Source: Floccifex porci
Lineage (GTDB): Bacteria > Bacillota_I > Bacilli_A > Erysipelotrichales > Erysipelotrichaceae
Direction of reading: 5' to 3'
NCBI RefSeq assembly: GCF_009696175.1
Contig: NZ_VUMM01000012.1
Span: forward strand, 1-53,058
DNA: 53,058 nt
The position numbers and the translations under genes were made by a program. Under the pieces are notes generated by a model, which saw only the letters and a list, made by a program, of their open reading frames with translations, was not told where the DNA came from and did no database searches. Shown here in pieces: positions 1-53,058 of the stretch. How positions within the stretch are numbered: position 1 is the stretch's first letter; each line of letters starts with the position of its first letter.

Positions 1-75
1 TTCAGGTACAGGTGTAGTAATGCCTTTCTTATAATTCTTTACACATTCAAGTTTAAACTGCCATGTATACTTCAT
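1..75 (-). CDS. IS3-family transposase OrfA, N-terminal 25 residues (partial)
   Basis: The minus-strand frame starts with ATG at 75-73 and runs off the window after 25 codons. The peptide begins MKYTWQFKLECVKNYKKG, which has the look of the helix-turn-helix OrfA of IS3/IS150-type elements (K-Y-x-x-x-F-K...V). An AGGAGGG ribosome binding site lies just upstream (complement of about 84-91). OrfA would be the DNA-binding half of the frameshift-made transposase. The identification rests on this short N-terminus plus the matching IS ends, and the catalytic part is not visible here. Confidence 0.75.
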   Translation of the reverse strand, partial: MKYTWQFKLECVKNYKKGITTPVPE

Positions 76-125
76 ATAAAAACCCTCCTTACTGGCTTAT
101 TGTCCAGTTTGGAGGGTACATATCA
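1..125 (-). mobile_element. Left end of an IS3-family insertion sequence (rest lies beyond the window)
   Basis: The element enters from the left edge and ends at about base 125. Read inward on the minus strand, its end begins TGATATGTACCC, followed by CTGGACA a few bases on, a strong ribosome binding site and the start of a transposase reading frame. The same TGATATGTACCC...CTGGACA pattern opens the IS at the right end of the window (52932), so these are the two terminal inverted repeats of one IS type. The second end and the target duplication lie outside the window. Confidence 0.85.
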
Positions 126-255
126 TTCACATGGTTTATTTCTTCATACAGTAAAAGATGGAAATCATTCTCTGGAAACAGGAAATATAATAGAAGATAT
201 TGAAAATATGAAAAAAATAATGATAAAAGTAAAACAATTTATTGAGGAAAGATAA
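126..255 (+). pseudogene. C-terminal remnant of an alpha/beta hydrolase, cut by the IS
   Basis: An open frame runs directly out of the IS end to a TAA at 253-255 and shares one base with the ATG of the next gene (TAATG). The peptide carries V-K-D-G-N-H-S-L-E-T-G and then a long charged helix ending in Q-F-I-E-E-R. The G-N/D-H-S-L motif resembles the catalytic-histidine loop of small alpha/beta hydrolases. There is no start codon or N-terminal domain: the IS has replaced the first part of the gene. The tight TAATG coupling suggests the hydrolase and the SRAP gene once formed one operon, now separated from its promoter. Confidence 0.55.
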
Positions 256-779
256 TGTGTGGCAGATATTACATTGATTTATATACGATTCGAAAAGTGA
301 CAAGAAATAAAAAAATCGATTTTCCAGTTTCGGATATTTATCCTGGACAGTTTCCGCTTGTCTTAAATAAAGATTTGAAATGTATGCAGATGGAATGGGG
401 AATGGCTGCCTTTGGTAAGAGGATTATCAATGCCAGAGAAGAAACGGTGGATCAGAAACCATTCTTTAAAGAAGACTGGCAAAAAAGAAAATGTGTGATT
501 CCTGCAAAAGGTTTTTATGAATGGGATCCTCATTCAAATAAATATTATTTTTATACCGATGATATTTTATATATGGCTGGTGTTTATAATGAAAAGAATC
601 AGTTTGTGATTCTGACAACCAAAGCCAATGATTCTATAAAAGAAATACACAATCGAATGCCATGGATCTTAAAAGAAGAGGAACTGAAAAACTGGTTTAA
701 TCAGAATACAAAAATGAATGTTTCAGATTCAATAGAATTAAAATCCATATGTCCTTATAAACAGGAGACATTATTTTAA
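255..779 (+). CDS. SRAP-domain (YedK/HMCES-like) abasic-site DNA-protein crosslink protein
   Basis: This 174-residue protein belongs to the SOS response-associated peptidase family, which captures abasic sites in single-stranded DNA through a thiazolidine bond to Cys2. The required features are all visible: Cys2 directly after Met (MCGRY), the N-A-R-E-E motif around residue 55, the G-F-Y-E-W glutamate near residue 90, and the H-N-R-M-P histidine near residue 133. It is somewhat shorter than the usual 200-220 residues, mainly at the C-terminus. The start overlaps the stop of a hydrolase remnant, so its original promoter was probably removed by the upstream IS. Expression may now depend on outward transcription from the IS. 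Confidence 0.9.
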   Translation: MCGRYYIDLYTIRKVTRNKKIDFPVSDIYPGQFPLVLNKDLKCMQMEWGMAAFGKRIINAREETVDQKPFFKEDWQKRKCVIPAKGFYEWDPHSNKYYFYTDDILYMAGVYNEKNQFVILTTKANDSIKEIHNRMPWILKEEELKNWFNQNTKMNVSDSIELKSICPYKQETLF

Positions 780-884
780 TTTATTTTGTTTCATAAAAAA
801 TATACCTGTTAATAATTTTTAAACAAAAATAATTTTATTTGTTTTAAATAAATTAAACAAAAAAATATTTTCTTCTGTTGAATA

Positions 885-893
885 TGATATATA
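885..893 (+). promoter_or_regulatory. Extended -10 promoter for the 898-1074 RNA
   Basis: TG-a-TATATA at 885-893 is a good extended -10 element inside a 500-base gene-free stretch. Transcription would begin near 900, just before the first hairpin of the RNA candidate. No convincing -35 is seen, which is usual for extended -10 promoters. Confidence 0.45.
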
Positions 894-897
894 GTTT

Positions 898-1074
898 AGT
901 CATCGAAATAAATATTTCGTGTGATTCGGTATATAAAACTTATAAAAATGGGCCCGTAATCATTCTCTCACTCACAATTTGAATTATCCGCATAAAATTC
1001 AAAGCCTGTTTTTATATCCTCCGTATACATGAGAATCAAATATAAAAAAGGAAGTGCTGGGCACTTCTTTTTTT
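898..1074 (+). ncRNA. Candidate free-standing structured RNA, about 175 nt
   Basis: Between the SRAP and XRE genes (780-1313) there is no credible reading frame, but there is a self-contained transcription unit: an extended -10 at 885-893 and a strong terminator at 1051-1074. By eye the sequence between folds well. A CGAAAT/ATTTCG hairpin is followed by a long rod built from TGATTC/GAATCA, GG-ATATAAAA/TTTTATAT-CC and TGGGC/GCCTG, capped by TTTGAATT/AATTCAAA. ATTCTC/GAGAAT is a competing pairing. The rod with an open, pyrimidine-rich one-sided bubble recalls the shape of 6S RNA, but I see no sequence proof of that identity. It could instead be a leader or another small RNA. Confidence 0.45.
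1051..1074 (+). terminator. Rho-independent terminator of the RNA unit
   Basis: GAAGTGC-tgg-GCACTTC forms a perfect 7-bp stem with a 3-base loop, followed by seven T residues. Confidence 0.9.
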
Positions 1075-1313
1075 ATGCACTTTATAATTGCATGAAAAAT
1101 CAATAGGAATCATGTATACTAAAGTTGTTAAACATCTGCTATACAAAAATTCTAAATGTGATCAAAAACAATTTTGTTTAATTTAATTGTTTAATATTCA
1201 TTTTTTTTCTTAATATTTTTTCTAAATTAAACAGGACAGATCTGGTTTATGGGAATCACACTCTTGAATTTCCAGCTGTCGGTATAGCAGTATTGTATTA
1301 GAAAAGAGGAAAT

Positions 1314-1589
1314 ATGAATTATAAAACAGTGGATCTGAAAAAGACAGGAACCCAGATTGAAACGATCTGCAGGGAAAATGGATACAATGCCATAGAGATT
1401 GCTTCTTCACTCAACGTATCTCATCAGTCCGTTTATAAATGGTTTTCAGGTAAAAGTTTACCGACTTTAGATAATGTTTTATTTTTGAGTCAATTGTTGA
1501 AAGTGAGAGTTGAAGATTTTATTGTATATGAGGAAGTGACGTATCCGTCCTTTCATATTAAAGAATTTGTGGACTATGTGTATGCATAG
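1314..1589 (+). CDS. XRE-family helix-turn-helix regulator, 91 aa
   Basis: This small DNA-binding protein has a single Cro/C1-type HTH at about residues 10-65. The pattern I-E-I-A-S-S-L-N-V-S-H-Q-S-V-Y-K-W is the two HTH helices, and G-K-S-L-P-T-L-D-N follows in the usual place. It then ends in a short aromatic tail. A GAGGA ribosome binding site precedes the ATG. It is monocistronic: the terminator overlaps its own last codons, and the RNA unit upstream is separately terminated. The target is unknown. The neighbouring structured RNA or its own promoter are possible targets, but nothing in the sequence proves this. Confidence 0.85.
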   Translation: MNYKTVDLKKTGTQIETICRENGYNAIEIASSLNVSHQSVYKWFSGKSLPTLDNVLFLSQLLKVRVEDFIVYEEVTYPSFHIKEFVDYVYA

Positions 1590-1598
1590 TCTTTTTTT
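1572..1598 (+). terminator. Terminator overlapping the end of the XRE gene
   Basis: GACTATG-tgtatg-CATAGTC is a perfect 7-bp stem followed by seven T residues. The TAG stop codon (1587-1589) lies in the 3' arm, so the last codons of the gene encode the 5' arm. Confidence 0.9.
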
Positions 1599-1656
1599 AC
1601 GCGAAAAATACATGGCCTTTTACGCACAGCAGGTGCATAAAAACGGACTAAGGGTA

Positions 1657-1687
1657 TTGATATAACGATAACGTGATGGAATATACT
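1657..1687 (+). promoter_or_regulatory. MerR-type promoter with 19-bp spacer
   Basis: TTGATA (1657-1662) and TATACT (1682-1687) are separated by 19 bp. Over-long 19-20 bp spacers are the hallmark of promoters that MerR-family proteins activate by untwisting DNA, and the gene that follows is a MerR protein. The expected dyad in the spacer is not clear by eye. Confidence 0.6.
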
Positions 1688-1714
1688 CGAAGTTACGGGA
1701 AAGGTTAAAGGTCA

Positions 1715-2101
1715 ATGAAAATAAGTGAAGCAAGTAAAATTGCTGGAGTGAGTAAACGTACGTTGCAGTATTATGATGATGAAGGGTTGTTGTCTGTGAA
1801 AAGAATGGAAAATAATCATAGGGATTATGATTTAGAATCGCTGCAGATTATCTGGAAAATACTGAATTTGAAGGAAATGGGGTTTGAATTAGAAGAAATC
1901 AGAAGATTGCTGGTGCAGGATAGAATTTCTTTTGATGAAAAGAAAGAGGAAATTAGAAAGAAGATCAAAGATTATCAGATACAATATAAATATATAGAGT
2001 ATATTGAAAGAAATGGATATCCAGAAATTAATAAGAAAGAGTCTTATATTGAACAGATTGAAAAGATGAAAAAAGAAATTGATAATAATATAATAAAATA
2101 G
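1715..2101 (+). CDS. MerR-family transcriptional regulator
   Basis: The N-terminus (residues 1-70) is a classic MerR winged HTH: I-S-E-A-S-K-I-A-G-V-S-K-R-T-L-Q-Y-Y-D-D-E-G-L-L, then the wing with R-D-Y. A coiled-coil dimerisation helix follows, rich in K and E (about 75-128). No cysteine metal site or large effector domain is seen, so the inducer is unknown. It is the first gene of a three-gene operon with a flavodoxin-like protein and a GNAT acetyltransferase. The gap to the next gene is 11 bases with a GAGGAGG site. The 19-bp promoter spacer upstream fits autoregulation. Confidence 0.9.
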   Translation: MKISEASKIAGVSKRTLQYYDDEGLLSVKRMENNHRDYDLESLQIIWKILNLKEMGFELEEIRRLLVQDRISFDEKKEEIRKKIKDYQIQYKYIEYIERNGYPEINKKESYIEQIEKMKKEIDNNIIK

Positions 2102-2112
2102 AGGAGGTCTTT

Positions 2113-2730
2113 ATGAAAGTGTTACTGGTAAATGGAAGTTCAAGGGAAAATGGATGTACTTCTATGGCTTTGAAAGAAATAAAAAAATCGTTGGAAGAAG
2201 AAGGAATCGAAACAGAAGTTATTTTTATTGGCAATGAGCCTTTAGCGGATTGCCTGGCCTGTCGAAAGTGTAAGTCAACAGGAGAGTGTATTATGAACGA
2301 TTGTGTCAATGAATTTGTGCATAAGGCAAAAGTGGCAGATGGATTTGTGTTTGGGTCACCGGTTTATTATGCACATCCCAGTGGAAGACTATTGACATTT
2401 TTAGATCGGGCTTTTTATTCCAATGCGAATGCGTTTAAATATAAACCAGCTGCCTGCGTTTTATCCGCAAGAAGAGCGGGAACGACAGCCAGTTTTGATG
2501 TCATCAACAAATATTTTTCAATCAGTTCTATGCCAATTGTTTCTTCGACATACTGGAATCATGTATATGGATCTCAGCCAGAGGATGTATTAGAAGATAA
2601 AGAAGGTTTGATGACAATGTATAATTTAGGAAAAAATATGGCATGGCTGTTAAAATGTATTGAACTGGGAAAAGACAATGGCATTGATCATCCAGAGAAT
2701 CAGAAAGTATTAACGAACTTTGTAAGGTGA
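2113..2730 (+). CDS. Flavodoxin-family NAD(P)H-dependent FMN reductase-like protein
   Basis: The 205-residue protein opens with K-V-L-L-V-N-G-S-S-R-E-N-G-C-T, the FMN-phosphate loop of the NADPH-dependent FMN reductase / iron-sulfur flavoprotein group. Four cysteines follow at about residues 49-66 (C-L-A-C-R-K-C...C), close to the Cys motif of iron-sulfur flavoproteins. G-S-P-V-Y-Y near residue 80 is the second flavin contact. Cytosolic electron-transfer or quinone/nitro-reductase activity is plausible. Co-transcription with a MerR regulator suggests a stress- or drug-induced detoxification role. The exact substrate cannot be told. Confidence 0.85.
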   Translation: MKVLLVNGSSRENGCTSMALKEIKKSLEEEGIETEVIFIGNEPLADCLACRKCKSTGECIMNDCVNEFVHKAKVADGFVFGSPVYYAHPSGRLLTFLDRAFYSNANAFKYKPAACVLSARRAGTTASFDVINKYFSISSMPIVSSTYWNHVYGSQPEDVLEDKEGLMTMYNLGKNMAWLLKCIELGKDNGIDHPENQKVLTNFVR

Positions 2731-2733
2731 AAA

Positions 2734-3171
2734 ATGATACAGTATAAAAAATGTGAAGCAGGAGATGAAAAATGGGTAATTGAAATTGTAAAACAGTTTC
2801 GAAATCAGACCATTTCGACTCAGAAAGCAAAAGACTTAGTAAATAATAAAAATATATGGATCTACATTGCTTATGATAACGATATAGTTTGTGGATATAC
2901 TTTATCTTATGTACTGGAAAGAATGGATTGTGATTCAAATATGCTGATGATATACCATTGTTTTGTGAACGATTCGTATTGGCATCAGCATATTGGACAG
3001 ACATTAATGGAAATGGTTTTAGAACAGGCTCATCAGATGCATTATACTTTTCTAATAACCCAGGATACCAATGAAGCAGCCAATGGGTTGTATCAGAAAT
3101 TAGGTGGACAGCTTCATAATGAAAATAAAAATGTTTATTACTGGTATGGTTTATCAAAACCTAAAATATGA
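2734..3171 (+). CDS. GNAT-family N-acetyltransferase
   Basis: The 145-residue product has the GNAT layout: an acidic/aromatic N-terminus, the strand and loop D-N-D-I-V-C-G-Y, then motif A as H-C-F-V-N-D-S-Y-W-H-Q-H-I-G-Q-T-L-M, a degenerate acetyl-CoA pyrophosphate loop, and motif B with N-E-A-A-N-G-L-Y-Q-K-L-G-G. It starts 3 bases after the flavodoxin stop, so translation is coupled. The substrate is unknown. The operon context points to modification of a toxic small molecule, which is inference. Confidence 0.85.
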   Translation: MIQYKKCEAGDEKWVIEIVKQFRNQTISTQKAKDLVNNKNIWIYIAYDNDIVCGYTLSYVLERMDCDSNMLMIYHCFVNDSYWHQHIGQTLMEMVLEQAHQMHYTFLITQDTNEAANGLYQKLGGQLHNENKNVYYWYGLSKPKI

Positions 3172-3180
3172 GGAGAATGT

Positions 3181-3340
3181 ATGAATACAACAAGCAGGAA
3201 TCCAATTGAAATCGTAAAAGAGATGATGAAACAGAACGATGTTCCTATGCGGTCGCTGTCATAAATGAAATCATTGTAGTAATTTCTGCGAAAAAAGGAT
3301 TTGAATGGGCAAAAGAAATCAGGATGCATGAAAATGCATC
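3181..3340 (+). pseudogene. Decayed small gene after the GNAT operon
   Basis: A 27-codon frame (3181-3264) has a good GAGGAG site and an N-terminus (I-V-K-E-M-M-K-Q-N-D-V-P-M-R-S-L) that resembles the first helix of XRE regulators, but it stops at once. A different frame then continues plausible protein (V-A-V-I-N-E-I-I-V-V-I-S-A-K-K-G-F-E-W-A-K-E) into the terminator at 3323. A frameshift or deletion inside a small regulator-like gene would explain both. The identity is uncertain. Confidence 0.35.
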
Positions 3341-3346
3341 TTTTTT
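3323..3346 (+). terminator. Terminator of the MerR-flavodoxin-GNAT operon
   Basis: GATGCAT-gaaa-ATGCATC forms a perfect 7-bp stem, followed by six T residues. Confidence 0.9.
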
Positions 3347-3361
3347 AGTATGAAAATCATC

Positions 3362-3384
3362 AAAATGTAAAATATTTACATTTT
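3362..3384. promoter_or_regulatory. 10-bp inverted repeat in front of the opp remnant (candidate operator)
   Basis: AAAATGTAAA-ata-TTTACATTTT is a perfect 10-bp dyad 33 bases before oppA'. It lacks a T-run in the right place, so it looks like an operator rather than a terminator. The AATGTA half-site also occurs in two palindromes before the methylase locus (46986, 47066). Confidence 0.45.
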
Positions 3385-3417
3385 ATGAAAAATAATAAAA
3401 AATAACTTAAAAACGCT

Positions 3418-4223
3418 ATGAAAAAATTTATTTTTTTGTTCGTTGCGGGTCTTATGTCTTTGTCACTTGTCGCATGTGGAAGCAGTTCGGATAACACATA
3501 CGTTTATTCAAGTGAATTGGATATTAAGAACCTGGATTCTTCGGATGCTGATGATGGATGTTCCTTTACAGCAATGCATGCCATTATTGATGGTCTGATG
3601 ACATTGGATGTAGATGGAAATGTTGTTTATGGTATTGCAGAAGATTCAAGTGTAAGTGAAGATGGTTTAACACACACTTACGTAATGAAAAAGTATATGA
3701 AATGTTAGAACTGGTTGGATTATCAAGAGAATTTGCTTCTCGATATCCGCATCAGTTTTCAGGTGGACAAAGACAGAGAATCGGAATTGCTCGTGCTTTA
3801 ATTATGAATCCGGATCTGATCATTGCCGATGAAGCTATCAGTGCACTGGATGTATCCATTCAGGCTCAGGTAGTTAACTTAATGAAGAAAATTCAGAAGG
3901 AAACAGGAGTATCCATTCTATTTATTGCGCATGATTTGTCCATGGTTAAATATATCAGTGATCGTATTGGTGTTCTTCATTTAGGTCACTTAGTCGAAGC
4001 AGGAACAAGTGAAGAAATATTTGCGAATCCTTTACATCCATATACGAAATCATTATTATCTGCCATTCCTCAACCAAATCCAAGAGTTGAGAAAAAGCGA
4101 AAATCGTATACGTATAATTATGAAACAAGCGGAATTGATTATAATAAAGGAACACAGCATTATGTATCGGATTCTCATTATGTTTTAGCAACCGATGAAG
4201 AATTTGAAAAATGGAGTTATTAG
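3418..4223 (+). pseudogene. oppA'-'oppF deletion scar: oligopeptide ABC transporter remnant
   Basis: The first part (3418 to about 3685) encodes a lipoprotein signal peptide with the lipobox L-V-A-C and about 80 residues typical of the start of an oligopeptide-binding protein (OppA). It breaks where the family continues for some 450 more residues. From about 3684 another frame begins as [13 protein letters not shown] and reads the C-terminal half of the ATPase OppF. That half has the ABC signature S-G-G-Q-R-Q-R, Walker B with A-D-E-A-I-S-A-L-D, the H-loop A-H-D and the usual OppF tail, but no Walker A. Everything between, including oppB, oppC and oppD, is gone. The two parts are out of frame, so neither is functional. 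Confidence 0.85.
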
Positions 4224-4271
4224 AAGTTGGTTTTTATATCAGCTTCTTTTATTATTTATAGGGTGATACTT

Positions 4272-5261
4272 ATGAAATATAAATTATTTTTATATGACTG
4301 TTTTGAAAAAAGTCAGTTTGAAGAAGAATTAAATCAATTATCAAAACAAGGATTCAATGCGTTAGAAATAGGATGGATATCAAAATTTGAAAAAAAGGAT
4401 ACATCTTGTTTTTATAAAGTTGATATATTAAAAGGGAATAAATTAAAACAGACAAAAGAATTAATGGATTATTACGATCGTTATTCATATTCTTATTGTG
4501 GAAAAAGAGGAAGACTTATATTTTTTAAAGGGGATTCAAAACGAAATTTTAAAGAAAGAGAAAAAGAATACACAGAATATTTAAAAAATCAGCTGTTTTA
4601 TAATAGCTGTCTATTCTTTCTGACTGGATTGATTTCTGTACTTTATTTCTCTTTTCTATTAAAAAAAGAATTGTCGCATGTCATCACAAATGGACAGATC
4701 GTATTGTTTCTGATTCCTGTTATTATATTGATTTCCAGTATTTTATTTGTCTTTTCAAAAATAATGCATGCCTTACAGTTTAAAGCCAATCAGAAACTGC
4801 AAAAATCCATATTAAATCCAATAGCTGTTCTTTTACTGATCTTTTCCTTGTGCCTGATTCCATTTGGATGCATTCTTGATTCCATTTCAAGAGGAAAGCA
4901 GGAAGTGAAAGATGTATTGACCTTAAAAGATTTTGATAAAGAATCTTATGGAAAAACAATGTCTTTTGCACATAGTTTTATAGTGGACACAAAGACATTT
5001 GTAGATGAAAATGAACAGGGAGATGTATTATATGAAACAGTATATGATATTTCTAACGATACAGATCAATATTATGAATCATTTGTTCAATCTCATGTGA
5101 CAGAAGATAAAATAGAAATGAAAGATGGTTATCTATATACAAGTGAAGTAAAAAACGACAGCCTGGTTCTTAAAATAGATCATAAAATCATTGATATTAC
5201 CGCATCTTTTGATTTAGAGCCTTATTATCAGAAAATCGTATTGTATTATAAAGGGGAATAA
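4272..5261 (+). CDS. DUF2812-domain membrane protein
   Basis: From the ATG at 4272 the protein has 329 residues. It starts M-K-Y-K-L-F-L-Y-D and carries L-S-K-Q-G-F-N-A-L-E about 20 residues on, followed by F-Y-K-V-D-I; this layout is typical of DUF2812 proteins. Three hydrophobic segments follow at about residues 110-130, 140-162 and 180-202. The last 110 residues are a hydrophilic domain with many aromatic and acidic residues, probably outside the membrane. A longer frame starts at 4227, but 4272 matches the family N-terminus. DUF2812 genes often sit with PadR regulators, and none is seen here. Function unknown. The next gene starts 3 bases on. Confidence 0.75.
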   Translation: MKYKLFLYDCFEKSQFEEELNQLSKQGFNALEIGWISKFEKKDTSCFYKVDILKGNKLKQTKELMDYYDRYSYSYCGKRGRLIFFKGDSKRNFKEREKEYTEYLKNQLFYNSCLFFLTGLISVLYFSFLLKKELSHVITNGQIVLFLIPVIILISSILFVFSKIMHALQFKANQKLQKSILNPIAVLLLIFSLCLIPFGCILDSISRGKQEVKDVLTLKDFDKESYGKTMSFAHSFIVDTKTFVDENEQGDVLYETVYDISNDTDQYYESFVQSHVTEDKIEMKDGYLYTSEVKNDSLVLKIDHKIIDITASFDLEPYYQKIVLYYKGE

Positions 5262-5263
5262 AT

Positions 5264-6577
5264 ATGGAAGAAATTATAATCGATCCAATTCTTAAAAGAG
5301 GAATTGAAAGTATGGGATATAAAGAATGGACACCTATACAAAAAGAAGTGATTCCTTTATTAAAAGAAGGAAAAGATATTATTGGACAGGCCAAAACAGG
5401 AACGGGAAAGACAGCAACTTTTGGTCTTCCTATCTTAGAAAAAATTGATTGTGAATGTAAAAAAGTACAGGCATTGATTATATGTCCAACTAGAGAACTG
5501 GCAATGCAGATTGTTGAAGAATTAAGAATGTATGCCAGGTATATGCAGGGAATCCGCATTCTTCCCGTTTATGGAGGATGTGATATCAATCAGCAGATTC
5601 GAAATCTGAAAGGAGTACAGATTGTTGTGGGAACACCTGGAAGACTGCTGGATCATATAAGAAGGCATACAATTAAACCTAAGCAGCTTCAGATGGTTGT
5701 ATTAGATGAAGCCGATGAAATGCTGGATATGGGTTTTCGAGAAGATATAGAAACAATATTAAAGTCTATGAATCCTGAAATACAGACGTGTCTGTTTTCC
5801 GCAACAATGCCAGAAGAAATCATACAGATCGCAAAAAACTATCAGAACAATCCACAATTTATAAAGATAGAAAGCGATACTTTAACAATTGATTTAATAA
5901 AACAATACTATTCCATTGTTTCAAAAGAAATGAAATACAATTCATTGATTCAAATTTTAAATCAGAATTATTTTAATAAATGCATTCTATTCTGTAATAC
6001 GAAGAAACGAGTTTCTTTATTAGTAGAACAACTTTTAAAAGATGGTTACAATGTGGATGGACTTCATGGAGATTTAAATCAGAAACAAAGAAATCTGGTG
6101 ATGAATAAGTTTAGAAAAGGTCAGATACGAATACTGGTCTGTACGGATATTGCAGCCAGAGGAATTGATGTAAAGGAAGTTCAAATGGTGATCAATTATG
6201 ATATTCCTGATGAACTGGAATTTTATATTCATCGTATAGGAAGAACAGGAAGAGCGGGTAAAAAAGGAGTTTCTTATACTTTATGTACAAAAAAAGAAAT
6301 TTCTAAGATTCATCAGATTGAAAAATTATGTCATATACATATGATTGAAAAAAAGCTTTTTGATAAAGAGGAATATAGAAAGTACCAGCAAAGACAATTG
6401 TTTGAACAGATTTTAAAAGTAACACAGGAAGAAAATCTTCAGTCTTATATTTCACCTGTATATCGTTTCTGTAAATCAAATTCAATATCACCAGAACAGT
6501 TTATGGCAGCAAGTGTAAAATTGTTGTTAGAAAGGAATCGTTATGAAAAAAGCAATTCAGGAAATAAGAAAATTTAA
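5264..6577 (+). CDS. DEAD-box ATP-dependent RNA helicase
   Basis: All helicase motifs are present in order: Q motif (W-T-P-I-Q, about residue 20), motif I A-K-T-G-T-G-K-T, Ia P-T-R-E-L-A, Ib T-P-G-R, II D-E-A-D, III S-A-T, IV and V (D-I-A-A-R-G-I-D), and VI H-R-I-G-R-T-G-R-A-G. The 437-residue length covers the two RecA domains plus a C-terminal extension of about 75 residues. That extension is lysine/glutamine-rich and ends in S-N-S-G-N-K-K-I. The family (CshA/CshB/DeaD) unwinds RNA in ribosome assembly, mRNA turnover and cold adaptation. The 3' end overlaps the MazG-like gene by 35 bases. Confidence 0.95.
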   Translation: MEEIIIDPILKRGIESMGYKEWTPIQKEVIPLLKEGKDIIGQAKTGTGKTATFGLPILEKIDCECKKVQALIICPTRELAMQIVEELRMYARYMQGIRILPVYGGCDINQQIRNLKGVQIVVGTPGRLLDHIRRHTIKPKQLQMVVLDEADEMLDMGFREDIETILKSMNPEIQTCLFSATMPEEIIQIAKNYQNNPQFIKIESDTLTIDLIKQYYSIVSKEMKYNSLIQILNQNYFNKCILFCNTKKRVSLLVEQLLKDGYNVDGLHGDLNQKQRNLVMNKFRKGQIRILVCTDIAARGIDVKEVQMVINYDIPDELEFYIHRIGRTGRAGKKGVSYTLCTKKEISKIHQIEKLCHIHMIEKKLFDKEEYRKYQQRQLFEQILKVTQEENLQSYISPVYRFCKSNSISPEQFMAASVKLLLERNRYEKSNSGNKKI

Positions 6578-6857
6578 CAAGGAAAGAGAATGGGAAGTTT
6601 TTCATACACCAGAAAATCTGGCAAAATCCATATCCATTGAAGCAGGGGAATTGCTGGAATGTTTTCAATGGAATAATGATTATAATAAACAAAATGTTTG
6701 TGAAGAATTAGCAGATGTCATCAATTATTGTATTTTAATGGCGGATGCACTTGATGTAGATTTAGAAGAAATTGTATTAAGTAAATTAGAAAAGAATAAA
6801 GAAAAATATCCAGTTGATAAAGCGAAAGGAAATTCAAAGAAATATACAGAATTATAA
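6543..6857 (+). CDS. MazG-like nucleotide pyrophosphohydrolase
   Basis: This 104-residue all-alpha protein has the metal-binding pairs of the MazG/RS21-C6 group: E-A-G-E-L-L-E at about residue 34 and E-E-L-A-D-V-I-N-Y at about residue 57. These enzymes hydrolyse non-canonical or excess (d)NTPs to monophosphates. The closest type by length and motif is the short dCTP-pyrophosphatase-like subfamily. The start lies 35 bases inside the helicase gene with the ribosome site AGAAAGGA upstream, so translation is coupled. A terminator follows immediately. Confidence 0.88.
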   Translation: MKKAIQEIRKFNKEREWEVFHTPENLAKSISIEAGELLECFQWNNDYNKQNVCEELADVINYCILMADALDVDLEEIVLSKLEKNKEKYPVDKAKGNSKKYTEL

Positions 6858-6864
6858 AATAAAA

Positions 6865-6892
6865 ACAGCCTTTTGGGCTGTCTTTATTTTTA
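6865..6892 (+). terminator. Terminator after the MazG-like gene
   Basis: ACAGCC-ttttg-GGCTGT hairpin followed by a T-rich run (CTTTATTTTT). It ends the DUF2812-helicase-MazG transcript. Confidence 0.85.
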
Positions 6893-7079
6893 ATTTAGAG
6901 AAGAGAGAATTATGAAGATTATTATTATCTTTATCTGTAAAAGCCTTTATCTTTTACGCTTATATAATAATAAAAGAATACAAAATATTTATCTGAAAAC
7001 TATGGAAAATTATGTGAGTTTTTATAAGAATTTTGGGAATAATGGTATAATAAACGAAACAAATTGGGAGTGATTGTAT

Positions 7080-8138
7080 ATGAAGTTTTATATGCCGGTT
7101 TCTTATTATTTAGAAGAAAACTGTATTAAGAATCATAAGAAAGAAATCTTGGAATGTGGTAAAAAACCATTGATTGTGACAGGGAAACATTCTTCTAAAT
7201 TGAATGGGTCTTTGTATGATCTGATTTCTATTTTAGAAGACTATGTATTGTTTGATCAGGTAAATGAAAATCCCACTGTTAATCTTTGCGAAAAAGGAGC
7301 TAGGATGGGATTGGAACAGAAAGTGGATTATGTGATTGGTTTAGGAGGAGGATCCAGTATGGATGCTGCTAAAGCAATTGCTTTATTGATTAAAAATCCA
7401 GATGAAAATAAAGACTGTTTTTATCAGAAAAAAGAATTGTCTCATTTAGATGTCATCTGTATTCCAACTACATGTGGAACAGGATCAGAAGTAACTTCTA
7501 AAGCGGTATTATCACGTCCTGAACTTCATGAAAAAGGAAGTATTTCTCATGATATATGGCCTAAATATGCCTTTGTGGATGAAACGTATTTAACTTCTGC
7601 ATCTGATTCTTTAATTGTTTCAACTGCAGTTGATGCATTGGCTCATTTGATTGAAAGTCATCTCAATAAAAATAAAAATAGCTTTTCGTTAATGTGCACT
7701 ACTTATGGATTGTCTTTGTTTAAAGAAATGAAAGAAGAGCTGATTCATAAAGAATTTAATTATAAAAAATTAATGATGACTTCTTCCATTGCGGGTTTAG
7801 CTATTGCACAGACAGGGACTTCCATTCCTCATGCGATGAGCTATGACCTGACCAATTATTTTCATATCAGTCATGGATTGGCCTGTGGATATTATCTGGT
7901 TTCTTTTGTGGAAGTGGTGATGAAAAAATCACAGGAAGGTAAAGAAATATTATCACTTTTAGGATTCTCTGATTTTGATGAATTTAGAAATTGGATGGAA
8001 TCTTTAATTGGAAAACCAGGTCTGAATCAAAAAGAGTTTTTAATTGAATTGATGAATCAAAAGAAGGCAAAATGGTCCACAGCCTGTGTAAATATCACAA
8101 AAGAAGATATTTGTTTTATTGTACATTCTTCTTTATAG
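7080..8138 (+). CDS. Iron-containing alcohol dehydrogenase family protein
   Basis: The 352-residue product has the type III alcohol dehydrogenase fold. It has the NAD(H) loop G-L-G-G-G-S-S-M-D-A-A-K, the P-T-T-C-G-T-G-S-E-V-T motif, the metal-site segment V-D-A-L-A-H-L-I-E and the later S-H-G-L-A-C-G. The spread of Asp and His ligands fits Fe2+ or Zn2+. It is a little shorter than butanol dehydrogenases (about 385) and nearer the glycerol/propanediol group, but the substrate is not predictable. ATG 7080 was chosen over TTG 7074 because GGGAG at 7066-7070 is then 9 bases away. The gene is followed after 31 bases by the FabT-like regulator. Confidence 0.88.
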   Translation: MKFYMPVSYYLEENCIKNHKKEILECGKKPLIVTGKHSSKLNGSLYDLISILEDYVLFDQVNENPTVNLCEKGARMGLEQKVDYVIGLGGGSSMDAAKAIALLIKNPDENKDCFYQKKELSHLDVICIPTTCGTGSEVTSKAVLSRPELHEKGSISHDIWPKYAFVDETYLTSASDSLIVSTAVDALAHLIESHLNKNKNSFSLMCTTYGLSLFKEMKEELIHKEFNYKKLMMTSSIAGLAIAQTGTSIPHAMSYDLTNYFHISHGLACGYYLVSFVEVVMKKSQEGKEILSLLGFSDFDEFRNWMESLIGKPGLNQKEFLIELMNQKKAKWSTACVNITKEDICFIVHSSL

Positions 8139-8146
8139 TGTATAAT
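8119..8146 (+). promoter_or_regulatory. Promoter of the FabT-like gene
   Basis: TTGTAC (8119-8124), 16-bp spacer and a perfect TATAAT (8141-8146) overlap the stop of the dehydrogenase gene. A GGAG ribosome site stands before the ATG at 8170. Confidence 0.55.
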
Positions 8147-8169
8147 CTAATTACTAAAAAGGAGAAACT

Positions 8170-8613
8170 ATGGAGTATACAAAACATACAATTAATGAAT
8201 TGCTGGTGGGTATGTTTAACTACATACTTTATATAGAAGAAAGAAATCTGAAAAAGAAAAATGTGAAATTATCGATGAGTGAAGTTCATTTATTAGAAAG
8301 CATTGATAAAGCCAGTGACAATACGATGTCTCATATCGCAAAGCGCTCTATGATTACGCAGGGAACGCTTACTACCAATGTGAAAAGTCTGGTCGCAAAA
8401 GGATATGTAGAGCGATATAAAGATGAAAAAGATGGACGTATTGTACGTTTAAAAGTTACCGAAGCCGCAAAAAAGATATTAAAGATTCATGATGAATTTC
8501 ATGAACAGATGATTGATAAAGCCATTGCGGATCTGAAATTGGATGAAAATAAGGTATTAATTGATTCTTTAAAGAATATACTGGATTATTTTAGTGAACA
8601 ATATGGAGACTGA
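8170..8613 (+). CDS. fabT: FabT-like MarR-family regulator of fatty-acid synthesis
   Basis: This 147-residue winged-helix protein matches the FabT subgroup: an N-terminal helix with L-V-G-M-F-N-Y-I-L-Y-I-E-E, then S-E-V-H-L-L-E-S-I, T-Q-G-T-L-T-T-N-V-K-S-L as the recognition helix, and the wing D-E-K-D-G-R-I-V-R-L. FabT represses fab operons when long-chain acyl-ACP is present. The context agrees: acpP and acc remnants follow, and TTTGA-N3-TCAAA dyads, the FabT-type half-sites, lie before acpP. A terminator separates it from acpP. Confidence 0.82.
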   Translation: MEYTKHTINELLVGMFNYILYIEERNLKKKNVKLSMSEVHLLESIDKASDNTMSHIAKRSMITQGTLTTNVKSLVAKGYVERYKDEKDGRIVRLKVTEAAKKILKIHDEFHEQMIDKAIADLKLDENKVLIDSLKNILDYFSEQYGD

Positions 8614-8621
8614 AAGCGTTT

Positions 8622-8648
8622 AACTCACCTGGAAACGGGTGAGTTTTT
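8622..8648 (+). terminator. Terminator after the FabT-like gene
   Basis: AACTCACC / GGTGAGTT 8-bp stem with a short loop, followed by a short T-run. Confidence 0.85.
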
Positions 8649-8657
8649 AAATATCTA

Positions 8658-8712
8658 TATACTTTGAATATCAAATTATATATAATGTAGATATTTTTAG
8701 ATTCAAAGTATA
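8658..8712 (+). promoter_or_regulatory. acpP promoter with FabT-type operator and 12-bp inverted repeat
   Basis: TATAAT (8681-8686) is the -10 of acpP. Upstream, TTTGA-ATA-TCAAA (8663-8675) matches the TTTGA...TCAAA pattern of FabT boxes. In addition TATACTTTGAAT (8658-8669) is repeated as its exact reverse complement at 8701-8712, so two half-operators face each other across the -10 and start site. Confidence 0.65.
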
Positions 8713-8724
8713 GGAGGAAACGTT

Positions 8725-8949
8725 ATGTTAGAAAAAATTAAAGATGTCTTAGTAGATGCGATTAATGTAGATAGAGAATTAGTAAAACCTGAAGCCAATT
8801 TAAGTGAAGACTTAGATATAGATTCATTGGCTGCCGTTGAATTGGTCCTTGAACTGGAAACGGAATTTGATATTCGTATTGAAGATGAAGAACTGGCAAA
8901 TTTAAAAACCGTACAGGATATTATGGATTTAATTGCTTCTAAACAATAG
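8725..8949 (+). CDS. acpP: Acyl carrier protein
   Basis: The 74-residue acidic four-helix protein carries the phosphopantetheine attachment serine in D-I-D-S-L-A-A-V-E at about residue 37, and helix 2/3 motifs (E-L-E-T-E-F-D-I-R-I-E-D-E) typical of fatty-acid ACP. The usual family sequence at the attachment site is D-S-L-D; here it is D-S-L-A. A perfect AGGAGG lies before the ATG. It appears intact, in contrast to the acc and plsC remnants behind it. ACP is still needed for acyl-ACP-dependent lipid synthesis and for other acyl transfers, which may explain its survival. Confidence 0.95.
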   Translation: MLEKIKDVLVDAINVDRELVKPEANLSEDLDIDSLAAVELVLELETEFDIRIEDEELANLKTVQDIMDLIASKQ

Positions 8950-8964
8950 GAAGAGGAAAACCAA

Positions 8965-9360
8965 ATGGATACAGAAAATAAGAGAAATTGTTGAGATTTT
9001 TGAAAACAGTCAGATTTCAAGAATGGATGTAGAACAGGATTTATTTAAGATTCGTCTTGAAAAGAAAGAAGTTATAACTGTATCTAATGCGGTTGTAACA
9101 GAAAAAAGAAAGAAGAACCAGAGAAAAAGACATTGAATTCTCCTTTAGTGGGAACATTTTATGTCGCAATCAAACCAGGAGAGAAGCCTCTTGTACAAGT
9201 GGGACAAAGAGTAAAAACAGGAGATGTCATTTGTATTATTGAAGCAATGAAATCAATGAATGAATTAAAAGCCAATCAAGAAGGAGAAATACTGGAAATT
9301 CTAGTGAAAGATGGACAAATGATGGAATACGATCAGCTTTTGTTTGTATTAGGAGATTGA
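8965..9360 (+). pseudogene. accB: accB (biotin carboxyl carrier protein) broken by two frameshifts
   Basis: The gene begins with ATG at 8965 (M-D-T-E) after a GGAAGAGG site. Within four codons the protein-like frame shifts by one base: R-E-I-V-E-I-F-E-N-S-Q-I continues in the next frame up to about 9105. There a second slip in an A-rich run returns to the first frame, which reads E-E-P-E-K-K-T-L-N-S-P and a complete biotinyl domain with E-A-M-K-S-M-N-E (lysine is the biotin site) to the TGA at 9358-9360. In the first frame a TGA follows soon after the start. Both slips are at oligo-A tracts. A free biotinyl domain from TTG 9133 is possible but would be only 75 residues. Confidence 0.8.
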
Positions 9361-9361
9361 T

Positions 9362-9850
9362 ATGATTCAAAAAATTTGTATTGCCAATCGTGGAGAAATT
9401 GCGGTTCGTATCATTTGTGAAACTCCTTTATCTTTTATATCAAAAATTGAAAACGAATCCATTCCATTATTAGGAATGTGGGCTGTCAATATAGGAACCA
9501 TTCATTTTGATCGAGAAACCAGAGAAGGAAATGTACATATGTTAAGAGAAACCATTCGCGCTTTAAAAAAGAAAAGAAATCTATTGATTTTTCCAGAAGG
9601 TACCCGATCAAAAGGGGATGAAATGAATGAATTTAAAGATAAAGCGTTTCAGCCTGCCATTATGGTAAAATCCATCATTGTACCCGTTACTTTAAATGGA
9701 GCATATTGCCTGGATCGAAAAGATATCCATATTAAAGAATTAAAGATCACCTTTGGTAAACCAATATATTATGAACAATATTCTAAAATGAATCGAGAAG
9801 AGTTAAGTGAATATGTTTATCAGAAAATAAAAAGTCATTTAAATAATTGA
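9362..9850 (+). pseudogene. In-frame accC'-'plsC fusion left by a deletion
   Basis: The first 19 residues (M-I-Q-K-I-C-I-A-N-R-G-E-I-A-V-R-I-I) are the unmistakable start of biotin carboxylase AccC. From about residue 21 the sequence is the later two-thirds of a 1-acyl-glycerol-3-phosphate acyltransferase (PlsC): I-P-L-L-G-M-W, F-D-R-E, then F-P-E-G-T-R-S-K-G and V-P-V-T-L-N-G-A. The catalytic N-H-x4-D motif of PlsC, the whole ATP-grasp body of AccC and any genes once between them are missing. The frame is open (162 residues), so a product could be made, but neither activity can remain. ATG lies one base after the accB stop. Confidence 0.82.
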
Positions 9851-9873
9851 TTTTATGTTAGAAAAAGTTAAGC

Positions 9874-9895
9874 TGAGAGAAATCTCAATTTTTTG
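9874..9895 (+). terminator. Weak terminator after the plsC remnant
   Basis: TGAGA-gaaa-TCTCA is a short 5-bp stem followed by a run of six T residues. It ends transcription from acpP before the MarR gene. Confidence 0.5.
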
Positions 9896-9931
9896 TTTGA
9901 CTTTCAAACTAAAATGGTTCACAATATGAAC
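9895..9931 (+). promoter_or_regulatory. Promoter/operator region of the MarR-degV operon
   Basis: GTTTGA-ctt-TCAAAC (9895-9909) is a FabT-type dyad that overlaps a -35-like TTGACT (9897-9902). With a 17-bp spacer the -10 would be CACAAT (9920-9925). A second dyad GTTCA-N5-TGAAC (9917-9931) sits on that -10. Repression by FabT, by the MarR protein encoded next, or by both would fit. Confidence 0.5.
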
Positions 9932-9960
9932 AGTTTATAAAATGAACTAAAGGAGGGTGT

Positions 9961-10392
9961 ATGGAAGTATCGGAAGAATTAATTAAAATATGGAATCAGA
10001 TTTCTTATGCTTTAAAACCATCGCGTATGTTTTCTAAATTATCTTATAATGAACAGACAATCTGTTCGATATTAATACATAGTGAAAAAAAATGTACGGC
10101 TACCGATCTAATTCAGAAAACAGGTTTATTAAAATCACAGATGAATAAAATTATAAGCCAGCTGGAAGAAAAAAATGTGGTTCAAAGAAATCGGAATTTA
10201 GAAGATAAACGAAAAATTACGATTTTCATTACGGATTATGGAAAAGAACTTTATCAAAAAGAACACCAGTCAGTATTGGAAATTGGTAAACTTGTCACAA
10301 ATTCACTGGGAGAAGAAAAGACAAGACAACTGGTGGATTTAATGAACGAAACGTTACATATAATAGAAAAAGGAGAAGAAAATGAGTATTAG
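9961..10392 (+). CDS. MarR-family regulator preceding degV
   Basis: The 143-residue protein has a winged-helix domain at about 35-110: C-T-A-T-D-L-I-Q-K-T-G-L-L-K-S-Q-M-N-K-I-I-S-Q-L-E is the HTH and E-D-K-R-K-I-T-I-F-I-T the wing. It is a different MarR subgroup from the FabT-like protein 1.5 kb upstream. An AGGAGGG site precedes the ATG. The gene overlaps degV by 11 bases, so they are co-translated. Control of fatty-acid uptake is a reasonable guess from the DegV partner and the upstream dyads, but the ligand is not known. Confidence 0.85.
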   Translation: MEVSEELIKIWNQISYALKPSRMFSKLSYNEQTICSILIHSEKKCTATDLIQKTGLLKSQMNKIISQLEEKNVVQRNRNLEDKRKITIFITDYGKELYQKEHQSVLEIGKLVTNSLGEEKTRQLVDLMNETLHIIEKGEENEY

Positions 10393-11209
10393 AATTATTA
10401 CAGATTCAGGATGTGATATTAGTCAAAAAGAAGCAAAAGAAAAAGGAATTGTTGTCCTTCCTTTGACAACAATTATCAATCAGAAAGAATATAGAGATGG
10501 CATAGATATTCAGGCCGATGAATTTTATGAACAATTGATTTCCACGGATATTATGCCAACCACTTCACAAGTGACAATTGGAGCGTTCTTAGATGCGTTT
10601 GAACAATATAAAGACGATGAAATTTTATGTATGACCATTTCATCTCAATTATCTGGATGTTTTCAAAGTGCGAGTGTTGCCGCTCAAGATTATGAGAAGG
10701 TCAGAATTGTGGACACAATGAATGTATCTTTAGGATCTCGTAATTTAATTGAACTGGCTTTATCTTATATTGAAAAAGGAATGGATATAGATTCGATTGT
10801 AGAACAATTGGAAATGGATAAGACAAAATGTAAAGTGTATGCCTATTTTGATACATTAGAATTTTTAAAAAGAGGAGGAAGAATTTCTTCAGCGGTTGCG
10901 GCAGCAGGATCGATTTTAAATATTAAACCAGTATTAACGTTAAAAGAAGGTGTTATTGAAATGTCTGGAAAAGCCAGAGGATTAAAGAAAGCCGGTTCCT
11001 GTATGGCAAAATGTGTGATGGAAGATGGAATGGATTTCTCAAAGCCATATCATTTAGCTTATTCTGGATGTTCTAAGGAAGGTGTTTTATCTTTTTTAGA
11101 CAATAATAAAGAATTGAATCTGGATTCTGGTAAAATTGTACAGATTGGACCGACAATTGGTACCCATGCAGGACCTGGTGCAGTTGCGATTTCTTATTTT
11201 GTAAAGTAG
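10382..11209 (+). CDS. DegV-family fatty-acid-binding protein (FakB-like)
   Basis: The 275-residue protein starts I-R-I-I-T-D-S-G-C-D-I, the DegV N-terminal motif, and has M-P-T-T-S-Q-V near residue 60, S-S-Q-L-S-G near 85, F-L-K-R-G-G-R-I-S near 160 and I-G-T-H-A-G-P-G-A near the end. DegV proteins bind a fatty acid. Those working with the kinase FakA (FakB) present host fatty acids for phosphorylation and entry into phospholipid. No fakA lies in the window. Its survival beside a wrecked acetyl-CoA carboxylase/PlsC locus fits a cell that relies on outside fatty acids. Confidence 0.9.
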   Translation: MSIRIITDSGCDISQKEAKEKGIVVLPLTTIINQKEYRDGIDIQADEFYEQLISTDIMPTTSQVTIGAFLDAFEQYKDDEILCMTISSQLSGCFQSASVAAQDYEKVRIVDTMNVSLGSRNLIELALSYIEKGMDIDSIVEQLEMDKTKCKVYAYFDTLEFLKRGGRISSAVAAAGSILNIKPVLTLKEGVIEMSGKARGLKKAGSCMAKCVMEDGMDFSKPYHLAYSGCSKEGVLSFLDNNKELNLDSGKIVQIGPTIGTHAGPGAVAISYFVK

Positions 11210-11231
11210 AAGTGACATTCACTTCTTTTTT
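11209..11231 (+). terminator. Terminator of the MarR-degV operon
   Basis: GAAGTGA-cat-TCACTTC perfect 7-bp stem plus six T residues. It starts on the last base of the degV stop codon and overlaps the next promoter. Confidence 0.9.
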
Positions 11232-11246
11232 ATTTATAATGGTCAT
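11212..11246 (+). promoter_or_regulatory. Promoter of the MATE gene, predicted leaderless
   Basis: GTGACA (11212-11217), 17-bp spacer, perfect TATAAT (11235-11240). The usual start, 7 bases after the -10, is 11247, the A of the ATG. There is no Shine-Dalgarno sequence. The -35 lies in the stem of the preceding terminator. Confidence 0.75.
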
Positions 11247-12578
11247 ATGTCTATATCATTATCAGATCATTTTACATATAAAAAATTAATTGCCTTTGTG
11301 TTTCCGTCCATTGTGATGATGATCTTCACTTCTATTTACAGCATTGTGGATGGATTTTTTGTGTCCAACTATGTCGGAAAAACCGCTTTAGCGGCATTAA
11401 ATCTGATTACTCCAGCACTTATGATCGTTTCTGCAATTGGATTTATGATGGGAACGGGAGGATCTGCCATTATTGCCAAAACATTAGGAGAAGGAAGAAA
11501 AAAAGAAGCCAATGGTTATTTTTCCTGTCTTATGGCATTTATTATTCTATTTGGAGCTTTTGTTTCATGTTTTGGAATCCTATTCATGTCCCAGATTGCT
11601 TCCTTTTTAAAAGCAACCGAAGAAATGATGCCTTTGGCAGTTTTATATGGACGAATTATGATGGTTTCTCTTCCGTTTTTTATGTTACAGACATCGTATC
11701 AGACATTATTTGTGACGGCAGAAAAACCCAAATATGGACTGTATGTGACTTTAGGAGCTGGAATCTGTAATATGATTCTGGATTTTTTACTGGTAGGTGT
11801 ACTAAAATGGGGCCTGGCAGGAGCAGCCATTGCTACGGCAAGCTGTGAAATAACAGGGGGATTGGTTCCAACTTTATATTTTTTAAGAAAAAACAATTCT
11901 TCTTTATTATGTTTATCCAAACCTATATGGGACTTCAAAATACTTTTAAAATCGGCTTTTAATGGCTCCAGTGAATTTGTCAGTCAAATTTCAAGTTCCC
12001 TGGTGGCAATGATCTATAATTTTCAGCTTCTTCATTTTGCTCAAGAAAATGGAGTGGCGGCTTATGGAGCCATCATGTATGTGAATTTTATATTCTGTGC
12101 CATTTTTATTGGGTATTCTACAGGAAGTGCTCCTTTAATAGGATACAATTTAGGAGCACAAAATGAAAAAGAATTAAAAAATGTATTTAAAAAATCAATT
12201 GTTTCCATTCTTTGTTTAGAAATAATAGTCACAGTATTATCTTTCCTTTTATCAGAATGGATCATGGGAATCTTTGTAGGGTATGATCGTACTTTATTTG
12301 AAATCACAGTGGCTGGCTTTCATATTTATTGTATTCATTATTTATTATGTGGAATCAATATTTATGCCTCTTCCTTTTTTACCGCTTTAAATAATGGAAA
12401 AATATCAGCGGTAATCTCGTTTATGCGAAGCTTTATCTTTCAAATGGGAAGCCTGATTCTACTTCCATTTTTCTTTGGATTAAATGGAATCTGGTGGGCT
12501 ATCGTTGTTGCGGAAAGCTTTACTTTTCTTTTAACTTTGTTCTGTTTGAAGAAATATAAAAAAGTATATCATTATTAA
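11247..12578 (+). CDS. MATE-family multidrug/Na+ antiporter
   Basis: The 443-residue protein is almost wholly hydrophobic, with about 12 membrane segments in the MATE two-bundle layout. The opening is typical of the DinF/NorM-type bacterial group: F-P-S-I-V-M-M-I-F-T-S-I-Y-S-I-V-D-G-F-F-V-S, then G-T-G-G-S-A-I-I-A-K-T-L-G-E-G in the first loop and its counterpart Y-S-T-G-S-A-P-L-I-G-Y-N-L-G-A in the second half. Such pumps export cationic drugs using a Na+ or H+ gradient. Monocistronic, with an apparently leaderless mRNA. Confidence 0.92.
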   Translation: MSISLSDHFTYKKLIAFVFPSIVMMIFTSIYSIVDGFFVSNYVGKTALAALNLITPALMIVSAIGFMMGTGGSAIIAKTLGEGRKKEANGYFSCLMAFIILFGAFVSCFGILFMSQIASFLKATEEMMPLAVLYGRIMMVSLPFFMLQTSYQTLFVTAEKPKYGLYVTLGAGICNMILDFLLVGVLKWGLAGAAIATASCEITGGLVPTLYFLRKNNSSLLCLSKPIWDFKILLKSAFNGSSEFVSQISSSLVAMIYNFQLLHFAQENGVAAYGAIMYVNFIFCAIFIGYSTGSAPLIGYNLGAQNEKELKNVFKKSIVSILCLEIIVTVLSFLLSEWIMGIFVGYDRTLFEITVAGFHIYCIHYLLCGINIYASSFFTALNNGKISAVISFMRSFIFQMGSLILLPFFFGLNGIWWAIVVAESFTFLLTLFCLKKYKKVYHY

Positions 12579-12623
12579 AAATAGGGTTTGTCTGTTCCTT
12601 TGTGAAAATAAACCAGAATCAAT

Positions 12624-12649
12624 AAGAAGAAGGCGATTGCCTTCTTCTT
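12624..12649. terminator. Hairpin between the convergent MATE and yitT genes
   Basis: AAGAAGAAGGC-gatt-GCCTTCTTCTT is a perfect 11-bp stem. It probably serves transcripts from both sides. The yitT stop codon touches its edge. Confidence 0.75.
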
Positions 12650-13491
12650 TACGGTTCTATGGTTTTTGGCTGATAATTGACTTGAGCTACTTTATAAACG
12701 GTAATAAATGCCTTTGGATCGGTTGTTTGAATAAAATTCATTAATTTCTGGTATTCGCTTTTATTCACGATCACAATGATTTCCTGTCGCTTGGACATAG
12801 AATAAGCACCATAGGCTTCATAAATGGTTGCACCGGAATGAAGATCATCTAAAATGAAATGTTTAATGGTATCCATTTTGGAAGATACGATACAGACTCT
12901 TCGTTTTAGATTCTGATCAAAAATAAACTGATCCAGTACCAGTCCATTCAGATACGTTCCCAATACACTGATCACAACGGTTTTTGAATCATAGGCTAAG
13001 CAGGATGAAAGGGCAATACACATTCCAGAATAGGTCATGGCTTTACCTAAATCAATGCGAAAATATTTATTAAGAATTTTCGCCACAATGTCCAAACCTC
13101 CAGAGGAGGCATTCATATTGAATAAGATACATTGTCCTAAACTGACTACAAAAATATAGGCAGCTACATCCAGTATGGGATCGTGTGTTAATGATTGGAA
13201 ATTGGGAAATAGAATTTCATACATTTTTAGAAAAGCTGGTAATAATAAAGATGTATAAATCGTTTTGGCGCCAAATTCATTTCCAATCAAAAGAAAACCA
13301 ACAATCAGTAATAAAATATTTAAGGCCATTGTGATGGTCGCAATAGAAAAGGGAATAAAATTCGATAACACAATGGATAATCCAGAAATACTGCTGACCG
13401 AAGCATGACTGGGATACAAAAAGAAAAAGACAGCACTGGAAATAATAAGAGTTGCTACTGTCATCTGAACAAATTCTTTAATCGTTTTCAT
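12649..13491 (-). CDS. YitT-family (DUF2179) membrane protein
   Basis: From the ATG at 13491 (M-K-T-I-K-E-F-V-Q) the protein has 280 residues. Five or six hydrophobic segments occupy residues 1-180 with the family motif N-A-S-S-G-G-L-D-I-V-A-K-I-L, and a C-terminal soluble DUF2179 domain follows (R-R-V-C-I-V-S-S-K...G-A-T-I-Y-E-A-Y-G-A-Y-S-M-S-K-R-Q-E). The family is common in Firmicutes and the transported or bound molecule is unknown. The start overlaps the end of rsmD by 14 bases. The longer frame to 13530 would run far into rsmD and is less likely. Confidence 0.88.
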   Translation of the reverse strand: MKTIKEFVQMTVATLIISSAVFFFLYPSHASVSSISGLSIVLSNFIPFSIATITMALNILLLIVGFLLIGNEFGAKTIYTSLLLPAFLKMYEILFPNFQSLTHDPILDVAAYIFVVSLGQCILFNMNASSGGLDIVAKILNKYFRIDLGKAMTYSGMCIALSSCLAYDSKTVVISVLGTYLNGLVLDQFIFDQNLKRRVCIVSSKMDTIKHFILDDLHSGATIYEAYGAYSMSKRQEIIVIVNKSEYQKLMNFIQTTDPKAFITVYKVAQVNYQPKTIEP

Positions 13492-14050
13492 TTTGTATCC
13501 TCTTATAGAAATGAACCATAGAGATTCCATATTTTTTCTGTTTCACTTTCTTTAGATTATAAAATACATCGGCTAATTCTTTTTCTTTTTTTGTACGAAT
13601 GGCTAAGATTCCATCTTCTTTTAAAAGACTGGTTTTTCCTATTGTTTCCATAACAGGAATAAATATTTCATCAACGGTATATGGTGGGTCTAAATAAATA
13701 ATATCAAAGGGCTCATTCATTTGATCTAAAGAAGGAAGAGCCTGAAAGATATCTTTCTGAAAGATGGAATAGGAATGAGAATCAAAATGACATCCCTTAA
13801 TATTTTCCTGTATTGTCTGTATCGCATTGGAATCGTTATCGATAAAAACAGTATAAGATGCATTTCTTGAAATGGCTTCAATACCCATGCTTCCACTTCC
13901 CGCAAAACAATCTAAGAAACGACATCCATTGATTTTGAATTGCCAGCTGTTAAATAATGCTTCTTTGATCTGATCGGTAACCGGTCTTGTATGTAAACCC
14001 TGAGGGGCTATGAGTTTTTTTCCTCTTGCTTTTCCTGAAATTACGCGCAT
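13478..14050 (-). CDS. rsmD: 16S rRNA (guanine-966-N2)-methyltransferase RsmD
   Basis: The 190-residue protein begins M-R-V-I-S-G-K-A-R-G-K-K-L and has R-P-V-T-D-Q-I-K-E-A-L-F-N, the SAM-binding F-A-G-S-G-S-M-G-I-E-A and the catalytic D-P-P-Y. All are RsmD signatures. It methylates G966 of 16S rRNA during 30S assembly. The AAGGAGA site supports the ATG at 14050 rather than the in-frame one at 14083. In many Bacillota rsmD is followed by coaD; here the following gene is yitT. Confidence 0.95.
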   Translation of the reverse strand: MRVISGKARGKKLIAPQGLHTRPVTDQIKEALFNSWQFKINGCRFLDCFAGSGSMGIEAISRNASYTVFIDNDSNAIQTIQENIKGCHFDSHSYSIFQKDIFQALPSLDQMNEPFDIIYLDPPYTVDEIFIPVMETIGKTSLLKEDGILAIRTKKEKELADVFYNLKKVKQKKYGISMVHFYKRIQNEND

Positions 14051-14156
14051 AGTATTCTCCTTGTCGTATATTTCATTATACATAAATTTAAGAAAAAGAG
14101 TATTAAAATTGTTTCCTAAAAGATTTGAAAAAATACATTTCTAAATCAGCAAGATG

Positions 14157-14165
14157 TGATATTAT
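14157..14165 (+). promoter_or_regulatory. Extended -10 promoter of nagB
   Basis: TG-a-TATTAT (14157-14165) is an extended -10 element 28 bases before the ATG. An AGGAGG site lies between. Confidence 0.5.
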
Positions 14166-14193
14166 GAATATACGTAAACAGGAGGAATACTAT

Positions 14194-14925
14194 ATGTTAA
14201 AAATTATTCGTGCTCGTGACTACAAAGACATGTCAAGAAAAGCAGCTAACATTATTTCAGCACAGATTATTTTGAAAAATGACTCTGTATTAGGATTGGC
14301 TACAGGTTCTACACCAATTGGAATCTATAATACATTGGCTCATTGGTGTGATAAAGGGGATCTGGATTTTTCTCAGGTAAAAACAGTCAATTTGGATGAA
14401 TATGTAGGTTTACCGGCTTATCATGATCAGAGTTATTATTATTTTATGAGAGAAAATTTATTTAAAAAAGTAAACATTGACATCAATAATACACATTTAC
14501 CTGATGGTACAGCAGAAAATGCAGAAGAAGAATGTGAAAGATACCACAATGTGATCGAATCAATGGGTGGAATCGATCTTCAATTGCTGGGTATTGGAAA
14601 CAATGGTCATATTGGTTTCAATGAACCATCTGATATTTTTGAAACAAAAGTACATAAAGTAGAATTGACAGAAAGTACAATTCAGGCAAACTCTCGTTTA
14701 TTCGATTCCATTGATGATGTTCCTAGATACGCTTATACAATGGGAATTGGTGAAATCATGAGCGCAAAACAGATTTTAATTGTTGCTTCAGGAAAAGCCA
14801 AAGCTCCAATTGTGAAAGAATTAATTGAAGGACCTGTTACTCCAAAAGTACCAGCTTCCATCTTAAAATTCCATGGAAATGTAACACTGATTGCTGATGA
14901 AGATGCGATGAGTTTAGTAAAATAG
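14194..14925 (+). CDS. nagB: Glucosamine-6-phosphate deaminase
   Basis: The 243-residue enzyme converts glucosamine-6-P to fructose-6-P and ammonia. Key motifs are G-L-A-T-G-S-T-P-I-G (phosphate loop), N-L-D-E-Y-V-G (catalytic Asp), G-I-G-N-N-G-H-I-G-F-N-E-P (catalytic His) and the final T-L-I-A-D-E. ATG 14194 has a perfect AGGAGG, while the in-frame start at 14125 would add a non-family N-terminus. The short form lacks the allosteric extension of enterobacterial NagB, as in Bacillus. No nagA is next to it. Confidence 0.95.
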   Translation: MLKIIRARDYKDMSRKAANIISAQIILKNDSVLGLATGSTPIGIYNTLAHWCDKGDLDFSQVKTVNLDEYVGLPAYHDQSYYYFMRENLFKKVNIDINNTHLPDGTAENAEEECERYHNVIESMGGIDLQLLGIGNNGHIGFNEPSDIFETKVHKVELTESTIQANSRLFDSIDDVPRYAYTMGIGEIMSAKQILIVASGKAKAPIVKELIEGPVTPKVPASILKFHGNVTLIADEDAMSLVK

Positions 14926-14934
14926 AAACAAAAA

Positions 14935-14964
14935 AACTTCGAATGTGATTATTCGAAGTTTTTT
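14935..14964. terminator. Bidirectional terminator between nagB and a HAD gene
   Basis: AACTTCGAAT-gtgatt-ATTCGAAGTT is a perfect 10-bp stem with T-runs on both strands. The stop codon of the minus-strand gene (14949-14951) lies at the loop. Confidence 0.9.
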
Positions 14965-15767
14965 ATATATTCGATTGCTTCTTTTACTCCATCGTGATCG
15001 TTATCCGAAACCACGATATCCGCCTGTTTTTTTACTTCTTCTTCTGCATTTCCCATCGCAAAACTTATATTAGCTGTTTTAAACATAGAAAGATCGTTAA
15101 AACTATCTCCAATGGATGCAATCTGCTTGGAATCGATGTTTAAATAAGAACTCAATTTCTGAAGTCCAATTCCTTTATTCACATGATTGGCTGTACATTC
15201 TAACGCACAGCTTTCGGCATATGTTAAACATAAATCAAATTGGGAAAGAAAAGTAATAGATTCCTGTCGATCTTCTTTATTTTTATGATATAGATTGATT
15301 TTTTGAATGGTTTTTTCATTTTCCTTAAAATAAGAATCAATGGAATCGACGCATTTTGCGATTTTTGTATACATTTCTCTATAAGAAGCCATTTTATAAG
15401 TTTCTACATGTTCTAATTTATCTTTTTCTATGATACATTCAAAATCTAAAATATGAAGCATAAGATCCTTACGATGAGAAGCTTCTATGATTTTATAAAC
15501 CAGAGGAATCGAAATACTGTTTTCATAAATGACCTTATCTTCTTTGGCATCGTAAACCAAAGCTCCATTGGTTGTGATAAAATATCGAATTTCCGGTAAC
15601 TTTTCATATATATCATATAATTCTTTTAAACAGCGACCCGTACTGATGACGATTTCACATCCTTGTTTCATCACTTCTTTTAAAATGGAAATGGTTGATT
15701 CAGAAAGCGTCTTATCGGATCGAAGCAAGGTTCCATCCATATCAATGGCAATTAACTTATAGTTCAT
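14949..15767 (-). CDS. HAD-superfamily Cof-type phosphatase
   Basis: From ATG 15767 the protein has 272 residues: M-N-Y-K-L-I-A-I-D-M-D-G-T-L-L with the nucleophile pair D-x-D, then I-S-T-G-R as motif II, and the C-terminal G-D-S-F-N-D-L-S-M-F with N-V/I-S-F-A-M-G-N-A as motifs III/IV. The middle C2 cap marks the Cof/YbjI/YidA group that acts on sugar phosphates or flavin/pyridoxal phosphate. The start overlaps the end of the alaX gene by 11 bases, and GGAGGA lies inside that gene's last codons. One of three paralogues in this window (also 37221 and 39625). Confidence 0.9.
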   Translation of the reverse strand: MNYKLIAIDMDGTLLRSDKTLSESTISILKEVMKQGCEIVISTGRCLKELYDIYEKLPEIRYFITTNGALVYDAKEDKVIYENSISIPLVYKIIEASHRKDLMLHILDFECIIEKDKLEHVETYKMASYREMYTKIAKCVDSIDSYFKENEKTIQKINLYHKNKEDRQESITFLSQFDLCLTYAESCALECTANHVNKGIGLQKLSSYLNIDSKQIASIGDSFNDLSMFKTANISFAMGNAEEEVKKQADIVVSDNDHDGVKEAIEYIKNFE

Positions 15768-16896
15768 TTTCTTCCTCCATAATCTTACGTATCTGTTCTT
15801 CACTGGCAATTACACTGCCCTGAATGGCTTCTTTGTTTCCTCCACCTTTCACTATAAAATGATCTTTTAATTTTTTTAAATGATTTAAAGCATTTTCATG
15901 ATCAAATAGAAGAAAACGATATCCATCTTTATCTTTGACAAAAACAGCGGCATATTTTAAAACATACGTATGAAGCTTAGACACAAAATATTTCTGTATT
16001 GAAAAATCCATATTTTCTTCAAATAATAAAATCGAATCACAAGGTTCTAATGTTTCTAGATACATATCCACTTTTTCTTTTTTAAATTTAGAACATTCCT
16101 GTTTTAAAATCTGATTTTCTTTTGACAGCTGAAGAATACGATTGTATGTATCATTAATATTCGCTTTTAATAAAACGGAAGTTTTCTGTGCTTCTTTAAA
16201 TTTTATCTGATAATCTAAAATGGCTTTTTGTCCACATAAAAAATAGATTCGTGTTCCTCTTTTAAATTTCATTGTTTTTATGATTTTAAACAATTGAATC
16301 TCAATGGTAGATTTCACATGAGGTGCACAACAGGCACAAATATCAATTCCTTCGATTTCAACAATACGAATGGCTTCTTTTATTTCTTTTTTTGATCGAT
16401 AAGAAAGCTGTTCTACATGATCTGGATATCCATATTTGATTTCAATATTTTTGATAATGGCTTCATTGACTTTCTGTTCTAGAATATCAATCTGTGCTTC
16501 ATTAAATAAACCATTGTAGTCTGCTGTTACTTCATCGATTCCTAAATGAAAACCAACATTGTCGTATCCAAACAACTGATGAACCATTCCCGATAAAATA
16601 TGTTCAGCACTGTGGTGCTGCATATTATAGTAGCGATGATCAAAATCAATTTTTCCTTCTACTTTCGTTTCAATTTTCTCTTTTGTGTAATGATGAATTT
16701 CTCCATTTTTAATCTGTACATCGAATACATTTATACCATTTAAAGTTCCCTTATCACAGCTTTGTCCTCCTTCTTCTGGAAAGAATAGAGTTCGATCTAA
16801 GACAATATCATATCCCTTATCACAAGGAGTACAGGATACTATCGTTGCCTGAAAGGTTCTTTGATAAGGATTTGTATCATAAAGTTTTTCAGTCAT
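15757..16896 (-). CDS. Alanyl-tRNA editing protein AlaX (long form with DHHA1 domain)
   Basis: The 379-residue protein clears Ser- or Gly-mischarged tRNA-Ala in trans. It has an N-terminal alanyl-tRNA-synthetase-like beta domain (F-F-P-E-E-G-G-Q). The editing-site zinc motifs are M-Q-H-H-S-A-E-H (HxxxH) and C-A-C-C-A-P-H. A coiled coil and a C-terminal DHHA1-like domain follow, with F-I-V-K-G-G-G-N and Q-G-S-V near residue 350. The length matches AlaX-L. A strong AAGGAAAGG site precedes the ATG. It is divergent from the LRR operon with only 41 bases between the start codons. Confidence 0.92.
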   Translation of the reverse strand: MTEKLYDTNPYQRTFQATIVSCTPCDKGYDIVLDRTLFFPEEGGQSCDKGTLNGINVFDVQIKNGEIHHYTKEKIETKVEGKIDFDHRYYNMQHHSAEHILSGMVHQLFGYDNVGFHLGIDEVTADYNGLFNEAQIDILEQKVNEAIIKNIEIKYGYPDHVEQLSYRSKKEIKEAIRIVEIEGIDICACCAPHVKSTIEIQLFKIIKTMKFKRGTRIYFLCGQKAILDYQIKFKEAQKTSVLLKANINDTYNRILQLSKENQILKQECSKFKKEKVDMYLETLEPCDSILLFEENMDFSIQKYFVSKLHTYVLKYAAVFVKDKDGYRFLLFDHENALNHLKKLKDHFIVKGGGNKEAIQGSVIASEEQIRKIMEEENEL

Positions 16897-16925
16897 ATGC
16901 CTTTCCTTTTTTTTATCTATTATAC

Positions 16926-16937
16926 TATAATTTTTTC
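16926..16937 (+). promoter_or_regulatory. Leaderless-type promoter of the LRR-VWA-MoxR operon
   Basis: TATAAT (16926-16931) ends exactly 7 bases before the A of ATG 16938, with only ttttttc between and no ribosome binding site. The -35 is poor. Confidence 0.55.
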
Positions 16938-17828
16938 ATGAAATATCAATTTTACTATAAAGAGAAAAAAGATGGTTCTTTATGTTTAATGAAAGTATAT
17001 GGACAATATGGAATGGTTGAAATACCGGAAACAATCAATGGGAAACAAGTAAGTGAAATAGGACCTTATTGTTTTTCTTATTCAAAAGTAGAAGATTCTT
17101 TTTTTTATACAGAATCTATTGATGGAATTGAACTATCTTGTGATGAAATCGAAGAAGTTTATTTACCAAGATCCATTCAGAAAATAAATTCCTATGCGTT
17201 CTACAATTGTCGGAATTTAAAGAAATTAAAAATATATGAAATTAAAGAATTAGGAAGCGATGTATTTATGAATTGTTTGTCTTTACATACCATTCAAATG
17301 GATTCTTTTTCCCATCTTAAAAATATTCTTAAACAGATTTCATGGAATATTGTGATCCAAACGCCTTCTTTTTCCCTTTTCTTTCCTGAATATTATGAAA
17401 TATATGATGAAATAGGGCCTGCTCATATATTTGGGATCCATATTGAAGGAGAAGGATATCGAATGCGTCAATGTTTTCAAACAAATCGTTTTCTGTTTGA
17501 GGAATATGATAAATGTTTTGATAAATTAAAAAATGAAGAAAAAGAAGAAATAGTTTGTCAGGTTGCGTATTATCGTCTTTATTATCCATATCATTTAAAT
17601 GATAAAGAGGTGTATGAACAATATATAATGAAACATCTACCATCGTTCAGTAAATTATTAAATGTAGAAAATTTATTCTATTTTGAAAAGTATTTAAATA
17701 TAGAAACTATAGATTCTCTTATTCAAAAAGGAATAGAATCAGAGAATCCATTATTTGTGACAAAATGTATGGAACTAAAACGAAAGAAATTTAAAAAGAG
17801 AACCTATGATTTTGAGGATTTTATATGA
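16938..17828 (+). CDS. Leucine-rich-repeat (BspA-like, LRR_5) protein, first gene of the MoxR/VWA operon
   Basis: From ATG 16938 the protein has 296 residues and no signal peptide, so it should be cytosolic. Residues about 20-150 hold BspA/LRR_5-type repeats: V-E-I-P-E-T-I-N-G-K-Q-V-S-E-I-G-P-Y-C-F, then E-E-V-Y-L-P-R-S-I-Q-K-I-N-S-Y-A-F-Y-N-C and L-G-S-D-V-F-M-N-C-L. The C-terminal 140 residues are helical, acidic and rich in Tyr/Phe, with no family I recognise. It overlaps the VWA gene by 4 bases (ATGA), so the two are made together. A likely role is substrate recognition or scaffold for the MoxR/VWA machine; this is inference. Confidence 0.75.
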   Translation: MKYQFYYKEKKDGSLCLMKVYGQYGMVEIPETINGKQVSEIGPYCFSYSKVEDSFFYTESIDGIELSCDEIEEVYLPRSIQKINSYAFYNCRNLKKLKIYEIKELGSDVFMNCLSLHTIQMDSFSHLKNILKQISWNIVIQTPSFSLFFPEYYEIYDEIGPAHIFGIHIEGEGYRMRQCFQTNRFLFEEYDKCFDKLKNEEKEEIVCQVAYYRLYYPYHLNDKEVYEQYIMKHLPSFSKLLNVENLFYFEKYLNIETIDSLIQKGIESENPLFVTKCMELKRKKFKKRTYDFEDFI

Positions 17829-19114
17829 AATATATCAGTGAAATTGAATGGCAACAACAAGTTTGTGTACAGATCATGGAACATGTGAAAAGTGAATTGT
17901 TTCTGGATTTTCCCTTTATGGCACTTCCTTTAAATGGATTACAGATGCAGATGAGTGATTCGTTAAAAAGTGCGGGATGTGATGGAAAGACTTTTTATTT
18001 TTCAAATGAATTTGTGATACGTATCTTTAAGAAAAATCCGGTTTATTTAAATCGTATCTATTTACATTCAATTCTTCATTGTGTATTTTCTCATTTGTGG
18101 ATTTCATCCAGTCGAAATATGAATCTATGGCATATTGCCTGTGATATTTGTGTGGAATACACATTGGATCATTTAGAGAAAAAGAGTGTAAAAAGAATCT
18201 TATCGTATATTCGAAAGAAGACGTATCAGATATTAGAAAACGAATACAATTTATCGGCTTCCGGTATTTATTTATATTTATTGAATCTGGATTCAAAACA
18301 ATTACTGGAATTAAAAAATGAATTTATATGTGATGATCATCGATATTGGCCAAAATCAAAAGAAGAGTCACAATCCATTGGAAATCAGAATTTAAAGAAC
18401 AGCTGGAAACAGAAAGCTATACAGTCTTCTTTACAGAATAAAAATAAGATGGATGGAAAAGAAGAGGGTAGCTACAGTTGGCAAATCAAAATGGCGGAAT
18501 CAAAACGTAGTTATCGTGAATTCTTAAAAAAATTTATGGTTTTAAAAGAAGAAGTAAAAATAAATGAAGATGAATACGATTTATCTTATTATACGTATGG
18601 TTTACGTTTATATAAGAATCTTCCTTTAATTGAACCTATAGAAACAAAAGAAGAAAGAAAAATACCGGAACTGGTGATTGTTTTAGATACATCGTATTCA
18701 ACAAGTGGAAATTTAATAAAAAACTTTTTGAAGGAAACATCTGCGATTTTAAAATCAAATGTGTTTTTTTCAAACAGTAAAATTCATATTATACAATGTG
18801 ACAATCGAGTACAGGATCATAAAATACTGACTTCTTTTGATCAGATGGATGAATTTTTAGAATCTTTTACGGTAATTGGAGGAAATGGGACTGATTTTCG
18901 CCCTGTTTTTGATTATGTGAATGAGTGTATGGAACAGGGGATTTGCAAAGAAGTATCGGCTTTACTTTATTTTACAGATGGAAAAGGGATATATCCAAAA
19001 AGAAGACCCAATTATAAATGTGCATTTTTATTCTTAGAGGATTATGATAGAAATTTAGTTCCGACATGGGCGATTTCGCAGAGAATGGATCCCATTGAAA
19101 TATTAGGAGGGTAA
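17825..19114 (+). CDS. DUF2201/VWA-like protein, partner of a MoxR ATPase
   Basis: The 429-residue protein has two parts. The N-terminus (about 1-200) is the DUF2201 putative metallopeptidase-like domain, whose metal motif here is H-S-I-L-H-C-V-F-S-H (81-90). A family-typical site would read H-E-x-x-H, so the catalytic Glu is replaced by Ser. A charged linker follows. The C-terminal VWA-like domain (about 280-429) keeps the full MIDAS set: D-T-S-Y-S (DxSxS), N-G-T-D as the Thr site and T-D-G as the Asp site. Such proteins work with MoxR AAA+ ATPases as metal-dependent adaptors. It sits between the LRR gene (4-base overlap) and the ATPase (1-base gap). Confidence 0.85.
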   Translation: MKYISEIEWQQQVCVQIMEHVKSELFLDFPFMALPLNGLQMQMSDSLKSAGCDGKTFYFSNEFVIRIFKKNPVYLNRIYLHSILHCVFSHLWISSSRNMNLWHIACDICVEYTLDHLEKKSVKRILSYIRKKTYQILENEYNLSASGIYLYLLNLDSKQLLELKNEFICDDHRYWPKSKEESQSIGNQNLKNSWKQKAIQSSLQNKNKMDGKEEGSYSWQIKMAESKRSYREFLKKFMVLKEEVKINEDEYDLSYYTYGLRLYKNLPLIEPIETKEERKIPELVIVLDTSYSTSGNLIKNFLKETSAILKSNVFFSNSKIHIIQCDNRVQDHKILTSFDQMDEFLESFTVIGGNGTDFRPVFDYVNECMEQGICKEVSALLYFTDGKGIYPKRRPNYKCAFLFLEDYDRNLVPTWAISQRMDPIEILGG

Positions 19115-19115
19115 C

Positions 19116-20555
19116 ATGAATATTAAACAGGCAAAAGAAGAAATAAAAAATACAATTAAAGTCTATCTTGAAAAAGATGAATACAACCAATATAAGATTC
19201 CTTCCATACGTCAAAGACCTATATTATTGATTGGTCCTCCTGGCATTGGAAAGACACAGATCATGGAACAGATTTCCAAAGAATGTAAGATTGGACTGGT
19301 AAGCTATACAATCACGCATCACACAAGACAAAGTGCAGTGGGTCTTCCATTTATTGTGGAAAAAGAATTTGATGGAAAAAAAGTATCGGTAACGGAATAT
19401 ACAATGAGTGAAATCATTGCCAGTATTTATCAGAAGATGGAAGAAACGGGTGTAAAAGAAGGAATTTTATTCATTGATGAAATCAATTGTGTTTCCGAAA
19501 CTTTAGCGCCTACTATGCTTCAGTTTTTACAGGGAAAAACATTTGGAAATCAGGCAATACCGGAAGGATGGATCATTGCAGGAGCTGGAAATCCAATGGA
19601 ATATAATAAATCCGTTCGTGAATTTGATATGGTGACTTTAGATCGAGTTCGCTATCTGAATGTCGAACAGGATTTGAATGTATGGAAAGAATACGCATTG
19701 TCCAATCAGATACATCCTTGTATATTAAGTTATCTGGATTTAAAACCTTCTCATTTTTATCATGTGGAAAATGATGTGGATGGGCTTCGCTTTGTGACGG
19801 CTCGAGGATGGGAAGATCTGTCGTATTTAATGAAACGATATGAAGCTTTACAGATACAGATTACAGAAGATGTGATCTATGAATATTTACACGATCGGGA
19901 TATCAGTGAAGATATGGCTTCGTATTATACGTTATATCGAAAATATAAAGAAGATTATGGTATTGAAAATATATTAAATGGAAAGATATCGACTTCTTTA
20001 TATGCACGGGGATTTAATGCTTCTTTTGATGAAAGATTATCGGTCATTCATTTATTGCTGGATGGTTTATTTCAGCGGATTCAAACTTTATATGAAAAGA
20101 AAGATCAATTGGATTATCGATATGAATTTTTAAAAAATTATTTTAAAAATAAAGATACAAAAAGCTATTCTTTATGTATTCAGGAAGCTTTATTGGAAAA
20201 TCAGAATCAGTATAAATCGGAATTTATCACAAAAAATAGATATTGTATGGTGAATCAATGGATACAGAATTTAAAAGAAAAGGAATTAAACGCAAAAGAA
20301 TCTTTCTTAAAATATAAAGAAGAAGTGGAAAAGACAGAAGAAAACTGTATACAGTCTATGAATTCCTGTTTTGAATATCTGGATTCTTTGTATTCAAATG
20401 GACAGGAGATGGTTATTTTTGTGACAGGTTTATCTCTACAGAGTCAATGTGCAATCTTTTTATCTGAAAATGAAATTCCTTTGTATGAAAAATATAAACA
20501 GGAATTATTGATTGGTACAAAGAGAAAAGAAATAATGGATATATTGAATTCATAA
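19116..20555 (+). CDS. MoxR-family AAA+ ATPase
   Basis: The 479-residue protein has an AAA+ core at about residues 30-270: Walker A G-P-P-G-I-G-K-T, Walker B L-F-I-D-E-I-N, sensor 1 A-G-A-G-N-P, arginine-finger region D-R-V-R, and R-G-W-E-D-L in the lid. H-T-R-Q-S-A-V-G-L-P is the pore-loop-like insert of this group. The last 200 residues are helical and highly charged. MoxR ATPases pair with VWA proteins to remodel or metallate target proteins (as RavA-ViaA, CbbQ-CbbO, NorQ-NorD). It is the third gene of the LRR-VWA-MoxR operon. Confidence 0.88.
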   Translation: MNIKQAKEEIKNTIKVYLEKDEYNQYKIPSIRQRPILLIGPPGIGKTQIMEQISKECKIGLVSYTITHHTRQSAVGLPFIVEKEFDGKKVSVTEYTMSEIIASIYQKMEETGVKEGILFIDEINCVSETLAPTMLQFLQGKTFGNQAIPEGWIIAGAGNPMEYNKSVREFDMVTLDRVRYLNVEQDLNVWKEYALSNQIHPCILSYLDLKPSHFYHVENDVDGLRFVTARGWEDLSYLMKRYEALQIQITEDVIYEYLHDRDISEDMASYYTLYRKYKEDYGIENILNGKISTSLYARGFNASFDERLSVIHLLLDGLFQRIQTLYEKKDQLDYRYEFLKNYFKNKDTKSYSLCIQEALLENQNQYKSEFITKNRYCMVNQWIQNLKEKELNAKESFLKYKEEVEKTEENCIQSMNSCFEYLDSLYSNGQEMVIFVTGLSLQSQCAIFLSENEIPLYEKYKQELLIGTKRKEIMDILNS

Positions 20556-20559
20556 GTTA

Positions 20560-20574
20560 TGATAAAATGAAATC
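20560..20574 (+). promoter_or_regulatory. Extended -10, leaderless-type promoter of the Bce-like operon
   Basis: TG-a-TAAAAT, with the hexamer at 20563-20568, is an extended -10. Seven bases further is the A of ATG 20575, and no ribosome binding site is present. Confidence 0.6.
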
Positions 20575-21240
20575 ATGTATAAAGTAATGATTGTAGAAGA
20601 TGATTATATAATTGCCTCTAAATTAAAAGAATTTTTAATGTCCTGGAATTATGACGTTTGTCTGATTCAAGATTTTTCAAATGTATATAATGAATTTATA
20701 CAGGAAAATCCTCATATTGTCTTAATGGATATATCTTTACCATTCTTTAATGGATATTATTGGACGCAGAAAATAAGAGAAACGTCGAATTGTCCCATTC
20801 TTTTTATCAGTTCGGCTTCAGATAATATGAATATGGTTATGGCTTTGGATCAAGGTGGAGATGATTATGTCATAAAGCCGTTTGATCTTCAGATCCTGGC
20901 TTATCGTATCAAAGCTTTATTAAGACGCTGTTATGATTTTAGTGAAGCGATGACATTGGAACATAAAGGTGTTTTATTTTCAGTGGATTCATTGGAAGTT
21001 TCTTATCAGGGACAAACCATTGAATTAACAAAAAACGAAGCCCGTATTTTAACGTGTTTATTGGAACATAAAAATAAAGTAGTAAAAAGAGAAGAATTAA
21101 TGGAATATTTATGGAAAACGGATTTTTATGTGGATGAAAATACATTAAATGTCAATGTGAATCGATTACGGAAAAAACTGGAAAAGATTGGAATTGTTGA
21201 TTTTATTTCAACAAAAAAAGGATTAGGGTATAGTATATGA
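20575..21240 (+). CDS. OmpR-family response regulator (BceR-like)
   Basis: The 221-residue protein has a receiver domain with the acidic pair E8-D9/D10, phospho-acceptor Asp52 in V-L-M-D-I-S-L-P, and the switch lysine in V-I-K-P-F-D. A winged-helix output domain follows (N-E-A-R-I-L-T-C-L-L-E-H, then D-E-N-T-L-N-V-N-V-N-R-L-R-K-K-L). The last motif is typical of BceR-type regulators of antimicrobial peptide transporters. It overlaps the kinase gene by 4 bases. Its predicted target is the bceA-like gene two genes downstream. Confidence 0.93.
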   Translation: MYKVMIVEDDYIIASKLKEFLMSWNYDVCLIQDFSNVYNEFIQENPHIVLMDISLPFFNGYYWTQKIRETSNCPILFISSASDNMNMVMALDQGGDDYVIKPFDLQILAYRIKALLRRCYDFSEAMTLEHKGVLFSVDSLEVSYQGQTIELTKNEARILTCLLEHKNKVVKREELMEYLWKTDFYVDENTLNVNVNRLRKKLEKIGIVDFISTKKGLGYSI

Positions 21241-22199
21241 AATATATAAAAGATCGAAAAGAAATTATAATCTTATTTATAGTTATTATTATGGCTTTCT
21301 TTTTGATTTTTTATTTATATTCTTTACCATTTGATGCATTATTATATGGTTATCTATTGATCAGTATATGTTTTATCTGTATTCTTTTGATTGATTTTTA
21401 TTTTTATAATAAAAAATTAAAACAGATAGAATATTTAAAAAGAGAAGATAAAATTGAATTTGAAGGTTCTTTACTGGAAATGAATCTGGTACAGGCATTT
21501 GAACAAAGAGAAAAGAATCTTATTGGACAGAATGATTCTTTAGAAGAACAGATTCGTAATATTGAAGATTATTTTTCCATCTGGGTTCATCAGATGAAGC
21601 TTCCCATTGCAGCTATGAAACTGCTGTTAGAAAGTGATACGATTGATGTGAAGGCATGTAAAAGCCAATTGTTTCGTATGAACCAGAATACCGATATGAC
21701 TTTGGCTTATATTCGAATGAACAGTAAACAGACGGATTATCTTTTTCAATTTTATGATTTGGATACTATGATTCGAAAATCCATTCATTATTTTGCGTAT
21801 GAATTTGTTTCAATGAATCTTTCGATGAACTTTGAACAGACAAATAAAAAGATATTAACCGATGAAAAATGGTTTGTGTTCATCCTTCAGCAGATTTTAT
21901 CCAATGCGATCAAATATTCAAAAAAAGGAGGAAGCATTCATATTTATTTTAAAGCGTCTTCTTTAGTTATTGAAGATCATGGCTGTGGAATTGAACAGGG
22001 AGATCTGCATCGTATATTTGAAAAGGGATTTACAGGATACAATGGAAGAATGGACCATAAAGCCAGTGGGCTGGGATTGTATTTATGTAAAGGAATATGT
22101 AAGTCTTTAAATCATGAAATATCTATAGAATCAAAATTAAATGAAGGAACAAAAGTGTATATTACATTTTTGTTAGAAACATGTAAGGAAAATCGATAG
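21237..22199 (+). CDS. Intramembrane-sensing histidine kinase (BceS-like)
   Basis: The 320-residue kinase has two N-terminal membrane helices (about 10-30 and 35-55) with almost no extracellular loop, the mark of intramembrane-sensing kinases that take their signal from a partner ABC transporter. The phosphorylation histidine is in W-V-H-Q-M-K-L-P (about residue 118). The ATP-binding domain has S-N-A-I-K-Y-S (N box), D-H-G-C-G-I (G1), F-E-K-G-F-T-G (F) and G-L-G-L-Y-L (G2). It ends in a terminator that contains its stop codon. Confidence 0.93.
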   Translation: MKYIKDRKEIIILFIVIIMAFFLIFYLYSLPFDALLYGYLLISICFICILLIDFYFYNKKLKQIEYLKREDKIEFEGSLLEMNLVQAFEQREKNLIGQNDSLEEQIRNIEDYFSIWVHQMKLPIAAMKLLLESDTIDVKACKSQLFRMNQNTDMTLAYIRMNSKQTDYLFQFYDLDTMIRKSIHYFAYEFVSMNLSMNFEQTNKKILTDEKWFVFILQQILSNAIKYSKKGGSIHIYFKASSLVIEDHGCGIEQGDLHRIFEKGFTGYNGRMDHKASGLGLYLCKGICKSLNHEISIESKLNEGTKVYITFLLETCKENR

Positions 22200-22200
22200 T
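22162..22200 (+). promoter_or_regulatory. Candidate BceR-type operator/promoter inside the end of bceS
   Basis: TTACA-tttt-TGTTA (22162-22175) is one base off the TnACA-N4-TGTAA dyad that I recall for BceR-type regulators. It lies about 80 bases before the bceA-like ATG. TTGTTA (22170-22175) and GATAGT (22195-22200), 19 bp apart, could be a regulator-dependent -35/-10. Transcription would then start about 22207, inside the terminator loop. Confidence 0.4.
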
Positions 22201-22221
22201 TAAACAGACTATCTTTTTTTA
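22195..22221 (+). terminator. Terminator between bceRS and bceAB
   Basis: GATAGT-N8-ACTATC 6-bp stem followed by seven T residues. The kinase stop codon TAG (22197-22199) is in the 5' arm. Only 31 bases separate the T-run from the next ATG. Confidence 0.75.
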
Positions 22222-22252
22222 AACTGTAATTGTCAAAAAAAGGAGAAAGTTT

Positions 22253-23020
22253 ATGAATATTTTAGAAACAAAGAATTTAAAGAAAATATATTCTTCTCGA
22301 TTTTCAAATGTACAGGTACAGGCATTAGAAAATGTCAATTTCAGTGTTGAAAAAGGAGAATTTGTTGCGATCATGGGAGAATCTGGATCGGGTAAGACCA
22401 CTTTGTTGAATTTACTGGCAACTTTAGATAAACCAACCAGTGGAAAAGTCATTTTAAATGGAAAAGACATTACGCATCTTTCTTCAAAAGAAGTGTCTTC
22501 CTTTCGAAGAAATCATTTAGGATTTGTGTTCCAGGATTTCAATTTACTGGATACATTTTCCAATCGAGATAATATTTTACTTCCTCTGGTTTTAAATGGA
22601 ACCAGCGTATCGGAAATGGAACAAAGATTAAATCCGATTGCCACTTCTTTAGGAATCATTTCTTTATTAAATAAATTTCCTTATGAAATATCAGGAGGAC
22701 AGAAACAGAGGGTGGCTTTGGCTAGAGCTTTGATTACGCATCCCGAACTGATTCTTGCAGATGAACCAACGGGAGCTTTAGACTCAAAGTCCACAAAAGA
22801 TCTATTGGATCTGTTGACACAGATTCATGAAAATGGACAGACAATATTGATGGTTACTCATTCCACTTTAGCAGCCAGCTATGCGTCTCGTGTCTTGTTT
22901 ATCCGAGATGGTGTGGTATTCCATCAGATTTATAAAGGAAAGAAAACAAAAGAAGAAATGTATCAGCAGATATCGGATACGTTAACAGTTATGAGTACAG
23001 GTGGTGCTTTCCATGTATAG
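22253..23020 (+). CDS. ABC transporter ATP-binding protein (BceA-like)
   Basis: The 255-residue ATPase has Walker A G-E-S-G-S-G-K-T-T, Q-loop F-V-F-Q-D-F-N, signature S-G-G-Q-K-Q-R, Walker B L-I-L-A-D-E-P-T-G-A-L-D and the H-loop V-T-H-S. It is of the MacB/LolD/BceA type. With the BceB-like permease it forms a Bce module that senses and relieves binding of peptide antibiotics to lipid II cycle intermediates. AAAGGAG precedes the ATG. It overlaps the permease gene by 20 bases. Confidence 0.94.
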   Translation: MNILETKNLKKIYSSRFSNVQVQALENVNFSVEKGEFVAIMGESGSGKTTLLNLLATLDKPTSGKVILNGKDITHLSSKEVSSFRRNHLGFVFQDFNLLDTFSNRDNILLPLVLNGTSVSEMEQRLNPIATSLGIISLLNKFPYEISGGQKQRVALARALITHPELILADEPTGALDSKSTKDLLDLLTQIHENGQTILMVTHSTLAASYASRVLFIRDGVVFHQIYKGKKTKEEMYQQISDTLTVMSTGGAFHV

Positions 23021-24947
23021 AAAACTGGCCTTACAGAATATACAAAATAATAAACAGTATTATTTACCTTATATGATTTCCTGTATCTTCATGGTTATGA
23101 CTTTTTATACCATTTATTCATTGGCAATGAATCCCAATATACAGGAAATGATGGGTGGGGATGAAATGCAGCTGATGCTTCGCTTTGGAGTGATCGTGAT
23201 TGCTTTATTTTCTATTGTTTTTATCTTTTATATAAATGGATTTTTAATGAAACAAAGAACAAGGGAGTTTGGCTTATATAATATTCTGGGAATGGAGAAG
23301 AAACATATCAATCTGATTGTCTTTTATGAAACCTTTATTGTATCTATCCTTTGTTTAATAATTGGAATTGGATTGGGTATATTATTGGATAAAGGTCTGT
23401 ATTTACTGATCCTAAAAGTTTTTTCTCTTGAGATTCAATTTGGATTTTATATTTCGATAGATGGAATCTATTTTAGTCTTTTATTATTTGGAATCATTTT
23501 CATATGTGCTTATTTGTTTTCCATTTTACGAATTCAAATCTTAAATCCGATTGAATTACTGCATCAAGATCAGAAAGGACAGAAAGAACCAAAAAATAAA
23601 TGGGTTTTCGCTTTAATTGGTTTTGTATGTTTGATAGCAGGTTATGTACTGTCTATTACTGTAAAAGATCCTATTTCCGCTTTTATATTCTTTTTTGTAG
23701 CGGTTATTTTAGTTGTGATTGGAACCTATTTTCTATTCACCTATGGAAGCATTACCTTATTAAAGTTTCTTCAAAAAAACAAATCGTATTATTATAAAAC
23801 CAGTCACTTTATCAATGTATCCAATATGAAATATAGAATGAGTCAAAATGGAATTGGACTGGCAAATATCTGTATTTTATCCACTATGATCTTAGTGGCT
23901 TTATCTTCTACTGTCAGTTTATGGATCGGATTTAAAGAAAATCTATATGCGATGTATCCTTATGATATATGTATACGACAATATATTGATAACGATGAGC
24001 TGCAGAATGTATTAAAAGATTATTCAAAATATTATGAAAGCAAACAGGAAGTGGATGTTCTAATTTTTTCTGCGTATCGTTTAGATAATTCCTTTATCTT
24101 GGATCAGGATAAAGTAGATGACATAGATTATTCCAATTTATTCAACCTGAATTTTATGGATCTGGAAACGTATGAGAAATATACAGGTGAAAAGATTAAA
24201 CTAGATAAAGATGAAGTATTGATAAGTGAGAAAGATTTAAAAGAATTAAAAATTGAAAACATGAGCTTTAAAGTAAAAGGTAAGATTTCAGCTGAAATGA
24301 AACCAATCACGGTGATGACAGGCTTAGATACGTACGATGTGGTTGTTGATTCAAGAGAAACATTGGAGGCATTGGAAAAATTAAATCAGGACTATTATGG
24401 AAATCAGGCTTCTTACATTGGGAAAAGCATTTGTATCAATTTAAAAGAGGGTGTCAATAAACTGGAAGTGGAAAATGAAATTTATGAAACTTTACGTGCA
24501 AAAGATATTATCACAAGTTATGAAGGAAAAGACATTGCGGCAAAATTTATGTTGTCCATTTATGCAGGTTTCTTATTTATTGGTATCTTTGTCAGTATAC
24601 TGTTTTTGATAGCGACTGTATTGATCATGTATTATAAACAGATCAGTGAAGGATTGCAGGATAAATCAAGATTTGAAGTGATGCGAAAAGTGGGATTGGA
24701 TGAAATGGATATTAAAAGAACCGTTAATTCACAGGTTTTAACTTTATTTTTCCTTCCTTTGGTTATGACAGGAATTCATCTGGCATTTGCCTTTCCGATG
24801 ATTCGTAAATTACTGGTTTTATTACAGCTTACCAATACAAATCTATATATCATAGTAACTTGTATTTCTTTTATGATTTTTGCGATGGTTTATATATTTA
24901 TGTATATACAGACATCTAGAGTTTATTATCGAATTGTGAATTCTTAG
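23001..24947 (+). CDS. ABC transporter permease (BceB-like), antimicrobial peptide sensing/resistance
   Basis: The 648-residue permease has about ten membrane helices with FtsX-type segments and, between helices 7 and 8 (about residues 315-515), a large extracytoplasmic domain of about 200 residues. That layout is diagnostic of BceB-type proteins, where the domain recognises the peptide-target complex. R-T-R-E-F-G-L-Y-N-I-L-G-M is the coupling-helix motif. The predicted start at 23001 is GTG; ATG 23013 (M-Y-R-K-L-A) is a better start, close to G-G-T-G-G. Upstream kinase and regulator complete the module. Confidence 0.93.
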   Translation: MVLSMYRKLALQNIQNNKQYYLPYMISCIFMVMTFYTIYSLAMNPNIQEMMGGDEMQLMLRFGVIVIALFSIVFIFYINGFLMKQRTREFGLYNILGMEKKHINLIVFYETFIVSILCLIIGIGLGILLDKGLYLLILKVFSLEIQFGFYISIDGIYFSLLLFGIIFICAYLFSILRIQILNPIELLHQDQKGQKEPKNKWVFALIGFVCLIAGYVLSITVKDPISAFIFFFVAVILVVIGTYFLFTYGSITLLKFLQKNKSYYYKTSHFINVSNMKYRMSQNGIGLANICILSTMILVALSSTVSLWIGFKENLYAMYPYDICIRQYIDNDELQNVLKDYSKYYESKQEVDVLIFSAYRLDNSFILDQDKVDDIDYSNLFNLNFMDLETYEKYTGEKIKLDKDEVLISEKDLKELKIENMSFKVKGKISAEMKPITVMTGLDTYDVVVDSRETLEALEKLNQDYYGNQASYIGKSICINLKEGVNKLEVENEIYETLRAKDIITSYEGKDIAAKFMLSIYAGFLFIGIFVSILFLIATVLIMYYKQISEGLQDKSRFEVMRKVGLDEMDIKRTVNSQVLTLFFLPLVMTGIHLAFAFPMIRKLLVLLQLTNTNLYIIVTCISFMIFAMVYIFMYIQTSRVYYRIVNS

Positions 24948-24974
24948 AAGTGAGTCAATCACTTCTATTTTTTT
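24946..24974 (+). terminator. Terminator of the bceAB operon
   Basis: AGAAGTGA-N5-TCACTTCT 8-bp stem followed by ATTTTTTT. It begins within the permease stop codon. Confidence 0.88.
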
Positions 24975-25033
24975 ATTGGTGGTTAGACCTAAAATGAGTA
25001 TAATATATTTGGAAAAAATATGAGGAGGACAAT

Positions 25034-26443
25034 ATGAGTGGTTTTTTTGGGGTAGCTTCAAAAGAAAGCTGTTTATTTGATCTTTATTTTGGGACAGACT
25101 ATCATTCACATTTAGGAACCAGACGTGCGGGTTTGGCAACTTATGGAGACAAAGGGTTTAGAAAATCAATACATAATATTGAGAATTCACCATTCCGTAC
25201 TAAATTTGAACACGATTTAGATGGATTGGAAGGAAGAATGGGAATTGGGTGTATTTCAGATTTTGAAGCACAGCCTATATTAATACGATCCATTCATGGA
25301 ACTTACGCGATTACAACAACCAGTAAAATTAATAATGCTCAGGAAATTATTGACAATATATTAAAAAATCGAGCTCATTTTTTTGAAATGAGCAATGGAG
25401 AAATCAATTCAACAGAATTGGTGGCAGCTTTGATCAATCAGAAAGACAATCTTATTGAAGGAATTCAATACGCATTGGATACAATTGAAGGATCTTTATC
25501 TTTAATGATCTTAACAAAAAAAGGAATCTATGCGGCAAGAGATAAATTGGGAAGAACACCAGTTATTTTAGGAAAGAAAGAAGATTCTCGCTGTGCCACT
25601 TTTGAAAGCTTTGCGTTTTTGAATTTGGGATATGAACTGGATCGTGAATTGGGTCCAGGAGAAATTGTTTTCTTTGATGAAAATCAATGTAAAACACTGG
25701 TTCAGCCAGGTAAAGATATGAAAATCTGTACGTTCTTATGGGTATATTATGGATATCCTTCTGCGACTTATGAAGGAGTTAACGTAGAAGAAATGCGTTA
25801 CAACTGTGGAAAGCTTTTGGCAAGAAGAGATAAAGGAATTGATGTAGATGTCATTGCGGGTGTACCAGATTCGGGTACTGCTCATGCAGTGGGATATGCC
25901 AATGAAATTGGAATTCCTTTCTCAAGACCTTTCATTAAATATACACCAACATGGCCTCGTTCCTTTATGCCAACGATTCAGACAAAGCGTAATCTGATTG
26001 CCAAGATGAAGCTGATTCCAGTGCATGAACTGATTGAAGGAAAGAAACTGCTTTTGATTGATGATTCCATTGTACGTGGAACTCAATTAAGAGAAACAAC
26101 CGAATTCTTATATGAAAGTGGAGCTAAAGAAGTACATATTCGACCAGCTTGTCCACCTTTATTATTCGGATGTAAATATCTGAATTTCTCTCGTTCTTCA
26201 TCGGAAACAGAACTGATTGCCCGTCGTGTTATCAATGAGCTGGAAGGAGAAGAAAATGTCACAAAAGAATTGTTACAGGAATATGCCGATCCAGACAGTG
26301 AAAAATATCAGAAGATGATCGATAAGATCTGTGAAAAATTAAATTTCACTTCTTTAAGATACCATCGTTTAGATGATATGCTGGATTCGGTTGGAATGGA
26401 ACATTGTAAAATGTGTACATATTGCTGGAATGGAAAAGAATAA
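25034..26443 (+). CDS. Amidophosphoribosyltransferase-like (PurF-like) protein without the N-terminal Cys
   Basis: The 469-residue protein has the PurF architecture: an Ntn glutaminase-type domain (residues 1-240) and a phosphoribosyltransferase domain with the PRPP loop L-L-L-I-D-D-S-I-V-R-G-T-Q (about 335). True PurF exposes Cys1 as the nucleophile. Here the protein begins M-S-G-F-F-G, so residue 2 is Ser. It ends in a Cys cluster C-K-M-C-T-Y-C. It resembles the Bacteroides-type PurF-like proteins, which as I recall also lack the Cys. Ammonia use, or another amide donor, is possible. A TATAAT and AGGAGG lie before the ATG. Confidence 0.85.
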   Translation: MSGFFGVASKESCLFDLYFGTDYHSHLGTRRAGLATYGDKGFRKSIHNIENSPFRTKFEHDLDGLEGRMGIGCISDFEAQPILIRSIHGTYAITTTSKINNAQEIIDNILKNRAHFFEMSNGEINSTELVAALINQKDNLIEGIQYALDTIEGSLSLMILTKKGIYAARDKLGRTPVILGKKEDSRCATFESFAFLNLGYELDRELGPGEIVFFDENQCKTLVQPGKDMKICTFLWVYYGYPSATYEGVNVEEMRYNCGKLLARRDKGIDVDVIAGVPDSGTAHAVGYANEIGIPFSRPFIKYTPTWPRSFMPTIQTKRNLIAKMKLIPVHELIEGKKLLLIDDSIVRGTQLRETTEFLYESGAKEVHIRPACPPLLFGCKYLNFSRSSSETELIARRVINELEGEENVTKELLQEYADPDSEKYQKMIDKICEKLNFTSLRYHRLDDMLDSVGMEHCKMCTYCWNGKE

Positions 26444-26445
26444 AA

Positions 26446-26467
26446 GGCAGAAATTCTGCCTTTTTTT
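26446..26467. terminator. Terminator between purF-like and the DUF3592-like gene
   Basis: GGCAGAA-a-TTCTGCC 7-bp stem with seven T residues on the plus strand. It can serve the convergent gene as well. Confidence 0.88.
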
Positions 26468-26903
26468 AAATGATAGGAGCAATTATAAAATGTGTTAAAA
26501 TCAGAAAAATGAAGATTGCGAACAATATAGAAGGAAGTAAAGCATGAGATGTTTCTAAAGGTTCTAATGAACTTTTCACAATAGCCCATTTTGGATGATC
26601 TTTATTATAATAGATATCAACGATTTCAGGAATCTGTGTTTTTTCATCACTCTGACTGATTTCATACTGTATTGTAATCAAATAGATTTTCTTATTAACT
26701 TTATACTGATATTTCGCGTTGTAAACTGTAAATGTATCTTCTTCTTTAATCGCATGTTTTTTGACTAAACAGGTTTTTAATTTTCCTTTTGTACAATAAT
26801 CAGAAGTAATATTTTTTTCTATCTTTTCTTCTTTTTTCGTTAAGAAGATCAGACTGATAAAAAAGGAAAGAACGGATAAAAATAAAACAATAAAAGCTTT
26901 CAT
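26466..26903 (-). CDS. Small two-helix membrane protein, DUF3592-like
   Basis: The 145-residue protein has a hydrophobic helix at each end (about 3-22 and 122-143) and a beta-rich middle of about 95 residues. Its V-D-I-Y-Y-N-K-D-H-P-K-W-A-I-V segment resembles the end of DUF3592 domains (Y-Y-N-P-x-N-P). Function unknown. It lies 8 bases behind the GH25 lysozyme gene on the same strand and is probably co-transcribed, which would fit an envelope role. Confidence 0.65.
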   Translation of the reverse strand: MKAFIVLFLSVLSFFISLIFLTKKEEKIEKNITSDYCTKGKLKTCLVKKHAIKEEDTFTVYNAKYQYKVNKKIYLITIQYEISQSDEKTQIPEIVDIYYNKDHPKWAIVKSSLEPLETSHALLPSILFAIFIFLILTHFIIAPII

Positions 26904-26911
26904 ATAAACTC

Positions 26912-27703
26912 CTATTCGATATATAAATTTAAATCTACATTTGTACTGATTCCATCAATCTGACCAGAATTGGAATACTGCCACATTTTAAAATGAGCAT
27001 TTAATTCAGGTTTTTCAATATAAGCGGCATACCATAAATCATATTTTTTGATTTTTTCCAGATCAAATTCATTTTCCAGCCAATGTTTATTTCCATAAAT
27101 TAAAGTTCGATATCCTTCTTTTTCCATGGCTTTACAGAAATCTAAAGCAAACTGGGTTTTCTTTTCTTTGGATAAACTGGCAAGGCGGTCGTTCTCATTA
27201 AAATATTCCATGTCATAACATACAGGAAATTCTAAAGAATAATCCTGAATCAATTCCAGTACAAAATCAATTTCTTCCTGTAATTCTTTTTCTGTAGTGG
27301 CTGTACTGTAAAAATAGACTCCCACATCAATATTATTTTTAAGAGCTCCTTCTATATTTTCTTTAAACATAGTATCTTCATGCAGTTTACCTTCAGTAGC
27401 ACCTCTATATCCACAGCGGATGATCGCAAAGTCAATACCGCTTTCTTTTACCTGTTTCCAGTCAATTTCTCTTTGAAAAGAAGAAACATCAATTCCTGTT
27501 TTGGTGCTATAGAGATTGTTGTCAAATGTCATCCTTCCATCTTTGTTGACAATAAACTGATCTGGATTATACAGAACGGAATTTTTTGTTAATAAACGAT
27601 AGATTCCAAACAATAGAAAAATGGATATCCAGACAATAATCAAAAAAATCAGAATCAGGATCAAATAACGATGCAGTACATTTTTTCTTTTCTTTTTCTT
27701 CAT
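26912..27703 (-). CDS. Membrane-anchored GH25 muramidase (lysozyme family)
   Basis: The 263-residue protein has a strongly basic start (K-K-K-K-R-K), one membrane helix at about residues 12-37, then a GH25 barrel: T-G-I-D-V-S-S-F-Q-R-E-I-D-W at the first strand, A-I-I-R-C-G-Y-R-G, V-G-V-Y-F-Y-S, the catalytic V-C-Y-D-M-E-Y (D-x-E) and W-Q-Y-S-N-S-G-Q-I-D-G-I at the end. GH25 enzymes cut the MurNAc-GlcNAc bond of peptidoglycan. With no cleavage site it should stay tethered outside the membrane, so a role in the cell's own wall turnover is likely. Confidence 0.92.
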   Translation of the reverse strand: MKKKKRKNVLHRYLILILIFLIIVWISIFLLFGIYRLLTKNSVLYNPDQFIVNKDGRMTFDNNLYSTKTGIDVSSFQREIDWKQVKESGIDFAIIRCGYRGATEGKLHEDTMFKENIEGALKNNIDVGVYFYSTATTEKELQEEIDFVLELIQDYSLEFPVCYDMEYFNENDRLASLSKEKKTQFALDFCKAMEKEGYRTLIYGNKHWLENEFDLEKIKKYDLWYAAYIEKPELNAHFKMWQYSNSGQIDGISTNVDLNLYIE

Positions 27704-27746
27704 AAATTATATTCTAACAAAAAAAAGATTATCATTAAAGATAATC

Positions 27747-28925
27747 TTAATGGTGGAATAAACGAATCTTTGTAAAGGCCATTGCCATACCATATTTGTT
27801 GCAGACATCAATGACATTGTCATCACGAACGGAACCACCTGGCTGAGCAATGTATTTTACTCCAGATTTATGAGCTCTTTCGATATTGTCTCCAAATGGG
27901 AAGAATGCATCGGAACCTAAAGCGACATCCTGCATCTGATCCAGCCAGGCTCTTTTTTCTTCTTTTGTGAAGACTTCTGGTTTTTCGGTAAAGACTTTTT
28001 CCCAGGCACCATCGGCCAATACATCCATATATTCTTCTCCGATATATAAATCAATGGCATTGTCTCGATCGGCTCTACGAATGTTTTCTTTGAATGGAAG
28101 ATTCAATACTTTTGGACATTGACGTAAGAACCAGTTATCCGCTTTCTGACCCGCTAAACGAGTACAGTGAACACGAGACTGCTGTCCGGCTCCAATTCCA
28201 ATGGCTTGTCCACCTTTGGCAAAACATACGGAATTGGATTGTGTATATTTTAATGTGATCAAAGCAATCATCAAATCAATTTTGGCACTGTCTGGAATGT
28301 CCTTGTTTTCGGTAACCACTTCATTTAATAATTCTTTATTAATGACTAAATTGTTTCGACCTTGTTCAAATGTAATTCCAAATACCTGTTTGTGTTCAAT
28401 TGGATCAGGAATGTAGTTTTCATCGATTTGAAGAACACAATAATTTCCATTTTTCTTCTGTTTTAAAATTTCTAAAGCTTCTGGGCTGTAACCTGGAGCG
28501 ATAACTCCATCGGATACTTCACGTTTGATTAAACGAGCGGTATCTACATCACATGGATCGGATAAAGAAATAAAGTCTCCAAAAGAGGACATACGGTCTG
28601 CACCACGAGCACGAGCATAAGCACAAGCCAAAGGGGATAGGTCACCTAAGTCATCTACCCAATATATTTTCTTTAAAACATCATCCATTTCCAGACCTAC
28701 AGCGGCTCCAGCTGGAGAAACGTGTTTAAAAGAAGTGGCAGCTGCCAGACCTGTCGCCTGTTTTAATTCTTTTACCAATTGCCAACCATTTAATCCATCT
28801 AATAAGTTGATGTATCCTGGTTTTCCATTTAATACGGTAATAGGAAGTTCACTTCCATCCTGCATATAAACTTTGGATGGTTTCTGATTTGGATTGCATC
28901 CATATTTTAATTGTAGTTCTTTCAT
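27747..28925 (-). CDS. Stand-alone AICAR formyltransferase (PurH C-terminal domain type)
   Basis: The 392-residue protein matches the transformylase part of PurH: L-K-Y-G-C-N-P-N-Q-K-P near the start, A-T-S-F-K-H-V-S-P-A-G-A-A-V-G with the catalytic K-H pair near residue 78, and F-F-P-F-G-D-N-I-E-R near 345. Normal PurH has about 510 residues because an IMP cyclohydrolase (MGS-like) domain precedes this; that domain is absent here. ATG 28925 with AAGGAGA was chosen over the in-frame start at 28961. It may ride on the flavin-uptake transcript (43-base gap), though TTTATAAT in the gap could be its own -10. Confidence 0.88.
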   Translation of the reverse strand: MKELQLKYGCNPNQKPSKVYMQDGSELPITVLNGKPGYINLLDGLNGWQLVKELKQATGLAAATSFKHVSPAGAAVGLEMDDVLKKIYWVDDLGDLSPLACAYARARGADRMSSFGDFISLSDPCDVDTARLIKREVSDGVIAPGYSPEALEILKQKKNGNYCVLQIDENYIPDPIEHKQVFGITFEQGRNNLVINKELLNEVVTENKDIPDSAKIDLMIALITLKYTQSNSVCFAKGGQAIGIGAGQQSRVHCTRLAGQKADNWFLRQCPKVLNLPFKENIRRADRDNAIDLYIGEEYMDVLADGAWEKVFTEKPEVFTKEEKRAWLDQMQDVALGSDAFFPFGDNIERAHKSGVKYIAQPGGSVRDDNVIDVCNKYGMAMAFTKIRLFHH

Positions 28926-28968
28926 GTTTGTCTCCTTTTTCGCAAGCAAATTATAAACCATATTGATA

Positions 28969-29529
28969 TTAAAGTCGACTTAAATGTCGAATTCGAGAAA
29001 AAATCAATAGAAAGATTCCTGTATTCAACAATCCTTTTATAAAAGTAAAAGGAACATTAAATACCAATAAAGCCTGAGAAAGATTTGAAATAGATGGTAC
29101 AATCAGCTGATACATGGACAATATAGCGGATTGAGAAAATCCAACTTTATAATATAAAGGATAAATTAAATAATAATTGGAATAATAGCTCATAAAAGCC
29201 ATAAAAATACAAGCCAGTAGAATTCCTGCTTTTTTTGAATGAGGCCATATATAACCAAATATCAGACAGAAAGAAGCACCTAATATAAAATTGGATAATT
29301 CTCCGATAAATCCACTTTGAGAAATAAATAAATGAATTCCATTTTTACAAAGAGAAACCAGAATTCCCATCCAGGGTCCTAATAGAGCCGTTGTAAGAAT
29401 TTGAGGAACATCGGAAAAATCCAACTTTAAAAAAGAAGGTAAAAATGGAATCGATATTTCTATATATTGTAAAATCACAGAGATGGAAATCATGAAAGAA
29501 AGAAAAGTAATGACTTTAGTTCTGGTCAT
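28969..29529 (-). CDS. ECF transporter S component (riboflavin/RibU-like), second copy
   Basis: From ATG 29529 the protein has 186 residues and five or six membrane helices. L-K-L-D-F-S-D-V-P-Q-I-L-T-T-A-L-L-G-P-W-M-G is the S-component loop that, in RibU, contacts flavin. The G-A-S-F-C-L-I-F-G-Y-I segment follows. It overlaps the flavoprotein gene before it by 14 bases. It resembles the RibU protein two genes upstream in layout but is clearly diverged, so it may carry a related vitamin. The shared ECF energising subunits (EcfA/A'/T) are not in the window. Confidence 0.8.
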   Translation of the reverse strand: MTRTKVITFLSFMISISVILQYIEISIPFLPSFLKLDFSDVPQILTTALLGPWMGILVSLCKNGIHLFISQSGFIGELSNFILGASFCLIFGYIWPHSKKAGILLACIFMAFMSYYSNYYLIYPLYYKVGFSQSAILSMYQLIVPSISNLSQALLVFNVPFTFIKGLLNTGIFLLIFSRIRHLSRL

Positions 29530-30001
29530 ACTGTTTAACTTCAATTTCCTTTGTATCAAAATGAATAAAAATCTGATAAGCATAGTTATCACTGCTTGTA
29601 TCCCAGATTTCAACAAATTTTGGAGTTACTTCAATTAAGATTTCACTGTCTTCATGGGAATATTTATTATAGCTTCCCCATAAATATTTCTTATAAAGTT
29701 TTTCAAATCGACGATCGGGTTCATCGATGACCAATCCTTTATTTTCACAGATTCCTTCAACCTGTACCCCTGACCAGCATAAAGCTACATGAGGATTTTG
29801 AAACAATTGTTGCGTTTTTCGAAAATTTTTATCGGTTTTAAAATAAATTTTCTGATCGTAGAATAAGCAGGATACGTTACGAACCATTGGATAGTTATCC
29901 ACACAACTGGCCAAGGCCATGATTTTCCAATTTTCCAGTTTTTCAAATAAGATGTCTACAGCTTGTTCAAACGTTAAATTTTTATCAATACTAAATTTCA
30001 T
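29516..30001 (-). CDS. Pyridoxamine 5'-phosphate oxidase-family flavoprotein
   Basis: The 161-residue split-barrel protein has W-K-I-M-A-L-A-S-C-V-D-N-Y-P-M-V-R-N-V near residue 27, then I-Y-F-K-T-D-K-N-F-R-K-T-Q and the strand H-V-A-L-C-W-S-G-V-Q-V-E-G. These form the FMN-binding barrel of the PNPOx-like group. The general reaction may be F420/FMN-dependent reduction or heme handling, and the substrate is unknown. Its position between two flavin S components under an FMN riboswitch supports FMN as cofactor. The gap to ribU is 3 bases. Confidence 0.85.
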   Translation of the reverse strand: MKFSIDKNLTFEQAVDILFEKLENWKIMALASCVDNYPMVRNVSCLFYDQKIYFKTDKNFRKTQQLFQNPHVALCWSGVQVEGICENKGLVIDEPDRRFEKLYKKYLWGSYNKYSHEDSEILIEVTPKFVEIWDTSSDNYAYQIFIHFDTKEIEVKQYDQN

Positions 30002-30004
30002 AAA

Positions 30005-30607
30005 TTACTCCTGTATAAAATGTTTAATTGGTTTTGATATTTTTTTGTATAATAAGAAAGTGATAATGGATGTTGTACATCTGGAAATTAAATTAAATGG
30101 AATCACTGAGAAAGCAACAAAGGATATCTTTGTGGAAATATATGGATTAACAGCCGCACAGATTCCTAAAATCTGATCCCAGCTCATACCGTATAAATAA
30201 ATATAGGCTGGAAAGATCAAATATAAATTTGTGAAGATGGCAATCACGACGCTTATAATAATTCCCAGTAATAAACCTGTAATGGCTCCTTTTTTCGTAC
30301 GATTTTTACGATAATAAAGAATGGCTGGTAAAACATAGGCACAACTTAAAATAAAATTCTGAATTTCACCAGTAAACAGGGAAGTAGTTCCTTTAAAAGC
30401 TAAAATCAGTCCTAATTTGATCACAATAATTTCAATTGCACCAATTGGACCAAGAATAAATCCTCCCATGATTTCTGGTAAAGCAGAGAAATCAAAATTT
30501 GCGAAAGGAGATAAAAAAGGAACATTAAAACTAAAAAATTGTAGAATAAAAGCCACAGCTCCCATAATAGCTGCCATAGTGATTGTGCGAACACGTGAAT
30601 TCTTCAT
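30005..30607 (-). CDS. ribU: Riboflavin ECF transporter S component RibU
   Basis: The 200-residue membrane protein has six helices and the RibU signatures F-D-F-S-A-L-P-E-I-M-G-G-F-I-L-G-P (helix 1-2 loop) and F-T-G-E-I-Q-N-F-I-L-S. RibU binds riboflavin outside the cell with very high affinity and works with the common ECF module. The identification is made firm by an FMN riboswitch 100 bases upstream. It heads an operon with a PNPOx-like flavoprotein and a second S component. AAGGAGGAAAAG precedes the ATG. Confidence 0.93.
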   Translation of the reverse strand: MKNSRVRTITMAAIMGAVAFILQFFSFNVPFLSPFANFDFSALPEIMGGFILGPIGAIEIIVIKLGLILAFKGTTSLFTGEIQNFILSCAYVLPAILYYRKNRTKKGAITGLLLGIIISVVIAIFTNLYLIFPAYIYLYGMSWDQILGICAAVNPYISTKISFVAFSVIPFNLISRCTTSIITFLLYKKISKPIKHFIQE

Positions 30608-30654
30608 TTCTTTTCCTCCTTGAATTCATAAAAGCTAAAGAACGCCTTGAAATC

Positions 30655-30678
30655 AAAAAAGTGTGCAACAGGGCACAC
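30655..30678 (-). terminator. Expression-platform terminator of the FMN riboswitch
   Basis: On the minus strand GTGTGC-ccctgtt...GCACAC forms a stem followed by six T residues. It lies between the aptamer and ribU, and FMN binding would favour it. Confidence 0.85.
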
Positions 30679-30707
30679 AAAAAATCAGAAGAATTTCTGT
30701 CTTTTCT

Positions 30708-30810
30708 CATCCGGACTTTAACCGTCGGTATCTGAATTTCACAGATTCGGCCTATAAAAGGTTCATGGACTATACCATCGGTAGAGACTTTCACTCTGCC
30801 CCAAAGACGT
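30708..30810 (-). promoter_or_regulatory. FMN riboswitch (RFN element)
   Basis: Read on the minus strand the conserved RFN blocks appear in order: GGGGCAGAGTGAAA near the 5' side, ACCGATGGT, AGTCC, a GGCC-led stem loop, AAATTC and GATACCGACGGT, and the closing AGTCCGGATG. The pattern matches the FMN aptamer closely. It is followed by a terminator and ribU, so high FMN should switch the riboflavin-uptake operon off. Confidence 0.96.
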
Positions 30811-30831
30811 TGTATTAACTTTACATTTGAT

Positions 30832-30860
30832 AGTGTAAAACAATAAATAGGGAATGTAAA
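30832..30860 (-). promoter_or_regulatory. Promoter of the FMN riboswitch / ribU operon
   Basis: On the minus strand TTTACA (30860-30855), a 17-bp spacer and TACACT (30837-30832) stand about 20 bases before the aptamer. Confidence 0.7.
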
Positions 30861-31103
30861 GCCTATTTGGACAATTTAAAGACTAAGTTTTCCGTTTTTC
30901 TTTTCTTCTTTTATTTATAATTTATAATGAAATCAGAAATAAACAAAAGAAAGAAGGGAAAGAAGATGGTTCCACCATAGGATGTAAGAGGATGCGCAAA
31001 TAAAAAGGAGATAGAAACAGAATAAAGAAAAAATATGTAAGTGAACAAATCACAGATGTTTCTAAAATAAAGAAAAAATAATAATAATATACAAGTGAAT
31101 ATG
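30861..31103. other. Gene-free stretch, no feature recognised
   Basis: Between the riboswitch promoter and the next terminator I see no reading frame with a ribosome site and no fold. The plus strand is a purine-rich tract. It may be a remnant or part of an untranslated transcript ended by the terminator at 31104. Confidence 0.5.
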
Positions 31104-31129
31104 GACAAGGCAATCCTTGTCTTTTTTTT
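31104..31129 (+). terminator. Terminator before the glycyl-radical activase gene
   Basis: GACAAGG-caat-CCTTGTC perfect 7-bp stem followed by eight T residues. The -35 of the next promoter overlaps its 3' arm. Confidence 0.9.
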
Positions 31130-31152
31130 ATGGAATTTGATATACTTTTTCT
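31117..31152 (+). promoter_or_regulatory. Leaderless-type promoter of the activase gene
   Basis: TTGTCT (31117-31122), 18-bp spacer, TG-a-TATACT with the hexamer at 31141-31146. The A of ATG 31153 is exactly 7 bases after the -10. No ribosome binding site is present. Confidence 0.6.
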
Positions 31153-32019
31153 ATGAATGGTTTAATTGGAAAAATACAAAGATATTCCACTAAAGATGGA
31201 CCTGGGATTCGAACAACGGTATTTATGGTGGGTTGTAATTTAAGATGTAAATGGTGTGCAAACCCAGAATTATTAAAAGCGGATCAGGTTATGTATCATA
31301 AAGAAAAATGTCATCGTTGTGGTTCCTGTTTAGCTTATGAAGGGATACAGTGGGATACGACAGGAGTTAAAATCAATCGAAGTCAATGTATAAAAATAAA
31401 AGAACTGGAAGAAATCTGTCCTTTTGAAGCGTATGAAAATGTAGGAAAATGGATGGATAGCGATGAATTGGTTCAAATTTTATTAAAAGATAAAGAATAT
31501 TACAGTCAAAGCAATGGTGGAGTTACATTTTCAGGAGGGGAAGCTTTATTACAGGCGGATTTTGTGTATGAATGCACAAAAAAACTGCATAAATATGGAA
31601 TTCATGTCACTTTAGATACAGCCTGTGCTTTACCTTATCATCCTGTATTGGATGAAGTGGATCTGATTTTACTGGATATCAAGGCATATGATGCACTTCT
31701 TCATAAAAAATGCACAGGAATAAAAAATGATCAGATTTTAGAGAATGCGAAAAAGATAAGAAAACCAGTGATTGTTCGAATGGTATTGGTTCCAGAGTTC
31801 AATGATGAGTTAGAAGATATAAAAAAGCGAATTGATTTTGCCAGTACAATTCACTGTATTCAGATTGATTTTTTAAAATATCATATTTTAGGAGTCAGTA
31901 AATATGAACAATTAGGACTTAGCTATGAATGCAGCTTAAAAGAATTGGATGAAACGATACTTCAAAGCGCAATAAAATATGCAGAAGAAAAACATATAGA
32001 ATATACCATTGGAGGATAA
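31153..32019 (+). CDS. Glycyl-radical enzyme activating protein (radical SAM), orphan and with degenerate Fe-S inserts
   Basis: The 288-residue protein has the radical SAM motif G-C-N-L-R-C-K-W-C (CxxxCxxC, about 28-36), the activase signature Y-S-T-K-D-G-P-G-I-R-T-T before it, and F-S-G-G-E-A near residue 130 for SAM binding. Activases of this size normally carry two extra 4Fe-4S clusters with eight Cys. Here the insert keeps only K-C-H-R-C-G-S-C and, later, one C and one C-P, so five of eight remain. No glycyl-radical enzyme is next to it, so the partner must lie elsewhere. It is monocistronic. Confidence 0.88.
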   Translation: MNGLIGKIQRYSTKDGPGIRTTVFMVGCNLRCKWCANPELLKADQVMYHKEKCHRCGSCLAYEGIQWDTTGVKINRSQCIKIKELEEICPFEAYENVGKWMDSDELVQILLKDKEYYSQSNGGVTFSGGEALLQADFVYECTKKLHKYGIHVTLDTACALPYHPVLDEVDLILLDIKAYDALLHKKCTGIKNDQILENAKKIRKPVIVRMVLVPEFNDELEDIKKRIDFASTIHCIQIDFLKYHILGVSKYEQLGLSYECSLKELDETILQSAIKYAEEKHIEYTIGG

Positions 32020-32021
32020 AG

Positions 32022-32043
32022 AAAAGGGGAGCGATCCCCTTTT
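32022..32043. terminator. Bidirectional terminator between the activase and purC
   Basis: AAAAGGGGA-gcga-TCCCCTTTT 9-bp stem with A/T runs on both sides. Confidence 0.9.
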
Positions 32044-32047
32044 AATT

Positions 32048-32908
32048 TTATAATTCTTTTCCAGTTAACATTTTATATACCTGAAGATATTTATCAATTG
32101 TTTTTTGAGTGACATCTTCTGGTAAAGTCCAGTTGTGATCTTTGTTGGATTTTAACCAATCACGAGCAAACTGTTTATCAAATGATGGCTGTGAATGACC
32201 TGGTTCATATACATCTGCTGGCCAGAAACGAGAAGAATCCGGTGTCAACATTTCATCTGCCAGTACCAGTTCTCCATTTTCATCCAATCCAAATTCGAAT
32301 TTTGTATCCGCAATGATGATTCCACGAGTTAAGGCATAATCGGCACATTTTTTATATAAAGCAATGGTTGCCTCTTTAATCTTTGTGGCATATTCTTCTC
32401 CTTTTCCAGGAAAAGCTTTTTCTAAATGAACGATGCTTTGTTCAAAAGAGATATTTTCATCATGGTCTCCAATTTCCGCTTTTGTGCTTGGTGTATAAAT
32501 CGGTTCTGGTAATTTATCCGATTCTTTTAAACCTTCTGGAAGTTTAATTCCACAAACGGTTCCATCTTTTTGATAGCTGGCCCATCCACTTCCTGTGATA
32601 TAACCACGAACAATGCATTCCACTGGAATCATTTCGAGCTTTTTGCACATCATTGAATTTCCATCGTATTTTTCCTGCTGGAAAAATGCAGGCATATCTT
32701 TTACATCAACGCTGATCATATGATTTGGGATAATATCTTTTGTCATATCAAACCAGAATTTAGACATTTGTGTTAAAACGGTTCCTTTTTTTGAAATGGT
32801 ATTGTTCAAGATGACATCAAAACAGCTGATGCGATCGGTCGCAACCATGATCAGGCTTTCTCCGTTATCATAGATTTCACGTACTTTTCCTTCTTTAACA
32901 GGTTTCAT
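32048..32908 (-). CDS. purC: Phosphoribosylaminoimidazole-succinocarboxamide synthase (SAICAR synthetase)
   Basis: The 286-residue enzyme joins CAIR and aspartate with ATP in purine synthesis. Signatures are K-E-G-K-V-R-E-I-Y-D at the N-terminus, T-D-R-I-S-C-F-D-V, the R-G-Y-I-T-G-S-G-W segment, and I-I-A-D-T-K-F-E-F-G and D-E-M-L-T-P-D-S-S-R-F in the ATP/substrate domain. Length is at the long end for bacterial PurC and close to the yeast-like type. AGGAGG precedes the ATG. Monocistronic, divergent from rho. With PurF-like and AICAR transformylase genes in the window it makes a scattered, not operonic, purine set. Confidence 0.94.
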   Translation of the reverse strand: MKPVKEGKVREIYDNGESLIMVATDRISCFDVILNNTISKKGTVLTQMSKFWFDMTKDIIPNHMISVDVKDMPAFFQQEKYDGNSMMCKKLEMIPVECIVRGYITGSGWASYQKDGTVCGIKLPEGLKESDKLPEPIYTPSTKAEIGDHDENISFEQSIVHLEKAFPGKGEEYATKIKEATIALYKKCADYALTRGIIIADTKFEFGLDENGELVLADEMLTPDSSRFWPADVYEPGHSQPSFDKQFARDWLKSNKDHNWTLPEDVTQKTIDKYLQVYKMLTGKEL

Positions 32909-32948
32909 AGTAATTTCCTCCTATACCGTATTTATTATATAAGATAAA

Positions 32949-32978
32949 TTGAAAAATAGTAGAAAAAAAGTGTAAAAT
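32949..32978 (+). promoter_or_regulatory. Promoter of rho
   Basis: TTGAAA (32949-32954), 18-bp spacer, TAAAAT (32973-32978), 22 bases before the ATG, with a GAGGG ribosome site between. Confidence 0.6.
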
Positions 32979-33000
32979 AGAAAAGAATGAGAGGGTAGAT

Positions 33001-34269
33001 ATGAAAAAAGAAGAATTGGAAGCGACTTCCTTAGTGGAATTAAGAATAATCGCAAAAGGAAAAGGATTGAAAAATGTTACAGCTTTACGAAAAGCGGAAT
33101 TAATAGATTTATTGTTGTCAGTGGAAGAAAAAGAAGAAAAAAAAGATGAAAAGATGGCCTATGGAATCTTAGAAGTGATGGATGGCTATGGTTTTATTCG
33201 ATGTGACAATTATTTAACAGGGGAAGATGATGTATATGTATCCGCCAGTCAGATTCGGCGGTTTCGTTTAAAAACAGGAGATGTGTTGTTAGGGAAGATG
33301 CGGGAAAAAACCGCAACGGAAAAATATGGGGCCTTACTTCGGATCAGTTCAGTCAATGGAGTGGATCCGGAAATTGCGAAAAACAGAAGAGCTTTTGAAG
33401 ATCTGACACCGATTTTTCCCAATCAAAGAATTAAACTGGATGTGAATTCAAAGGTATCTATGCGCATTGTAGATTTATTGTCTCCTATTGGAAAAGGACA
33501 AAGAGGAATGATTGTTTCTCCTCCAAAAGCAGGAAAAACAACTTTACTTAAAGATATAGCCTTAAGTGTTCAAAAGTCCAACCCAGAAATGCATCTGATT
33601 ATATTATTAATTGATGAAAGACCAGAAGAAGTAACCGATATTAAAGAAACGGTTATGGGAAAGAATGTAGAAGTTATTTATTCCACATTTGATGAACAGC
33701 CAGAACGTCATAAGAAAGTATCTGAAATGGTAATTGAAAGAGCAAAACGACTGGTGGAATTAAATGAAGATGTCATGATTCTTCTGGATTCCATCACAAG
33801 ACTGGCCAGAGCCTACAATTTAACGGTGACTGGAAGCGGTAGAACGTTAAGTGGAGGACTAGATCCAGCTTCATTATATATGCCAAAACGTTTTTTTGGG
33901 GCAGCTCGAAACACTCGAGAAGCGGGAAGTCTGACAATACTGGCAACGGCACTGGTCGATACAGGTTCCAAAATGGATGATGTCGTATATGAAGAATTTA
34001 AAGGAACGGGAAATATGGAACTGGTATTAAGTCGAAAATTACAGGAACGAAGAGTATTCCCGGCTATCGATGTTGTCAAATCCAGTACACGTAGAGAAGA
34101 TCTTCTTCTGACAAAAGAAGAACTGGAAGCGATCAATGTCATTCGTAAAAGCTTAAATGGATTAAAACAGGAAGAAGCAGTGGAAAATCTGATTGATTTA
34201 TTCACTCGTACTCGAAGCAATGAGGAATTGGTTTCATTTATAAAATATAAAAATTCATTAACAATTTAA
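33001..34269 (+). CDS. rho: Transcription termination factor Rho
   Basis: The 422-residue hexameric RNA helicase has an N-terminal SAP-like helix pair (L-V-E-L-R-I-I-A-K-G-K-G-L), the RNA-binding cold-shock-like fold with D-G-Y-G-F-I-R and Y-V-S-A-S-Q-I-R-R-F, Walker A P-P-K-A-G-K-T-T, Walker B I-I-L-L-I-D-E-R-P-E-E-V-T-D, the Q-loop, and R-loop motif G-S-G-R-T-L-S-G-G-L-D. All are intact. A short lysine/glutamate linker joins the N-terminal parts. Rho is not universal in Bacillota, so its presence means factor-dependent termination exists beside the many hairpin terminators here. Confidence 0.96.
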   Translation: MKKEELEATSLVELRIIAKGKGLKNVTALRKAELIDLLLSVEEKEEKKDEKMAYGILEVMDGYGFIRCDNYLTGEDDVYVSASQIRRFRLKTGDVLLGKMREKTATEKYGALLRISSVNGVDPEIAKNRRAFEDLTPIFPNQRIKLDVNSKVSMRIVDLLSPIGKGQRGMIVSPPKAGKTTLLKDIALSVQKSNPEMHLIILLIDERPEEVTDIKETVMGKNVEVIYSTFDEQPERHKKVSEMVIERAKRLVELNEDVMILLDSITRLARAYNLTVTGSGRTLSGGLDPASLYMPKRFFGAARNTREAGSLTILATALVDTGSKMDDVVYEEFKGTGNMELVLSRKLQERRVFPAIDVVKSSTRREDLLLTKEELEAINVIRKSLNGLKQEEAVENLIDLFTRTRSNEELVSFIKYKNSLTI

Positions 34270-34280
34270 GGCGATAGAAG

Positions 34281-34354
34281 GATATCATCCCACTGAAGTA
34301 AATACACGAAATAATTAAATCTATCCCATCGATGTGAAACCACAAAGGTGGGAT
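34281..34354 (+). repeat. Repeat element, copy 1 (complete, with terminal inverted repeats)
   Basis: Bases 34281-34346 match 52866-52931 at about 59 of 66 positions. In this copy the unit is closed by ATCCCAC (34287-34293) and GTGGGAT (34348-34354), a perfect 7-bp terminal inverted repeat, followed by six T residues. It could be a small non-autonomous mobile element, the end of a larger transposon, or a long-loop terminator for rho. Confidence 0.6.
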
Positions 34355-34766
34355 TTTTTATATAGGAAGAAAAGCGAAATATACAAAAGTACAATAAAGA
34401 CAGTGATAGGAAACACAAAATAATTTAGGAATTACAATACCGGTTTGTGTTTTGTCCTTTTTAATTTTTCATCCAATCCCCATTGTTTTAGCTATCTGTC
34501 AGCCACAGAAAACATAATGTATATTTGGCTGCATTCAAAAGATGTCAAGGCATATGTTGAGGGGTTTTATTTTAGTAATACAAATATCAACAGTATCTTG
34601 ATTGAGATTTAAAATAAAAAAGAGAAAGAAGTTTCATAAATGACAAGGATAAGTTATACCATGGTCTTACTTTACTTCAAAAGGAATATCGAATTATTGA
34701 AGAGAATCTAAAGTCTAAAAACCTGGTTGGATCAATATAAAATTAAATAAGAGACTATAAATGAAG
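34355..34766 (+). other. Gene-free region with degraded coding remnants downstream of rho
   Basis: No intact gene is present. AAACACAAA...TTTGTGTTT forms a long-loop hairpin at about 34410-34455. Two short stretches still read as protein: about 34486-34609 (Y-I-W-L-H-S-K-D-V-K-A-Y-V-E-G-F-Y-F) and about 34649-34738 (L-Y-H-G-L-T-L-L-Q-K-E-Y-R-I-I-E-E-N), in different frames and separated by stops. Neither is recognised. They look like debris of one or two lost genes next to the repeat element. Confidence 0.45.
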
Positions 34767-34822
34767 TGTGGTTTCCAATATCGGAATGGTCATTACAAAC
34801 CGATATCATAAACCACATTTTT
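34767..34822 (+). terminator. Large stem-loop, terminator-like
   Basis: TGTGGTTT...AAACCACA (8 bp) encloses ATATCGG...CCGATAT (7 bp) across a symmetrical 3x3 internal loop, followed by five T residues. It is much larger than the other terminators here and may be part of the relic region's mobile DNA. Confidence 0.6.
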
Positions 34823-34890
34823 CTTTTAAGGGGATCATCCCTTATTAGAATAGACTAGAGGATCAATCTCGAATAAAAAACGATAATTTC

Positions 34891-35433
34891 TTATCGTTTT
34901 AATCCAAAATAGGCACCACAGAAGCCTCCTGCGATATGAGTTAATTGAGAGATGGAATCTTGTTCAAATAGAGCACTGTATATTTCTTTGCCAACAAAAA
35001 TCACAAAGACAAGAATCAAAGTTAATGGAATTTCTTTCTGTTTGACACTGGTGATACTGGAGACGATCATCATCATAAAGACAATGCCACTGGCTCCACA
35101 CAACGCGGTGTTGGAAAACAGTAAACTGTTTAATAGAGCTCCGATAATACCGGTAATTCCTATCATGATACATAGTTTTCTTGATCCATATTTTTCTTCG
35201 ATCATAGGTCCCAACAATAAAATAAAAGTCATATTGCTGGTAAAATGAGACCAGTCAGAGTGTCCAAATATATAGGTAATCCATCTTATATATGTCATTG
35301 GATTTCTTAAAGAATCTCTATAGGTCACAAAATAAGACAATGTATTAAAATCTGTACTCATATTGATAAACAATACAAATAAACAGATACATACAAATCC
35401 AATGGTAACAGGAGCATTGATCTTAATTTTCAT
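34891..35433 (-). CDS. Rhomboid-family intramembrane serine protease
   Basis: The 180-residue protein has six membrane helices. H-S-D-W-S-H-F-T-S-N-M (helix 2, Asn/His oxyanion site), L-C-G-A-S-G-I-V (catalytic Ser, helix 4) and L-T-H-I-A-G-G-F-C-G-A (catalytic His, helix 6) are all in place. Rhomboids cut membrane helices within the bilayer. The targets are unknown. The start lies 11 bases inside the end of pepF, so it is translated with that peptidase. Confidence 0.92.
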   Translation of the reverse strand: MKIKINAPVTIGFVCICLFVLFINMSTDFNTLSYFVTYRDSLRNPMTYIRWITYIFGHSDWSHFTSNMTFILLLGPMIEEKYGSRKLCIMIGITGIIGALLNSLLFSNTALCGASGIVFMMMIVSSITSVKQKEIPLTLILVFVIFVGKEIYSALFEQDSISQLTHIAGGFCGAYFGLKR

Positions 35434-37192
35434 GAATTAATTCCTCTAATTGATGTACATATTGTTTAAAGACTTCTAAAGATTGTTCTATGGCATCTGG
35501 TTTAGACATATCAATTCCACATTGTTTTAATAAAGAAATTGGATCTTTTGAACAACCTCCTTTTAAGAATGTTTTATATTTATCGACAATTCCTTCTTCC
35601 TGATTTAATATCTTTGTACTTATGGCTATCGCTGCCGCAAAGCTGGTTGCGTACTGGTATACGTAAAATGGTGTATAAAAATGAGGAATACGACTCCATT
35701 CATATTGAATTTGAGAATCAATGAAAATGGCATCTCCATAATATTTTTTATTCAGATCGTAATAAATCTGATTTAGTGTATCACTAGTTAAAACTTCATT
35801 TTGATTGACTAAATCATGCGTGATCTTTTCAAATTCCGCAAACATGGTCTGTCGATACATTGTAGACTTAAATTGATCCAGTAAATAATTCAGTAAATAT
35901 ATTTTTTCTTCTTTATCTTCTGTATTTTTCAGTAAATACTGAATCAGTAAACTTTCATTACAGGTAGAAGCTACTTCCGCTACAAAGATGCGATAATCAC
36001 TGTCTAAAATAAACTGGCTGGAATTTGAATAATATGTATGTAGAGCATGTCCCATTTCATGGGCAAGAGTAAAGACATCATTTAAAGTTTCATTGTAGTT
36101 TAATAAAACAAATGGATGACATCCATAACATCCCCAGGAATAGGCACCAGTACGTTTTCCTTTATTTTCATAAACATCGATCCATCGATTGTTGAATCCT
36201 TCTTCTAATAAATTAATATAATCTTGACCTAATGGTTTTAATCCTTCTTTTACAATTTCTTTTGCCTGTTCAAACGTATATTTTTTATTTATAGATGGAG
36301 TTAAAGGGACATATAGATCGTACATATGTAAAGATTCGTATCCTAATATTTCTTTTCTTAATTGTACATATTCATACATAGTATTTAAATGATCATGTAC
36401 AGTCTGAATTAAATTATCATAGACTTCTAAAGGAATTTCATTTGAAAACAATTCACATTCCAATGTACTGTTGTATAAATGTTCTTTACTGAAAAATAAA
36501 GCCTGTTTACAATTGGCATAATACATTGCGGATAAAGAATGATTAAACTGTTCATATTCTTTATAGAGCTTTTCAAAAGCACTTTTTCTTAATGTACGAT
36601 CTTTACTTTCCATATAAGAAATATAATTTCCATGAGTTAAAGGATGAGGGTTTCCCATTTCATCCATACAGTCTTCAAATTGAAGATCGGCATCATTAAA
36701 CATAGAATAAATGGAATCTGCGGTATTGGATAGATCGGAAGCTCTGGCCAGAAGGGCTTCTGTTTTTTCATCCAGTACATGTTCTTTTCTTCGAAAGATC
36801 ATTTCCAGAAAGCGATGATATTTTTTTAATTCAGGATGATCAATGGAATCCAGTTTTAATATTTCCACTTCAAACCAGGAAGTTTTCTGACTGACTTTAA
36901 CCGCCATTAACTGGGCTTTTCCACTTAAATTCTGGTAGGTACTGTTTGTGGCATCCTGATGATTTCTCTGATTGGCATAGACATAAATTCTTCCAAAATA
37001 GTAATTAATGGTTTCATAAGCCTGTAAAGCTTCTAATAGAATACGATTCTGTTCTAATTTTCCTTTATAATTCTGAAAGTGATCCAGTTCTTTTTCTAAC
37101 AATTCATATTCTTTTTCAAACTGACTGTCATCACTATAGATATCTTCCAGTTTCCATGTGTTTTCAATCTTTTGTTCTTGTCGTGTAATCAT
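35423..37192 (-). CDS. pepF: Oligoendopeptidase F (M3B metallopeptidase)
   Basis: The 589-residue cytosolic peptidase has the helical N-terminal lobe of the PepF group and the zinc site T-L-A-H-E-M-G-H-A-L-H (HExxH) near residue 385, with the third ligand in the V-A-E-V-A-S-T-C-N-E segment 25 residues on. It degrades peptides of about 7-17 residues. In this window it survives while the opp uptake operon is destroyed, so its substrates are likely internal or delivered by another carrier. AGGAGG precedes the ATG. It is divergent from a HAD gene with 28 bases between the start codons. Confidence 0.95.
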   Translation of the reverse strand: MITRQEQKIENTWKLEDIYSDDSQFEKEYELLEKELDHFQNYKGKLEQNRILLEALQAYETINYYFGRIYVYANQRNHQDATNSTYQNLSGKAQLMAVKVSQKTSWFEVEILKLDSIDHPELKKYHRFLEMIFRRKEHVLDEKTEALLARASDLSNTADSIYSMFNDADLQFEDCMDEMGNPHPLTHGNYISYMESKDRTLRKSAFEKLYKEYEQFNHSLSAMYYANCKQALFFSKEHLYNSTLECELFSNEIPLEVYDNLIQTVHDHLNTMYEYVQLRKEILGYESLHMYDLYVPLTPSINKKYTFEQAKEIVKEGLKPLGQDYINLLEEGFNNRWIDVYENKGKRTGAYSWGCYGCHPFVLLNYNETLNDVFTLAHEMGHALHTYYSNSSQFILDSDYRIFVAEVASTCNESLLIQYLLKNTEDKEEKIYLLNYLLDQFKSTMYRQTMFAEFEKITHDLVNQNEVLTSDTLNQIYYDLNKKYYGDAIFIDSQIQYEWSRIPHFYTPFYVYQYATSFAAAIAISTKILNQEEGIVDKYKTFLKGGCSKDPISLLKQCGIDMSKPDAIEQSLEVFKQYVHQLEELIHEN

Positions 37193-37205
37193 AATTTCCT
37201 CCTTA

Positions 37206-37220
37206 TGTTATAATGAGTCC
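37206..37220 (+). promoter_or_regulatory. Extended -10, leaderless-type promoter
   Basis: TG-t-TATAAT, with TATAAT at 37209-37214. The A of ATG 37221 is exactly 7 bases after the -10. It overlaps the ribosome site of the divergent pepF gene. Confidence 0.6.
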
Positions 37221-38024
37221 ATGAAATGTTTAGCAGTGGATTTAGATGGTACAACTTTAAATAGATGGAATAAAATATCAGATAAAAATTTAAATGCTTT
37301 AAAACAGGCACACAATCAGGGAATTCTTATCGTTCCTGTTACAGGAAGAAGCTTAGATATGATTCCAGAATCGTTAAATAATTGTGATTTTATTGATTAT
37401 GTGATCTGTTCAAATGGAGCGGTAATCTACAATTTTAAAACAAAAGAAAAAATGTATGAAGCTACCATTCCAAATCAGGAATGCATCTCTTTTTTAGAAG
37501 AACTTCCTTCTTTTTATTTAAGTGCCAACATCGATGGACATATTGTTTTACAATCCGGATGGATTGGAACTTTATATCAATTCCTTAGAAAAAATAATAA
37601 GACAAAGTTTTTAAAAGTCAATAAAATAAAATCGTATTTAAAGGATACAAAAAAAGATGTGGAATGTTTTCAGATGTATACATTAAGAAAATCCATTCAT
37701 TATCAGATGATGAATATATTAAAGAAATATCCTTCTTTAATAGAAGCCAATACCAATGCGCCTGAAAATCGATATACAGAAATCTTTTCTTATTTTTCTT
37801 CAAAAGGAAAAGCTTTATTGTTTTTAAAGGAACATCTTCAATTGGAATGGGTATATAGTATAGGAGATGGACAGAACGATCTTTCTTTATTTGAAGTTTC
37901 CGATTTTTCAATGGCTATGGGAAATGGACATAAAGACTGTAAAGAAAAAGCCAATGTGATCCTTCCATCTAATAATAAAGATGGCCTTTCTTTTGGAATC
38001 GAAAAATATGTTTTAAAGGGATGA
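37221..38024 (+). CDS. HAD-superfamily Cof-type phosphatase
   Basis: From ATG 37221 the protein has 267 residues and begins K-C-L-A-V-D-L-D-G-T-T-L, so the D-x-D nucleophile pair stands near the N-terminus as in the family. An in-frame start at 37158 would add 21 residues that read back into pepF and is rejected. Later motifs are V-T-G-R (II), K-G-K-A-L (III) and G-D-G-Q-N-D-L-S-L-F with F-S-M-A-M-G-N (IV). A C2 cap lies between. The substrate is probably a phosphorylated sugar or cofactor. Confidence 0.9.
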   Translation: MKCLAVDLDGTTLNRWNKISDKNLNALKQAHNQGILIVPVTGRSLDMIPESLNNCDFIDYVICSNGAVIYNFKTKEKMYEATIPNQECISFLEELPSFYLSANIDGHIVLQSGWIGTLYQFLRKNNKTKFLKVNKIKSYLKDTKKDVECFQMYTLRKSIHYQMMNILKKYPSLIEANTNAPENRYTEIFSYFSSKGKALLFLKEHLQLEWVYSIGDGQNDLSLFEVSDFSMAMGNGHKDCKEKANVILPSNNKDGLSFGIEKYVLKG

Positions 38025-38095
38025 AAATCCTTTTTTATTTTGACTTTTCATTCAACAAATTTATAATAAATATGTCTTACTGGAGGTGAAAAAGA

Positions 38096-38164
38096 ATGGA
38101 CAATTGTGATAGTTGTGGGCCGAGTTCATGTTTAGAAATTCCGTTGTCTGTTCTTTTCAGATAA
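38096..38164 (+). CDS. Short Cys-rich ORF upstream of mgtE (candidate leader peptide)
   Basis: ATG at 38096 has an ideal GGAGGTG site 8 bases before it, stronger than most genes here. It encodes 22 residues: M-D-N-C-D-S-C-G-P-S-S-C, a hydrophobic L-E-I-P-L-S-V-L-F, then R and TAA at 38162. The 51 bases to mgtE hold a pyrimidine-poor linker with its own AGGAGG. The size and place suggest a translated leader controlling mgtE, or a small metal-binding peptide with its three Cys. TATAAT (38062-38067) is a possible -10. I do not recognise it as a known family. Confidence 0.45.
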   Translation: MDNCDSCGPSSCLEIPLSVLFR

Positions 38165-38215
38165 CGAAATAAAGATGAATTGCCCCTGTTAAAAAAGTGA
38201 ATAAAGGAGGCAAAT

Positions 38216-39616
38216 ATGGAAGAAAAAGAAGTATTAGAAGAACGTAATCATTATGTTCAGGAAATTATTGAGTTATTAAATAGCGACCTCGAAAAGGAAG
38301 AAATCAAAGAAAAACTGGAAGATTATCATGATAATGATATTGCCCAGGCTTTTGAGGAAGTAACTCCGGATGTACGTAAGAAACTGATTTCTTTGATGGA
38401 TGAAGAACAGATTTCCGATATATTTTCCTATATTGAAGATCTAGATCTTTATCTGGAAGAAATGGATATGCATAGTGTTGCCAGAATCATTGAAAACATG
38501 GATGCCGATGATGCCGTGGACTTACTGGAAGACATGGATGAAGAGGTTCAGAATCAGTTGATTGAAATGATTGATGATGAATCGAAAGAAGACATTCGTC
38601 TGATTCAGTCTTATGAAGATGATGAAATTGGAAGCTATATGACCACAAACTTTGTGTCAATCAAAGAAGACAGTACCATTCGCCAGGCTATGAAATCTGT
38701 AGTGGAACAGGCGGGGGAAAACGATAATATTATGACCATTTATGTTTTATCTAAGGAAGATACTTTCTGTGGGGCCATTGCGCTAAAAGATTTAATATGT
38801 GCTCGTCAGAATGATGCATTAGAAGATCTGATTGTGACTTCTTATCCTTATGTAAGCGATCGTGAAAAAATATCCGACTGCATTGAATGGATCAAAGATT
38901 ATGCAGAAGATTCTTATCCGGTATTAAATTCAGAAATGAAGATTTTAGGAATCATTACCGCTCAGGATATCATCGAAGTTGTCGATGATGAAATGGGTGA
39001 TGATTATGCGAAATTAGCGGGTTTAACAGCCGAAGAAGATTTAAACGAAACGACAAAACAAAGTATGAAAAAAAGATTGCCATGGTTAGTGGCTCTGCTG
39101 TTTTTAGGAATGCTGGTCAGCAGTGTGGTTGGTGTCTTTGAAGGAGTTGTTTCAAAAGTTGCGATCATTGTCTGTTTTCAGTCCTTGATTCTGGATATGG
39201 CTGGAAATGTAGGGACCCAGTCTCTGGCGGTAACTATTCGTGTATTAATGGATGAAAATTTAAGTGGAAAACAGAAAATTGGACTGATTTTTAAAGAATC
39301 AAGAGTCGGATTGTGCAACGGATTCTTACTGGGATCTTTATCTTTCTTATTTATTGGTATCTATTTAATAGTTTTAAAAGGATACGATGTATTTCATGGA
39401 TTCTGTATCAGTGGATGTGTAGGGATTGCTTTACTGGTTGCGATGATCATTTCAAGTATAGTGGGAACCATTGTCCCTATGTTTTTTCATCGAATCAAAG
39501 TGGATCCAGCCGTTGCTTCTGGACCATTGATCACAACGGTAAATGATCTGGTAGCCGTCATTACATATTATGGAATGGCATGGATCTTATTGATTGAATT
39601 GTTTAAGTTTTATTAG
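38216..39616 (+). CDS. mgtE: Magnesium transporter MgtE
   Basis: The 466-residue protein shows the three MgtE parts: an acidic N-terminal superhelical domain (residues 1-130, with D-D-A-V-D-L-L-E-D-M), a tandem CBS pair (about 130-260, starting I-G-S-Y-M-T-T-N-F-V-S-I) and a membrane domain of five helices with M-A-G-N-V-G-T-Q-S-L-A-V (selectivity region) and N-D-L-V-A-V-I-T-Y-Y at the end. Acidic residues in the N and CBS domains bind Mg2+ and close the channel. A short Cys-rich ORF precedes it; a HAD gene follows after 8 bases. Confidence 0.95.
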   Translation: MEEKEVLEERNHYVQEIIELLNSDLEKEEIKEKLEDYHDNDIAQAFEEVTPDVRKKLISLMDEEQISDIFSYIEDLDLYLEEMDMHSVARIIENMDADDAVDLLEDMDEEVQNQLIEMIDDESKEDIRLIQSYEDDEIGSYMTTNFVSIKEDSTIRQAMKSVVEQAGENDNIMTIYVLSKEDTFCGAIALKDLICARQNDALEDLIVTSYPYVSDREKISDCIEWIKDYAEDSYPVLNSEMKILGIITAQDIIEVVDDEMGDDYAKLAGLTAEEDLNETTKQSMKKRLPWLVALLFLGMLVSSVVGVFEGVVSKVAIIVCFQSLILDMAGNVGTQSLAVTIRVLMDENLSGKQKIGLIFKESRVGLCNGFLLGSLSFLFIGIYLIVLKGYDVFHGFCISGCVGIALLVAMIISSIVGTIVPMFFHRIKVDPAVASGPLITTVNDLVAVITYYGMAWILLIELFKFY

Positions 39617-39624
39617 GAGGGTTT

Positions 39625-40368
39625 ATGAAAGCACTGGCAAGTGATTTTGATGGAACTTTATATGTAAATGGAAAAATTGATTCAAAAGATGTAGAAGCAA
39701 TCAACCAGTTTCAGAAAGATAATCTTTTTGGAATCTGTACCGGCCGTCCTATTAAACATATGCTTTATTTTTTAAACGATCATTTTAAAAGTGATTTTTA
39801 TATCACATCAACAGGATCTTATATATTAGATAAAGAATTAAATGTACTGTATGAAAGTGAAATCCCTTATAAAATTGCCTGTGAACTGATAAAACAATTT
39901 AATGAACTGCATCCTATGTATCTTCATGTAGGGGGTGAGGATATATATGTGATTCATGAAGAAATTGAAGAATTACATTCACCTCAGATTATAGTGGATT
40001 ATGACACAATTCCCCAAAGACATATTTTAAATATTTCAACACGTGCAAATTGCATCGAGGAAGCTATTCAGATTCAGAATGAAATAAAAAAACGTTTTGG
40101 TCAGTGGATAGATGTATATCGAAATGATATTTATGTAGATATTGTGAATAAAGGAGTATCAAAAGGAAAAGCGTGTCAATGGATCAAAAACCATTATAAT
40201 ATAGATACTTTATATGGAATCGGAGATAACTATAATGACATTCCTATGTTTGAATCGTGTGATTATTCCTTTTCTTTTACTTATTCACCAGAAGATGTAC
40301 AAAACCAGTCTACATATGTGGTAGACAGTATAAATCAGGCAATACAGAACTGTCAGACAAATGATTGA
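39625..40368 (+). CDS. HAD-superfamily Cof-type phosphatase
   Basis: The 247-residue protein starts K-A-L-A-S-D-F-D-G-T-L-Y (motif I), then I-C-T-G-R-P (II), and ends with Y-G-I-G-D-N-Y-N-D-I-P-M-F and Y-S-F-S-F-T (IV). The final loop normally reads A-M-G/G-N; here it is S-F-T-Y-S. It is 8 bases behind mgtE with AGGAGGG, so co-transcribed. HAD phosphatases need Mg2+, but a functional link with the transporter is only suggested by position. Confidence 0.9.
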   Translation: MKALASDFDGTLYVNGKIDSKDVEAINQFQKDNLFGICTGRPIKHMLYFLNDHFKSDFYITSTGSYILDKELNVLYESEIPYKIACELIKQFNELHPMYLHVGGEDIYVIHEEIEELHSPQIIVDYDTIPQRHILNISTRANCIEEAIQIQNEIKKRFGQWIDVYRNDIYVDIVNKGVSKGKACQWIKNHYNIDTLYGIGDNYNDIPMFESCDYSFSFTYSPEDVQNQSTYVVDSINQAIQNCQTND

Positions 40369-40386
40369 TTCATTTGTCTTTTTTTT
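40356..40386 (+). terminator. Terminator of the mgtE-HAD operon
   Basis: GACAAATGA-N5-TCATTTGTC 9-bp stem followed by eight T residues. The HAD stop codon (40366-40368) is in the loop. Confidence 0.92.
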
Positions 40387-40399
40387 GTGGGTAATTCAC

Positions 40400-40428
40400 T
40401 TATCATTCGTTTAAAGTTGCGTTATACT
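40400..40428 (+). promoter_or_regulatory. Promoter of the G3E GTPase pair
   Basis: TTATCA (40400-40405), 17-bp spacer, TATACT (40423-40428), 39 bases before ATG 40468, which has AGGAGG. No Zur-like dyad was evident. Confidence 0.5.
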
Positions 40429-40467
40429 ATGTATTACTTATAAAGATTTAAAGTCAGGAGGACGGAT

Positions 40468-41688
40468 ATGACAAAAATAGATATTTTTTCTGGTTTTTTA
40501 GGAGCTGGAAAAACAACTTTGATTAAGAAATGTTTAAAAGAAGCTTTTCAGGATGAACAGATTGTATTGATTGAAAATGAATTTGGAGAGATTGGAATCG
40601 ATGGTGGATTTTTACAGGAAGCAGGTGTACAGATTCGTGAAATGAATTCAGGATGTATCTGCTGTTCTCTGGTTGGAGATTTTTCCAGTGCTTTGACAAA
40701 AGTAGTGGAAGATTATCATCCCGATCGTATTTTGATTGAACCATCAGGTGTAGGAAAATTATCCGATATTATTGGAGCCATTGAAAGAATTAAAGAAGAT
40801 GTACAGCTTCAAATGAATAGCTTTGTCTGTGTAGCGGATGCCAAAAAAGTAAAAATGTATTCAAAGAATTTTGGAGAATTTTACAATAACCAGATTGAAT
40901 CAGCAAATGTGATTGTATTATCACGTACACAAGATGTCAGTGAAGAAAAATTAAAGGAAGTTATTCATATTTTAAGAACGTTAAACGATCATGCTTCAAT
41001 CATTACAACGGACTGGGATAAGATTTCAGGAAAAGAAATTCTGGATGTAATGGAATCCAGAGAAAGTTTAGATCAGCTAATGATGGAAGAAAAGAAAGTA
41101 CTAGAATCTATTCATCATAATGAAGAATGTGAATGTGGACATCATCACCACCATGATGAAGAATGTGAATGTGGACATCATCATCACCATGATGAAGAAT
41201 GCGGATGTGGACATCATCATCACCATGATGAAGAATGCGGATGTGGACATCATCATCACCATGATGAAGAATGTGAATGTGGACATCACCACCACCATGA
41301 AGAAGAATGCGGATGTGGACATCATCACCATGATGAAGAATGTGAATGTGGACATCACCACCACCATCATGATGAAGAAGGTGAATGTGGCCATCATCAC
41401 CATCATGATGCCGATGAAGTCTTTACCAGCTGGGGAAGTGAAACCATTCATAAATACAGCAAGGAACAGTTGAATTCGATATTAAATACACTTTCACAGA
41501 GTGAAGAATATGGTGTAATCTTACGATGTAAAGGAATTGTGGCTTCCAGTGAAGAAGAGTGGTTCTATTTTGATATGGTTCCACAGGAAAGTGAAATTCG
41601 AAAAGGGAATCCACAATATACAGGACGTATCTGTGTCATTGGTTCAAATTTAAATGAAGAAAAACTGGCTTCTTTATTTGAAATTTAG
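40468..41688 (+). CDS. G3E/COG0523 (CobW-like) GTPase with a long His/Cys metal-binding repeat
   Basis: The 406-residue metallochaperone has Walker A G-F-L-G-A-G-K-T-T, the metal motif G-C-I-C-C-S (CxCC), Walker B-like L-I-E-P-S-G and, in place of N-K-x-D, S-R-T-Q-D. Residues 218-313 are eight near-identical units of 11-13 residues, D-E-E-C-(E/G)-C-G followed by four to six His. The CobW C-terminal domain follows (residues 320-406). Such proteins pass Zn2+ or another metal to targets; the repeat gives about 40 His and 15 Cys as a metal store. It is 8 bases ahead of a second G3E gene. Confidence 0.92.
   Translation: MTKIDIFSGFLGAGKTTLIKKCLKEAFQDEQIVLIENEFGEIGIDGGFLQEAGVQIREMNSGCICCSLVGDFSSALTKVVEDYHPDRILIEPSGVGKLSDIIGAIERIKEDVQLQMNSFVCVADAKKVKMYSKNFGEFYNNQIESANVIVLSRTQDVSEEKLKEVIHILRTLNDHASIITTDWDKISGKEILDVMESRESLDQLMMEEKKVLESIHHNEECECGHHHHHDEECECGHHHHHDEECGCGHHHHHDEECGCGHHHHHDEECECGHHHHHEEECGCGHHHHDEECECGHHHHHHDEEGECGHHHHHDADEVFTSWGSETIHKYSKEQLNSILNTLSQSEEYGVILRCKGIVASSEEEWFYFDMVPQESEIRKGNPQYTGRICVIGSNLNEEKLASLFEI
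41119..41406 (+). repeat. Tandem coding repeat, eight units of 33-39 bases
   Basis: Units encode N/D/E-E-E-C-x-C-G plus a His run. Six have 36 bases (12 residues), one 33 and one 39, so the length changes only inside the His runs and always in whole codons. The DNA is much more uniform than needed by the code, with gatgaagaatg repeated almost exactly. This points to recent slippage or recombination. Confidence 0.95.
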
Positions 41689-41696
41689 GTGATATT

Positions 41697-42641
41697 ATGA
41701 CAGTTCCAGTTTATTTATTTACCGGATTTTTAGAAAGTGGAAAGACCACTTTAATTAAAGACACATTATCTTCTCCTGATTTTACGGAAAATGAAAAATC
41801 TTTACTGATTTGTTGTGAAGAAGGAATGGAAGAATATTCAAAAGAAGAATTGAAAAAATGGAAAACTGATATTGTTTATGTGGATTCTTTTGAAGATATT
41901 ACTTATGAATGGTTCATACAATTAAATAAACAGTATAAACCCGATCGCATATTGATAGAATTTAATGGTACATGGGATACCAAACCATTTATGGATACTG
42001 AAATGCCGATTGGCTGGATTACTGTGCAGATTGTATCCTGTGTGGATGCATCGACTTTTGAAATGTATGCACAAAATATGAAACAGATGATTTTCAATCA
42101 GCTGGTTTATTCGGATCTGATTATTTTTAATCGATGTTCCGATGCGACCAATAAACGCTTTATCCGTAATAATGTAAAAGCCATCAATAAAAATGCTCAG
42201 ATTATTTATGAATCTTTAGATGGAACCGTTACAGATCAGCTGGCACCTGAAGAATTGCCATTTGATCTGAATGCGGATGTGATTGAAGTATTAGATGATG
42301 ATTATGGTCTATTTTATATGGATGCATTGGACAATCCAGATAAATATAAAAACAAAACGGTACAGATCAAAGGAATTGCCATCAGTGCCGTACAAGGGGA
42401 TAAAAAGGCAATGGTTATGGGACGATATGCGATGGTATGCTGTGCCGATGATCTGTCTTTATGTGGAATACTGGTACGGAATGTAGATCGTTCTTCATTT
42501 AATCAGAATGACTGGGTGCTTTTAAAAGGAGTGATCCATGTATTGTATAATTCGGAATACAATCGTAATTTTATAGTTATTGATGCTTTGGAGGTTTCTA
42601 AAGTGGATGCATTGTCAGATCCGTATGTTTATTTCAGCTAA
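41697..42641 (+). CDS. G3E GTPase fused to a DUF1980/TIGR03943-like C-terminal domain
   Basis: The 314-residue protein has Walker A G-F-L-E-S-G-K-T-T and the G3E fold to about residue 190, but the CxCC metal motif is gone and the base-recognition motif reads N-R-C-S-D. The C-terminus (about 200-314) has Y-M-D-A-L-D-N-P-D-K-Y-K-N-K-T-V-Q-I-K-G and M-G-R-Y-A-M-V-C-C-A-D-D. I recognise this as the C-terminal part of TIGR03943/DUF1980 proteins, usually encoded as a separate gene next to a YcgQ-type permease and a CobW protein. Here it is fused directly to the GTPase. It likely partners the upstream His-rich GTPase. Confidence 0.8.
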   Translation: MTVPVYLFTGFLESGKTTLIKDTLSSPDFTENEKSLLICCEEGMEEYSKEELKKWKTDIVYVDSFEDITYEWFIQLNKQYKPDRILIEFNGTWDTKPFMDTEMPIGWITVQIVSCVDASTFEMYAQNMKQMIFNQLVYSDLIIFNRCSDATNKRFIRNNVKAINKNAQIIYESLDGTVTDQLAPEELPFDLNADVIEVLDDDYGLFYMDALDNPDKYKNKTVQIKGIAISAVQGDKKAMVMGRYAMVCCADDLSLCGILVRNVDRSSFNQNDWVLLKGVIHVLYNSEYNRNFIVIDALEVSKVDALSDPYVYFS

Positions 42642-42664
42642 GAGTTTTTCTTAGCTTTTTTTTT
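42636..42664 (+). terminator. Terminator of the G3E operon
   Basis: AGCTAAG-N7-CTTAGCT 7-bp stem followed by eight T residues. The stop codon TAA (42639-42641) is in the 5' arm. Confidence 0.92.
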
Positions 42665-42666
42665 AG

Positions 42667-42672
42667 TATAAT
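42667..42672 (+). promoter_or_regulatory. -10 element of the uridine kinase gene
   Basis: TATAAT at 42667-42672 is immediately after the preceding terminator's T-run. The predicted start (42679 or 42680) leaves no leader before ATG 42680, and about 15 bases with GGAG before ATG 42695. Confidence 0.55.
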
Positions 42673-42694
42673 AAAGGTAATGGAGATGAAAATT

Positions 42695-43312
42695 ATGAAT
42701 GTAACATTAATTGGAATTGCAGGGGGATCTGGATCAGGAAAATCAACTTTTTCAAATCGATTAAAATCCTATTTTAAAGATCAGATATCAATTGTTTACC
42801 ATGATAATTATTATAAGAAACAGATTGATACAACTTTTGAAGAAAGAGTGAAAGTGAATTACGATCATCCATCATCTTTAGAAACAGATTTACTGATTCA
42901 GCATTTAAAATTATTAAAACAGGGGAAAACCATTGAATGTCCGGTTTATGATTTCAGTAATCATAATCGAAGTGAAGAAACTATATGCATTGAAAGTAAA
43001 CCGGTTATTCTGGTAGAAGGAATTCTATTATTTGAAAATGAGGAATTGAGAAATTTATTTGATATTAAAATTTATGTGGATTCCGATGCGGATGAAAGAA
43101 TTTTAAGACGTATTTTAAGAGATGTTGAACAAAGAGGCAGAGATTTAAATGGAGTCATTACACAATATTTAAATACAGTGAAGCCTATGCATGCTTTATA
43201 CGTAGAGCCAACAAGACAAATGGCGGATTTAGTGATCAATAGTGGATTTAATGATGTGGCGTTTGATTTAATTTGTAATCAAATTAAAAAAATATTAAAA
43301 GAATCCAGATAA
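42695..43312 (+). CDS. udk: Uridine kinase
   Basis: The enzyme phosphorylates uridine and cytidine with ATP/GTP. It has the P-loop G-I-A-G-G-S-G-S-G-K-S-T right at the N-terminus, Y-H-D-N-Y-Y-K near residue 35, N-Y-D-H-P-S-S-L-E (substrate loop) near 55, Y-D-F-S-N-H near 90 and the lid R-I-L-R-R-I-L-R-D-V-E-Q-R-G-R near 135. ATG 42695 has GGAG 9 bases before it; ATG 42680 and 42686 are alternatives adding 5 or 3 residues, and 42680 would make the mRNA leaderless. A nucleoside ABC transporter follows after 38 bases, a clear salvage context. Confidence 0.93.
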   Translation: MNVTLIGIAGGSGSGKSTFSNRLKSYFKDQISIVYHDNYYKKQIDTTFEERVKVNYDHPSSLETDLLIQHLKLLKQGKTIECPVYDFSNHNRSEETICIESKPVILVEGILLFENEELRNLFDIKIYVDSDADERILRRILRDVEQRGRDLNGVITQYLNTVKPMHALYVEPTRQMADLVINSGFNDVAFDLICNQIKKILKESR

Positions 43313-43350
43313 GTATAGTAAAATAATACATATAGAAAAGAGGAAAGAGA

Positions 43351-44892
43351 ATGGCAGAGCAATATGCGATCGAGATGCTCAATATCACAAAGCGATTTCC
43401 TGGAATCATTGCGAATGATAATATAACTTTGCAGCTGAAAAAAGGAGAAATACATGCCTTGTTAGGAGAAAATGGGGCTGGGAAATCCACTTTAATGAGT
43501 GTATTATTTGGGCTTTATCAGGCCGAAGAAGGAATCATAAAAAAAGATGGTGTACAGGTGGATATTAAAGATCCGAACGATGCCAATGCCTTAGGAATTG
43601 GTATGGTGCATCAGCATTTTAAACTTGTGGATTGCTTCTCTGTTCTTGATAACATTATTTTAGGTGTAGAACCAACAAAAAATGGTTTTTTACAGAAGAA
43701 AGAAGCACGTAAGAAAATTGTAGATTTATCCAATCGATATGGATTGATGGTAGATCCAGATGCGATTGTGGAAGACATTACTGTAGGTATGCAGCAGCGT
43801 ACAGAAATCTTAAAAATGTTATATCGTGACAGTGAAATTCTGATTTTTGATGAACCAACAGCGGTATTGACACCACAGGAAATTCATGAATTGATGAAAA
43901 TTATGAAGAATCTGGCAAAAGAAGGAAAATCAATTTTGTTTATTTCTCATAAATTACAGGAAATCATGGAAGTTTCCGATCGATGTACGGTTTTAAGAAA
44001 AGGGAAGTATGTAGGTACAGTCAATACAAATGAAACTACAATGGAACAGCTGTCGGCAATGATGGTTGGAAGAAATGTAAATTTCCATGTTGAAAAAGAA
44101 GAAAAAGAGGCTGGAGAAGTCATTCTGGAAGTAAAAGATATTTCAGTGGCTTCGAAAACAAAAGGAAAAGATGCTGTTAATCATGTTTCCTTTAATGTAC
44201 GTGCAGGAGAAATTGTATGTATTGCAGGAATTGATGGAAATGGACAGACGGAACTGGTTTATGGAATTACAGGATTGGAACCTTTATCCAATGGGTCTTT
44301 GATTTATAAAGGAGAAGACATCACAAAACAGTCTATCCGATATCGAAGCGTTCATGGAATGAGTCATATCCCAGAAGACCGTCATAAACATGGCTTGGTC
44401 CTGGATTATTCTCTGGAATACAATTTAGTTTTACAGAGATATTTTGAATCGCAGTTTACGACAAAATATGGTTTCTTGAAACGTAAGGAAATTCGTGAAT
44501 ATTCCGATGGTCTGATTGAAGAACACGATATTCGTTCAGGACAGGGATCGATTACCGTTGCCCGGTCTATGTCAGGAGGAAATCAGCAAAAGGCAATCAT
44601 TGCTCGTGAAATTGATCGAGATCCAGATTTACTGATTGCGGTACAGCCAACACGTGGAGTGGATGTAGGAGCCATTGAGGCCATTCATAAACAGCTGATT
44701 GAACAAAGAGACCAGGGAAAAGCAGTGTTGCTTGTTTCTCTGGAACTGGATGAAGTAATGGATGTTCCAGATCGTATCTTAGTGATGTTTGAAGGTGAAA
44801 TTGTAGGAGAACTGGATCCGAAGAAGACAACACAGGAAGAATTGGGTCTGTATATGGCTGGAGCGAAAAAAGATGAGGTGAAGAGTGTATGA
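43351..44892 (+). CDS. Nucleoside/sugar ABC transporter ATPase with two nucleotide-binding domains (NupO/BmpD-like)
   Basis: The 513-residue protein has a first NBD with Walker A G-E-N-G-A-G-K-S-T, M-V-H-Q-H-F as Q loop and F-D-E-P-T-A-V-L-T as Walker B, and a second, less canonical one with G-I-D-G-N-G-Q-T-E-L, S-G-G-N-Q-Q-K and V-Q-P-T-R-G-V-D-V-G. That double layout is typical of RbsA/XylG-type importers. The best match in organisation is the purine nucleoside importer NupOPQ, since two permeases follow. Overlaps the first permease gene by 4 bases. Confidence 0.92.
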   Translation: MAEQYAIEMLNITKRFPGIIANDNITLQLKKGEIHALLGENGAGKSTLMSVLFGLYQAEEGIIKKDGVQVDIKDPNDANALGIGMVHQHFKLVDCFSVLDNIILGVEPTKNGFLQKKEARKKIVDLSNRYGLMVDPDAIVEDITVGMQQRTEILKMLYRDSEILIFDEPTAVLTPQEIHELMKIMKNLAKEGKSILFISHKLQEIMEVSDRCTVLRKGKYVGTVNTNETTMEQLSAMMVGRNVNFHVEKEEKEAGEVILEVKDISVASKTKGKDAVNHVSFNVRAGEIVCIAGIDGNGQTELVYGITGLEPLSNGSLIYKGEDITKQSIRYRSVHGMSHIPEDRHKHGLVLDYSLEYNLVLQRYFESQFTTKYGFLKRKEIREYSDGLIEEHDIRSGQGSITVARSMSGGNQQKAIIAREIDRDPDLLIAVQPTRGVDVGAIEAIHKQLIEQRDQGKAVLLVSLELDEVMDVPDRILVMFEGEIVGELDPKKTTQEELGLYMAGAKKDEVKSV

Positions 44893-45992
44893 AATCAAAG
44901 AAGAACTGGTTAAGAAATGATTCTGTACAGGCTTTGCTTTGTTCACTGATCTGTGTTTGTATTGGAATTATTATAGGATATCTTGTGCTGCTGGCTATTG
45001 ATCCTTCAGGGGCTGGACAGGCTATTACTGCCATTTTGAAAAACTGGATGAATTCCAGTATGGCAAATTTACGTTTAAAAAATTTAGGTTCAACTTTAGT
45101 GAATACAGCTCCTTTATTATTATGTTCTTTATCGGTACTGTTTGCCTATAAAGTTGGTTTATTTAACATCGGGGCTTCGGGACAGTATTGTGCAGGAATG
45201 ACGGTTGCCTTATATGCAGCTTTAGCCTGGCATATGAACTGGGTTATCTGTATGATCCTTGCGATTTTGGCAGGAGCTGTAGTAGGAGCTATATCAGGGG
45301 CTTTAAAAGCATATCGAAATGTAAGTGAAGTTATTTCAGGGATTATGTTAAACTGGATCATTTTATATATTGCCAACATGGTATTGTCTAATGTAAAAGA
45401 ATCCACTTCGACATATACTTTAAAAATGGCACAGAATGCGCCACAGGCGATATTGCCAACATTGGGAATTGATAAATTATTTAATAATTTTCAATATGCG
45501 ACTATCGCAATACCTTTAGCAATCATCGTTGCGATCCTGATTTGGATTTTACTGGAAAAAACAAAATTAGGATATGAATTAAAAGCGACTGGATTGAATA
45601 AAAACGCAGCCAAATATGCAGGAATGAAAGAAAATCAGAATATCATTCTGACAATGGCTATTTCTGGAGCCTTGGCTGGACTGGCTGCTGCCTGTTTATA
45701 TTTAACAGGAATTACACAGTGGTCTACTGGAACAACCAGTGTTCCGGGTATGGGATTCAATGGAATTGCAGCTGCGTTCTTAGGTGGATTAAGTCCGATT
45801 GGATCAATTATTTCATCTTATTTTATTCAGCATATTACATTAGGTGGAACATCAATCAATTTATCCGTTTATCCATCTCAGGTTGCCGATCTGATGTCTG
45901 CTATTATTATTTATCTATGTGGATTTGTCGCATTCTTTAAACTGATGTTGAATAAATGGCTGGACAAAAGAGAATCGAAAGGAGGTAAATAA
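44889..45992 (+). CDS. ABC transporter permease, nucleoside importer (NupP/BmpF-like)
   Basis: The 367-residue permease has about ten helices and the family segments F-A-Y-K-V-G-L-F-N-I-G-A-S-G-Q-Y and A-G-A-V-V-G-A-I-S-G-A-L-K-A-Y-R-N-V-S-E-V-I-S (cytoplasmic loop), then G-L-A-A-A-C-L-Y-L and G-M-G-F-N-G-I-A-A-A-F-L-G. It overlaps the ATPase gene by ATGA and lies 3 bases before the second permease. Confidence 0.92.
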   Translation: MKSKKNWLRNDSVQALLCSLICVCIGIIIGYLVLLAIDPSGAGQAITAILKNWMNSSMANLRLKNLGSTLVNTAPLLLCSLSVLFAYKVGLFNIGASGQYCAGMTVALYAALAWHMNWVICMILAILAGAVVGAISGALKAYRNVSEVISGIMLNWIILYIANMVLSNVKESTSTYTLKMAQNAPQAILPTLGIDKLFNNFQYATIAIPLAIIVAILIWILLEKTKLGYELKATGLNKNAAKYAGMKENQNIILTMAISGALAGLAAACLYLTGITQWSTGTTSVPGMGFNGIAAAFLGGLSPIGSIISSYFIQHITLGGTSINLSVYPSQVADLMSAIIIYLCGFVAFFKLMLNKWLDKRESKGGK

Positions 45993-45995
45993 AGT

Positions 45996-46940
45996 ATGAC
46001 AACGTTTGTATTATTGCTTCAATATACTTTAATTTTTGCCTCTGTATTGACCCTGGTCGCATTGGGTGGATGTTATTCAGAACATTCTGGTGTTATTAAT
46101 ATTGGTTTAGAAGGAATCATGGTTATGGGAGCTTTAGGTGGGGCTATGGTCATGCGCTTTGCACCTTTCACTGGATTTACATTGGTTATTGCCAGTATGT
46201 TAGGAGCCATGATTTCAGGAATGATCTATTCCATTTTACTGGCTTTCTCAGCAGTTAATTTGCAGGCTGACCAGACCATTATTGGTACCGCGATGAATAT
46301 GTTAGGACTGGCTTTGGCGACTGTAATTGTAAAAGCGGTCAATATGGCAGAAAACACAAGCAATGTTTCCAGTACGATGGTTTATGTCGAACAGAAAAAG
46401 AGCTTTATCATTCGTTTTGGACATTTTGAATTCAACTGGTTTATGCTGATTGCACTTATTATTCTTGTTATTGCCTTTATTGTATTGTATAAAACCAGAT
46501 TTGGACTTCGTCTACAGTCTTGTGGGGAACATCCACAGGCTGCTGCTTCAGTGGGAATTGATGTTTATAAAATGCGCTGGTCTGGAGTTCTGATTTCCGG
46601 TGCTTTAGGAGGACTGGGAGGATTGGTTTATATCCTGGCTGGTGTATCTGAATGGAAATTTGAAAATGGAGTGGCTGGATTTGGATTCCTGGCAATGGCA
46701 GTAATGATCTTTGGACAATATAAACCACTACGAATTGGGGTTTCTGCTGTATTGTTTGGATTGTTTAGAGCATTAGGATCGGTTTATACAGGATTCCCAT
46801 TACTAGTGGCTTTACATCTTCCTTCAACCGTATATAATATGCTTCCATATATTGTATGTCTGATCATTTTGACCTTTACTTCTAAAAATTCAAGGGCTCC
46901 AAAAGCCGATGGTATACCATACGATAAATCAAGTCGATAA
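45996..46940 (+). CDS. ABC transporter permease, nucleoside importer (NupQ/BmpG-like)
   Basis: The 314-residue permease has about nine helices. Near the N-terminus it has E-H-S-G-V-I-N-I-G-L-E-G-I-M-V-M-G-A, the hallmark of this subfamily, and later R-S/F-G-L-R-L-Q-S-C-G-E-H-P-Q-A-A and G-F-G-F-L-A-M-A-V-M-I-F-G-Q-Y. It completes the ATPase-permease-permease set. No substrate-binding lipoprotein (BMP/NupN) is in the operon or anywhere in this window. Confidence 0.92.
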   Translation: MTTFVLLLQYTLIFASVLTLVALGGCYSEHSGVINIGLEGIMVMGALGGAMVMRFAPFTGFTLVIASMLGAMISGMIYSILLAFSAVNLQADQTIIGTAMNMLGLALATVIVKAVNMAENTSNVSSTMVYVEQKKSFIIRFGHFEFNWFMLIALIILVIAFIVLYKTRFGLRLQSCGEHPQAAASVGIDVYKMRWSGVLISGALGGLGGLVYILAGVSEWKFENGVAGFGFLAMAVMIFGQYKPLRIGVSAVLFGLFRALGSVYTGFPLLVALHLPSTVYNMLPYIVCLIILTFTSKNSRAPKADGIPYDKSSR

Positions 46941-46964
46941 AGAGAATCTGAAAGGATTCTCTTT
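46939..46964 (+). terminator. Terminator of the nucleoside transporter operon
   Basis: AAAGAGAATC-tgaaag-GATTCTCTTT 10-bp stem followed by CTTCTATTT. It begins in the stop codon. Confidence 0.85.
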
Positions 46965-46982
46965 CTTCTATTTAAATTTAAA

Positions 46983-47093
46983 AGAAATGTAAAGACATTA
47001 CAAAAATAATTAAAGAAATATATTGACATATTTAAAATAAAAGAATAACATATAATCGAATAAGAAATGTACGTACATTACAAAAATATTTAA
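46983..47093 (+). promoter_or_regulatory. Duplicated operator region before the HsdS/HsdM pair
   Basis: Two direct repeats of about 31 bases (46983-47013 and 47063-47093) each start AGAAATGTA and end CATTACAAAAATA-TTAA. Their cores are AATGTAAAGACATT (imperfect) and AATGTACGTACATT (a perfect 14-bp palindrome), exactly 80 bp apart centre to centre. Between them lie TTGACA (47023-47028) and TAACAT or TATAAT (47046 or 47051) as promoter elements. Binding by a dimeric repressor at both sites would cover the start site. No matching regulator gene is adjacent. Confidence 0.6.
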
Positions 47094-47115
47094 GAGACAT
47101 CAGGAGGAATATAAA

Positions 47116-47691
47116 ATGAGATTGGAAAAAATTGCAGATGTAAAAAATGGGCAAATTTTAACACGAATTTGCGATAAAGGTTTGAAGGATGGAACTCGTA
47201 TTAAAGTCATTACTCCAAAATCAATAAATAATGGATTTATTTATCATAAAGATTTAGGAGAAAACATTTTGAAAGAAGGAATGGATTGTTCGAAATTAAT
47301 GTATACGGAAAAAGGAGATATTGTAATAAAGTTATCAACACCATATGATTCAGCAATTATTAGAGAGAAAGATGAAGGTCTGGTTGTTCCATCTTTTTGT
47401 GCATTAATTCGATGTAATGAAAAGATAAATAGAAATTATGTTCTTGCGATATTAAATAACAAAAAGACAATTGAAAAATTAATCAATGAAATAAGTGGAT
47501 TAGGAATGAGAATTATAAAGATTGGATCTATCAAAAATATAGATATTCCAGATATAGAAACACAAAAACAAGAAACCATAGGTAATTTGTATATAGAATC
47601 ATTAATAGAAATTGAACTGGTAAGAAATTTTCTGGAGAACCAGAAAAATTTGATAGAAGGATTCATTGAGCAGGAATTAAAGGAGGAATAA
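47116..47691 (+). CDS. HsdS-like half-length specificity subunit
   Basis: The 191-residue protein resembles one half of a type I specificity subunit: one target-recognition domain opening R-L-E-K-I-A-D-V-K-N-G-Q, the central Y-T-E-K-G-D-I-V-I-K-L-S-T-P motif, then G-L-G-M-R-I-I-K-I-G-S-I-K-N-I-D-I-P and a C-terminal helix for the conserved spacer. Full HsdS proteins have two such units (about 400 residues). A half-length subunit could work as a dimer. The methylase gene follows after 4 bases. AGGAGG precedes the ATG. Confidence 0.75.
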   Translation: MRLEKIADVKNGQILTRICDKGLKDGTRIKVITPKSINNGFIYHKDLGENILKEGMDCSKLMYTEKGDIVIKLSTPYDSAIIREKDEGLVVPSFCALIRCNEKINRNYVLAILNNKKTIEKLINEISGLGMRIIKIGSIKNIDIPDIETQKQETIGNLYIESLIEIELVRNFLENQKNLIEGFIEQELKEE

Positions 47692-47695
47692 GAAT

Positions 47696-49009
47696 ATGGA
47701 AAGAGAAAAAATTGAACAGATTAGAGCTTTTATTAAAATCATTCCTGAAAACTTAGATTTTGTGAATATCACTTTATTGTTAGAAAATTTAGATCAAATT
47801 GATAAAAATCATGAATTTTTTAATCCATTATTTGAATTGAAAACACTATCTTTGGTTTATGATGTGAGTGTAGCAAAGGAAGATTTAATACGTTATACGG
47901 ATTTAACATTAGGAAAAGAAATAGCAGATTATTTTGAATCTAATTTGCGTATTGTATCGGAAAAGGTTATCCAAAGAGTGATAAAAGAAGTATATAATGA
48001 TGGAAATCTGTTAATAAAAAATATAGATGATTATAGTGATCTATGTAAACTTGTAGCAGAGTACGAAAGACCAAAAGCAGAAAGTGGGACACCTAAAAGT
48101 TTGAATCTACTGATGTCTCATTTACTGGATTTAAAAGAGAATGAATCAATATATGATTGTGCATCAGGAAATGGATCATCATTGCTATATGCTATAAAGA
48201 AAACAAATAATGTTTATTCACAAGAAATAAATTATGAATCTTATATACGCCAGATTTTAATTTTCAAATTGTTAGATTTTAAAAATGTAACTATAGTAAA
48301 CGAAAATACATTAACAAATCCTATTTTTATCAATGAAAGTGTCGATAAAATCATATGTAACCCTCCATTTGTACAAAGAATTATGGATAATATGGAAATC
48401 AATGATTGTATAACATCGATTTCAGGTGAACAGTATAAGACAAATAGAGAAGCGGACATATATTTTTATAATTTGATTTCAAAAATTGTAAAAAAGAAGG
48501 CTGTTTTTGTAGCTCCTTCAGGCTTATCTTTTAAACAAACAAAAATAGCTGTGGCATATAAGAAATGGTTAGTTGATAATAAATATCTAGATACAGTTGT
48601 TCAATTGCCAAGTGGTTTATTTGGACCTAACACAAATGTATCTACTGTGTTGTTTGTTATTAATAAAGAAAAGATCAACGAAGATGTATATATGATTGAT
48701 ATTTCTGAAAGTGACTTTATAAATAAAGAGAGAGTATTTACGGAAATAAAAGAGGATAAGATGAATGAGCTGGTATCAATGATACAGAATAAAAAAGAAG
48801 TAAATGGATTATCGGTTTGTGTTTCTTCGAAAACGATTGAAGAGGCAGAGTGGGATTTGATTCCTAAAAGATTTATACCGTTTGAGGAATTATCGGAAAA
48901 TAAAGATTTAGATTGTTTATTAGATGAGAGAAAAAGGATTCTGGATCAATTAAAAATACAAATTGATAAAGTAAATGAATGCCTGGTGAAAGTACAAAGT
49001 TTAAAATAA
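47696..49009 (+). CDS. Type I-like N6-adenine DNA methyltransferase, divergent
   Basis: The 437-residue protein has SAM motif I D-C-A-S-G-N-G-S-S-L at about 157, and catalytic motif IV C-N-P-P-F at about 222 (the N-P-P-F of N6-adenine methylases). The family elements A-P-S-G-L-S-F and V-Q-L-P-S-G-L-F-G-P-N-T-N-V-S-T-V-L-F follow, with a C-terminal coiled coil. It lacks the usual D-P-x-C-G-S-G-G of HsdM and is quite different from the HsdM encoded next. With the short HsdS-like partner it probably forms a separate modification unit; no HsdR is visible. Confidence 0.82.
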   Translation: MEREKIEQIRAFIKIIPENLDFVNITLLLENLDQIDKNHEFFNPLFELKTLSLVYDVSVAKEDLIRYTDLTLGKEIADYFESNLRIVSEKVIQRVIKEVYNDGNLLIKNIDDYSDLCKLVAEYERPKAESGTPKSLNLLMSHLLDLKENESIYDCASGNGSSLLYAIKKTNNVYSQEINYESYIRQILIFKLLDFKNVTIVNENTLTNPIFINESVDKIICNPPFVQRIMDNMEINDCITSISGEQYKTNREADIYFYNLISKIVKKKAVFVAPSGLSFKQTKIAVAYKKWLVDNKYLDTVVQLPSGLFGPNTNVSTVLFVINKEKINEDVYMIDISESDFINKERVFTEIKEDKMNELVSMIQNKKEVNGLSVCVSSKTIEEAEWDLIPKRFIPFEELSENKDLDCLLDERKRILDQLKIQIDKVNECLVKVQSLK

Positions 49010-49044
49010 AGTGATAAAATAATGATTAAAGGAGATAGCGAAAT

Positions 49045-50550
49045 ATGGCAAATAAAAGTGATGCAAATTTAGGCTTTGAGAAACAAATATGGGATGCGGC
49101 TTGTGTATTGTGGGGACATATACCAGCTGCTGATTATAGAAAAGTAATAGTGGGCTTAATATTTTTGAAATATATTTCAACAGCATTTGAAAAAAGATAT
49201 CAGGAGTTAGTTGAAGAAGGGGACGGATTCGAAGATGATATTGATGCATATACAATGGAAAATATTTTCTTTGTTCCAGAAAAAGCGCGGTGGGAATATA
49301 TAGCTCAAAATGCGCATAAACCAGAAATTGGAATAATTATAGATGATGCGATGAGAGCAATTGAAGAACAAAATGGTTCTTTAAAAAATGTTTTACCTAA
49401 AAATTATGCAAATCCTGATTTAAATAAAAATGTTTTAGGGGATGTTGTGGATATTTTTACAAATATGGATATGAGTGATGCGAATGAAAGTAAAGATTTA
49501 TTGGGTAGAACTTATGAATATTGTATTCAACAATTTGCAGCAAAAGAAGGGCAATCAGGTGGTGAGTTCTATACTCCAAAAAGTATTGTTAAAACATTGG
49601 TAGAAGTGTTAAGACCGTTTGATAATTGTCGAGTATATGATCCATGTTGTGGATCGGGTGGAATGTTTGTTCAAAGTGCGAAATTCATTGAAGCACATAG
49701 TGGAAATAGAGGACACATATCTGTATATGGACAAGAGGCACAAGCTGATACATGGAAAATGGCAAAAATGAACATGGCAATTCGAGGAATTGAAGCAAAT
49801 TTTGGACCCTATCATGCAGATACTTTTTCAGAAGATTTATTTCCTCATTTAAAAGTGGATTTTATTTTAGCCAATCCTCCATTCAATTATCATCCATGGG
49901 GACAAGAAAAACTAACAGATGATATAAGATGGAAATTTGGTTTGCCTCCAGCAAGTAATGCCAACTTTGCATGGATTCAACATATGATTCATCATTTGGC
50001 TCCTAATGGAAAGATTGGACTTGTTTTAGCGAATGGAGCTTTATCAAGCCAGACAGGTGGAGAAGGTCAGATTCGACAAAAGATAATAGAAGCAGATTTA
50101 GTTGAAGCAATTGTTGCGATGCCAACTCAATTATTCTATTCAGTGACAATTCCGGTAACATTGTGGTTTATTTCAAAAAACAAAAAACAAAAAGGAAAGA
50201 CTGTTTTCATAGATGCCAGAAAAATGGGAAACTTGGTTGATCGAAAACATAGAGATTTATCTGATGAAGAAATTAAACGTATTGCAGATACGGTGGAACA
50301 GTATCAAAATGGTACATTAGAAGATGTAAAAGGTTTTTGTGCTGTAAAAGATATTGCTGAAATAGAAAAACAGGATTTTATTCTTACACCAGGAAGATAT
50401 GTGGGAATAGAAGATGTAGAAGATGATGGAGAACCATTTGAAGAAAAGATGGCAAGATTAACAAGCGAATTGTCTGATATGTTTGCAAAGTCCCACGAAT
50501 TAGAGGACGAAATCCGTAAGAAACTGGGGGCGATTGGGTATGAAATATAG
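49045..50550 (+). CDS. hsdM: Type I restriction-modification methylase HsdM
   Basis: The 501-residue protein has the N-terminal HsdM helical domain (W-D-A-A-C-V-L-W-G, Y-R-K-V-I-V-G-L-I-F-L-K-Y-I-S), G-G-E-F-Y-T-P near residue 175, SAM motif I Y-D-P-C-C-G-S-G-G-M near 200, and catalytic N-P-P-F near 277. The normal length and all motifs suggest activity. It transfers methyl groups to adenine at the site chosen by HsdS. The hsdS gene starts inside its last codons. No hsdR lies upstream in this window. Confidence 0.94.
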   Translation: MANKSDANLGFEKQIWDAACVLWGHIPAADYRKVIVGLIFLKYISTAFEKRYQELVEEGDGFEDDIDAYTMENIFFVPEKARWEYIAQNAHKPEIGIIIDDAMRAIEEQNGSLKNVLPKNYANPDLNKNVLGDVVDIFTNMDMSDANESKDLLGRTYEYCIQQFAAKEGQSGGEFYTPKSIVKTLVEVLRPFDNCRVYDPCCGSGGMFVQSAKFIEAHSGNRGHISVYGQEAQADTWKMAKMNMAIRGIEANFGPYHADTFSEDLFPHLKVDFILANPPFNYHPWGQEKLTDDIRWKFGLPPASNANFAWIQHMIHHLAPNGKIGLVLANGALSSQTGGEGQIRQKIIEADLVEAIVAMPTQLFYSVTIPVTLWFISKNKKQKGKTVFIDARKMGNLVDRKHRDLSDEEIKRIADTVEQYQNGTLEDVKGFCAVKDIAEIEKQDFILTPGRYVGIEDVEDDGEPFEEKMARLTSELSDMFAKSHELEDEIRKKLGAIGYEI

Positions 50551-51010
50551 ACGATATGCGCTCAGTGAACTTGTTTCAATTAAATATGGTAAAAATCAGA
50601 AGAAAGTGTTATCTGTGGACGGCACGATTCCTATTTATGGTACAGGTGGTTTAATGGGATATGCAACAGAAGCATTATATTCTCAGCCATCAGTTTTAAT
50701 CGGAAGAAAAGGCAGTATTGGAAAAGTTAAATATGTTGATCATCCGTTTTGGACAGTTGATACATTGTTTTACACTGTTGTGAATCGTGACATTGTAATT
50801 CCTAAGTATTTGTATTATATTATGTCTCAAATTGATCTTAATACATATAATGAAGGAACAACAATTCCAAGTTTAAGAACAGAAACACTCAATAGGTTAG
50901 AATTTGATATACCATCAATTGATCGACAAAAAGAGATACTGTCATACTTAGAGCCTATTGATGAGAAAATTGTGCTGAATTCTGCTATAAATAATAATTT
51001 AGTGGCTTAA
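50540..51010 (+). CDS. hsdS: HsdS specificity subunit, half-length in the present orientation
   Basis: From ATG 50540 the protein has 156 residues. It carries one recognition domain: G-T-I-P-I-Y-G-T-G-G near 30, S-V-L-I-G-R-K-G-S-I-G near 55, T-V-D-T-L-F-Y near 75, T-I-P-S-L near 115, and the start of the conserved helix (I-D-R-Q-K-E-I-L-S-Y-L). It ends V-A-stop right after a 17-bp sequence that recurs inverted at 51576-51592. Beyond the inverted copy the same reading frame continues on the other strand as L-E-Q-Q-A-Q-A-I-F. An inversion would therefore give an HsdS of about 345 residues with two recognition domains. TTG 50534 is an alternative start. Confidence 0.85.
   Translation: MKYRRYALSELVSIKYGKNQKKVLSVDGTIPIYGTGGLMGYATEALYSQPSVLIGRKGSIGKVKYVDHPFWTVDTLFYTVVNRDIVIPKYLYYIMSQIDLNTYNEGTTIPSLRTETLNRLEFDIPSIDRQKEILSYLEPIDEKIVLNSAINNNLVA
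50986..51002 (+). repeat. Inversion-site inverted repeat, left copy
   Basis: TATAAATAATAATTTAG lies at the exact point where the plus-strand hsdS loses homology. Its reverse complement with one mismatch is at 51576-51592. In both genes the repeat encodes I-N-N-N-L in the same frame. Confidence 0.8.
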
Positions 51011-51575
51011 AGATCAATGTCCGAAACATCAAGCTCACCGGACATCAACTTTGGCAAAAGAGTATCACGTAAAAGGGCTAATGATATATTTTGCTTTTCA
51101 TTAGCAAAAATTGTTTCATGCAAAGGCGTGCATATATTTATAAAAGACCTAATTTCCTGAGTTGATGGTTCATTGACAGGAATAGCATTTAATATTGCCT
51201 GTGTCATCAGTGGCTGACCTGTACCAATGTGTCGTGAAGGCAGTGAAGCATTCCTTAACAAATAATAAATAAACAATGGGGAATCTTCATTCTTACTTTT
51301 AGCCTGTATTGCATTATCACTTGTCCAACACTTTTCAGGACAAAGAAAAGTATTTCCGCAGTATGCTCCAACTCTGCCGATAATGACGCAATTCTCTGCA
51401 TTTGATTGATTGGTATATGCTAAGACTCCATTACCACCATATACGGGGATATTCCCGATTGTTTCAGGCCGCTTCTTTCCATTTGAAAACTCGATTAAAT
51501 TTTGGAAAGAAGAGGATGCCGAGGCTGAAAATATATCTGGAAACATTTTCAGAAAAATTGCCTGAGCTTGCTGCT
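51007..51575 (-). pseudogene. hsdS: Silent hsdS cassette in reverse orientation (second recognition domain)
   Basis: The minus-strand frame lacks its own start and ribosome site. It reads L-E-Q-Q-A-Q-A-I-F-L-K-M-F just inside the right inverted repeat and then a recognition domain: G-N-I-P-V-Y-G-G-N-G near 45, C-V-I-I-G-R-V-G-A-Y-C-G-N near 65, T-S-D-N-A-I-Q-A near 90. It closes with an HsdS C-terminus, L-R-D-T-L-L-P-K-L-M-S-G-E-L-D. ATG 51546 is an internal Met. This is the missing second half of the hsdS gene at 50540. Confidence 0.85.
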
Positions 51576-51592
51576 CTAAATTATTGTTTATA
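51576..51592 (-). repeat. Inversion-site inverted repeat, right copy
   Basis: Reverse complement of 50986-51002 with one mismatch (C for T). The 574-bp segment between the two copies is the predicted invertible unit. A 21-base near-palindrome (ACTTCTA-CCAGTGG-CAGAAGT) lies just outside at about 51599-51619. Confidence 0.8.
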
Positions 51593-51674
51593 TTAATAAC
51601 TTCTACCAGTGGCAGAAGTTAATCAAAAGAGAAGCCACTGAAAAGTAATTCTCTCTATATTATAGGAGGATTAC

Positions 51675-52664
51675 ATGAAAGAAAAATTAATTATTAGTAT
51701 TATGCAAGGTATGTTAAGTTCCTTGGATAACAAACAATTAGATATGTTAAGAGATGTTTTAACAACATCTCTTGATAAATATGATGTTGTTGAGAATAAT
51801 TCTCACGCAAGTAGTGATTTAACTAATTCTGATATTTTGAATGCGTTTATAAATGCTAAAAGAATAGAAGGTTGTTCTGAAAAGTCTTTAAACTATTACG
51901 AAGTGACAATCAACAAAATGTTATTAAATATTAATAAAGAGTTGTTACATATAACAACAGATGATCTTAGAGAATATTTAATGACATACCAGAATGAGAA
52001 GAAACTAAGCAAAGTTACAGTAGATAATGTTCGTAGAATCTTATCTAGTTTCTTTTCTTGGCTTGAAACTGAAGATTATATTATTAAAAGTCCTATTAGA
52101 AGAATACATAAAATTAAAACGAGTAAAACCGTTAAGGAAACTTATACTGATGAAGATCTCGAAAAGATGCGTGATAGTTGTAAAGAATTAAGAAATCTTG
52201 CAATTATTGATTTATTGGCTTCAACAGGTATGCGTGTAGGTGAAATGGTATTACTTAATAGGAATGATATAGATTTTAATGAGCGAGAGTGCATTGTTTT
52301 AGGTAAAGGTGATAAAGAACGTATAGTATATTTTGACGCACAATCAAAATTACATTTAAAACATTATCTAGACTCAAGAAATGATAACAATGAAGCATTA
52401 TTTGTAAGCTTAAGAGAACCACATAATCGTTTAAGTATTGGTGGTGTAGAAGTAATGCTTCGTAATATTGGACATGAACTTAATATACATAAAGTTCATC
52501 CTCATAAGTTTAGAAGAACATTAGCTACTATGGCTATAGATAAAGGAATGCCTATAGAGCAGTTACAACATCTATTAGGACATCAAAAAATAGATACTAC
52601 CTTGCAATATGCAATGGTAAAACAAAGTAATGTTAAAATAGCACATAAAAAGTATATAAGTTAG
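51675..52664 (+). CDS. Tyrosine recombinase (XerC/D-like), probable hsdS invertase
   Basis: The 329-residue protein has an N-terminal SAM-like core-binding domain (about 65-155) and a catalytic domain with the full set: Arg in T-G-M-R-V-G-E-M, Lys in G-K-G-D-K-E-R, H-P-H-K-F-R-R-T (HxxR), L-G-H-Q and the nucleophile in Q-Y-A-M-V. The first 60 residues are a helical extension. Its place between hsdS cassettes matches the recombinases that shuffle hsdS genes in streptococci, enterococci and Listeria. A perfect AGGAGG precedes the ATG. Confidence 0.92.
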   Translation: MKEKLIISIMQGMLSSLDNKQLDMLRDVLTTSLDKYDVVENNSHASSDLTNSDILNAFINAKRIEGCSEKSLNYYEVTINKMLLNINKELLHITTDDLREYLMTYQNEKKLSKVTVDNVRRILSSFFSWLETEDYIIKSPIRRIHKIKTSKTVKETYTDEDLEKMRDSCKELRNLAIIDLLASTGMRVGEMVLLNRNDIDFNERECIVLGKGDKERIVYFDAQSKLHLKHYLDSRNDNNEALFVSLREPHNRLSIGGVEVMLRNIGHELNIHKVHPHKFRRTLATMAIDKGMPIEQLQHLLGHQKIDTTLQYAMVKQSNVKIAHKKYIS

Positions 52665-52676
52665 GGGGAGAAGATT

Positions 52677-52886
52677 ATGGCAATTTGGAAAGAATGTACA
52701 TTAAGTGAGATAGGAAAAATAGTTGGAGGTGCGACACCATCCACAAAGAAAGAAGAAAATTATGGTGGGGACATCCCATGGATTACACCTAAAGATTTAT
52801 CAAATTTTTCTGGTAGATATATCTCAAGAGGAGAAAGAAATATAACAGAAAAAGGACTTAAGAGTGATATAATCCCACTGAAGTAG
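52677..52886 (+). pseudogene. hsdS: Third hsdS fragment, truncated by a repeat element and an IS
   Basis: The start has a strong AGGGGGAG site, 12 bases after the recombinase stop. The first 60 residues are a normal HsdS N-terminus (W-K-E-C-T-L-S-E-I-G-K-I-V-G-G-A-T-P-S-T, then I-P-W-I-T-P-K-D-L). At about 52866 this runs into the 66-bp repeat, which supplies the stop, and at 52932 into an IS. It probably was the donor or alternative hsdS copy of the shufflon. Confidence 0.82.
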
Positions 52887-52931
52887 ACACACGAAATAAT
52901 TAAAATTATCCCATTGATGTGAAACTACAAA
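52866..52931 (+). repeat. Repeat element, copy 2 (truncated by the IS)
   Basis: Matches 34281-34346 at about 59 of 66 positions. Similarity stops exactly at 52931, where the IS terminal repeat TGATATG begins, so the right part of this copy has been cut off by the IS. Confidence 0.75.
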
Positions 52932-53058
52932 TGATATGTACCCAATATTCTGGACATACGTTAATTTGAATTGAGTTTAACACATGGATGTTTCTCTGTA
53001 TACAACAGGAGGCATCCATTTTGTTTTGGATTGAATTCTTTTGTTGTTATAGTAATAG
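52932..53058 (-). mobile_element. Right end of an IS3-family insertion sequence (rest lies beyond the window)
   Basis: The end starts TGATATGTACCC and has CTGGACA shortly after, like the IS end at the left edge. The transposase tail reads toward it on the minus strand. The element continues outside the window. Confidence 0.88.
52977..53058 (-). CDS. IS3-family transposase OrfB, C-terminal 26 residues (partial)
   Basis: The minus-strand frame enters from the right edge and ends with TAA at 52979-52977. The peptide Y-Y-N-N-K-R-I-Q-S-K-T-K-W-M-P-P-V-V-Y is the well-known end of IS3/IS150 OrfB integrase-type transposases, just behind the catalytic DDE core. The last six residues are R-E-T-S-M-C. 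Two related elements in the same orientation therefore flank the window. Confidence 0.88.
   Translation of the reverse strand, partial: YYYNNKRIQSKTKWMPPVVYRETSMC

Follow-up and report, generated by a model that had tools for sequence, protein, structure and literature searches.

A conserved LRR, DUF2201/VWA and MoxR gene trio of gut Bacillota as a possible remodelling chaperone with its own LRR adaptor

The DNA analysed here, a stretch of 53,058 nucleotides from Floccifex porci (contig NZ_VUMM01000012.1; hereafter the window), contains three open reading frames, all on the + strand and encoding in this order an LRR protein, a DUF2201/VWA protein and a MoxR protein:

16926..16931, + strand: TATAAT, the probable -10 element of a promoter of leaderless type, 6 nt upstream of the gene 1 ATG, without Shine-Dalgarno sequence
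16938..17828, + strand: gene 1, LRR protein with C-terminal helical domain, 296 aa (LRR_5, 2.2e-12; model pLDDT 95.5), the conserved first gene of the trio
17825..19114, + strand: gene 2, DUF2201 protein with a rebuilt metallopeptidase-like domain and a VWA domain, 429 aa (DUF2201, 4e-10; DUF2201_N, 3.3e-6; model pLDDT 86.9)
19116..20555, + strand: gene 3, MoxR-type AAA+ ATPase, 479 aa (AAA, 4.6e-8; AAA_5, 4.9e-8; conserved motifs)

The sequence-only reading of this locus had described genes that overlap or nearly touch, and the ORF coordinates and Pfam matches agree with it: genes 1 and 2 share 4 bases, and genes 2 and 3 are separated by a single base. It had also placed a leaderless-type promoter ahead of them. 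The position of the TATAAT, the lack of a Shine-Dalgarno sequence and the recurrence of a TATAAT at the gene 1 start, or shortly upstream of it, in the four nearest orthologues speak for such a promoter; since the consensus promoter scan listed no + strand site in the region of 16926-16931, it is plausible, not proven.

When contigs representing one genome per species were scanned with the MoxR alignment as sole query, at least 588 relatives were confirmed. The 80 best of them, which come from Lachnospiraceae, Oscillospiraceae (Gemmiger, Faecalibacterium), Eubacteriaceae and further Clostridia, were examined, giving 90 loci in all with the window included. As the query contained no LRR or VWA sequence, the count of neighbouring genes is not circular. 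Gene 1 is kept in 82 of the 87 evaluable loci, three loci cut by contig ends (L068, L076, L132) being left out, and no LRR gene was recognizable in the other five (L073, L105, L130, L139, L145). In 79 of the 90 loci, one strand carries the three genes in LRR-VWA-MoxR order, with gaps below 700 bases in 73 of those 79, and the median gaps among the examined loci are 11 bases (LRR-VWA) and -4 bases (VWA-MoxR). The deviating arrangements among the 82 are LRR-VWA genes divergent from MoxR (L085), an LRR gene adjoining MoxR at a contig end (L086) and a truncated gene 1 (L140). No constant fourth gene was found among the neighbours of the examined trio loci, the flanking genes being variable.

Among 60 related genomes, seven, that of the window included, have a MoxR of the trio type, in 10 copies, and all 10 belong to an LRR-VWA-MoxR unit on one strand with differing surroundings. 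In these 60 genomes, no match covering the C-terminal domain of the LRR protein lies outside trio loci, the stray LRR matches ending by residue 158 of the gene 1 protein. Since nearly all named Clostridia loci examined also have the trio, as do the 10 copies, chance is excluded for the trio itself. The linkage supposed in the sequence-only reading is hence borne out from the MoxR side as well as from the LRR side: the three-part unit is conserved, widespread in Clostridia and larger in extent than the single window showed. In a sample of 296 Bacilli genomes, the LRR type was present only in the window genome and in one other (G040). Regarding plasmid and viral collections, they contain only remote MoxR relatives (in the viral case, one distant match of 22% identity), leaving a mobile or phage origin unsupported.

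The main groups recur in the careful VWA tree, the quick MoxR tree and the quick, weaker LRR tree, and the pairwise distances of the three proteins correlate with r = 0.83-0.84. With the flanking genes varying and the protein trees broadly in agreement, the trio appears as one inherited unit. Partial correlations of the LRR protein with the VWA and the MoxR protein are about equal (0.43 and 0.49) and thus do not discriminate which of the two it would contact. Copies from Erysipelotrichales, the order of the window, sit at two separate tree positions: copies of the window type have Roseburia- and Eubacterium-like Clostridia as neighbours, and those of the second type lie elsewhere, near other Clostridia in the MoxR and VWA trees. 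Both types are present in two genomes of the window's genus (G003 and G004). From these trees, the simplest reading would be that this order acquired the complete trio twice or more. Purifying selection acts on each of the three genes (dN/dS 0.05-0.40), gene 1 having roughly twice the value of MoxR (0.09-0.40 in its LRR part) and being the fastest-evolving member, with a mean identity of 29% as against 44% and 54% for the others. Such values, with no signal of diversifying selection, do not support an LRR protein engaged in an arms race and fit a stable cellular client better.

Within gene 1, three segments follow the LRR part:

17373..17492, + strand: most conserved gene 1 segment, residues 146-185, PEYYExYDExGPAH...GEGYRMRQ, 44% mean pairwise identity
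17493..17792, + strand: helical C-terminal domain, residues 186-285, a proposed docking module without Pfam family, kept alone in L140
17793..17825, + strand: C-terminal tail, residues 286-296, KKRTYDFEDFI, an aromatic-x-hydrophobic end after a basic stretch, in 68 of 80 relatives

The structural model of the gene 1 protein (mean pLDDT 95.5, pTM 0.89) begins with a BspA-type LRR domain, continues with a conserved beta segment and with helices (about residues 173-285) and closes with a less certain tail. What had been taken as a 140-residue helical C-terminus is indeed helical, while in the model it amounts to about 110 helical residues plus the beta segment and the tail. LRR_5 is present in 74/74 gene 1 members, LRR families are their sole Pfam matches, and the LRR domain resembles TpLRR (PDB 6mlx; Z 14.6, rmsd 2.2, 112 aligned residues) and PDB 4oju (Z 14.5). 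No catalytic domain was found among the Pfam matches of gene 1, no export signal was seen in its sequence and its helical domain matched no Pfam family. The conserved segment stands out against the LRR part and the helical part, whose mean pairwise identities are 31% and 26%. In relation to the BspA-type LRR proteins of known structure, with which the N-terminal part shares its fold, gene 1 differs by the missing export signal, the added helical domain and tail, and its constant company of VWA and MoxR genes.

The tail, of the form basic-[FY]x[LF]-COOH, ends 68 of 80 gene 1 relatives as compared with 7.4% of 1173 other ORFs of the same loci, and tail-like ends occur in only 1 of 87 VWA and 1 of 89 MoxR partner proteins. 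Short forms such as KKKFEL and long ones such as YSFDDF are found, and the basic stretch before the end carries a mean net charge of +2.8. In L140, an ORF (6163-6669) encodes only the gene 1 C-terminal domain (profile positions 222-323, E 6e-11), ends with DFSL and is followed on the same strand by VWA, MoxR, Hsp70 (HSP70, 1.2e-111) and J-domain protein genes. The LRR domain seems therefore dispensable, since this locus retains the machine, the C-terminal domain and the tail with the LRR domain gone. This organization suggests that gene 1 is modular, with the C-terminal domain as a constant docking part and the LRR domain as an exchangeable arm, an argument of moderate weight, as it is drawn from a single MAG locus on long branches. 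The sequence-only proposal that the LRR protein chooses the client or is the client is sharpened by these observations towards an adaptor.

DUF2201_N is a putative metallopeptidase family. In gene 2, its motif is altered and is followed by a VWA part:

18065..18157, + strand: rebuilt metal site, H81 H85 C86 H90 C106 D107 E111, where HxxxHCxxxH...CDxxxE replaces HExxH...xDxxxN
18569..18655, + strand: conserved segment before the VWA core, residues 249-277, a proposed MoxR-coupling element with seven invariant residues (block pLDDT 45-62)
18662..19072, + strand: VWA domain with complete MIDAS, D288 S290 S292 T356 D385, each residue in 87/87 members (best Z 14.2)

The HExxH motif with its catalytic Glu, a feature of DUF2201_N, is absent from the clade to which gene 2 belongs: the Glu is replaced in 85 of 86 members (by Met in 30, Ser in 23, Thr in 14 and others), while the three His are kept in 86, 86 and 85 of 86. 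Position 111, where Asn stands outside the clade, is Glu in 87/87 members; Cys86 and Cys106 are present in 81/86 and 82/86, and D107, D170, H172 and W175 are conserved. A single clade member (L144) has both Glu residues. Conversely, all 12 DUF2201 proteins examined outside the clade, which come from Bacilli and phage-like contigs and include two that are near-identical, combine the HExxH Glu with Asn at the position of E111. With the Glu gone, the three His and other residues of the site kept and E111 new relative to other DUF2201 proteins, the site is, judging from these alignments, rebuilt rather than simply lost. A putative structural or regulatory role of the metal site is most likely, as the Glu of HExxH is lost and the metal ligands are kept; the candidate roles comprise structural metal binding, control and relocated catalysis. 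The VWA fold and the complete MIDAS (DxSxS, T, D) are those of MoxR-partner proteins. No solved relative of the gene 2 protein was found by sequence at E up to 1, and its list of structure matches was filled by the VWA part. The segment before the VWA core, invariant yet modelled with low confidence, fits an element that would order only when bound, and by analogy with the NorD finger (PMC9976466) it could couple the protein to MoxR.

The gene 3 protein has intact AAA+ motifs, with Walker A (GPPGIGKT), Walker B (ILFIDE), a sensor and an arginine finger (DR), and GxPGIGKT, FxDEINC, GNP and DR are invariant among its relatives. Its assignment to MoxR is based on a bpMoxR match below the cut-off (2.7e-5), tblastn matches to MoxR-annotated proteins and the VWA partner. 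No close solved structure was found for it, most matches covering a short P-loop stretch in Cdc48-type proteins or midasin.

It is established for MoxR/VWA pairs that the VWA protein engages a target which the ring remodels (PMC9976466). Similarly to the trio, CbbQ-CbbO, NorQ-NorD and RavA-ViaA associate a MoxR AAA+ ring with an adjoining gene for a MIDAS-type VWA protein and with probable ATP-driven client remodelling; the trio differs by its constant third gene, a candidate LRR adaptor, and by the DUF2201 metallopeptidase-like N-terminal domain of its VWA protein, and it has no known client. MoxR-vWA ternary conflict systems also unite MoxR, vWA and one system-specific third protein, TERNS3 being likewise encoded 5' (PMC7159879, PMC8195603), as seen for the trio order in 79/90 loci. 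However, the third components described in the accessible text of these two papers are VMAP, iSTAND, FtsH, a beta-propeller, iSTAND2 and TERNS3, with no LRR protein among the six ('LRR' occurs in the 2020 ternary-system paper only in the title of a reference), and gene 1 matches LRR families only (74/74). Nor was an effector family found in the three window proteins, fused to vWA or to the third component; the beta-propeller subtype also lacks conventional effectors. As both the third component and the effector fail to correspond, the trio is not filed as such a system, from which it also departs by its occurrence in single-celled gut Bacillota, the DUF2201_N domain on its vWA protein and purifying selection. 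Canonical DUF2201 and MoxR pairs, which occur in Bacilli and on phage-like contigs (L152, L166-L176), consist of the same two core families and share a largely kept MIDAS and the HxxxH, D107 and DxH positions, whereas their HExxH is intact, Asn stands at 111, MoxR usually comes first, and SNF2-type helicases, tandem paralogues or unrelated LRR proteins (L170) take the place of gene 1. In the open-access literature searched, neither a description of the LRR-VWA-MoxR trio nor a function assigned to it was found, and the earlier statement that no system with these three parts has been described holds within that literature and no further.

We propose, with about even confidence, that the trio constitutes a MoxR/VWA remodelling chaperone with a dedicated LRR adaptor, the best reading being that it is like, yet distinct from, CbbQO, NorQD, RavA-ViaA and the ternary conflict systems. 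Complex formation, the adaptor role and remodelling are what we infer, and the term protein-remodelling machine derives from what is known of the MoxR and MIDAS-type VWA families. MoxR would form an ATP-driven AAA+ ring, and the DUF2201/VWA protein would act as a co-chaperone: its MIDAS would hold a partner by an acidic group, and its segment before the VWA domain would probably link it to the ring. As the adaptor, the LRR protein would dock on the VWA-MoxR core by its helical C-terminal domain and tail, and its LRR domain would pick the client, which ATP hydrolysis would then remodel; the metallopeptidase-like domain would serve most likely as a structural or regulatory metal site. This proposal is supported by the retention of gene 1 in 82/87 loci with no other constant neighbour, by the agreeing trees and correlated distances, by L140, where only the C-terminal domain and tail of gene 1 persist and genes for Hsp70 and a J-domain protein are added, by the frequency of the tail relative to control ORFs, by the invariant MIDAS and by purifying selection. 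Moreover, gene 1 has no enzymatic domain, and in NorQD the MIDAS is required for activity, not for NorQ binding (PMC9976466). Against it stand the five loci without recognizable gene 1, the single MAG locus behind the modularity argument, the many roles served by LRR domains and the option that the client is the LRR protein itself.

Strict genetic linkage fits this last option equally well: VWA-MoxR would fold, mature or release the LRR protein as its single client, which would then act elsewhere in the cytosol, and the conserved tail could be a MIDAS ligand or a handle. That gene 1 is devoid of a catalytic domain, evolves fastest of the three and loses its LRR domain in L140 while the machine stays makes it, in our view, unlikely. 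An immune or conflict function close to that of the ternary systems, in which the LRR protein would sense an invader and VWA-MoxR would set the threshold of the response, would account for the core pair with a third component encoded 5', a layout shared with these systems (PMC7159879, PMC8195603), and for the scattered occurrence in the window's order with its two tree positions. We regard it as improbable, given that none of the three proteins has an effector domain, that the LRR part evolves without sign of diversifying selection, that mobile or defence neighbours are not constant and that the host lineage is not multicellular; a known defence family was likewise rejected, PADLOC having returned only short generic AAA matches. 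The rebuilt site, with its lost HExxH Glu, its Asn111 to Glu change across the clade and its two frequent Cys, could instead carry a metal for a metal- or cofactor-insertion chaperone whose LRR protein would select the apo-enzyme, and MoxR/VWA precedents of metal insertion exist with NorQD and CoxDE (PMC9976466, PMC7159879). Nickel-pincer cofactor genes (LarC, LarB or LarE) adjoin the trio in seven Clostridia loci. Nevertheless, the window genome and two others (G001, G024) have the trio without LarC, which is present in 4/7 trio carriers versus 19/53 other related genomes; nickel-pincer enzymes are therefore not a general client, a general dependency on them was rejected and metal insertion appears quite improbable.

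Extending the adaptor proposal, it is possible, albeit doubtful, that the trio represents a class of chaperones, undescribed and widespread in gut Bacillota, whose MoxR/VWA motor would receive exchangeable client-choosing arms (the LRR domain, or Hsp70 and J-proteins in L140) through one conserved C-terminal domain and tail; its metal-dependent control site would have arisen by the rebuilding of an ancestral metallopeptidase (HExxH...N to HxxxH...E). MoxR/VWA pairs are common, with few known clients, and how they select these can be tested directly in the trio, whose candidate adaptor is modular, marked by its genetics and endowed with a conserved terminal peptide. The modular gene 1, its conserved tail, the rebuilt DUF2201 metal site and the broad distribution in Clostridia are new relative to the sequence-only reading. 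The unit is found in hundreds of gut Bacillota species, including cultured commensals such as Coprococcus comes, Blautia, Anaerostipes and Gemmiger. Finally, the paired Glu/Asn change provides a simple sequence marker separating the trio class from other DUF2201 proteins.

Outside the trio clade, MoxR is encoded with a canonical DUF2201 protein, its HExxH motif intact, at L170 (2214-9149), where two other BspA-type LRR proteins are located immediately 5' of MoxR and DUF2201 and small genes of unknown kind follow them. Both LRR proteins are devoid of the C-terminal domain and tail present in gene 1 of the trio, and the LRR association at this locus is apparently independent of the trio. In another canonical locus, L171 (5786-10726), about six genes, each encoding 217-260 aa, come after the MoxR-DUF2201 pair, and several of them appear to be mutual paralogues.

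Helicases are also found beside such pairs. In several Bacilli, MoxR and the canonical DUF2201 protein are adjoined by a large SNF2/ResIII-type helicase (1105-1256 aa), the likeness of which to DrmD/BrxH-type defence helicases is limited to the motor part only. The loci combining these three genes are:

L166:1615-7770, SNF2/ResIII-type helicase with MoxR and canonical DUF2201
L167:841-6462, same content
L168:260-6412, same content
L176:5204-10862, same content

Regarding the trio itself, one gene is located at most 200 bases after it in six related Mediterraneibacter-like loci and, from sequence likeness, putatively encodes a protein resembling the lactate-utilisation protein LutC. Nickel-pincer cofactor genes (LarC, LarB and LarE) adjoin the trio or sit within 5 kb of it in seven Clostridia loci; as a general dependency of the trio, they were rejected.

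L094, L097, L101, L105, L124, L134: putative LutC-like gene, just 3' of MoxR
L068, L070, L074, L117, L105, L134, L078: nickel-pincer cofactor genes, downstream of MoxR

Variant trio loci were also observed. At L140 (6163-12465), gene 1 is devoid of the LRR domain and the trio runs on, on one strand, into Hsp70 and J-domain genes. One trio copy of the related genome G040 has its VWA gene (L065:9438-10804) broken into a pair of reading frames that overlap, one of 265 aa and the other of 190 aa; the LRR gene of this same copy is enlarged to 657 aa.
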